A stretch of DNA of 28,885 bases from a virus, in IMG/VR virus record IMGVR_UViG_3300030329_002261, positions 3,217 to 32,101 of that record. One strand, written 5' to 3'. Position numbers and translations under genes: made by a program. Every line of letters begins with the position of its first letter. Position 1 is the stretch's first letter. This document shows, in pieces, positions 1 through 28,885 of this stretch. The notes below the pieces were generated by a model. The model did not search any database. It saw only the letters and a list, made by a program, of their open reading frames with translations, and was not told where the DNA came from.

Positions 1-151
1 CTCTCATTCCCATATCAGGTGAATAAAAACCAGATGCTTCGTCTTTTCTTCGAGTGCCAGAAATCATTTTTCCGCCACCCATTTTCATTGCACGTCCACC
101 AGAGTTGAAACCAAAACCAGGGACCTGTTTATTGAATCGTTTATTAGGCAT
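1..151 (-). CDS. Partial small Gly/Met-rich protein, probably virion-associated (N-terminal 50 codons)
   Basis: The reading frame opens with ATG at 151 and runs off the left edge without a stop, so only the first 50 codons are visible. They are basic and rich in Gly and Met, with SGGRAMKMGGG around residues 17-27. I do not recognise a family. The start overlaps the stop of the next upstream gene as TAATG, which suggests translational coupling. It continues the minus-strand run of portal-region genes, so a minor virion or assembly role is likely by position only. Ordinary composition and an overlap typical of this genome support it as a real gene. Confidence 0.7.
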   Translation of the reverse strand, partial: MPNKRFNKQVPGFGFNSGGRAMKMGGGKMISGTRRKDEASGFYSPDMGMR

Positions 152-537
152 TATTTTTTTCCTCCGTTCCTAAAAATTTGTGTACCCTTTATACCATATA
201 TCGACGCCACGACAAGGATCCACAGGTTGGTGAACCATGACGGGAGCTGCGAGAACATCTCGAAAAATAATTTCACTTTGTCCATCGCTGTTGGGTCATC
301 TGAGATAACCGCATATGCGAGCACCAACACGGGCAAACTGAGAATTACGAGAACTGCCTCGTCCTTCCAGTCTGACTGTCTAGCCTCTAGCAATTTACCC
401 TGGTACTGCTCCTCGCCCCGGGCCATTTTCTCGGCATGCATAAGTTGTGCATCCGACATTGCCATTTTCGTTCTCTGCTTGTTAGCATAAATCTTACTTC
501 CAGCAGAAACGGCTAATTTAATCGCCGATAACCACAT
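151..537 (-). CDS. Small protein with two membrane segments, holin-like
   Basis: A 128-residue protein. Residues 1-58 are hydrophilic and helical, with Met and Glu/Gln-rich stretches and RQSDWKDE just before the membrane part. Two hydrophobic segments follow at about 61-78 and 102-117, separated by an acidic amphipathic stretch, with a basic tail ending NGGKK. This resembles the 3TM holin family described from gene transfer agents (Pfam GTA_holin_3TM), where a Trp/Arg/Asp motif precedes the first membrane helix; I assign it by resemblance, not by search. It lies in the portal neighbourhood, far from the endolysin at 27269-27745, so a structural or ejection membrane protein is the main alternative. 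Starts 3 nt after the 60-residue gene. Confidence 0.75.
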   Translation of the reverse strand: MWLSAIKLAVSAGSKIYANKQRTKMAMSDAQLMHAEKMARGEEQYQGKLLEARQSDWKDEAVLVILSLPVLVLAYAVISDDPTAMDKVKLFFEMFSQLPSWFTNLWILVVASIYGIKGTQIFRNGGKK

Positions 538-540
538 GAT

Positions 541-723
541 TTAGTACCAAGTAGCTTTCACCGGTTTTTTATCCGGTCTAATTCTTCTTGTTCCTTTTAC
601 ATCCACAGTCTGTGACTCGTTTGGCATAGTAGTTTCGATAACGATACCACCTTTTTGCATGCCATCCTTGTCTGCACCCAACTCTGGAGTAATTTTTGGA
701 TCTTTTACGTTATTTTTTTTCAT
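541..723 (-). CDS. Small basic hypothetical protein after the portal
   Basis: A 60-residue hydrophilic protein with a Lys-rich start, KGGIVIETTMPNE in the middle and a basic C-terminal part (GTRRIRPDKKPVK) ending in WY. I do not recognise it. The ATG at 723 has a good Shine-Dalgarno sequence, AAGGAG, about six bases upstream, and it lies 14 nt after the portal stop in the same operon. The position suggests a minor virion or assembly protein. No membrane segment or enzyme motif is visible. Confidence 0.75.
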   Translation of the reverse strand: MKKNNVKDPKITPELGADKDGMQKGGIVIETTMPNESQTVDVKGTRRIRPDKKPVKATWY

Positions 724-737
724 AGTTTCTCCTTATA

Positions 738-3251
738 CTATCTTTTTGGACCTTTCAAGATCTCTACATCAGCCATTTTGAATAAATCGTTCTGAATTTT
801 AGCTGTTTGAGACATTGCTTGCTTTGTTAATGATGTACTTGCTCGTAAATTTGCTAATTCTTCATTTTGTTCGAGCTTTTCATCAAACTGTTGTTGCCCC
901 ATTAGCTGTTTTGAACGATCCAAATCAATTTTTTCTTGATCTTGTTCACGTTTCATACTTTCATTCAACGCTCTGAGGTCTAATTCTCTTGCTTTTAGTT
1001 GTGCAACTGGATCATTTCCGAATGCACCCATAATTTCTTGCTCTTCTTGTCTAAATTCTCTCATCATTTCAGCAATTAATTTTGATTTTCTTGATTCCAT
1101 TTGAGTTGTAAGCGTTAAAATCTGTTGTTGCACTTGTGGATCTTGTTGCAGCTGTGGGTTTATTTGAATTGCTTGTTGTAATTGTGCAATTTGTTGTATC
1201 TCTTGTGCAAATTCTAACTCTAGTTGCTCTTGTGCCATCAAAGAAATGTGTTCAAAAATATTTTTTTCTAACGATGCGGTGATAACCGGATTATTTTTTG
1301 CCATATTCATAGCCATAAAATTTAAGTGGGCTGTAATGTGTGCTCTGTGGTCTTGACCTTTGAATGCTTGAAATGGTTTTCCTGTCATTGCCATGATGTT
1401 TTCTGCAGCAGGATCCATTGGCATTGGTTGTTGTGGTGGCGGCAATACTTGATCTATATTTTTTACACCGATTGCTTCGTACATGTCTCTGTACGCTTCG
1501 TATAAATTATGTATTTGTGGATTAGACATTGCTAATTGTAACTCTGTTTGTGCTAAACTTATTCTTTGTGATTGTGAAAATATATTTGGATCAGCAACAG
1601 GTATAATATCTATCTTGTCATCAAAGTCTGTAAGTTTTACTGTTCGTTGAGCGCCCACGACATCGTAAGGATACTCTGCTGGTAAATAAGTTTTAAATAC
1701 CCCAGCTAATAATTGAAACTCTTGTTTCATCGCCACATACATTCTTTTGTGTATGGCTGACATGACTCTTGAACCACGTTCTAACAGAGCTATGGTCGTA
1801 CCAACAGCTGCCTGCTGGTTGCCGTCACCGACCTGCATGTCAGCTATGGCGGCAAATCGTTGTCCTGCCTGAACTACAATTCCCATCAATTGCAATAAAG
1901 TCTGTGATGGTTCTTTAAAAGGTAAAGGCATAAATGCATCTCTGATGTTTCCACCAGGTGCATCCACATCTCTAAACTCTCCAGGTTGGATTGAATTTGC
2001 TTCGTCTCTAACACGAATACCTCGTTGTTTGAAACCTGCAGGCATGTTTGAAAAAGTGCCTGCATCTATTAGCTGTCTTAATGCGTTAGTCGCTGTTCTT
2101 GATAAGCCACCAATCATGTGTATTAAACCAAAGCCATAAAAACCTAGACCAGGTAAAAATTTAAAATGAACAAAATATTCTATTTTATTTTTTAATGGAT
2201 CGTTAGGTTGATAATTTCTTCGGATGGATAACACTTCTCTGCTACCTGCATCGAGTGTTACAATGTAAGGAAGTTTGATACCTGTCATGTCTCCAGCACT
2301 ATCTTTGTCTTCAAAACCTTCTAGATCTAAATTCATGTGAAACTCTAAAATAGTAAAGATATCATCATCCCTAGTTTTCTTGACACCCTCTAACTCTCTT
2401 TCTTTTTTTTCTACTTCTGATTCTTGAGAATAGCCGGGTGTAATTTCTATATCTCTATAAAAACCTGAAACTTGTTTTTTTCTTAAATCATTTTCTGACA
2501 TTTTTAATTTGTGTACAACTGCCTCTGCATCTTCAATAGATGTTGCAGTGTACGGAACTATCAAATCATCAGCTGGTACAAACTTTGAGACAGCTCTGCC
2601 TAAGAGCTCGTCATAATAGACTTTCTTGAAGGCAGAGCCACTAAGAGGGAGATAAAAAAGCATTTGATCGAACTCGGGTTCATACTCTTTCATCACATTC
2701 ATGAGCTGATAGTTCATGAAGTTTTTTACTCTAACAGATTGATCTTCTTTCTGTCTGCTCGGTGCACCCATAGTTTGAGTGTGCACTGGTCCATTCGCTG
2801 GAAGTAATTCTTTGTAAGCCTGTGCTTGAAACTGTGTAACAGCTTCACCTAATACTGGGTGTGTTACACCACTTGCATTTTGAAACGGTTGTGTTCTATT
2901 TTCATATTTAAAACCAAGAAGATCTAAACCTTTTGTATAACTATCTTCCCAATCTTTTCTAGATGTTTTGTAGTTTTCATAATTCTCGTAAATTTCAGAC
3001 CCTAATCTACCTAAAAGTTCTTCTGGTAAAAGATCTGCTAAATTATCAAAGTGTGTTGCAGTGCCCGGTTGATTGACAGCTTCTGGATCAAAATTAATTT
3101 CAACGGAACCATCTTCTTGCTCCTCAATTTTTACATCTTCAGGACCAACTTGTTCTTGAATTTTTTGTTCCGTAGCTACTTCTAATTCTTTTTCGCTAGG
3201 CGTTTTTATTGTTTGCTCTACGTTTGGAAGAGCTTTGTCTATTTCTGCCAT
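738..3251 (-). CDS. Portal protein (podovirus/P22-like type)
   Basis: An 837-residue protein that would form the dodecameric ring at the head vertex through which DNA is packaged and ejected. The N-terminal 80 residues are acidic and probably disordered. The core carries features I associate with portals of marine podoviruses: NASGVTHPVLGEAV, LPANGPVHTQ, YLPLSGSAFKKVYY, PADDLIVPY and PYIVTLD, then GLGFYGFGLIHMIGGL and MQVGDGNQQAAVGTTIALLERGSRV. The last 200 residues are a long Gln/Glu-rich helical region (about 640-800), like the barrel and coiled tail of P22-type portals. ATG at 3251 has GGAG upstream. It lies downstream of terminase and two structural-type genes, as expected. Family assignment is strong, exact subfamily less so. 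Confidence 0.93.
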   Translation of the reverse strand: MAEIDKALPNVEQTIKTPSEKELEVATEQKIQEQVGPEDVKIEEQEDGSVEINFDPEAVNQPGTATHFDNLADLLPEELLGRLGSEIYENYENYKTSRKDWEDSYTKGLDLLGFKYENRTQPFQNASGVTHPVLGEAVTQFQAQAYKELLPANGPVHTQTMGAPSRQKEDQSVRVKNFMNYQLMNVMKEYEPEFDQMLFYLPLSGSAFKKVYYDELLGRAVSKFVPADDLIVPYTATSIEDAEAVVHKLKMSENDLRKKQVSGFYRDIEITPGYSQESEVEKKERELEGVKKTRDDDIFTILEFHMNLDLEGFEDKDSAGDMTGIKLPYIVTLDAGSREVLSIRRNYQPNDPLKNKIEYFVHFKFLPGLGFYGFGLIHMIGGLSRTATNALRQLIDAGTFSNMPAGFKQRGIRVRDEANSIQPGEFRDVDAPGGNIRDAFMPLPFKEPSQTLLQLMGIVVQAGQRFAAIADMQVGDGNQQAAVGTTIALLERGSRVMSAIHKRMYVAMKQEFQLLAGVFKTYLPAEYPYDVVGAQRTVKLTDFDDKIDIIPVADPNIFSQSQRISLAQTELQLAMSNPQIHNLYEAYRDMYEAIGVKNIDQVLPPPQQPMPMDPAAENIMAMTGKPFQAFKGQDHRAHITAHLNFMAMNMAKNNPVITASLEKNIFEHISLMAQEQLELEFAQEIQQIAQLQQAIQINPQLQQDPQVQQQILTLTTQMESRKSKLIAEMMREFRQEEQEIMGAFGNDPVAQLKARELDLRALNESMKREQDQEKIDLDRSKQLMGQQQFDEKLEQNEELANLRASTSLTKQAMSQTAKIQNDLFKMADVEILKGPKR

Positions 3252-3360
3252 TTATTTTCTCCGAGTTCCGAACCACTATAGTCGGTTTATAAGGAACATT
3301 CAACCCTTGTGGGTTGGGTCCTCTGAGTGGTGGAATTGTTCTAGTTAATCGTTTTATCAT
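3196..3360 (-). CDS. Small basic protein overlapping the portal start
   Basis: A 54-residue frame from ATG at 3360 to TAG at 3196. The N-terminal half, MIKRLTRTIPPLRGPNPQGL, is Pro/Gly/Arg-rich and resembles a tiny protein I recall just before portal genes of marine podoviruses. It starts inside the stop of the preceding 548-residue gene (ATGA overlap at 3360-3357), the usual coupling signal here. Its last 18 codons run into the portal gene in another frame, so the functional part is probably the first 35 residues. Function is unknown; the position suggests a head-neck accessory. Without this gene the 105 nt before the portal would be an unusually large gap for this operon. Confidence 0.6.
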   Translation of the reverse strand: MIKRLTRTIPPLRGPNPQGLNVPYKPTIVVRNSEKINGRNRQSSSKRRANNKNA

Positions 3361-5003
3361 CTATTTTCACCACCACCAAATGTTTTAGTAAAACTTATAA
3401 AAGCCCCTGGATCTTTCATAAGTCCCTCTTTTGTTATGCCTACGCCATAGTTAAGATTGCCCCCAAATAAAGGCGTTGAACCACCAAAACTTAATTCGGG
3501 ATTAAGATCTATATCATCAGGATTTATAAAATCACTAAATCGTTGTCTAAGATTTAATAAGCCATAATTAGTGGGTAAACTAAAATCTATAAATTTAGGC
3601 ACACCAACATCAAAAAATTGATCCTTTCCAATGTTTACTGTAAATTTATCAAAAAGAGGAACAGTATTTTTTGGTGGTGAGATATTTGTGGGTTTATCAT
3701 CTCTTGAATCATCTCTACCTATTGGACCACCTGGTCTGTCGGGGTTAGCAGATCTATCAAAAGATTTAGTAGAAGCATCCATGCCGCCACCTTGAAAACC
3801 TACTCTGCCACCATTTTTAAGTCCCATGATTCCTTCTTCTTCCACAGACTCAACATCTAAATTTCTATCTTTGTAATCAGAATATTTTTTAGCTAACTCT
3901 GGACCAAGAAAATATGCAATACCTAATTCTTCACCCTCTAGTCCTTCATCTTTTGCTTTTGCAACATCCGATACACCAAGTGCAACACCAACTGCTCCTA
4001 CAAACGGAATGAATGGTGCAACAGCTCTAATTGTCCCTTTGCCAAGACCTTTTAAGATTGTACTAGTTGGAATATCAATATCTTTTATTTTATTAATTTT
4101 TGATTCTATGGGAACTTTTTTAAGTTCATCCCGCACATAAGTTTTAGATGGATAACTTGTTGGATCTAAGTTATCATAATTTTTTAACTTAGCTGTAAAT
4201 GCTTTAAACTCGTCTCTTAACAAAGCACCCTCTGGTCTATCTATTTTAGATGCAGTTGTAATTCCAGGAAGAGTTTTTAATTTTTCAATATTGGATATTT
4301 TTTTCTCAAAAGTTTTTCTTTCTTTTCCTGTCATGTCTCTAAAAATTTTATCTTCTCCCTCTATACCTGCAAAAGTTTTTTTAAAGTTTCCACCTTTTTT
4401 TAAAAACTCTCCTGTATCAGGATTAACTTTAAAATAACCAATCGTGCCTTTAAAATTTTTCCCTAAATTTTTAACAGCTGTTTCACTATTCTTTTTTGCT
4501 AATGCATTTAATTCTAATATTTTTTTCTTATAACCCTCTGGTTTATTTTTAATTAATAACTCTTGCTCCTCTGCAATTGTTTGTCCAACTCTATTATAAC
4601 CCTCTAATGCTCTATTCATTTTTGCATCAATTACACCAGTTGATTTTGTGCCTGGAGGAGCGCTTTTAATAATGGGAAATATGTGACTAAAATTTTTTCC
4701 TATCTCTTTACCACCTCTGATAGAAATTTCTCCACCTTGTGCTATTTTTATTTTTTTAGCTCTTTTAATATTTTCTAGATTAGGTTCTTTAAATTTTCTT
4801 TTACCTTCAAATTTAAATTTTAGTCCAGGTCTTTCTGTTTCTTTTCTAGTTAAAATTTTTATTTTGTTTAACTTACCTTCACCTCTAAAATCTTTTTTAG
4901 TCCAGTTATCAGGATAACTATCAATGATAGCTTGTATCTCTTCATCTGTTCTAAGTATAAATTGATTACTACCTAAAGGATTTCTATTAAAAGAGGTGGC
5001 CAT
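3357..5003 (-). CDS. Large structural-type protein, probable internal virion protein
   Basis: A 548-residue Lys-rich protein. Residues 1-300 are basic and helical. A hydrophobic, Gly/Ala-rich stretch follows at about 328-355 (GTIRAVAPFIPFVGAVGVAL), then an acidic segment, then LKNGGRVGFQGGG near 395-408, a Gly-rich motif common in proteins of this phage type. A Pro/Asp-rich linker and a C-terminal part with alternating hydrophobic residues and NYG repeats (about 445-548) could be beta-rich. The start has the strong Shine-Dalgarno GGAGGT, and the gene sits between terminase and portal. An internal virion or ejection protein that touches membrane is my best inference. No catalytic motif was recognised. 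Confidence 0.8.
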   Translation of the reverse strand: MATSFNRNPLGSNQFILRTDEEIQAIIDSYPDNWTKKDFRGEGKLNKIKILTRKETERPGLKFKFEGKRKFKEPNLENIKRAKKIKIAQGGEISIRGGKEIGKNFSHIFPIIKSAPPGTKSTGVIDAKMNRALEGYNRVGQTIAEEQELLIKNKPEGYKKKILELNALAKKNSETAVKNLGKNFKGTIGYFKVNPDTGEFLKKGGNFKKTFAGIEGEDKIFRDMTGKERKTFEKKISNIEKLKTLPGITTASKIDRPEGALLRDEFKAFTAKLKNYDNLDPTSYPSKTYVRDELKKVPIESKINKIKDIDIPTSTILKGLGKGTIRAVAPFIPFVGAVGVALGVSDVAKAKDEGLEGEELGIAYFLGPELAKKYSDYKDRNLDVESVEEEGIMGLKNGGRVGFQGGGMDASTKSFDRSANPDRPGGPIGRDDSRDDKPTNISPPKNTVPLFDKFTVNIGKDQFFDVGVPKFIDFSLPTNYGLLNLRQRFSDFINPDDIDLNPELSFGGSTPLFGGNLNYGVGITKEGLMKDPGAFISFTKTFGGGENR

Positions 5004-5432
5004 TTAGACCTCCAGTAATTTCGACAAACCACCTTCTGCGAGGGATATAACTTTTTTCTCTTTAACAACTTCTTCTGTTTCTACTGGAGCTTTTGCTTCA
5101 CCAGCGAAAGCCGCTGATCTAAACTGTTCAAAAGACATTGGTTCTAATCCTTGTTCTAACATATCGAAAACATATTTTTCATATTCTTCAACTAACAACG
5201 GATCTCTTTCAGCCACTGTCATATCTTTTTTAGGACGATCTGCAACTAACATTGCTTCATCAGTTGCCATGATACCTTCTTTTGGTTTGGATGATTTACC
5301 AAACGTCATATCTAAAAATTCCATCATGTCAGAGATTTCTTGTAAACTCATTGTATCTAACTTATCTTTCACACCCTCGTAACTTGACGGGTATTCTTTC
5401 TTCATCATTTCTATAAGTGTTTCTTTATCCAT
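5004..5432 (-). CDS. Small acidic hypothetical protein between terminase and portal
   Basis: A 142-residue acidic protein. Residues 1-45 are helical and Met-rich (SLQEISDMMEFLDMTFG), followed by a linker with MATDEAMLVADRPKKDMT, a second helical block containing YEKYVFDMLEQGLEPMSFEQF, and a C-terminal tail ending LAEGGLSKLLEV. I do not recognise a named family. It starts one base after the terminase stop and ends directly before the next ATG, so it is in the packaging/structural operon. A head-assembly or minor virion role is inferred from position. Confidence 0.75.
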   Translation of the reverse strand: MDKETLIEMMKKEYPSSYEGVKDKLDTMSLQEISDMMEFLDMTFGKSSKPKEGIMATDEAMLVADRPKKDMTVAERDPLLVEEYEKYVFDMLEQGLEPMSFEQFRSAAFAGEAKAPVETEEVVKEKKVISLAEGGLSKLLEV

Positions 5433-5433
5433 A

Positions 5434-6915
5434 CTAATAATACTCCAACTGTCGTTTTATAATCGGCTCATCTTTTTCATCCTCTGGATGACGAATTAAA
5501 CCGCCTTGTCGTATTCTCATCAACGCCTGTGTTGTGCTATCAACATAGTCATCATGGTCCCCATGTGGAAACGCTGCACATTCTTCGACCACTTCTTGCG
5601 CAAAGTGTTCATGCATAGGAGCCCAAACTTTTCCGCTTTCAAAAAGCGGAGATATTGAGTTTACTCTCGCTTGTTTATCATTTCCACGGCTCGGTGTAAA
5701 GTTAATTACAGGTATCCCCATTCTTCTTAATTCTGATGTTAACGGTATCCCCGATGCCTTGGCCTCGATTAAAACTGAGTCAGGCCTCCAAAATAGATAC
5801 TCTTCATGAGCCACCCTACGTAATTCAGGAAACTCGAACCTATCTTTGAAAGCATTTAATAATATAATATTATAGCCATTGTCTTCATCTTCAAAAACTC
5901 CCCATGTAGTTATCGCACTAAAGTCGGCTGTTTCTCTTTTTAAAAATGCTGTATCGTAACTTTGGATAATATAATCTACACGAGGTGGATTTTTACCTTC
6001 CCAGTTTTGCCACCACTCTCGTTTTATAATAGCTCCTTCTTCTGCTGTTGGCTGTTGCATATATTGTGCATTCCAGTTTGAAACAGGAATAGATGCTTTT
6101 GTTTTTTCTAATTCATCTTGGGTCCAATACTCTGGCCACACAGGTTTACCACTTGGTAACAATGCTGGCAGTTCAACAACTTCCCATTGATCAGAGTCAT
6201 TTTCTCCCTGAGCCCTGATTAATTGTCCAGTTAGATCTTTGGTATTCCACCGTGTCATGACGATAACGATTCGTCCGCCTGGTTGTAAACGTTGACGTGG
6301 ACCTGATGTATACCAGTTCCATGCTTTCTCGAAAGACTTACTATCTTTTCTAATATCTTGTTCTTTGTGTGGATCATCGATGATTAGTAGATCAGCACCA
6401 CGACCTGTTATTGCTCCACCAACACCGGCAGCGAAATATTCTCCTCCCTGTTCCGTTTTCCATTTACCAGCGGCTTGAGAGTCTTCTTGCAGTCTCGTAT
6501 CAAACAGTTCCCGGTATCGGGGCTCATCGACCAGGTTTTTTGTTTTACGTCCGAAGTCGACAGCTAGATCAGCCGTGTGAGTTGCTTGAATAATCTTTAA
6601 TCGGGGATCACGGCCAACCATCCATGCCGGAAGTAAGTATGAGGCAAACTCCGACTTTGTGTGTCTTGGCGGCATGTTGATGATTAGACGTTTTATTTTG
6701 CCAGAGGCAAGTTCGTTAAATTTTTTATTAATAATTTTGTGATGTGAACCTTCGATAAACTCAGGCCAAACATATTTCACAAAACTTAAAAAGTTGTTTT
6801 CTATTCTTGGTTTGGCTTTTGCTAGTTCCAGACTTCTTTCCAATTCCAAAAGTCTTTCACTTTCTTCTTTGGTCAATCCGTCAAAATTTTTTGAAAAATT
6901 TTTTTCATTAGACAT
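5434..6915 (-). CDS. terL: Terminase large subunit (packaging ATPase and nuclease)
   Basis: This is the DNA-packaging motor: an N-terminal ATPase and a C-terminal RNase H-like nuclease that cuts the concatemer. From the ATG at 6915 (493 residues) the motifs are MPPRHTKSE (Walker A, about 81-89), LLIIDDPHKE (Walker B, about 176-185) and MTRWNTKDLTG (coupling motif, about 220-230). The nuclease carries IQSYDTAF, LIEAKASG and HDDYVDS as the three acidic clusters. An in-frame ATG at 6945 would add ten residues; neither start has a convincing ribosome-binding site, and I prefer 6915 because the extension is poor in character. It is first in the structural operon, after a 375-nt structured intergenic region. 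The small subunit is encoded apart, on the opposite strand at 10557. Confidence 0.95.
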   Translation of the reverse strand: MSNEKNFSKNFDGLTKEESERLLELERSLELAKAKPRIENNFLSFVKYVWPEFIEGSHHKIINKKFNELASGKIKRLIINMPPRHTKSEFASYLLPAWMVGRDPRLKIIQATHTADLAVDFGRKTKNLVDEPRYRELFDTRLQEDSQAAGKWKTEQGGEYFAAGVGGAITGRGADLLIIDDPHKEQDIRKDSKSFEKAWNWYTSGPRQRLQPGGRIVIVMTRWNTKDLTGQLIRAQGENDSDQWEVVELPALLPSGKPVWPEYWTQDELEKTKASIPVSNWNAQYMQQPTAEEGAIIKREWWQNWEGKNPPRVDYIIQSYDTAFLKRETADFSAITTWGVFEDEDNGYNIILLNAFKDRFEFPELRRVAHEEYLFWRPDSVLIEAKASGIPLTSELRRMGIPVINFTPSRGNDKQARVNSISPLFESGKVWAPMHEHFAQEVVEECAAFPHGDHDDYVDSTTQALMRIRQGGLIRHPEDEKDEPIIKRQLEYY

Positions 6916-7053
6916 ATGTAAATTTATTTTCAAAACCTTTACCATAACTATGTGAATTCGACAATATATACGCTGTCTGGGACCCCTTTGCGTAGAAAGG
7001 GGGGTCGATGTTTATAAATACAATAAAAACGTCGACCGGTCTGGTACCTCTAT

Positions 7054-7084
7054 GGGTGGGCCCGCCCGTGCACAAGCCCCCCAC
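7054..7084. repeat. GC-rich dispersed repeat, copy 1
   Basis: The 14-mer GGGTGGGCCCGCCC, followed after a few bases by ACAAGC and a C-run, occurs here and again at 9065-9094 in the same orientation. Both copies lie in GC-rich intergenic DNA of an otherwise AT-rich genome. The 14-mer is nearly self-complementary. Confidence 0.7.
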
Positions 7085-7157
7085 GGCGCGGCCCATTTTG
7101 GACACTGTTGCATATTTACAATATTGACTGTGGTTTTTATGCCAGGATTCCTGGAGC

Positions 7158-7222
7158 TATGCAGTTTTTGCATGGGATATTCTGGGAAAGGGTATGCAAT
7201 TATTGCATGGGATATTATAGGA
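7158..7222. repeat. Two tandem 30-nt repeats with internal palindromes
   Basis: Copies at 7158-7187 and 7193-7222 match at about 25 of 30 positions, with a period of 35 nt. Each starts with TATGCA, has six variable bases and continues TGCATGGGATATT. Each therefore contains an inverted repeat, ATGCA-n5-TGCAT in copy 1 and ATGCAA-n3-TTGCAT in copy 2, followed by a -10-like TATTCT or TATTAT. Two spaced dyads of this kind look like an operator, or binding sites for an origin or packaging protein. I found no -35 box correctly placed for either. Confidence 0.65.
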
Positions 7223-7223
7223 T

Positions 7224-7263
7224 TATAAATAAAAAAACCGGGGCGCATTTCTGCGCCCCGGTT
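7224..7263 (-). terminator. Intrinsic terminator after the 7290-7888 operon
   Basis: A perfect 12-bp stem (7236-7247 with 7252-7263, AACCGGGGCGCA paired with its complement) closes a four-base loop, GAAA on the minus strand. On the minus strand it is followed at once by seven T. It lies 26 nt after the stop at 7290. The orientation is clear because the T-run is only on the minus-strand side. Confidence 0.92.
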
Positions 7264-7289
7264 CAGGATACACTATGGAAAGTGTTCGG

Positions 7290-7505
7290 TTAAAATAAAG
7301 TGAGTTGTTTGTCCTCTACTTCATCTGTTAATACTAATGGTTCAGCCTCAAACAGTACCGCGTGAAACTCTACATTATTTTTAGTATTAATTAAATTATG
7401 GGCCTCAATTAGTTTAGTAGCCTGTTCATAAGTCTTAGCAGTTCCTACTACTGAAAAAATTGAGGGCTGACTTCCCCATGTCTCTTTTTTAATTATTAGA
7501 TGCAT
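7290..7505 (-). CDS. Small hypothetical protein, last gene before the terminator
   Basis: A 71-residue protein from ATG at 7505. This start is chosen over the in-frame ATG at 7553 because a perfect AGGAGG lies about nine bases upstream and because the longer form would lie inside the 58-residue gene before it. The protein is mixed alpha/beta in character: MHLIIKKETWG, then FSVVGTAKTYEQATKLIEAH, then EFHAVLFEAEPLVL, with an acidic end DEVEDKQLTLF. I do not recognise a family. Its intrinsic terminator follows, so it closes the short operon that starts at 7888. Confidence 0.75.
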   Translation of the reverse strand: MHLIIKKETWGSQPSIFSVVGTAKTYEQATKLIEAHNLINTKNNVEFHAVLFEAEPLVLTDEVEDKQLTLF

Positions 7506-7665
7506 GTTTATTTTCCTCCTTATTTTTTTTAAACGATTTAGCCAACTGTTCATTTAAGAATAGTTGTCGATCAATTTCTCTGATCCTCATTTCACTATGA
7601 AGCCATAGAGCGAAACCAGATCCCATCAAAATTAATCCTAGGTATAAGATTATATTCCAATCCAT
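7489..7665 (-). CDS. 58-residue single-pass membrane protein
   Basis: ATG at 7665 to TAA at 7489. Residues 3-21 form one membrane segment (WNIILYLGLILMGSGFALW), followed by a charged helical tail containing MRIREIDRQLFLNEQLAKS and ending KKNKEENKHASNN. The layout is typical of small phage inner-membrane proteins with a cytoplasmic or periplasmic coiled tail. It starts five bases after the preceding gene's stop and overlaps the next start by 17 nt, fitting the operon. Holin- or spanin-like functions are possible but unsupported by any specific motif. Confidence 0.7.
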   Translation of the reverse strand: MDWNIILYLGLILMGSGFALWLHSEMRIREIDRQLFLNEQLAKSFKKNKEENKHASNN

Positions 7666-7669
7666 ATAC

Positions 7670-7888
7670 TTATCCTGCCTTTCTATTTATGTTGATTGAC
7701 ATCTTAACGGGTCTAGTTGCGCACCTGTAATTATTTCTGAAGGTGTCATAATAGATAACGTACTTTGATGTTGAAGTACATTTATTGTCCCATAAGAAAG
7801 TTCTAGTTATAAACTTACCATACTTCTTAGCATAGTAACTTATAAGACCAGTTGTGCCTTCCTTAATATTTATTTCTTTCTGTTTCAT
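7670..7888 (-). CDS. Small basic hypothetical protein, first gene of a short operon
   Basis: A 72-residue basic protein. ATG at 7888 is preceded by AGAAAGGA at suitable distance, and a TTGACA/TATAAT pair lies just upstream. It contains TTGLISYYAKKYGKFI and many Tyr, Lys and Arg residues, with two Cys (about residues 37 and 56). I do not recognise a family. No membrane segment is visible. High basic content is compatible with nucleic-acid binding, which is inference only. Confidence 0.7.
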   Translation of the reverse strand: MKQKEINIKEGTTGLISYYAKKYGKFITRTFLWDNKCTSTSKYVIYYDTFRNNYRCATRPVKMSININRKAG

Positions 7889-7913
7889 ATATCCTTTCTG
7901 CTATACCTGGGAT

Positions 7914-7940
7914 ATTATATGATACCCCAGGCATTGTCAA
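7914..7940 (-). promoter_or_regulatory. Sigma70-type promoter for the 7888 operon
   Basis: Minus-strand TTGACA at 7940-7935 and TATAAT at 7919-7914, separated by 15 bases (short, but both hexamers are perfect). The -35 is part of CTATTGACAA, shared with the promoters at 8557 and 25367. The predicted start near 7907 leaves a leader of about 19 nt containing the ribosome-binding site. Confidence 0.7.
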
Positions 7941-7943
7941 TAG

Positions 7944-8504
7944 TTAATTTAAATTATTTTCTATTGATTTTATGTTATTGTGCCATGTGAGCCCGATAAC
8001 CTTAAAATGTTTATTCAGGTTCTCAATTAATTCACCTGGCAACCCGCTTTCCATGACGGTAGATATAGCGTCCTCTTTTAGCTGTCTAAGTCTGACAAGT
8101 TTTTTGCCGTCCTTAGTTTTTTCAGCTTCGCGTTCAGCGAGATCCTGGGCCCAGTTTCTTATTTGGTCCAGGCACCTTTCCGCGGTGATGTCTTTTATGT
8201 CATCACGGTCCATGGCTCTTGTAAAATGATAATCCAATTTAGATTTCATTTTATCCGTTGTAGCGGATCTATTAAAAAATGTGGCCAGCATTTTCTTTTT
8301 TTCAAAAATCTGATCCTCCATTTCTTGTAGCTCCTCAATGTCAGCTGAGATATCTAATTTATCAGCCAGCTTTTTTTCTGCGCTTGCTGTCATATCTGCA
8401 ACTGTTTTTCTTAATGTCAAATTGGCTTCATCTATTAAAGGTTCAAATTTCTGTTGGACCTTTCTTTTAAAATGTTCCAATTGATACTTGGTCATTGCTT
8501 TCAT
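7944..8504 (-). CDS. Helical, charged hypothetical protein
   Basis: A 186-residue, highly charged helical protein. Coiled-coil-like heptads are likely in residues 5-75 (EEANLTLRK-type pattern, then ADIEELQEMEDQIFEKKKML) and again at 110-150 (NWAQDLAEREAEKTKDGKK). It ends with HFKVIGLTWHNNIKSIENN. I do not recognise a family and see no catalytic motif or membrane segment. ATG at 8504 has AGAAAGGA upstream and a strong promoter at 8557-8529. It is transcribed away from the structured RNA region at 8575-9064, and the two units share a promoter palindrome. Confidence 0.8.
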   Translation of the reverse strand: MKAMTKYQLEHFKRKVQQKFEPLIDEANLTLRKTVADMTASAEKKLADKLDISADIEELQEMEDQIFEKKKMLATFFNRSATTDKMKSKLDYHFTRAMDRDDIKDITAERCLDQIRNWAQDLAEREAEKTKDGKKLVRLRQLKEDAISTVMESGLPGELIENLNKHFKVIGLTWHNNIKSIENNLN

Positions 8505-8528
8505 AACTTATCCTTTCTGTTAATTATT

Positions 8529-8557
8529 TTTATAAACTACTTGACAAACATTGTCAA
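8529..8557 (-). promoter_or_regulatory. Sigma70-type promoter for the 8504 gene
   Basis: Minus-strand TTGACA at 8557-8552, 17-base spacer, TATAAA at 8534-8529. It is preceded by CTA, making CTATTGACAA as at 7940 and 25367. Its -35 forms the right arm of the palindrome TTGACAAACATTGTCAA. Confidence 0.82.
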
Positions 8558-8569
8558 TAGGATTATATG
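8541..8569 (+). promoter_or_regulatory. Plus-strand promoter reading into the structured RNA region
   Basis: Plus-strand TTGACA at 8541-8546, 17-base spacer, TATATG at 8564-8569. The -35 is perfect, the -10 weaker. The predicted start is near 8576, exactly where the first RNA stem begins (8577). The -35 is the left arm of a 17-nt palindrome whose other arm is the -35 of the divergent gene. Confidence 0.65.
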
Positions 8570-8575
8570 GGATTA

Positions 8576-9064
8576 TAGGCTCCTGGGCATGAGCCTTAAT
8601 AATAAAGGCCCACTGATCCCGGGCTCTATGGGGCTGAGACGCAGGATTCCTGAGACGGCTCAATACTAGTGCGTCGCCGAATAACTGTAGGGCCCGGGAT
8701 CAGTCCACAAACTCGCTGGAGACGAAACCAGCGGGGCTGATCCCTGGTCCGAACATCGCTAGCGCCTTAGTGCAAGGAATTACTGGAGCACTCGGACCTG
8801 GGATCAGATTTGGTCGAGACATACAATAGTATTAAATGTCTGGGTATGGTCCAGACATCAACCAAAACTGGTCAGGGAGTTCGTTTGTCCCTGGTGATGG
8901 CTGTAACCGAAGCGGCGACCAGCAGGAAGCGCGTAAGACCTGCATACCTGGAAGGTTAATAATAAAACTAGCAACAGCCGGATTAGCTGGCTCTGTTGAA
9001 AGAGAACAGAGAGAAGCCGCCTGCGGGCGGCCTTGCCAGCTGATCCTATTTTTTTTTTTTTTTT
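8576..9064 (+). ncRNA. Putative large structured non-coding RNA (about 490 nt)
   Basis: The stretch has no plausible protein; the longest open frames translate the T-run into poly-Phe. It is visibly GC-richer than neighbouring genes and holds consecutive stems: 8577-8582/8591-8596 (6 bp); 8612-8624/8692-8704 (13 bp, enclosing 8638-8642/8671-8675); 8714-8719/8728-8733 (6 bp, 8-nt loop); 8737-8752/8792-8807 (15 bp with one T-T mismatch); 8836-8843/8851-8858 (8 bp); 8873-8878/8888-8893 (6 bp); 8899-8904/8974-8979 (6 bp, enclosing 8922-8926/8939-8943); and 8980-8991/9035-9046 (12 bp with one G-U) enclosing hairpins 8992-8997/9005-9010 and 9016-9021/9026-9031. Sixteen T follow. A promoter begins at 8541. 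It lacks hallmarks I know for tmRNA, RNase P or group I/II introns. It could be a large phage RNA of the GOLLD/ROOL kind, but I cannot name a class. Confidence 0.78.
8980..9064 (+). terminator. Branched terminator at the 3' end of the putative RNA
   Basis: A 12-bp stem (8980-8991 with 9035-9046, one G-U pair) encloses two hairpins: TCTGTT/AACAGA with loop GAAAGAG, and GCCGCC/GGCGGC with loop TGCG. Two bases after it begins a run of 16 T at 9049-9064. The T-run exists only on the plus-strand side, which fixes the direction of transcription. Confidence 0.85.
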
Positions 9065-9094
9065 GGGTGGGCCCGCCCACAAGCAAGCCCCCCC
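9065..9094. repeat. GC-rich dispersed repeat, copy 2
   Basis: Second copy of GGGTGGGCCCGCCC, followed by ACAAGCAAGC and a C-run, directly after the terminator T-run. Compare 7054-7084. Confidence 0.7.
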
Positions 9095-9115
9095 AGTTTA
9101 GAATGATTCTAAACT
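9095..9115. promoter_or_regulatory. Perfect 10-bp palindrome, candidate operator
   Basis: AGTTTAGAAT (9095-9104), one central G, then ATTCTAAACT (9106-9115). It ends 7 nt before the TTGACA of the gp88-like gene's promoter, a typical place for an activator or repressor site. A terminator hairpin is less likely because no T-run follows. Confidence 0.6.
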
Positions 9116-9122
9116 AACAGGC

Positions 9123-9151
9123 TTGACAAGTCCGCAAGCATGGGATATTAT
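9123..9151 (+). promoter_or_regulatory. Sigma70-type promoter for the gp88-like gene
   Basis: TTGACA at 9123-9128, 17-base spacer, TATTAT at 9146-9151. The -10 is embedded in GCATGGGATATTAT, which also occurs in the repeats before terminase (7205-7218). The predicted start, around 9158, leaves only about ten bases before the ATG, so the GGGAG at 9152-9156 may not be transcribed. Confidence 0.82.
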
Positions 9152-9166
9152 GGGAGATAGAAAGTT

Positions 9167-9790
9167 ATGAATATATTGAAAGCAAAAGAAATTACAGGCA
9201 GCCTCTCAAAGCCTTCCAAGATGCCGGGGTGGTCTTATGGTTTACCGGCTAAGGAATGCAAAACCGGGAGCAAGCTCCGAAAGGTTGAGGGCTCAACCTG
9301 TTACAATTGTTATGCATTAAAAGGCTGTTATGTTTTTAAAGTTGTGCAAGATGCGCAATACTACAGATTAAAAGCAATACGCCACCCGCACTGGGTCCCG
9401 GCCATGGTTATGCAAATAAATAATAAACGATCTAAAGAATTTAGGTGGCACGATTCCGGAGATGTACAAGATTTAAAACACTTATTAAAAATTTTTAAAG
9501 TTTGTAAGTTAACGCCAAAGATTCAACACTGGATGCCGACCCGGGAGGCGTGGGTTAAACCATTTATAAAAATAGCTCCTAAAAATTTATGTATTCGTTA
9601 CAGCGTCCCGATGAACGACCAGCCACCGATTAAAAGCTGGCCCAATGTTTCAACAGTAATAACAAAAGACGCGCCCTGGTTCGGGGCCACTTCTCAAGTC
9701 TGTCCAGCTCCAAAGCAAGATAATAAATGTTTAGATTGCCGTGCTTGCTGGAACCGTGATATACATAACATTAGTTATTGGAATCACTAG
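9167..9790 (+). CDS. Gp88-like protein (Pfam GP88 family), Cys-rich
   Basis: A 207-residue protein with the pattern of the family named after mycobacteriophage gene product 88: KMPGWSYGLPAKEC near the start, STCYNCYALKGCY (about 43-55), FRWHDSGDVQ (about 92-101), HWMPTREAW (about 121-129), and a C-terminal Cys cluster, VCPAPKQDNKCLDCRACW (about 179-196). The Cys pairs suggest a metal or iron-sulphur site. The biochemical role is not established to my knowledge. It is one of few plus-strand genes, has its own promoter, and lies directly after the putative structured RNA, so a functional link is possible. The 64-residue gene begins one base after its stop. Confidence 0.85.
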   Translation: MNILKAKEITGSLSKPSKMPGWSYGLPAKECKTGSKLRKVEGSTCYNCYALKGCYVFKVVQDAQYYRLKAIRHPHWVPAMVMQINNKRSKEFRWHDSGDVQDLKHLLKIFKVCKLTPKIQHWMPTREAWVKPFIKIAPKNLCIRYSVPMNDQPPIKSWPNVSTVITKDAPWFGATSQVCPAPKQDNKCLDCRACWNRDIHNISYWNH

Positions 9791-9791
9791 C

Positions 9792-9986
9792 ATGTCTATG
9801 TATTATTGGAGCCCCTCCAGGTTGAAAGATCTGAAAGAGAGAGGCTACAAGCTCAGATTCATGAGCCTTGAAGAAGCGAACGCACAGGCAGAAGGCAACA
9901 AGCCTACAAGCGCTCAAGCACAAGCTGACAAGCATCCCAGCCACAAGCCAAAGGGCTCAGGCGCAAGCCTTCCCTTACAAGATTAA
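9792..9986 (+). CDS. Small protein with low-complexity tail encoded by CAAGC repeats
   Basis: A 64-residue frame from ATG at 9792, one base after the stop of the gp88-like gene. Residues 1-30 look like a normal protein (MSMYYWSPSRLKDLKERGYK, then FMSLEEAN). The rest is Ala/Gln/Lys/Pro/Ser-rich because the DNA is a run of CAAGC pentamers. The tail overlaps the 3' end of the convergent nuclease gene by 83 nt, so the same bases encode both C-termini. The start could be one of the two ATG codons, 9792 or 9798. Function is unknown. Confidence 0.6.
   Translation: MSMYYWSPSRLKDLKERGYKLRFMSLEEANAQAEGNKPTSAQAQADKHPSHKPKGSGASLPLQD
9899..9968. repeat. Cluster of CAAGC pentamers
   Basis: CAAGC starts at 9899, 9907, 9915, 9921, 9929, 9944 and 9964 (an outlier is at 9848), at first with 6-8 nt spacing. 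It is in the overlap between convergent genes. Related ACAAGC units also follow both copies of the GC-rich repeat (7073 and 9079) and lie before the gp88 promoter. Read on the other strand it is GCTTG. It may be a protein-binding or replication/packaging array rather than selected protein sequence. Confidence 0.6.
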
Positions 9987-10278
9987 TTATTTCTGATCCA
10001 GGGTACAAGCATACCTTCCCCTTATCCGGGGAACGTCCTACCAGAATAAATGTGTTATTCTCATGCTTCACATGAAAGGCTATTTGGTGGGGTGAAAATC
10101 TAATTTTGTGTACTGATGTGTACTTTAATTCGACTGTAAAAAAGGTGCTATTAGAATTATAACCCAGTAGATCGGGAGTGCCCAATAAACTACGGTTTTC
10201 CAATCTATTCCAAGATATTTTTGTTGTATTTCTTTTAAGCTCACGCCACAAATCCCTTTCGTTTTTCAAGTAGTACAC
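9904..10278 (-). CDS. VRR-NUC / Holliday-junction-resolvase-like nuclease
   Basis: A 124-residue protein of the PD-(D/E)xK nuclease fold. The catalytic signature is LLGTPDLLGY (Asp36), FTVELKY (Glu50, Lys52), then SPHQIAFH (Gln65), with conserved basic residues before it. This is the order of VRR-NUC and archaeal Hjc-type endonucleases, which cut branched DNA; phages use such enzymes to resolve replication intermediates before packaging. The start is GTG at 10278 (a TTG nine bases later is a possible alternative, with GAGG upstream). The last 25 residues, after about residue 100, are encoded by the CAAGC region and may be variable. It follows the 75-residue gene by 8 nt. Confidence 0.85.
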   Translation of the reverse strand: MYYLKNERDLWRELKRNTTKISWNRLENRSLLGTPDLLGYNSNSTFFTVELKYTSVHKIRFSPHQIAFHVKHENNTFILVGRSPDKGKVCLYPGSEIINLVREGLRLSPLACGWDACQLVLERL

Positions 10279-10286
10279 CTCAAGGG

Positions 10287-10514
10287 TTAGAGCTTGCCAA
10301 TTATCTTAGGTAGTTTCCAAGTCCCACTAAGTCTTACACCTTTTAAATTTAAAATATGCGTATCTCTATCACCAATCATTCTACTTTCCAAGAGTTGAAT
10401 TTCACCAAGGTCAAGTTTTTCACCGTTGGGCATTTCAATTTGGACCCTAGCATTCTGGGCCGTTGGTGATATTAGGAATTTATCTAAGTATTGACGTAGT
10501 TCTTTCGCTTTCAT
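10287..10514 (-). CDS. Small conserved-looking hypothetical protein
   Basis: A 75-residue protein: MKAKELRQYLDKFL (helix), then VQIEMPNGEKLDLGEIQLLE and MIGDRDTHILNLK, which look like two or three beta strands with tight turns, ending in a basic tail. It resembles small proteins I recall in marine podoviruses but I cannot name a family. It is transcribed divergently from the small terminase through an interlocked promoter pair, and precedes the VRR-NUC nuclease. The mRNA leader would be only about five bases. Confidence 0.75.
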   Translation of the reverse strand: MKAKELRQYLDKFLISPTAQNARVQIEMPNGEKLDLGEIQLLESRMIGDRDTHILNLKGVRLSGTWKLPKIIGKL

Positions 10515-10521
10515 TCAGGTA

Positions 10522-10550
10522 TTGATATATATCCCATATAAATATATATT
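10522..10550 (+). promoter_or_regulatory. Promoter for terS, predicted leaderless
   Basis: TTGATA at 10522-10527, 17-base spacer, TATATT at 10545-10550. The A of the ATG at 10557 is seven bases after the -10, exactly where transcription should begin. No ribosome-binding site is present, which agrees with a leaderless mRNA. Confidence 0.65.
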
Positions 10551-10554
10551 GCAA
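10526..10554 (-). promoter_or_regulatory. Divergent promoter for the 10514 gene
   Basis: Minus-strand TTGCAA at 10554-10549, 17-base spacer, TATATA at 10531-10526. It is interlocked with the terS promoter over the same 33 bp. The predicted leader is about five bases. The -35 is less perfect than the others. Confidence 0.55.
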
Positions 10555-10556
10555 CC

Positions 10557-11036
10557 ATGTCTAAAGAAATTGTCAACAAAAAGGCAGCTCACCCACAGGA
10601 ATTGACAGAGATGCAGCGTAGATTTTGTGAGTATCTAATCATGAATGAGGGTAGGACCACACATCAAGATGCAGCAATAGCTGCTGGCTATGCCCCAAAG
10701 AATGCCAGATTTGAAGCGTACGGTCTTATGCAAAACCCAAAGATCCAAAGATACTTGGCTAAAAGAAGCAATGAAGTTAATAGATCTTTTGCAGTAACCA
10801 AACACAACTACGTTAGAAGACAACAAATACTATCTCAAAAATTAGTAGAAGAAGGTAAGACAGAAAAAGCAGTAGGGTTTGAAAACCTGATAGGTAAAGC
10901 TACTGGGCAATTTGTAGATATACATCTACACGGCAAGATAAGTGACATGACTAACGAAGAGAAGTTAGAAGAAATTAAAAGAATTAAATCTATACAAAGC
11001 GAGAGAATAAAAGCTCTTTCTAATTCTAAAGAGTAA
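10557..11036 (+). CDS. terS: Terminase small subunit
   Basis: A 159-residue DNA-recognition subunit that would bring the large terminase to the packaging site. Residues 16-65 carry the Terminase_2-type helix-turn-helix: LTEMQRRFCEYLIMNEG, then DAAIAAGYAPKNARFEAYGL and NPKIQRYL. The central part (about 85-115) is helical, ERQQIL- and KLVEEGKTEKAV-like, as in oligomerising small terminases, and the C-terminus is charged. It is separated from terL by about 3.6 kb and lies on the opposite strand, with its own divergent promoter and probably a leaderless mRNA. Its end overlaps the convergent gene at 11026 by 11 nt. Confidence 0.88.
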   Translation: MSKEIVNKKAAHPQELTEMQRRFCEYLIMNEGRTTHQDAAIAAGYAPKNARFEAYGLMQNPKIQRYLAKRSNEVNRSFAVTKHNYVRRQQILSQKLVEEGKTEKAVGFENLIGKATGQFVDIHLHGKISDMTNEEKLEEIKRIKSIQSERIKALSNSKE

Positions 11037-11316
11037 TCCTCTCCATCTTTTTAATACAACCAATAGGAAAAACATTACGGTCTGAAAATGAAACGTCTTT
11101 ATCTTCATATGAAGCAAAGGTCCAAACAAACTTGGAAGTTTTTTTGTATATGTATGCGTGTGTTATCATTTTGCTGCATTCGAATTTATCAAATTCTTCG
11201 ACTGATGCATGGCCTGCATCCCCAGTTATGTCAATCCATTCTAAACGATAAAAATAATACTTCTTCGAACCGATCACGACGTGTTTAAACTTTGATTTCT
11301 TCTTACGTTTGGGCAT
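11026..11316 (-). CDS. Small hypothetical protein
   Basis: A 96-residue protein with a very basic N-terminus (MPKRKKKSKFKH), then alternating strands: YYFYRLEWIDITGDAG, TSKFVWTFASYEDKD and a final SDRNVFPIGCIKKMERITL. I do not recognise a family. ATG at 11316; GGAG lies about 13 bases upstream, somewhat far. The repeat-rich region 11389-11556 is directly upstream, so any promoter there would be overlapped by the iteron-like sites. Tail-to-tail overlap with terS. Confidence 0.75.
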   Translation of the reverse strand: MPKRKKKSKFKHVVIGSKKYYFYRLEWIDITGDAGHASVEEFDKFECSKMITHAYIYKKTSKFVWTFASYEDKDVSFSDRNVFPIGCIKKMERITL

Positions 11317-11388
11317 AGGTCTGTATACTCCAGGTTTTATAAAATATAAATCTATAACTAATATTCATATGCGCGCGACCCCTAAATC

Positions 11389-11516
11389 GTTGGTATTACT
11401 AGCTTTTTAATACATTTGTACCAATTGTACCTAATTGTACCAAGGCCTCTTGGTACAAAAATGAACGAATAACTGTTGGTATTACTATCTTTTTTCATTT
11501 GTACCAATTGTACCTA
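11389..11516. repeat. Iteron-like direct repeats of TTGTACC
   Basis: A long direct repeat, GTTGGTATTACTA...TTTGTACCAATTGTACCTA, occurs at 11389-11433 and 11475-11516. Within it TTGTACC starts at 11416, 11425, 11435, 11499 and 11508 (9-10 nt spacing), with a reverse copy GGTACAA at 11452. The copies at 11435-11444 and 11449-11458 form a 10-bp hairpin with loop GCCT. An A/T-only stretch follows (11521-11556). Such an arrangement is seen at origins with initiator iterons and at multi-site operators. Confidence 0.8.
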
Positions 11517-11611
11517 GGTTTTAAAAAAAATAAAAAAATAAAAAATTTTTTCATAGAAATAGTGTATACAATGGGTACATGACCAAATTAGCCAATGATT
11601 TCCTGTATTTT
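11517..11611. other. Very A/T-rich tract next to the iterons
   Basis: After TTTTAAAA come several A-runs of 5-8 bases and a T-run (to about 11550). The tract is likely bent and easily melted, as expected for the unwinding element of an origin. No gene is seen. The remaining bases to 11611 are antisense to nothing recognised. Confidence 0.5.
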
Positions 11612-12322
11612 TTAATCATTTTTTGTATCTTGATCCTTTGGATCTTTGGTACAATTCTCATAATACTGGTCTATTTTCTTCAAGAATGCATGCATGTAGC
11701 CTTGAAATTCTTTGTCCGCCACTTCAAATTTTTGAAAGAAGCAATCTTTAGAACACATTAAAATAACTCCAGACTGTATTTTGGTGCCGTATACATAGTT
11801 GTGGGCCATGGCGTAAGCTGCTAGCTGTATGAAATAATCATCAATCCACTCACGTTGTTTAGGCTTGTTAGTTTGCTTGAAGTCAATTATACTTTCGCGT
11901 CCGTTATAAATTCCTACAACATCAGTCTGACCTGCGTACAACCCAGGGTAATGTATGGTGACCTCTGTGCCCCAGACCTCCTCTAGTTCCCCGAGCCCCG
12001 ATCCAATAATCACGTCTGCCATGCGCCCTGCTTCCTGGCCCAAGGCGGTGAGGTCTAGGTGTCGTTGATTTTTAATATACCCTTCAAGGTACGTGTGCAT
12101 GGACGTTCCACGCATTGCTGATAAATCTCTGATTCGGTCGGCACGGTGCTGTCCAACCCTTGCCTGCCAGTTCGCTAAACTTTTACGCTTTTCTTCTGAC
12201 TGTGTCTGTGATAGAATGGTGGTTACAGATGGTAACTTATCATTACCTATTTCGTAGTGTCTTCGACCCATGACTAAGCTCCTACTGCTCTTTGGGTAAA
12301 CGAACCTCTGATTCCACTTCAT
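11612..12322 (-). CDS. PD-(D/E)XK exonuclease, RecB/Cas4/MGME1-like
   Basis: A 236-residue nuclease. Motifs in order: LPSVTTILS (about 30-38), an RGTSMHTYLEGY helix with His76, WGTEVTIHYPGLYAGQTDVVG (Glu120 and Asp134), ESIIDFKQTNKP (Asp147, Lys149), then FIQLAAYAMA (Gln166, Tyr170). This is the order of RecB-family exonucleases, close in style to MGME1 and phage exonucleases acting on DNA ends in recombination and repair. The ATG at 12322 overlaps the stop of the lipoprotein gene by ATGA. It lies between the iterons and a chain of micro-genes. Assignment to fold is confident; the substrate is inferred. Confidence 0.88.
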   Translation of the reverse strand: MKWNQRFVYPKSSRSLVMGRRHYEIGNDKLPSVTTILSQTQSEEKRKSLANWQARVGQHRADRIRDLSAMRGTSMHTYLEGYIKNQRHLDLTALGQEAGRMADVIIGSGLGELEEVWGTEVTIHYPGLYAGQTDVVGIYNGRESIIDFKQTNKPKQREWIDDYFIQLAAYAMAHNYVYGTKIQSGVILMCSKDCFFQKFEVADKEFQGYMHAFLKKIDQYYENCTKDPKDQDTKND

Positions 12323-12450
12323 TTTTTATCGCTAGTTATTATCCATCTCAAAGTCGATGTCGCCGGATCAAAGCTATCAAACTTACTACTACATCCTGTT
12401 AGCCATAATATAACTAACGCATAAATTACAATATATCCTATATCTTTCAT
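12319..12450 (-). CDS. 43-residue lipoprotein
   Basis: ATG at 12450 to TGA at 12319. The N-terminus is an export signal with hydrophobic core (IGYIVIYALVILW) and a lipobox LTGC, giving lipidated Cys20 followed by SSKFDSFDPATS and a short tail ending SDKK. The mature protein would be only 24 residues. It is coupled by ATGA to the genes on both sides. Outer-membrane spanin subunits are short lipoproteins, but the adjacent membrane protein does not look like their partner, so function stays open. Confidence 0.75.
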   Translation of the reverse strand: MKDIGYIVIYALVILWLTGCSSKFDSFDPATSTLRWIITSDKK

Positions 12451-12578
12451 TCTAAATCATCCCACCGTGTTTTTTCTTTTTTCTCCCTGTTATTAATTAC
12501 GTAGTAGCCAATACCTGCAATAATTCCAATCGCAAATAAACCTACAACGAGCATTCCCATTCCATATTCTACAGTCAT
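12447..12578 (-). CDS. 43-residue single-pass membrane protein
   Basis: ATG at 12578 to TGA at 12447, with AAAGGAG about 14 bases upstream. One membrane segment (about 7-27, MGMLVVGLFAIGIIAGIGYY) is followed by a short charged tail with KKEKTRWDDLE. The basic residues after the segment suggest a cytoplasmic C-terminus. It overlaps the lipoprotein start by ATGA, and its own start overlaps the end of a 34-codon frame the same way. Confidence 0.7.
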   Translation of the reverse strand: MTVEYGMGMLVVGLFAIGIIAGIGYYVINNREKKEKTRWDDLE

Positions 12579-12679
12579 TTTTTCTTTTTCTTCTCCTTTC
12601 GTTTCCTATTTATTATCTGCTCTACCAAACCATCCGTTGTAGGATTGCCTAGTATAGCTTTTATATTATCCTGCTTCAA
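12575..12679 (-). CDS. Possible 34-residue basic micro-protein (TTG start)
   Basis: A frame beginning with TTG at 12679 inside the end of the oxygenase gene and ending in TGA that overlaps the next ATG (ATGA at 12578-12575). It reads KQDNIKAILGNPTTDGLVEQ followed by a Lys/Arg-rich tail. The coupling pattern and natural composition argue for it; the absence of a ribosome-binding site and of an ATG argue against. No function recognised. Confidence 0.4.
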   Translation of the reverse strand: MKQDNIKAILGNPTTDGLVEQIINRKRKEKKKKK

Positions 12680-13352
12680 CTTTGGCAGGTGCAATAATTT
12701 TTGCTTTTTCATTTTTTTCCACTTGATTTAATGGCACAGAGCTTGCCACGTTCCCTGATACAGATATCCTGGTCACATCAGAATAAAAAGGTGCAACGTA
12801 ATGTTTTAACCACGACGGGAATATAAACATATCCCTGTTCTGAGGTATTATCGATTGATAGGTTATGGCTTGTCTATTACCCTCACCATATACAAAAGAT
12901 AAACTACCTGGACCACCGGATTGACCTTTAAATGTTTTTGCTTCTTCCTTAATTTCGCTAGGAACATCAAGAAATATTACAAAAGATAACTGGTCGGCAT
13001 GGTCGTGTGGTGGATTATATTCATGTTTTTTCATGAAGTTTACCCATAGAGACGTTAATACGTAGTGTGGTTTAATTTTATATTTTTCATTTTTCCATTT
13101 CTGAAATGCTTCATCGTACACACCCAGGATCTGTGCAATCTCCGGCACAAACATACCTTTGTCTTTGTATTCATATTCTTCTTTTAATATTCCTGCGAGC
13201 CTATCTGTGTAGTCTTGTTCCTTGACTCTAGATTTAAAAGCCTCATCTAAAAGTTTTTTATGAAACTCTTCTGATATTTTAATATGTACACAACATGGCC
13301 CCCAGGTAAATACCCCGTATTGAACCGTTGGTGAATTTATTTCGTTTGTCAT
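12666..13352 (-). CDS. 2OG-Fe(II) oxygenase (2OG-FeII_Oxy_5 type)
   Basis: A 228-residue putative 2-oxoglutarate- and iron-dependent oxygenase. The metal-binding cluster is NPPHDHADQLSFVIFLDVP (His116/His118/Asp120), and the second part is DMFIFPSWLKHYVAPF with His184, followed by RISVSGNV whose Arg195 would hold 2-oxoglutarate. This architecture matches oxygenases common in marine phages, including cyanophages; substrates are mostly unknown. A residue string TSLWVNFMKKH precedes the site as usual. It is coupled by ATGA with the homing-endonuclease-like gene upstream. A second, different oxygenase is at 26802. Confidence 0.88.
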   Translation of the reverse strand: MTNEINSPTVQYGVFTWGPCCVHIKISEEFHKKLLDEAFKSRVKEQDYTDRLAGILKEEYEYKDKGMFVPEIAQILGVYDEAFQKWKNEKYKIKPHYVLTSLWVNFMKKHEYNPPHDHADQLSFVIFLDVPSEIKEEAKTFKGQSGGPGSLSFVYGEGNRQAITYQSIIPQNRDMFIFPSWLKHYVAPFYSDVTRISVSGNVASSVPLNQVEKNEKAKIIAPAKVEAG

Positions 13353-13771
13353 TCTGCGTGCATTGCCTCCTTATATTCATTTAAATTAACCACTCTGCCA
13401 TTAAAAACTTTATTATCTTTTTTAGAATAGTGGTCTATAATTTTTTGTAATTTATCTATTTTAATGTGAGCGTATGGATACAAAGCCATGCATACAAAGT
13501 ATGCCTCTCTGTGGCTGCATCTCCAACGCCATTGTTTTTTCCAACCCTGGGCTTTTTTAGTTCTGTATCTCTTTGGTGTTACTGTTCCAACACCCAGGAC
13601 ATCACAAACATTCTGTAGCGCAGGTTTGTCAGTCATAGATATTTCTAATCTAATCTGCCAAGTTGGATACGCTTTTTTGTTTCTATCTCTTTTTCTCATG
13701 TATTGCTTGTATGATACACACCCTTCACCATCAAAAAGCCCGGCAATATATGCTAATTCTGTATCTTTCAT
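13349..13771 (-). CDS. LAGLIDADG-type homing-endonuclease-like protein
   Basis: A 140-residue protein starting with one LAGLIDADG-like motif, LAYIAGLFDGEGCVS (about 6-20), followed by a basic region with PTWQIRLEISMTDKPALQNV, LGVGTVTPKRYRTKKAQGW and RWRCSHREAYFVCMAL, as in single-motif members that act as dimers. Members of this family cut specific DNA sites or serve as DNA-binding proteins. It is free-standing and sits in frame-overlap (ATGA) with genes on both sides, so it is an established operon member rather than a recent insertion. No intron or intein boundary is visible around it. Confidence 0.82.
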   Translation of the reverse strand: MKDTELAYIAGLFDGEGCVSYKQYMRKRDRNKKAYPTWQIRLEISMTDKPALQNVCDVLGVGTVTPKRYRTKKAQGWKKQWRWRCSHREAYFVCMALYPYAHIKIDKLQKIIDHYSKKDNKVFNGRVVNLNEYKEAMHAE

Positions 13772-13989
13772 AATACCTTTCCTTTGTTTGTCATAATTTT
13801 AATGTTGTTATTTTCTTCCAATAGTCTGTCGTATTCTTTCTCCCAAATTTTATTTTTATCGATTACTTCTCTCAACTTCTTTTTTAATAATTCGTTTTGA
13901 TTTGTAAGATATTCTATTTGAAATTCTAGGTCGTTTGGACCCTTTGGATTTATTTCCTCTTTCATCTTTATTTTATGTTTAATGCTCAT
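13768..13989 (-). CDS. Small coiled-coil protein
   Basis: A 73-residue protein. After a short basic start and KEEINPKGPNDLEF, residues 25-62 form a continuous charged helix (EYLTNQNELLKKKLREVIDK, then WEKEYDRLLEENN) with heptad spacing, a probable coiled coil. ATG at 13989 has AAGGAG about seven bases upstream. Overlap ATGA with the LAGLIDADG gene downstream. It resembles the coiled-coil protein at 14997-15398 in style (KNKIWEKEYDRL versus KCWVRDYNKLQ) and may be a distant relative. No known function. Confidence 0.72.
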   Translation of the reverse strand: MSIKHKIKMKEEINPKGPNDLEFQIEYLTNQNELLKKKLREVIDKNKIWEKEYDRLLEENNNIKIMTNKGKVL

Positions 13990-14131
13990 ACAATTCTCCT
14001 TGTGAATCGCATGCTTCGCAGTCTGCCCATATCTCTTCTTTAGCTAAGTGATAAGGTATTCTTACATAACCATTACCTCTACACTCAGGACAAATAATTT
14101 TTTTAGTTTCCTTTTGTTTTAATTCTTCCAT
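13979..14131 (-). CDS. 50-residue DnaJ-type zinc-finger micro-protein
   Basis: ATG at 14131 to TAA at 13979. Two Cys pairs, CPECRGNGYV (Cys14, Cys17) and CEACDSQGEL (Cys38, Cys41), match the CxxCxGxG repeats of the DnaJ central zinc domain, so one zinc ion is likely bound. There is no J-domain. In DnaJ the domain contacts unfolded protein; in phages isolated copies are frequent but unexplained. It overlaps the ribbon-helix-helix gene upstream by 29 nt and the coiled-coil gene downstream by 11 nt. Confidence 0.75.
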   Translation of the reverse strand: MEELKQKETKKIICPECRGNGYVRIPYHLAKEEIWADCEACDSQGELYEH

Positions 14132-14282
14132 TTAACTTACTCGCCTTTTCTTTTACTAAAATGTTTATAGTTTGTGACCTACTAAGTGTAGTGTTGGGTA
14201 CAATTACTTTTCGTATTTGATCTAGTTTATTGTAAGTCTCATGGGATAACGAGACATTTTTATATTTTGTTATATCAGTCAT
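14103..14282 (-). CDS. Ribbon-helix-helix-like DNA-binding micro-protein
   Basis: A 59-residue basic protein. YKNVSLSHETYNKLDQIRK looks like the beta strand and first helix of an Arc/CopG fold, and TLSRSQTINILVKEKASKL the second helix with its conserved SxSxTI-type turn. Such proteins bind DNA as dimers and often repress their own promoter. ATG at 14282 has AAAGGAG upstream, and a TTGACA promoter lies 66 nt before it. It is the first gene of the minus-strand run down to 12319 and is divergent from a plus-strand gene, so it is a candidate regulator of both. Family assignment is by pattern only. Confidence 0.68.
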   Translation of the reverse strand: MTDITKYKNVSLSHETYNKLDQIRKVIVPNTTLSRSQTINILVKEKASKLNGRIKTKGN

Positions 14283-14324
14283 ATGCTGTTATACTCCTTT
14301 CTTGTTTATATAAATCATATGGGA

Positions 14325-14353
14325 TTTATCTCATACATTACAATGGGTGTCAA
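14325..14353 (-). promoter_or_regulatory. Promoter for the ribbon-helix-helix gene
   Basis: Minus-strand TTGACA at 14353-14348, 17-base spacer, GATAAA at 14330-14325. The -35 overlaps the first codon region of the divergent plus-strand gene (ATG 14353), so occupancy of one would hinder the other. The -10 is weak. Confidence 0.55.
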
Positions 14354-14565
14354 TGAAATATTTGTTAATAATGATAATGTGTTCAAACGTTACGGGTACG
14401 TGTATGCCGGGCTATGAATGGCCAAAACAATTTGATACTATGTATGGGTGTCTTGAAAGCGGATATAAACAAAGTTTGATAAAACACGAAGAGATCGGAC
14501 CAAAAGATGTTAACGAAAACGGTATCTATATAAAATTTATTTGTAGAAAAACGGAAACTATTTAA
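14353..14565 (+). CDS. Small exported Cys protein (plus-strand island)
   Basis: A 70-residue protein with a short hydrophobic, signal-like start (MKYLLIMIMCSNVTGTCMPG) followed by a small domain: FDTMYGCLESGYKQSL, IGPKDVNENG and IYIKFICRK. The Cys in the helix and the Cys near the end could form a disulphide in the periplasm. The pattern (hydrophobic start, helix with Cys, strand ending in Cys) recurs at 14558-14770 and 16721-16930. ATG at 14353 is chosen; GTG at 14347 is an in-frame alternative. No strong ribosome-binding site. It stands alone among minus-strand genes. Confidence 0.72.
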   Translation: MKYLLIMIMCSNVTGTCMPGYEWPKQFDTMYGCLESGYKQSLIKHEEIGPKDVNENGIYIKFICRKTETI

Positions 14566-14770
14566 CACACTCAGATCCAAACCAAGCATTACCAGATCCA
14601 TCATTCAACCACCAACGATTTTTTGCATCATCAAAAGTGGCGATAGCTTCTCTATGGTCCTCTGCGAAAGACATACACTCTGCTAGTGTTATCGATCTTG
14701 TTAATTCGTAAACTTCCCTGATGTAGGTTCCGTCTACTTTTAAAAGATAGATTATTAAGTGAGATACCAT
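14558..14770 (-). CDS. Small exported Cys protein, same pattern as 14353 and 16721
   Basis: A 70-residue protein from ATG at 14770, chosen because GGAAG lies just upstream and because translation then begins with a hydrophobic stretch (VSHLIIYLLKVDG). The later part has TRSITLAECMSFAEDHREAI, a helix with Cys, and WWLNDGSGNAWFGSECVK at the end with a second Cys. Longer in-frame starts (14779, and TTG at 14815) overlap the upstream frame. It converges on the plus-strand gene with 8 nt overlap. Function unknown; a two-Cys periplasmic domain is inferred. Confidence 0.65.
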   Translation of the reverse strand: MVSHLIIYLLKVDGTYIREVYELTRSITLAECMSFAEDHREAIATFDDAKNRWWLNDGSGNAWFGSECVK

Positions 14771-14831
14771 TTCTTCCATCACTTGTCTTGTTCCATATTT
14801 CTGCGGCTTCGTCAATTTTTTTCAACAGCAT
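14652..14831 (-). CDS. Possible truncated helical micro-protein overlapping the 14558 gene
   Basis: ATG at 14831 gives MLLKKIDEAAEIWNKTSDG, an amphipathic start of a kind I recall in small proteins of marine phages. After residue 20 the frame enters the next gene's coding sequence in another frame, and its remaining 39 residues look like a shadow. So either only the first part is functional, or the gene was cut short by a deletion or frameshift. It overlaps the end of the 62-residue gene by 20 nt. Confidence 0.35.
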   Translation of the reverse strand: MLLKKIDEAAEIWNKTSDGRNGISLNNLSFKSRRNLHQGSLRINKIDNTSRVYVFRRGP

Positions 14832-15000
14832 ATTTTCTAGTGCCAAACTGCAGTATCTTTTTTAAACCTGGAGCTGACAGCTCAACGCTTACACCATACG
14901 GCTGCCATGCTTTTTTCATCAAGTTTAATTCTAATAAAAAACTAGCGTATTGTTTTTGAGTTATGCCTTTTGGTTTTATTGTTATAACTTTTTCTTTCAT
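14812..15000 (-). CDS. 62-residue basic hypothetical protein
   Basis: MKEKVITIKPKGITQKQYAS, then FLLELNLMKKAWQPYGVSVE, ending KKILQFGTRKYAVEKN. The helix KQYASFLLELNLMKKAW followed by a strand suggests a small folded domain. ATG at 15000 forms ATGA with the stop of the previous gene, preferred over an upstream TTG at 15009. I do not recognise it. Confidence 0.72.
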   Translation of the reverse strand: MKEKVITIKPKGITQKQYASFLLELNLMKKAWQPYGVSVELSAPGLKKILQFGTRKYAVEKN

Positions 15001-15398
15001 TTGTTCCAAAAAGTTGTGTTACCAGTTGTTGTGATACTAGTGCCAGTAGTAGGGGCCACACTTCCAGAATGATAGTGATCTACAAACGTTGGACCTCTAT
15101 TCTCTAACAAATAGATTATCTTATCTTTCAAGGATTCTGATTTTCTAAGAGCGTTCAGTTCATCCATCTTACGTTCGTTGTCTGCTATGTTCTTCACTGT
15201 TGCTATATCTTCATTGTGGGCATCGTGCAGGTCATCCATTTCTCTTTTGTGTATTTCTTTTTCATTATGAAGATCTACTTCTGCCTTGTCTAACTGTTTT
15301 TGCAACTTGTTATAATCTCTAACCCAACACTTATCTCTATGTGCTAAATCTTTGATTTTATTAATCAATTGCTTTTTGTTTAGCTTTATGTACATCAT
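14997..15398 (-). CDS. Coiled-coil protein with Ser/Thr/Gly tail
   Basis: A 133-residue protein. Residues 5-100 are almost entirely charged helix (KKQLINKIKDLAHRDKCWVR, then LQKQLDKAEVDLHNEKEIHK, DIATVKNIADNERKMDEL), a long coiled coil. The last 25 residues are unlike this: SGSVAPTTGTSITTTGNTTFWNK, a low-complexity Ser/Thr/Gly tail. Two ATG codons in tandem (15398 and 15395) follow AAAGG. It begins just after the hairpin terminator of the ParB-like gene, and no separate promoter was found, so it may depend on read-through. Function unknown. Confidence 0.72.
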   Translation of the reverse strand: MMYIKLNKKQLINKIKDLAHRDKCWVRDYNKLQKQLDKAEVDLHNEKEIHKREMDDLHDAHNEDIATVKNIADNERKMDELNALRKSESLKDKIIYLLENRGPTFVDHYHSGSVAPTTGTSITTTGNTTFWNK

Positions 15399-15417
15399 GT
15401 TTTACCTTTCTTTGTTA

Positions 15418-15440
15418 ATTAAGGGCCCGAAGGCCCTTAA
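15418..15440 (-). terminator. Hairpin terminator after the ParB-like gene
   Basis: A 9-bp perfect stem, TTAAGGGCC (15419-15427) with GGCCCTTAA (15432-15440); on the minus strand the loop is TTCG closed by C-G, an extra-stable tetraloop. It lies 5 nt after the stop codon at 15445. The tail on the minus strand is only TTAAC, so termination may be partial. Confidence 0.68.
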
Positions 15441-15444
15441 ATGT

Positions 15445-16233
15445 TTATTTATTTGTTTTAAAATCTCTAAACACAATAGGTCTAAATTTCTTTAAACCTT
15501 GATTATGTTTATTATAGACTTTACTCACTATGTCGACCCACTCTTGACTATTAGTGGCACCTTTAAATTTAGCAGATAATTTCTCTACCTTTTTTACAAA
15601 GTGCTCTCTATTAAAGCCATCGTGGCTCATCGCATGCAATAAAGAGTAATAGAAGAAAGTGTTTTTACATTTACTAGAATCTATTTCTGTTAGAATCTTG
15701 TTTATGTATTCTATTGTTTCTTCAGACTCTTTTCTGTCTACGACTGAAAATAAACCATGTTCGAAGTCAGTCTCTTGAGACCGTTCTCTTCTAAATGAGT
15801 TATTAAGAATAGTAATGGCCACGGAAAATTTATTATTCAAAGAATGTTTTTCCATGAAAGAATTACAATAAATGTAATCTTCATTACCTTTCTCAACCCA
15901 TTTTTTTAAATGGTTTTTCATAACCCAATTAGAATTATCAGTATTTGCTATACTAATATCATCAGCCTTGAGTTTTTCCGTCACAATGAAACGAATTGGT
16001 TTATTCAATTCACTTCTTGCAGCGAATCGGTGTTGCCCATCAAAGATAGGGTACTTACCTTTTTTGTTTTTAGATAAAACAAGTATTGGGATTTCTTTTA
16101 AATCCCTTCTCTTAATTTTATCTTTTAAACGATTAACATGTGAACGATTAATATCACGATTGCCCTTAACAAAGTCAAATAGACCATAGTTTCGGGTTTC
16201 TTGTATTACGCCCACGCTTTGTATTGCGTTCAT
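15445..16233 (-). CDS. ParB/sulfiredoxin-fold protein with DGQHR motif
   Basis: A 262-residue protein. The N-terminal domain has the ParB-like layout: INRSHVNRLKDKIKRR, IPILVLSKNKKGKYPIFDGQHRFAA (DGQHR at 65-69) and IRFIVTEKL. In this fold the motif binds CTP or ATP in DNA-partition and ParB-like nuclease proteins. The C-terminal 160 residues are helical and basic with no motif I recognise. The gene is a single-gene unit: perfect promoter at 16287-16259, strong AAAGGAG, and hairpin terminator, so it is expressed independently. Roles in DNA segregation, host DNA attack or regulation are all possible. Confidence 0.82.
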   Translation of the reverse strand: MNAIQSVGVIQETRNYGLFDFVKGNRDINRSHVNRLKDKIKRRDLKEIPILVLSKNKKGKYPIFDGQHRFAARSELNKPIRFIVTEKLKADDISIANTDNSNWVMKNHLKKWVEKGNEDYIYCNSFMEKHSLNNKFSVAITILNNSFRRERSQETDFEHGLFSVVDRKESEETIEYINKILTEIDSSKCKNTFFYYSLLHAMSHDGFNREHFVKKVEKLSAKFKGATNSQEWVDIVSKVYNKHNQGLKKFRPIVFRDFKTNK

Positions 16234-16258
16234 GTTTTCTCCTTTATGTTACTCTTTC

Positions 16259-16287
16259 TATATAGGATAATGCGAGATATTTGTCAA
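16259..16287 (-). promoter_or_regulatory. Promoter for the ParB-like gene
   Basis: Minus-strand TTGACA at 16287-16282, 17-base spacer, TATATA at 16264-16259. The predicted leader of about 20 nt contains AAAGGAG nine bases before the ATG. The -35 directly follows the stop of the 43-residue basic gene. Confidence 0.85.
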
Positions 16288-16290
16288 GGC

Positions 16291-16422
16291 TTATCTGCCC
16301 TGACCACGGTATTTTTTATAATTACGTTTTTCTGATTTATTCATACGTTTTTTATGTCTACCTATCTTAGGTTTTGACCGTTCTATGTACGTATTTACAC
16401 CAAATTTACTCTTCTTCGCCAT
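16291..16422 (-). CDS. 43-residue very basic micro-protein
   Basis: ATG at 16422 to TAA at 16291. MAKKSKFGVNTYIERSKPK, then GRHKKRMNKSEKRN and the end KKYRGQGR. This is very like a tiny Lys/Arg-rich protein I recall as widespread in marine podoviruses, with the same KKSKFG start and YRGQGR end. Binding to nucleic acid or ribosome is plausible from charge alone. It overlaps the zinc-ribbon gene by 17 nt, and a new promoter begins immediately after it. Confidence 0.75.
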   Translation of the reverse strand: MAKKSKFGVNTYIERSKPKIGRHKKRMNKSEKRNYKKYRGQGR

Positions 16423-16639
16423 AATTTCCGAAATAATTATCAACCTCAGATTGTAAAGTATTTTTTGTTAAGTGAGGTATATAACTTATTTTGCCATTAA
16501 TATGTTGTTCTAAATCTGAACCACAGGTCATACATCTAAAAACTTGTCTGGTTATACCTACCAACATTGTGTGTTCTCCACATGTTGGACAGTTGCCATT
16601 AACTATCTCTGTTTGAAATTTGAAAAACTTTCCTGTCAT
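16406..16639 (-). CDS. Zinc-ribbon protein
   Basis: A 77-residue protein with two Cys pairs, NCPTCGEHTML (Cys17, Cys20) and FRCMTCGSDLEQ (Cys36, Cys39), forming a classical zinc ribbon. The rest is short strands, HINGKISYIPHL, and an acidic end, NYGEEE. Zinc ribbons of this size often act in transcription, as nucleic-acid binders or adaptors. It overlaps micro-genes on both sides (41 nt upstream, 17 nt downstream). No good ribosome-binding site, so it may rely on coupling. Confidence 0.8.
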   Translation of the reverse strand: MTGKFFKFQTEIVNGNCPTCGEHTMLVGITRQVFRCMTCGSDLEQHINGKISYIPHLTKNTLQSEVDNYFGNYGEEE

Positions 16640-16724
16640 ATATTCTTTTATTCTTTATCACTTTATTTTTAAAATGTCTTAGTTGTTTTGCAACTGGGTT
16701 TCTTTTTTTGTTGGGCTTTTTCAT
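16599..16724 (-). CDS. 41-residue very basic micro-protein
   Basis: ATG at 16724 to TAA at 16599: MKKPNKKRNPVAKQLRHFKN, then KNKRIYDRK and ISNRDS. Composition and the KKRNPVAKQLR motif resemble a tiny protein recurrent in marine podoviruses in my memory. It starts at an ATGA overlap with the previous gene and runs 41 nt into the zinc-ribbon gene in another frame. Nucleic-acid binding is inferred from charge only. Confidence 0.7.
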   Translation of the reverse strand: MKKPNKKRNPVAKQLRHFKNKVIKNKRIYDRKVFQISNRDS

Positions 16725-16930
16725 TTAAGGTGAAGTTTTTTGATACTTTTTTCACCCATGTAGATTTCTGTTTCTGCTTCACTACGTATGCATTTGTAAG
16801 ATATGTTTGGATTAAATTCACGTTCTGCTACACGACGTGCACGTAAACATTCTGCCATTGATTGTTGTATTCTGTGTTCCTTGATCTCTCCGTCCCAGAA
16901 CATCAGCAGGGCCACTACAGTCTCGATCAT
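16721..16930 (-). CDS. Small exported Cys protein
   Basis: A 69-residue protein with a hydrophobic start (MIETVVALLMFWDGEIKEH), a helix containing Cys (QQSMAECLRARRVAEREF), a strand with a second Cys (NISYKCIRSEAETEIY) and a Lys-rich tail. It follows the same plan as the proteins at 14353 and 14558: short hydrophobic start, AEC helix, final Cys. ATG at 16930 overlaps the preceding stop by ATGA. A periplasmic two-Cys domain is inferred. Confidence 0.72.
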   Translation of the reverse strand: MIETVVALLMFWDGEIKEHRIQQSMAECLRARRVAEREFNPNISYKCIRSEAETEIYMGEKSIKKLHLK

Positions 16931-17100
16931 CCTAAAACCTTACCTTTGTTTGGTCCTTCTTTAATTTTATATTTACTAGAACCATTTGCATTTATATTTA
17001 CTTCTTTTTTTAAATGTTTTACAAACTGCATCTGCTTTGCTTTCTTCTGCATGTCGTTAATGTATTTTATTACTTGTTTAGTTATTCGATCCGTTGCCAT
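16927..17100 (-). CDS. 57-residue basic hypothetical protein
   Basis: MATDRITKQVIKYINDMQKK starts a helix, followed by KQMQFVKHLKKEVNI and a C-terminal YKIKEGPNKGKVLG. I choose ATG at 17100 because it gives a natural N-terminus; an ATG at 17124 would add eight residues. The gene overlaps the end of the coiled-coil membrane protein by 23 nt. Function unknown. Small size and charge are typical of this operon. Confidence 0.68.
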   Translation of the reverse strand: MATDRITKQVIKYINDMQKKAKQMQFVKHLKKEVNINANGSSKYKIKEGPNKGKVLG

Positions 17101-17506
17101 TGTATTTATACTCTCTGTTTGCATCTTTTAATTTTTCAATATCAGACAAAACTTTATCCATTTGTTTACGTAAAAATTCAATGTTAACTTTGTTTAGGGC
17201 CATGTCTTCTATGTGTTTATTAATACGGTCGGTCGACTTATAAAGATCCTCGATCATCATGAATTGCTCAGAATCGGCGGGCAATGAACCTAGTTGTCCA
17301 CGTGGCCATTTAATTCTAAACTCTGTGTTCTCTTCTAAATCTTTTTCCATTAGTTGTAGTCTAGTGTCCGCAACATTTAACCTCTCTACAATCTGAAAGT
17401 AGCCCATAGTGCCGAGTGCTACGATTATAATCAAAGACGCAACCGTCTTCATCGGCATTTGCACTGCCGCTTCTTCAGAAATGTTTAGTGGTTTTTTAGT
17501 AGCCAC
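17078..17506 (-). CDS. Membrane-anchored coiled-coil protein
   Basis: A 142-residue protein from GTG at 17506, chosen because GGAGG lies six bases upstream; TTG at 17518 is an in-frame alternative. One membrane segment (about 20-38, VASLIIIVALGTMGYF) is followed by a long helical, probably periplasmic or cytoplasmic, coiled part (RLNVADTRLQLMEKDLEENT, then KHIEDMALNKVNIEFLRKQM). Between them FRIKWPRGQLGSLPADSEQF is Pro/Gly-rich and distinctive. The plan resembles a spanin inner subunit, but no paired lipoprotein is adjacent. Two membrane micro-genes lie just upstream. Confidence 0.78.
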   Translation of the reverse strand: MATKKPLNISEEAAVQMPMKTVASLIIIVALGTMGYFQIVERLNVADTRLQLMEKDLEENTEFRIKWPRGQLGSLPADSEQFMMIEDLYKSTDRINKHIEDMALNKVNIEFLRKQMDKVLSDIEKLKDANREYKYNGNGSNN

Positions 17507-17573
17507 TTGGACCTCCAAACAAAGCTAGCAATGTAATAAGAATAATTAATATTCCTGTAAAATAATAATTCAT
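17496..17573 (-). CDS. 25-residue membrane micro-protein
   Basis: ATG at 17573 to TAA at 17496, with GAGG about nine bases upstream. It is a single hydrophobic helix, YYFTGILIILITLLALF, ending GGPSGY. Its last codons supply the ribosome-binding site and start of the next gene. An in-frame ATG at 17594 would add seven residues without a ribosome-binding site. Small, but its composition and context are good. Confidence 0.45.
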   Translation of the reverse strand: MNYYFTGILIILITLLALFGGPSGY

Positions 17574-17596
17574 CCTGGCTACCTCTGGTGACATAT

Positions 17597-17689
17597 TTAT
17601 TTTAAAAACCTGCTTTTTATTTTATTCCAGATGTTTTTTATTTTATAAACCCATCGGTCCCAAATTTTTTGAGTATTACTTCTTTTCAT
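17597..17689 (-). CDS. 30-residue basic micro-protein
   Basis: ATG at 17689 overlaps the previous stop by ATGA and is preceded by GAGGAG. It reads MKRSNTQKIWDRWVYKIKNI and ends KIKSRFLK, a basic amphipathic helix with three Trp. This could bind membrane surfaces or nucleic acid. No family known to me. Confidence 0.55.
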   Translation of the reverse strand: MKRSNTQKIWDRWVYKIKNIWNKIKSRFLK

Positions 17690-18330
17690 TTTTTCTCCTC
17701 AATTTCGTAAAAGAAATCGTCAGTGTCTGCCGTTTTCCATTTACCAGTATCTTCTACATTCCACTCAGTTGTTTGCACTTTCCATTTTGGTATTTCGTCC
17801 TTAACTGTAAATGAAGGAAGATCCCAAATTATTCTATTGTTTGGTTGTGCTGCAAAATTGCCATCATCTAGGGCAATAATGTGAGCGCACTTGTGTTCGT
17901 GCGGTATCTCTGAATGTTCAGTATCTAGTATATTACTCTCTGGGTGGGCAAAATCAATAGTAAATAGATATTTTCCTGGGTGCCACTTACGGTCTTTACC
18001 TATATATTTACCAGATGTTCCTTGAATTATATCCCAAGAAGTAACAGCAGGATAATAACTAAAACAATTCCAAAGCTGAAGCTCATCAAGTCTACGTTTA
18101 GGTACGTTCTCAATCTTAAATCCGCGTTGAATAAAAGCTGTGATAGGTAGTCTGTAAAAGATTGCACCATTTTCCATAATGGCGTGGAAGAGTAAAGCAC
18201 TTCCCGCAATCGACGTAACACCGAATACAATACAGTCTTCAACTTCTCCATGATGTTTTTTACAATCGAATAAATATTCTCTTCTTATTTGTGCGTAAGT
18301 CGCTGGTATGTTTGCATTTAAATAAGCCAT
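17686..18330 (-). CDS. Conserved marine-phage hypothetical protein
   Basis: A 214-residue soluble protein starting MAYLNANIPATYAQIRREYL, with EDCIVFGVTSIAGSALLFHA, YRLPITAFIQRGF, LQLWNCFSYYPAVTSW and KWHPGKYLFTIDFAHP in order. I recall very similar proteins in many marine podovirus genomes, always annotated as hypothetical. His/Cys-rich HSEIPHEHKCAHIIALDDGN at about 148-167 could bind metal. The C-terminal 40 residues are Trp/Asp/Glu-rich. It follows the PolA gene and a small membrane protein in the replication operon, suggesting a DNA-metabolism or takeover role. Confidence 0.82.
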   Translation of the reverse strand: MAYLNANIPATYAQIRREYLFDCKKHHGEVEDCIVFGVTSIAGSALLFHAIMENGAIFYRLPITAFIQRGFKIENVPKRRLDELQLWNCFSYYPAVTSWDIIQGTSGKYIGKDRKWHPGKYLFTIDFAHPESNILDTEHSEIPHEHKCAHIIALDDGNFAAQPNNRIIWDLPSFTVKDEIPKWKVQTTEWNVEDTGKWKTADTDDFFYEIEEKK

Positions 18331-18336
18331 AGGTCA

Positions 18337-18441
18337 TTACAATAGTATTGCCCCAATAATAAGACCAGCTATAAAACACACTATTTCTCTTCTGTAGTAT
18401 AGTTGCCATACCAAAAATTTATCATAATATTTTTTAACCAT
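18337..18441 (-). CDS. 34-residue membrane micro-protein
   Basis: ATG at 18441 to TAA at 18337, with GGGGAG at good distance. MVKKYYDKFLVWQLYYRREI is a basic, Tyr-rich amphipathic start, followed by one membrane segment (VCFIAGLIIGAILL). The start overlaps the end of PolA by eight bases (ATGGTTAA). I recall close look-alikes after polymerase genes of related phages. Function unknown. Confidence 0.7.
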   Translation of the reverse strand: MVKKYYDKFLVWQLYYRREIVCFIAGLIIGAILL

Positions 18442-20290
18442 TTATTTCTCCCCAGTTATTTCCAAACTCATAATCTACTTTATTTGGAACCTCTAGTGTA
18501 ACAGCCTGCTCCATAATCTCAATAATTTTTTTAGCCTGTGCGTCATCTTCTATGGATAGATCTAACTCGTCGTGTATTTGTATATGTGGTACAATACCCT
18601 CTTTATATAATTCTAACATTGCTTTTTTAGTCATGTCCGCAGCGCTTCCTTGAATTAACTTGTTTAGTGCTTTGTATGTGTAGGCTCTCCTGATCCCCGG
18701 TCCATGTTCCCTGAGTGCTTCCTCATGAGGTAATGCCTTATGCATCCCGAACTGGTTCGGTTCCCAAAGATGAAACCTACACAACCTACCTAGCAACGTT
18801 CTTATTTGCCCCCGATCCTGTGCTCTATTCGACGCTTTTTCCATAAGCTGTTTAACAAATGGTACACGTGAATGATAAGTATTAAATAAATCTGCAGCCT
18901 TATCTTTTGTTACACCTAGCTCAGCCTGAAGTTTAGCCTTACCCATACCATAAAATAATCCAAGGTTAATTGTTTTAGCCTGGGACCTGGGTATCTGAGC
19001 CATGTCTGCTACAGTCTGGTGAAAGTCTGCGCTTGAGTCATTGCTATAAGACTCAACAACATCATATACTGATGGTAATTTATACAGAGATGCATAGTGA
19101 ACAACTAATCTAGGTTCTTGTTGTGAATAGTCAAACACACCCCACTTACAGTCTTTTTCTGGAATAAACAACGATCTAATTTTAGGACCAAGATCTTTGT
19201 TACGTGCAGGTATCTGTTGTAGATTTGGATTTTGATAACTAAATCTACCAGTGACTGTGCCACCACCTGCGTTTCTTAGTTGGTTTATCTCTGCATGTAT
19301 CCTACCTTCATGTTCATATCGTATGATAGAATCTATAAAAGTTGTATGTGCTTTATTTATTTCTCTTGCCTGCGCTATCATTTTAACAACGGGATGATTA
19401 TGTTCTTGTAAAAAATTTTTAGTAAAACTTGGCGCTGCTGTTTTTTCTGTGCGTGGATATTCTAATCTTAATATGTCAAATACATTTGCAATAGATCTTG
19501 CTGCCCAGATCTGTGTATCAATATTAGTTTCACCTTTTATTTTATGTAGTAACTCTTTTTCTTGTGAGATTAATTCTTTTTTCATTGCATGTGCTTTTTC
19601 TATATCTACACGTACACCTTTGAATCTCATGTCAACCAGGCAGTGAAATAGGTCAGACTCTAGATCAAATATATCCTCCAGGTCTTGGCTCATAATTTCT
19701 TTTTTCATTTCTTGCCAAAGCCCTAGTGTAACTTCAGCATCACGTTCTGCATATGCACCAACGTGCATTGCAGGTAGTTTGTACATTTCTGATTTTGGAT
19801 CTATGCCCCATTCTTCTGCAGCCTCTGCAAGTGCAGCTTCGTTTTTACCATAACCAAGATAGTGCCATGATAAACTATTGAGATCATATCTAAATCTGTT
19901 CTCATCAGTCAACGCTGCAGCTATCATCGTGCATGCAATGTCGCCGTTAATTTTAAACCCCATTGCTCGCAACCAACAAACGTCATAGATCGCATTGTGA
20001 AAAATTTTTGTTGATGATGTTTCGAGTATATCTTTTAACCAAGATAGAACTCTGGTCCTATCCATGTTACCACCACCTTCATGTGCTATTGGAAAATATC
20101 CTTTAAAATGTTTTGTTGCAACAGCAATACCTATGACTTCACCATTACCAATAACAGAACCAGACCCCTTTTTTAATAAGTCAGGATCTTTTGTTTCTAG
20201 GTCAATTGCTATTTCATCTACATGACGTAAGTCAGGAAACTCTGTGGGTTTTACCCACTCCGTTTGCGCTTCAAACTTAGGAATTTTCAC
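18434..20290 (-). CDS. polA: Family A DNA polymerase with 3'-5' exonuclease
   Basis: This is the replicative polymerase. Start GTG at 20290, with GAGAGG upstream, preferred over TTG at 20305; 618 residues. Exonuclease motifs: AIDLETKD (Asp30, Glu32), FHNAIYDVCW (Asn99, Asp103), YAERDAEVT (Tyr180, Asp184), all intact for proofreading. Polymerase motifs: FDYSQQEPRL (motif A, Asp387), RSQAKTINLGLFYGMG (O helix, Arg435, Lys439, Tyr447), IQIHDELD (motif C, 573-575). The O-helix position equal to E. coli Phe762 is Leu443. There is no N-terminal 5' nuclease domain, as usual in phages. It belongs to the operon with primase and SF1 helicase. Confidence 0.97.
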   Translation of the reverse strand: MKIPKFEAQTEWVKPTEFPDLRHVDEIAIDLETKDPDLLKKGSGSVIGNGEVIGIAVATKHFKGYFPIAHEGGGNMDRTRVLSWLKDILETSSTKIFHNAIYDVCWLRAMGFKINGDIACTMIAAALTDENRFRYDLNSLSWHYLGYGKNEAALAEAAEEWGIDPKSEMYKLPAMHVGAYAERDAEVTLGLWQEMKKEIMSQDLEDIFDLESDLFHCLVDMRFKGVRVDIEKAHAMKKELISQEKELLHKIKGETNIDTQIWAARSIANVFDILRLEYPRTEKTAAPSFTKNFLQEHNHPVVKMIAQAREINKAHTTFIDSIIRYEHEGRIHAEINQLRNAGGGTVTGRFSYQNPNLQQIPARNKDLGPKIRSLFIPEKDCKWGVFDYSQQEPRLVVHYASLYKLPSVYDVVESYSNDSSADFHQTVADMAQIPRSQAKTINLGLFYGMGKAKLQAELGVTKDKAADLFNTYHSRVPFVKQLMEKASNRAQDRGQIRTLLGRLCRFHLWEPNQFGMHKALPHEEALREHGPGIRRAYTYKALNKLIQGSAADMTKKAMLELYKEGIVPHIQIHDELDLSIEDDAQAKKIIEIMEQAVTLEVPNKVDYEFGNNWGEING

Positions 20291-20498
20291 TATAATCCCT
20301 CTCAATAATCATCTCTAAGAAATGTATGGCCTTCAATATATCTTCCTTTCCGTTCTTATCTTGATGACGGATTATGTATTTTATAGCACAACCTTCAGGA
20401 TATAGCAATTTATTCTCTACTACAAACTTGCTTGGCTGTATTTTATATTTTTTATAATGAGATCCTCCGTGTTGTTTATCCCAAACTTTCGATGTCAT
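20277..20498 (-). CDS. DUF3310-family protein
   Basis: A 73-residue protein with the family signature: HGGSHYKKYKIQPSKFVVEN, LLYPEGCAIKYIIRHQDKNG, KEDILKAIHFLEMIIE. Members are widespread in phages next to replication or nucleotide-metabolism genes, sometimes labelled nucleotide-kinase-like; the real activity is not established. The ATG at 20498 lies inside the end of the helicase gene (23-nt overlap) with AGGGGA upstream, and its end overlaps the PolA start by 14 nt. Confidence 0.85.
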   Translation of the reverse strand: MTSKVWDKQHGGSHYKKYKIQPSKFVVENKLLYPEGCAIKYIIRHQDKNGKEDILKAIHFLEMIIERDYSENS

Positions 20499-21969
20499 AT
20501 CCCCTGTCCTCCTTTTTTGCGGCTAGTATATAAAGATTTTGTTTTGTTCTAGTCACACCCACATACCAAACTCTATTTTCTTCATCTGACTTGTCATCAT
20601 TTTTTTCTGCTGATTCTCTGATTGTTTTTGTGTTGTCTAAAATTAATAATACATTTTCTGCCTCTCCACCTTTCGCAGAATGTATAGTGGATAATTTAAC
20701 TCTAGCATCTTTTGATAATTCTTCTCCGTTTCTTAACATTTCACGTATGTATAAATTTTCTTCAGGATTAGATTTAAATACTTCATACCATTCTTGATGT
20801 GTAAAATACCCAAACTCGTAAAGATCGTACATTCTTTCTTCTGATATTTCTGTATCTTCCTGTAAAAATTCAAACAAATCTCTGCACTCTGAGAGAGATA
20901 ATTTATCTCCGTTTGTCCACCTGGTGTAATTTTTAATAGATGTGTACAATCTTTTTCCATAGCTTTTACGTCCTTTGTATTCGTAGTAAATAGCCATATC
21001 TTTTAATATTGGCATAAGTTTGTTCAGTCTATCGTTATACCTGGCTAACACTAACCATTGTCCGGTGTGTAACGGAACATCTTCAATAGAAGTTATGTGG
21101 TGAACGGATCCCATGTCTGGTCTAGGTGACCATTGTTTTTTTATTCTCCTTTCGTCTGGTATACGATTTAAAATTTGATCAGCTATATGTTGCACCATGC
21201 TTGGCACTCGATAAGATTGTGGCAAAATAATGTCTTTCTTTGCTGTAATATTTTGAAACATTTTAACATCTGCACCCGCCCAACCATAAATTGCTTGGTC
21301 ATCGTCGCCTGCTAAAATTACGTACTTACTATTTTTTATTATTTCTTTACACATCTTCCATTGTATCGGAGATAAATCTTGAGCCTCGTCTATAAAAGCT
21401 ATGTCTAATTTTGGACACATTTCTGACACAATAAATTTTTCAATCATGTCAGTAAAATCTACCAGTTTAAACGAGTCTTTATAATTAATAACTTCTGTTT
21501 GAAGTATAGATAACAATCGTTTATCCAGTGTTTCTGAATACATGCCTGTATTATATTCATCTTCAACGGATATTTCTTTTATCCTCGCTGCATTTATTAA
21601 ATTAAAATATTCACTATCAGAATCTACAAACCCAGTTTTTTCTTGACCCTCAGAGTAGACCGTAACTTCAATACCTAATTTTCTACCTATGTCTTCATAG
21701 TGCTCATCCTGCATGACCTCAGATTTTTTTAATCCTAATCTTGTAAACGCTAGAGAGTGTAGAGTTCTAAAATGTTTTAAGTCTTTTCTATTGTATCTTG
21801 GATATTGTTCTAACATTCTATCAATCGCTTCCTCTGCAGCTTTTTTAGTAAAAGCAAAGTACCCTATCTTATCTATGGGCGTGCCTAATTTTAAAAATGT
21901 CTTCACATATTTTAAAAGTTTGGTTGTCTTGCCAGTGCCTGGGGGTCCAAATAATTTTCTACTAATCAC
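20476..21969 (-). CDS. UvrD/PcrA-like SF1 helicase
   Basis: A 497-residue ATP-dependent helicase. Motifs: FGPPGTGKTTKLL (Walker A, 7-19), YFAFTKKAAEEA (Ia), TLHSLAF, DIAFIDEAQDLSPIQW (II), LAGDDDQAIYGWAGAD (III), LPQSYRVP (IV), KLSTIHSAKGGEAENVLLI (V) and VWYVGVTRTKQNLYIL (VI). This is the complete UvrD set in a rather short protein. It starts with GTG at 21969 (GGAG upstream, GTGA overlap with primase) and lies between primase and polymerase. No DnaB-type helicase is in the window, so this may be the replicative unwinding enzyme. Confidence 0.95.
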   Translation of the reverse strand: MISRKLFGPPGTGKTTKLLKYVKTFLKLGTPIDKIGYFAFTKKAAEEAIDRMLEQYPRYNRKDLKHFRTLHSLAFTRLGLKKSEVMQDEHYEDIGRKLGIEVTVYSEGQEKTGFVDSDSEYFNLINAARIKEISVEDEYNTGMYSETLDKRLLSILQTEVINYKDSFKLVDFTDMIEKFIVSEMCPKLDIAFIDEAQDLSPIQWKMCKEIIKNSKYVILAGDDDQAIYGWAGADVKMFQNITAKKDIILPQSYRVPSMVQHIADQILNRIPDERRIKKQWSPRPDMGSVHHITSIEDVPLHTGQWLVLARYNDRLNKLMPILKDMAIYYEYKGRKSYGKRLYTSIKNYTRWTNGDKLSLSECRDLFEFLQEDTEISEERMYDLYEFGYFTHQEWYEVFKSNPEENLYIREMLRNGEELSKDARVKLSTIHSAKGGEAENVLLILDNTKTIRESAEKNDDKSDEENRVWYVGVTRTKQNLYILAAKKEDRGYDIESLG

Positions 21970-23600
21970 ATTATCTCCGTTTTATGTTTCAATGGTTTAT
22001 GATTGATTGGTATCTCCTCAAAAGATTTTAAATTAATTTGCACCACATTTTTTACAGATGCATTATATTTTCCTTTTTCTTTTGTAGGAAATCTTTTTTG
22101 TTCTAAAAACTCTATCTCACATTCTCTATAGGCTAACTCCATGATACGACCTGTTTTTTCTTCTTTATATTTCCAATCTTTTGCTTTCAATCTTTCAAAA
22201 AATTTATCAAATTTAAAAAATGCATAGTCACCTTCAATTAACACTGACCCAGTTTTAAAGGCAGCATCGTTAGTCGCTTTTGGTCCATTTATTTTTGCAT
22301 GTAGAACATCGTGTAGTTTTTCTTTTGGTGAAGTTCCTATTGGTGGTTGCACTGTTTTCTGTGTAGAGTAAAGAGCGTCCATTACTGTTTGTTCTTGATC
22401 TCCTTTTATTAGAGGTGGTAAAAAACCTGCAGCCTTTGCTATGGCATTTCTACGCTTACGTTGATCGTTTAAATGTTCTATTGATTTACAGTGCACTGTT
22501 GCTGTTCCGATACCATCAGGTTTAGTCACATCAAACTCATACTCAGGTTCTTCAAATATTTCTATCTTTCTTAAATTGGTTAATACAGGATACGCTCCTT
22601 TAGATCCTGCCAACACTCCAAATTTTTTCTTAACACAAATACCTTTTTTACAAAAATCACTTATCGGACTTTCATTACAGGTGTATCCTTTTTCTGATCT
22701 CTTCCAAGATTTTAATTTAGCGCTTAATTTTTTATCGTCCCATGCATTAGCATGTGATTCTTCAAAAAATTTTACTGGTGCATTTTTAACCTTGCGTTCC
22801 CAATCGTCGGGGTACTTCATCTTCACAAACACATGATAATTATACATAAATCGATCTTTGCCATCGAAACCTTTTTGGTTAGAAATCTTGGAAATGTCTG
22901 CAAGACAAGGTGGACCATCAATTAAATCTTCATCTACGCCTCTGTATATTTTTAAATCTATTTCGTTAGTAATAATTTCTAGATCTTTTTTAGATACTAG
23001 ATTTGACTCAACTACTTTTAAAAATTGATCTAACTCAAACTTAGTCCCATCTAAGTTCATGGCTTTTCTTTTATCACCGTAGTAAGGTAAATTAATAAAT
23101 TGACCTGGTTTTAAATTACCTGTCTCCTCGTCTCTAGTTAATTCTGTTTGCTTTGGAAATATTTCAGTGTCTTGTTTTAATTTAAATAAGGGTAATAAAT
23201 TAGTTAAAAAAGATTTTACAATTTTAGCATTCGTAAATGCATCCATGAAAATACATAAATGCAAACCACCGCTTTTAGATTCTATTGGTATGAGAGGAAG
23301 ATCGTATTGTTGTATTGTATCTATAAAAAATTTTTTATCAAAATCATCATATTCTTTTGGATCAATGTCTATGACTCCAAACTTAACTTCTTTGTTTTCA
23401 TTACATGGTTGAATACCAATTGACACCTTGCCTTGCAAGTGAGAGCTATAGACAGATTCTGTTAACTTCTCAAAGTTCCAACGATAGACTGGTTTTTTCT
23501 TGCCGCTGTCAGGATCAACAAAAGCCTCGGGATGATCAAAGTCAGCTAATCCATATGCCGATCTATATCCATCAAAAAATTTTATATATCTAGTATCCAT
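21966..23600 (-). CDS. Primase-polymerase of the archaeo-eukaryotic (AEP, TOTE-like) type
   Basis: A 544-residue protein from ATG at 23600. The AEP catalytic signature is FGVIDIDPKEYDD (Asp78, Asp80), SKSGGLHLCIF (His114), EIFPKQ (Lys150) and GQFINLPYYG. This order matches primase-polymerases of the TOTE group rather than the DnaG type. A Cys cluster, YTCNESPISDFCKKGICVKK, at about 305-325 could hold zinc or iron-sulphur. A C-terminal helical part follows. An ATG at 23651 would add 17 residues of unusual composition encoded by a hairpin, so I reject it. It precedes the SF1 helicase with GTGA overlap. It likely makes primers for PolA. Confidence 0.88.
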   Translation of the reverse strand: MDTRYIKFFDGYRSAYGLADFDHPEAFVDPDSGKKKPVYRWNFEKLTESVYSSHLQGKVSIGIQPCNENKEVKFGVIDIDPKEYDDFDKKFFIDTIQQYDLPLIPIESKSGGLHLCIFMDAFTNAKIVKSFLTNLLPLFKLKQDTEIFPKQTELTRDEETGNLKPGQFINLPYYGDKRKAMNLDGTKFELDQFLKVVESNLVSKKDLEIITNEIDLKIYRGVDEDLIDGPPCLADISKISNQKGFDGKDRFMYNYHVFVKMKYPDDWERKVKNAPVKFFEESHANAWDDKKLSAKLKSWKRSEKGYTCNESPISDFCKKGICVKKKFGVLAGSKGAYPVLTNLRKIEIFEEPEYEFDVTKPDGIGTATVHCKSIEHLNDQRKRRNAIAKAAGFLPPLIKGDQEQTVMDALYSTQKTVQPPIGTSPKEKLHDVLHAKINGPKATNDAAFKTGSVLIEGDYAFFKFDKFFERLKAKDWKYKEEKTGRIMELAYRECEIEFLEQKRFPTKEKGKYNASVKNVVQINLKSFEEIPINHKPLKHKTEIM

Positions 23601-23610
23601 AACTGAGTTA

Positions 23611-23643
23611 CGTGGGCCTTCCACTCTCGCTTCCCGGCCCACG
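23611..23643 (-). promoter_or_regulatory. Hairpin in the leader of the primase gene
   Basis: CGTGGGCC at 23611-23618 pairs with GGCCCACG at 23636-23643 (8 bp, 17-nt loop), in a locally GC-rich stretch. On the mRNA the only purine-rich candidate ribosome-binding sequence (GGAAGG) lies at the loop-stem border, about 15 nt before the ATG. No T-run follows, so it is not an intrinsic terminator. It may control primase translation. Confidence 0.5.
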
Positions 23644-23663
23644 CTGCGCATACCCCGTAGGGA

Positions 23664-24425
23664 TTAGATAATGCTATCCTTTGATTTTGTTTCAGTCTCA
23701 CCGTGTTTTGCTTTCACAGCACCTTTTGAGATGCTTTCTGAAAACGATTTAGCTTGACTGTATAAGGATTGATCAGTTATTGGGCCCACTTTACTAACTT
23801 CCCAACCAAACCATGTGCCTTTATCATTTGACATTTGTGTGGTTTTTAGTTTGTAAATGTGGCTGAAAGATGCTGGTGTGAATAAACCTTTTGCTCCTTT
23901 CAATCTTATACCATTCATCATTGTATTCCACTTTCTACTAATTTTTAATTGAGTAGATTTCATGGATATCAATGCTGTTGATGGATTATCTCCCATGATT
24001 ATGACAAAGTGAGACGCAGTCTTCTCAATATAATTACCATTTGGTAATCTATCTTTGTAGTTTGCATCTGGTGTTGTCTTGGACATGATATCAGATGAAG
24101 AATCATAAATTGCAACTGGTGCACCTAATCCCTCTCCCCTATCTTTCCATTCGATGTACTCTAGTTTATAAAAACATGGAATTACATCTATACCTTTTAC
24201 TCCATCATGCAGTTCACCTGATACTGAATTAAATATCATACCTGGTTCTGCACCTTCGACATACTTACCGTCACGTTTATTAACTTCTGGTGAAAGCTGT
24301 CCAAGGATTTTTAGAAAAGGAAGGGCTAGATCTTCTTGACCTATTTTACCCAAACCTTTTGCTGCATCTTCTTCAAACACATTTGCTGGAAGACCTGCAG
24401 ACTTTTTCTCTGTTACTTGGTTCAT
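23664..24425 (-). CDS. Putative ssDNA-binding-type replication protein
   Basis: A 253-residue protein: LALPFLKILGQLSPEVNKRD, VEGAEPGMIFNSVSGELHDG, VIPCFYKLEYIEWKDRGEG, HFVIIMGDNPSTALISMKST, and a long strand-rich part, IYKLKTTQMSNDKGTWFGWE. The C-terminal 30 residues are charged and probably disordered. The order of genes (before primase, helicase and polymerase) and the beta-rich middle fit an ssDNA-binding protein, but I do not see a definite OB-fold signature. The ATG at 24425 has AAGGAG upstream. Treated as conserved phage hypothetical with this suggestion. Confidence 0.72.
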   Translation of the reverse strand: MNQVTEKKSAGLPANVFEEDAAKGLGKIGQEDLALPFLKILGQLSPEVNKRDGKYVEGAEPGMIFNSVSGELHDGVKGIDVIPCFYKLEYIEWKDRGEGLGAPVAIYDSSSDIMSKTTPDANYKDRLPNGNYIEKTASHFVIIMGDNPSTALISMKSTQLKISRKWNTMMNGIRLKGAKGLFTPASFSHIYKLKTTQMSNDKGTWFGWEVSKVGPITDQSLYSQAKSFSESISKGAVKAKHGETETKSKDSII

Positions 24426-24427
24426 GT

Positions 24428-24982
24428 TTATTTGCTCCTTGTTACTTTAGTTCTGTTTCCTGAGAACACGTTAAATAGATCAGAGGGCATCTCTTGTCCA
24501 GACTCGAGACGCTCCCTGACCAATGCTTTGAGAGTCATGGGCTCGACCTTTAATTTCTGGACGGGTTGATATCCTTGACCCTGCGCAAGGACAGCGTATT
24601 GCTGTGCCTTGTTATCTTCGTTACGACCAAAGGAAACTGTAATCTCATTTTTAATAAGATCACCTAGGCCGTTTTCTCGAAGCCATTTAAATGCTGCCTC
24701 TTTATTAGCTGCTGTAATAGAAGCACCATAAACTGGTTTTACTTCAACTGAAGAACCATCTGCTAATTTTAACGTAGAGATATTCATCTCTTGCATCATA
24801 GTGGGTATGACCTCACCAGATAATAGATCTAGATGCCTCTTTAGTTCTTTCAATTCTTTTTCTTTTTCTTGAAACTCATCTTCTAATTTTTTAAGTTTCA
24901 CTACTTGATCTGACAAAGATTTAGCGTCATTGACTGAGTTTAAATCTTCTCTTTGATCCTGTTCAAAATTAATACTACTCAT
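24428..24982 (-). CDS. Coiled-coil phage protein of the replication operon
   Basis: A 184-residue protein. Residues 25-60 form a coiled coil (QVVKLKKLEDEFQEKEKELK). Then LADGSSVEVKPVYGASITAA, and a C-terminal part VEPMTLKALVRERLESGQEM PSDLF-like with NVFSGNRTKV at the end. Similar proteins with the TLKALVRER...PxDLF ending occur in podoviruses in my memory, mostly unnamed. It starts inside the end of the previous gene (ATGAGTAG overlap). A role with the next protein in DNA binding or recombination is inferred from position. Confidence 0.78.
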   Translation of the reverse strand: MSSINFEQDQREDLNSVNDAKSLSDQVVKLKKLEDEFQEKEKELKELKRHLDLLSGEVIPTMMQEMNISTLKLADGSSVEVKPVYGASITAANKEAAFKWLRENGLGDLIKNEITVSFGRNEDNKAQQYAVLAQGQGYQPVQKLKVEPMTLKALVRERLESGQEMPSDLFNVFSGNRTKVTRSK

Positions 24983-25331
24983 TAGTTTCTCCTTTCTCGT
25001 ATAAGTTTATTGCAATAGGATAATATTGCCTTTCTTGCTTATCCCATTTTAATAAGTTGTATTTTCCATTTGTAATATCAGATACAATAGAACATGCAAC
25101 ACCAATTAGTGCAGGGTCGCCTGTCAATAATAAATAATCTTCTGAGTTATAATTTTTTAAAAGTTTTCTTAATTTAAAAATTAATGGTCCAGGAGAAAAT
25201 ATCATCTGTGAAAGTTCAGGTAATAAAAATTTTAGAGTGCCATATTTTTGTGCACCTATAATGTTTATTTTAGGGTTACCTGCTTTTGTGCCTGGCACCT
25301 CCTGTATCACATAAACTATTCTTTCTGACAT
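24975..25331 (-). CDS. First gene of the replication operon, hypothetical
   Basis: A 118-residue protein: MSERIVYVIQEVPGTKAGNP, then KYGTLKFLLPELSQMIFSPG, KLRKLLKNYNSEDYLLLTGD PALIG-like with GDP at about 75-77, and LLKWDKQERQYYPIAINL. The pattern looks like a small alpha/beta domain. The ATG at 25331 is preferred over an extension with unnatural composition reaching 25424, which would run past the divergent promoter. The predicted transcription start is one or two bases before the ATG, so the mRNA may be leaderless. I do not know its function. Confidence 0.8.
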   Translation of the reverse strand: MSERIVYVIQEVPGTKAGNPKINIIGAQKYGTLKFLLPELSQMIFSPGPLIFKLRKLLKNYNSEDYLLLTGDPALIGVACSIVSDITNGKYNLLKWDKQERQYYPIAINLYEKGETNE

Positions 25332-25360
25332 TGACAAACAATATAAAGATGTTATATACT
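25331..25360 (+). promoter_or_regulatory. Promoter for the SNF2-like helicase gene
   Basis: TTGACA at 25331-25336, 18-base spacer, TATACT at 25355-25360. The predicted start is near 25367, 19 nt before the ATG at 25386, where no strong ribosome-binding site is seen. The -35 overlaps the first codon of the divergent gene. Confidence 0.8.
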
Positions 25361-25367
25361 TTGTCAA
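25340..25367 (-). promoter_or_regulatory. Promoter for the replication operon, predicted leaderless
   Basis: Minus-strand TTGACA at 25367-25362 (within CTATTGACAA), 16-base spacer, TATATT at 25345-25340. The ATG at 25331 is nine bases after the -10. It is fully interlocked with the divergent plus-strand promoter over 37 bp, so RNA polymerase can serve only one at a time. Confidence 0.82.
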
Positions 25368-25385
25368 TAGAAAGTAGAAAATATT

Positions 25386-26819
25386 ATGAAATATAAATTT
25401 AAGACTACGCCATATGAGCATCAACTTAAAGCATTGGAGATGTCCTGGAACAAACCATACTTTGCATATTTTATGGAAATGGGTACCGGTAAATCCAAAG
25501 TGCTAATAGATAATATATCCATGCTTTATGACAATGGTAAGATAAATGGTGTTTTAATTGTGGCACCAAAAGGTGTCGTAAAAAACTGGTATGAATCTGA
25601 GATACCTACGCATTTGGTAGATCATATTGAACACAAAACGGTGTTATGGCAATCTAATATAAATCAAACACAACAGAAAAAATTAAACACTTTGTTTGAA
25701 ACTGGTGAAGATTTACATATTTTAATCATGAATGTAGAGGCTTTATCAACTAAAAAAGGTGTGGACTTTGCAGAAAAATTTTTACTTTCTCACAGGTCTA
25801 TGATGGCTATTGATGAATCTACTACGATAAAAAATCCAGAGGCCAAACGTACAAAAAATATATGTAAATTAGGGTTATCTACTAAATATAATAGAATACT
25901 AACTGGATCACCTGTAACTAAATCACCACTAGATTTATATAAACAATGTGATTTTTTAATGCCAGAACTGTTGGGCCACTCTTCTTATTATTCTTTTAGA
26001 ACCAGGTATGCTGTAATGCGAACCGCTAACTTTGGAGGACGGTCTGTTCAAATTGTAGTTGGTTATAGAAATTTGAATGAACTATCAGAAAAATTAAAAC
26101 CATTTTCTTATCGTGTATTAAAAGATGATTGTTTAGATTTACCTAAAAAAACTTATATGAAACGAACTGTATCTTTGACTACAGAGCAATCAAAAGCCTA
26201 TCGACAAATGAAGGAGATGGCTCTTGCTAGTTTTAATGGTAAAATGATGACCACTGCTACAGTTTTAACTCAACTCATGAGACTCCAACAAATAACTTGT
26301 GGTAACTTTGTAGCGGATGATGGCACCATGGTTGATTTGGATACAAATAGAATACCTGAGCTAATGGATTTATTAGATGAAGTAGAGGGTAAGGTAGTTA
26401 TCTGGGCACATTTTCAAAAAGATGTGAATAGAATTATAAAAGAAATTAGTAAAAAGTATGGTGAGAATAGTTACGTAGACTACTATGGTAAAACACTTCA
26501 AGAAGACAGACAGAAAAATATTAAAAAGTTCCAAGATCCCCGGTCCCCGGTCAGATTCTTCGTGGGCACTACACAAACCGGTGGATATGGCATCACGCTC
26601 ACCGCTGCATCAACCATGGTGTATTATTCTAATGGTTATGATTTAGAGAAAAGACAACAGTCAGAGGCTAGAATAGATCGTATTGGTCAAGAAAAACCTA
26701 TGACTTATGTTGATATAATATGTGAAGATACTGTTGACGATAGAATTGTACAGGCTTTACGTAAAAAAGTAGATATTGCAACTCAAATTATGGGTGAAGA
26801 ATTAAAGGCCTGGATCTAA
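25386..26819 (+). CDS. SNF2-like SF2 helicase/ATPase
   Basis: A 477-residue protein with a complete SNF2 set: YEHQLKALEMSW (Q-type), FMEMGTGKSKV (Walker A, 30-39), LIVAPKGVVKNWYESEI (Ia), MMAIDESTTIKNPEAKRTK (II, with DEST), LTGSPVTKSPLDLY (III), KVVIWAHFQKDVNRII (IV), FFVGTTQTGGYGITLTAAST (V) and QSEARIDRIGQEKPMTYVDI (VI). SNF2 translocases move along duplex DNA and remodel or unwind structures. It is the only plus-strand replication gene, with a strong divergent promoter. Its end overlaps the convergent oxygenase by 18 nt. Confidence 0.95.
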   Translation: MKYKFKTTPYEHQLKALEMSWNKPYFAYFMEMGTGKSKVLIDNISMLYDNGKINGVLIVAPKGVVKNWYESEIPTHLVDHIEHKTVLWQSNINQTQQKKLNTLFETGEDLHILIMNVEALSTKKGVDFAEKFLLSHRSMMAIDESTTIKNPEAKRTKNICKLGLSTKYNRILTGSPVTKSPLDLYKQCDFLMPELLGHSSYYSFRTRYAVMRTANFGGRSVQIVVGYRNLNELSEKLKPFSYRVLKDDCLDLPKKTYMKRTVSLTTEQSKAYRQMKEMALASFNGKMMTTATVLTQLMRLQQITCGNFVADDGTMVDLDTNRIPELMDLLDEVEGKVVIWAHFQKDVNRIIKEISKKYGENSYVDYYGKTLQEDRQKNIKKFQDPRSPVRFFVGTTQTGGYGITLTAASTMVYYSNGYDLEKRQQSEARIDRIGQEKPMTYVDIICEDTVDDRIVQALRKKVDIATQIMGEELKAWI

Positions 26820-27272
26820 TTTTTTATACCAAGTAGCAACAACGTACCTTGTTTCTTTTTCAATAGTTTTAACTCCATGTCTATAATGCCTGCCATCAAA
26901 AAATAAAGTTCTACCCAACTTTGGTTTGAAAATAGTCCCCTCTTCAAAAAAAGTTTGACCACCTTCGTAGTTGTCATTTAAGTAAGTTATTGATGAAATA
27001 GTTGTGTTGTCGTGCACATTATCTACGTGAATACTTTTTCTTGACCCAACGGGCCACTCTACTATTTGAATATAGTCAATTGTTGAATTATATTCTTTTA
27101 CAACATTATTTAATTTAGGTGTAAAAAAATCTAAGCCCTCACTAGCTATATTTAAGACTAAAATTTTAGTATCATTAAATTTTTCAACTTTATCTGTATT
27201 ATCTTTATAAAACTGTATTAAAAAATTACACTCAGACTTTGATAAAAAATTATCAATTATTATTGTTTTCAC
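26802..27272 (-). CDS. 2OG-Fe(II) oxygenase (prolyl-4-hydroxylase-like)
   Basis: A 156-residue protein. The jelly-roll metal site is SIHVDN (His82, Asp84) and YRHGVK (His132), with Arg142 for 2-oxoglutarate. ISSITYLNDNYEGGQTFFEE, GRTLFFDG and a YVVATWYK end complete the prolyl-hydroxylase-like pattern. The N-terminal IIIDNFLSKSECNFLIQFY also matches. GTG start at 27272, in GTGA overlap with the endolysin stop, so it belongs to the late lysis/virion operon rather than to the DNA operon. The substrate is unknown; virion or host surface protein modification is a guess. Confidence 0.9.
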   Translation of the reverse strand: MKTIIIDNFLSKSECNFLIQFYKDNTDKVEKFNDTKILVLNIASEGLDFFTPKLNNVVKEYNSTIDYIQIVEWPVGSRKSIHVDNVHDNTTISSITYLNDNYEGGQTFFEEGTIFKPKLGRTLFFDGRHYRHGVKTIEKETRYVVATWYKKLDPGL

Positions 27273-27745
27273 ACTAAGTCTACAGCGTTACCAATAACAG
27301 GTTTGTATTTAGTTTTACCTTCTTCTTTGTACGCTCTTAATAATTGTTTTCTTGGTTTATCAGATACATAGCTGCAGTGGATCCACCCCGAGTTTGGTTC
27401 ACCCGGAGTAAAAAACTCTAATATCATTTGATCATACGGTAGGTTTGCTTTGATCCAATCAAAGACTTCAGCGTTGCTTGTGCCTAGACATTCGAAGTCC
27501 GCCGCCTCCGCACGGGTATGTTGCGAATTTAAACTGCTGCCAATTTTTACACATAACTCAGGACTACGAAAGCAGCTGGTCACCGTTACTCTGCCGAAGT
27601 GGTCACGTACCGGTTGTAAAATATTTTCACAAAGTAGTTTTAATTTTTCTATTTGATCTGCATTAGGATTGTTATCAATACCCAGCCTGATAGCTGTGTC
27701 TGATTTAATAAGCTCTGAGAGGTTGAAGTTACGTGAAAGATTCAT
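27269..27745 (-). CDS. M15-type peptidase, probable endolysin
   Basis: A 158-residue peptidase of the M15_3 / D-Ala-D-Ala carboxypeptidase-like group, which cleaves peptides of the cell wall. Zinc ligands fit SQHTRAEAADFE (His76, Asp83) and SGWIHCSYV (His123); FGRVTVTSCFRSPEL before them is the usual conserved strand and Arg. It follows FNLSELIKSDTA at the start. It overlaps the membrane coiled-coil protein by TAATG, so lysis enzyme and membrane protein are coupled. There is no signal peptide, so it needs a holin to cross the inner membrane. Confidence 0.92.
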   Translation of the reverse strand: MNLSRNFNLSELIKSDTAIRLGIDNNPNADQIEKLKLLCENILQPVRDHFGRVTVTSCFRSPELCVKIGSSLNSQHTRAEAADFECLGTSNAEVFDWIKANLPYDQMILEFFTPGEPNSGWIHCSYVSDKPRKQLLRAYKEEGKTKYKPVIGNAVDLV

Positions 27746-27933
27746 TATTTTGTTAATAACATAAATATCATATTGGCCATTCCCATTATTAGCATACCTG
27801 CTGATACCAATACAATTTTTTCAAGTCTATTTATCTGTGACTCAATTTTATGTATTTTATCATGCGTTTGCTTTTGCATTATCCTGCAAAGCTTTTCATG
27901 ATCTTCTATTTTTTGTAATGCGTTTTTAGCCAT
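27745..27933 (-). CDS. XhlA/holin-like small membrane protein
   Basis: A 62-residue protein from ATG at 27933. Residues 5-38 are a charged helix (DHEKLCRIMQKQTHDKIHKI), followed by one membrane segment (39-60, VLVSAGMLIMGMANMIFMLL) and TK. Coiled helix plus C-terminal membrane segment is the plan of XhlA-type proteins, which work with holin and endolysin in lysis. It overlaps the giant gene upstream by 8 nt and the endolysin by TAATG. A longer frame to 28086 lies inside the upstream gene and is rejected. Confidence 0.8.
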   Translation of the reverse strand: MAKNALQKIEDHEKLCRIMQKQTHDKIHKIESQINRLEKIVLVSAGMLIMGMANMIFMLLTK

Positions 27934-28885
27934 TTGGAAAGAGAATAGCAAAACGGTCGGCGTTTGTCGAGTCCGTTCCTTGTACTTGTGAAGATAAAAT
28001 ATTAGGGTTAATTGGTGCTGTATTGACTCCAACAGGTAGTTGTGCCGCATCAGACCCACCAGCTTTAGGTAATAATGGATTTTCAAAAAATGGAAAATTA
28101 CCTTCAGTTAATCTAATTCTAAACATATTGTTTCTCATGTTAAAAATTATATTAGCAGCAGCTCTAAATGGATTTGTATAAGATGGATCTTTTTCTCGTA
28201 ATTTTCTAGTATTCTCATCAAATTTAGCAATCACTCCATCTGAAATAGATAATGGCACAAATCTTTCAGCCTCTAGATTAGCTAGATCACTTTTGGTTAA
28301 TCGTTTTGTATTGTTATAAAACTCCTGACCTTCTAAACCTAATAATTTTGCAGCGTCTAAATCAAACTTCATTTCTTTTTTAACACCAAACAAAGCCCTA
28401 TTTGCATTTATGTATGCATCAACAACTTCATAGGGTTCTATTGGACCACCTTTTAAAACAGTTGATGTAAAAAGTTTTCTAGAATCTCTAACACCTTCTT
28501 GATAATCTGCTATTTTAAATTGTATACTTTTACCAGGATCTAGTTCTACAGCTCTAAAACCAAATAATCCTCCAAATTCTGGACCAAACTCATAATCTTG
28601 TCCGTATTCATTAAATCTACCTTTTGTAATAACATCAACTTCTTTTATAGATTTATCTATTCTTGCTAATTGATTTAATGAAAATGGCATTTGTGCCTCT
28701 ACTAAATGTCTCATAATTTTTGAAGCTTTAGTTCCTGGTAAATCTTCATCATTAAATACTTCAGACCCTGATCTTGTTCTACCACCTCTTGCTATAATAT
28801 CTAATACGGCTTCAGTCCAAATAGATTCACTGATAAATGGCTCACCTATTTCTCTCATACCAATAAACGAACCTAATATAAAATC
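27926..28885 (-). CDS. C-terminal part of a large virion-type protein (open at the right end)
   Basis: The frame is open from the last base of the window to TAA at 27926, so only the last 319 residues are visible; the ATG at 28858 is internal. Visible: SGSEVFNDEDLPGTKASKIM, KSIQFKIADYQEGVRDSRKL, a Leu/Lys-rich helical region near 180-210, and a final NPFRAAANIIFNMRNNMFRI and Pro/Asn-rich tail. I read it as the end of the giant internal virion protein found before lysis genes in this phage type, by position and composition. Large polyvalent proteins are an alternative. No enzyme motif is visible here. Confidence 0.8.
   Translation of the reverse strand, partial: DFILGSFIGMREIGEPFISESIWTEAVLDIIARGGRTRSGSEVFNDEDLPGTKASKIMRHLVEAQMPFSLNQLARIDKSIKEVDVITKGRFNEYGQDYEFGPEFGGLFGFRAVELDPGKSIQFKIADYQEGVRDSRKLFTSTVLKGGPIEPYEVVDAYINANRALFGVKKEMKFDLDAAKLLGLEGQEFYNNTKRLTKSDLANLEAERFVPLSISDGVIAKFDENTRKLREKDPSYTNPFRAAANIIFNMRNNMFRIRLTEGNFPFFENPLLPKAGGSDAAQLPVGVNTAPINPNILSSQVQGTDSTNADRFAILFPNG

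Follow-up and report, generated by a model that had tools for sequence, protein, structure and literature searches.

Genomic Context of the RNA Region

The window, i.e., the whole 28,885-nucleotide stretch of DNA analyzed, corresponds to bases 3217–32101 of a linear 32.1-kb IMG/VR virus record and harbors genes for an SU10-type portal, the large and small terminase, a family A DNA polymerase, helicases, and a GP88-family protein. The nearest cultured relative was found to be Pelagibacter phage HTVC027P (66% identity in the large terminase and 51% in GP88), together with HTVC023P for the terminase. As these closest cultured relatives are viruses of SAR11 bacteria, protein similarity suggests that a SAR11-type host is likely. 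A 2OG-Fe(II) oxygenase family gene (PF13759) is present at 12666–13352 on the minus strand. The region of interest is positioned between the start of a divergent gene (8504) and that of the gp88-like gene (9167), and its features are listed in Table 1. The GP88 family, represented in the window at 9167–9790 (plus strand), showed an invariant CYNCYALKG motif and more invariant cysteines near the C terminus; a search with the GP88 sequence found no credible solved relative. Related phages are denoted by L numbers.

Table 1. Features of the RNA region and the gene downstream of it, in window coordinates; z-values are for segments folded alone, relative to shuffled sequences.
Feature	Position	Strand	Basis or remark
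Promoter, TTGACA (8541–8546), 17-nt spacer, TATATG (8564–8569)	8541–8569	+	Sequence; recurrence in relatives
H-type pseudoknot	8577–8612	+	Covariation in relatives
Module 1, long hairpin, base stem CUGAUCCCGGGC.../...GCCCGGGAUCAG	8612–8704	+	z = −6.8 (8612–8704); module family
Small hairpin CUCGCUGG/CCAGCGGG	8709–8736	+	z = −5.8 (8709–8736); homologs in L119 and L112
Module 2, stem CUGAUCCC-U.U-GGUCCGA	8737–8807	+	z = −4.2 (8736–8808); relative L080
Hairpin domain H2	8808–8867	+	Seven homologs with compensatory stem changes
Domain D3, structure uncertain	8868–8979	+	97% identity to L135 over 115 nt
Module 3, closing stem GGAUUAGCUGGC/GCCAGCUGAUCC, two nested hairpins	8980–9046	+	z = −6.9 (8979–9048)
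U tract, intrinsic terminator (16 T)	9049–9064	+	Sequence
Own promoter of gp88-like gene, TTGACA-17-TATTAT	9123–9151	+	Sequence scan
gp88-like gene (PF17338)	9167–9790	+	Near-constant downstream neighbor of the RNA family

Evidence for a Plus-Strand RNA Gene

An earlier note on this DNA had proposed a plus-strand RNA gene and had suggested shuffled-control folding, an Rfam search, and covariance analysis as checks. Folding of 8570–9070 gave −207 kcal/mol against −163 ± 6.5 kcal/mol for dinucleotide shuffles (z = −6.7), and none of 100 shuffles was as stable. Folded alone, 8868–8979 was no stabler than shuffles (z = +0.4), and neither was the first hairpin, the latter owing to its being half of a pseudoknot. 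The G+C content of the RNA region was 54% as compared to 36% for the window, with no richer 472-nt stretch elsewhere in the window, in agreement with the elevated content claimed previously. The Rfam scan of the window gave no match at the gathering score or at E ≤ 5, RNase P RNA and group I and II introns included, and the ARAGORN and Rfam checks of the region yielded no tRNA or tmRNA. Also, long ORFs are absent from the region, and a reading frame is not preserved in any domain across phages owing to whole-domain swaps and an indel in the 115-nt stretch homologous in L135. The absence of a plausible protein and of tmRNA, RNase P, and intron hallmarks, as had been claimed, was thus borne out.

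The elements of the promoter noted at 8541 are present, although a stricter consensus scan did not list this promoter, and many relatives carry TTGTCAATAGGATTATAT, either exact or with one to two changes, upstream of their RNA region. The position of the promoter places the start of transcription at about 8576. TTGACA and TGTCAA over the promoter (8541–8556) form an inverted repeat, which occurs with varying spacing in many relatives and represents either an operator or overlapping divergent promoters. The terminal run of 16 T was found as described; in the otherwise near-identical L001 (near 5869), the tract comprises 28 T. The stability of the fold, the compensatory changes in the stems and pseudoknot across related phages, and the one-strand G.U and U.U pairs described below strongly support the proposal, and it is practically certain that 8577–9064 is a plus-strand structured RNA gene of ∼490 nt.

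Conserved 5′ Pseudoknot

In the pseudoknot at the 5′ end, S1 is formed by AGGCUC (8577–8582) and GAGCCU (8591–8596) and S2 by UGGGC (8584–8588) and GCCCA (8608–8612), with UUAAUAAUAA as the conserved linker. S2 was complementary in 58 of 58 distinct relatives though its sequence varies. In a gap-free alignment (n = 23), 100% of cells were paired against 88% when shuffled, two-sided changes were present in all four of the four S2 pairs, and the covariation score was 0.391 as against 0.146 for shuffled and 0.04–0.12 for slid alignments. Lone copies of the pseudoknot were found directly upstream of short ORFs (L213:9051, L214:764, L221:5044, L237 on the minus strand, L247:876, and L262:5662) and near a start codon (L252:13127), with a promoter immediately before each. 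Owing to this placement between promoter and short ORF, the pseudoknot looks like a 5′-end element, and it may protect the 5′ end from decay. In some arrays, it is preceded by a stop codon and not by a promoter, and some arrays, like that of HTVC027P, start with a different element.

Hairpin Modules and Strand Bias

The arrays of this family hold one to four hairpins with a common base stem, followed by more hairpins and a U-tract. Each module is a hairpin of ∼50–120 nt closed by CUGAUCCC-U.U-GRUC...GAYC-U.U-GGGAUCAG, and a second module class begins with CUUGAGCCC. The consecutive stems reported earlier were confirmed, except that the first of them belongs to the pseudoknot and that the fold is not fixed: the RNA is a chain of modules and not one fixed fold. 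In the window, module 1, a variant lacking the U.U mismatch, contains the palindrome ACUAGU near its top (8665–8670), module 2 contains the palindrome CGCUAGCG at 8757–8764, and module 3 doubles as the terminator stem.

A total of 261 distinct module members, oriented by their neighbors, were compared. The mismatch at position 9 was U.U in 229 of the 261 and A.A in one. Stem positions 10–15 comprised 1472 Watson–Crick pairs, 72 G.U, 7 A.C, and 15 others, while the first eight base pairs were set by the search pattern, and their conservation is not to be over-read. The excess of G.U over A.C (72:7) and the U.U mismatch pertain to the sense strand only, and the base-stem core was oriented on the gp88 strand in 244 cases as against 3 on the opposite strand. 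Such a strand bias is an RNA signature, as a DNA inverted repeat would leave none.

The same counts bear on a DNA-level element, in which the modules would be inverted-repeat cassettes for recombination or cruciforms, like integron attC sites or REP-like palindromes. The modules do have common ends, and identical whole modules occur in phages with distant gp88 genes, e.g., 72 nt in L126 and L165 (gp88 59% identical). Integron attC sites function in folded DNA, and RNA strand bias is not required of them; the array is strongly biased to one strand in all three respects (G.U against A.C, U.U against A.A, and orientation). It is moreover flanked by a promoter and a U-tract terminator and contains the covarying pseudoknot, no recombinase gene was noticed adjoining it, and homologous recombination via the common stems suffices for exchange, which makes a DNA element highly improbable.

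Palindromic Module Tops

The module tops were found to be enriched in perfect palindromes of 6–10 nt. The 217 non-redundant tops contained 228 palindromes of 6 nt as compared to 128 ± 11 in DNA of matching length from the same contigs, and comparison with shuffles gave 192 against 109 ± 10.5. As many as 57 of the 64 possible 6-nt palindromes occur in the tops. In homologous contexts, defined as flanks identical at 13 or more of 16 positions with the 6-mer changed, the changed 6-mer had remained perfectly palindromic in 32 of 66 cases, as against 9 of 786 controls; where exactly two bases differed, 19 of 21 stayed perfect palindromes. The closest relative of module 2, found in L080, matches it across 72 nt with just two substitutions, one at either end of the palindrome (CGCUAGCG to GGCUAGCC). 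Palindromic 6-mers were also unpaired more often (0.58 vs. 0.48, p = 1e-10), a difference that shuffles do not show.

Since a contiguous palindrome is unable to fold on itself, the selected pairing would be with another copy, and homotypic kissing contacts between RNA copies are likely on the strength of these comparisons. About 28% of the module tops were without a 6-nt palindrome; hence, kissing is not required of every arm. Also, some palindromes may pair within their module. Sharing of palindromes between modules of one array was at chance level (5/71 vs. 5.9%), so that palindromes keeping the modules in register are unsupported. Loop pairing between different modules of one RNA was likewise not retained, the signal being weak (a 7-nt complement in 17 of 132 pairs vs. 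7.6% at random).

A stack of terminators or insulating hairpins with no further function would account for stable hairpins that end in a U tract and separate divergent transcription units. The array is far bigger than such a function requires, and the covarying pseudoknot, near-invariant cores, and palindrome covariation would be left without explanation; this is the least probable of the alternatives considered.

Other Domains and Module Turnover

The core of H2 (CGRGACAUACAAUAGUAUUAAAUG...GGUAUGGUC) is near-invariant, and the stems around it covary; its CAUAC and GUAUG could pair. D3 contains a possible long-range GGCUGU/ACAGCC pairing and a second UUAAUAAUAA motif near 8956, and its homolog in L135 is carried inside a different array. 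Homologs of module 3 occupy other array positions in L002 and L026, and the remaining domains of the window RNA recur in other phages, combined differently. L077 is 92–96% identical to the window on both sides of the array, which is replaced from 8612 to 9050 except for module 3.

Where the gp88 identity of two phages was 97% or more, they almost invariably had modules in common, L017/L019 being one exception, while the listed pairs with gp88 93–96% identical had none. Among close relatives (gp88 85–95% identical), an exact 24-mer was common to the arrays in 181 of 356 pairs as compared to 336 of 356 for the neighbors. The array thus outpaces its neighbors among close relatives only, and part of this is explained by the fact that non-coding DNA often does so. 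The notion that arrays are uniquely mobile between distant phages was not borne out, as exact 24-mers are common to the neighboring genes with equal or higher frequency; mosaicism is general in these phages, and hence, the 24-mer test among distant phages does not single out the array.

The conserved parts and the turnover among close relatives are what would be expected of a decoy or sponge RNA, the main rival, in which the hairpins would bind a host protein (a nuclease, defense sensor, or translation factor) and diversify in an arms race, dimerization being secondary. The strongly conserved base stem, including the U.U and the CCC-U-GRUC/GAYC-U-GGG core, as well as the near-invariant H2 core, would be the recognized elements. 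Binding of a host protein alone leaves unexplained why the loop 6-mers vary freely yet stay self-complementary, and a decoy is considered somewhat unlikely as the principal function, though it can coexist with self-assembly.

Distribution of the RNA Family and the Cultured Relative

A search with the GP88 protein gave 65 loci, whose comparison revealed a recurrent promoter and first hairpin upstream of gp88, with a differing interior. Pattern scans of IMG/VR identified at least 119 stretches with the module base stem and 80 with the 5′ element. The family has well over a hundred IMG/VR relatives, nearly always upstream of a gp88-like gene. A scan of 84,980 bacterial and archaeal species genomes gave one match, a 6.6-kb Flavobacterium single-cell scaffold resembling HTVC027P. 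The family diverges so fast that comparing the RNA with phage and plasmid records by BLASTN was unproductive. The HTVC027P array occupies an interval without annotation that separates gp35 from gp34 (L266:5132–5679; MN698241 17671–18218; z = −4.0). Phage 023Pt_psg01 has a single module, and modules were absent from HTVC023P, HTVC033P, and DSL-LC04.

The position of the array directly upstream of gp88 on the same strand could suggest a long structured leader or attenuator controlling gp88. The earlier note had placed gp88 directly after the RNA; the gene is indeed its near-constant downstream neighbor, and a separate promoter lies between the two. The 16-T terminator and this consensus promoter, as judged from their sequences, the small genes that intervene in many relatives (gp34 in HTVC027P), and the array contigs without a detectable gp88 up to the small terminase gene (L131, L160, L174, and L188) argue against a leader, which is very unlikely.

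Rfam scans of the window and 25–26 relatives gave RF02976 ("Flavobacterium-1") as the sole match, in three relatives and not in the window. This model corresponds to a 3′ array domain in HTVC027P (90 bits) and in the scaffold KB911123.1 (L265; 104 bits). KB911123.1, which is labeled as Flavobacterium sp. single cell, has the appearance of phage DNA of the HTVC027P type, and the Rfam name probably reflects a wrongly assigned host. L013 carries a separate RNA matching RF02976 (599–722, minus strand; 92 bits), on the opposite strand and far from the gp88-linked array of that contig. RF02976 covers 121 nt, a single optional domain, and leaves the modules, pseudoknot, and palindromes undescribed. 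A literature search of open-licence papers found no description of the whole RNA family. Some of the hairpins may already have been listed, for example, in a large catalogue of RNA structures predicted for phages.

Gp33 (GP88) and gp34 adjoin the array in HTVC027P. In an RNA-seq study of HTVC027P infection, these two genes form an unusual cluster that is highly expressed at 6–9 h (PMC12753301), and a term search of that paper gave no mention of the array. The RNA-seq data of this infection, with HTCC1062 as the host, are public (PRJNA1253180).

Comparison With Known RNAs and Proposed Role

The structures of GOLLD, ROOL, and OLE were solved in one study, which showed that they assemble as homo-oligomers via kissing loops, and for OLE and GOLLD, symmetric kissing loops between molecules were supported by palindrome switching in the loops (PMC12286853). 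GOLLD and ROOL are phage or prophage "ornate" RNAs forming homo-oligomeric cages. The likeness to GOLLD and ROOL drawn in the earlier note is apt in kind, as all are large, phage-encoded, non-coding, and highly structured and carry symmetric kissing signatures in their loops; the palindrome covariation expected of such loops was found here (32/66 vs. 9/786; module 2 vs. L080). Membership in either family is unsupported, since their Rfam models match neither the window nor the 25–26 relatives. GOLLD and ROOL are often encoded near tRNA genes, whereas no tRNA was found in the 28.9-kb window. The present RNA consists of interchangeable hairpin modules strung together, which have a U.U stem in common, and its palindromes are hypervariable and occur in most modules, unlike the one or two positions per family in GOLLD and ROOL. 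OLE has a similar symmetric kissing loop with a sequence-switching palindrome (PMC12286853) but is a bacterial chromosomal RNA with protein partners, and the window RNA gave no Rfam match to it. A smaller parallel is the dimer initiation site of HIV-1, where two RNAs pair through copies of one six-nucleotide palindrome. That site is one contact in a viral genome, whereas this family has several palindromes in one non-coding RNA.

The best explanation is that the locus encodes a separately transcribed phage structural RNA that is homo-oligomeric via palindromic kissing loops on rigid hairpin arms (probability ∼0.75). Sequence comparison supports this reading with the one-strand RNA signature, the modular U.U-stem hairpins, the conserved pseudoknot, the self-complementary tops, and the module turnover. 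Transcription of the RNA would start from the promoter at 8541 and end at the U tract, the pseudoknot would shield the RNA from 5′ decay, and the palindromes would pair between RNA copies inside the infected cell. The assembly might then act as a scaffold or sequestering particle during infection, a guess that is offered tentatively. Module diversity might be favored if the RNA assembles only with its own kind or escapes a host factor. A fuller version, namely, hypervariable RNA self-recognition, with exchangeable cassettes, own-type-only assembly, and diversifying selection from co-infecting phages or a host factor, is unlikely on present evidence but, if true, would constitute a novel type of system for RNA-based identity or assembly.

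Beyond what the earlier note had recognized, the RNA is modular and hypervariable and belongs to a large marine phage family with a cultured representative. The family also places RF02976, which covers one domain only and is probably misnamed for its host, in context. Self-assembling natural RNAs are rare, and the roles of GOLLD and ROOL are unknown. The present family is carried by relatives of the phages that infect SAR11, which is the most abundant group of bacteria in the sea, and its fast evolution leaves many natural compensatory mutants of loop–loop contacts. As a cultured host–phage pair with public infection RNA-seq is available, RNA self-assembly in infection is directly testable.
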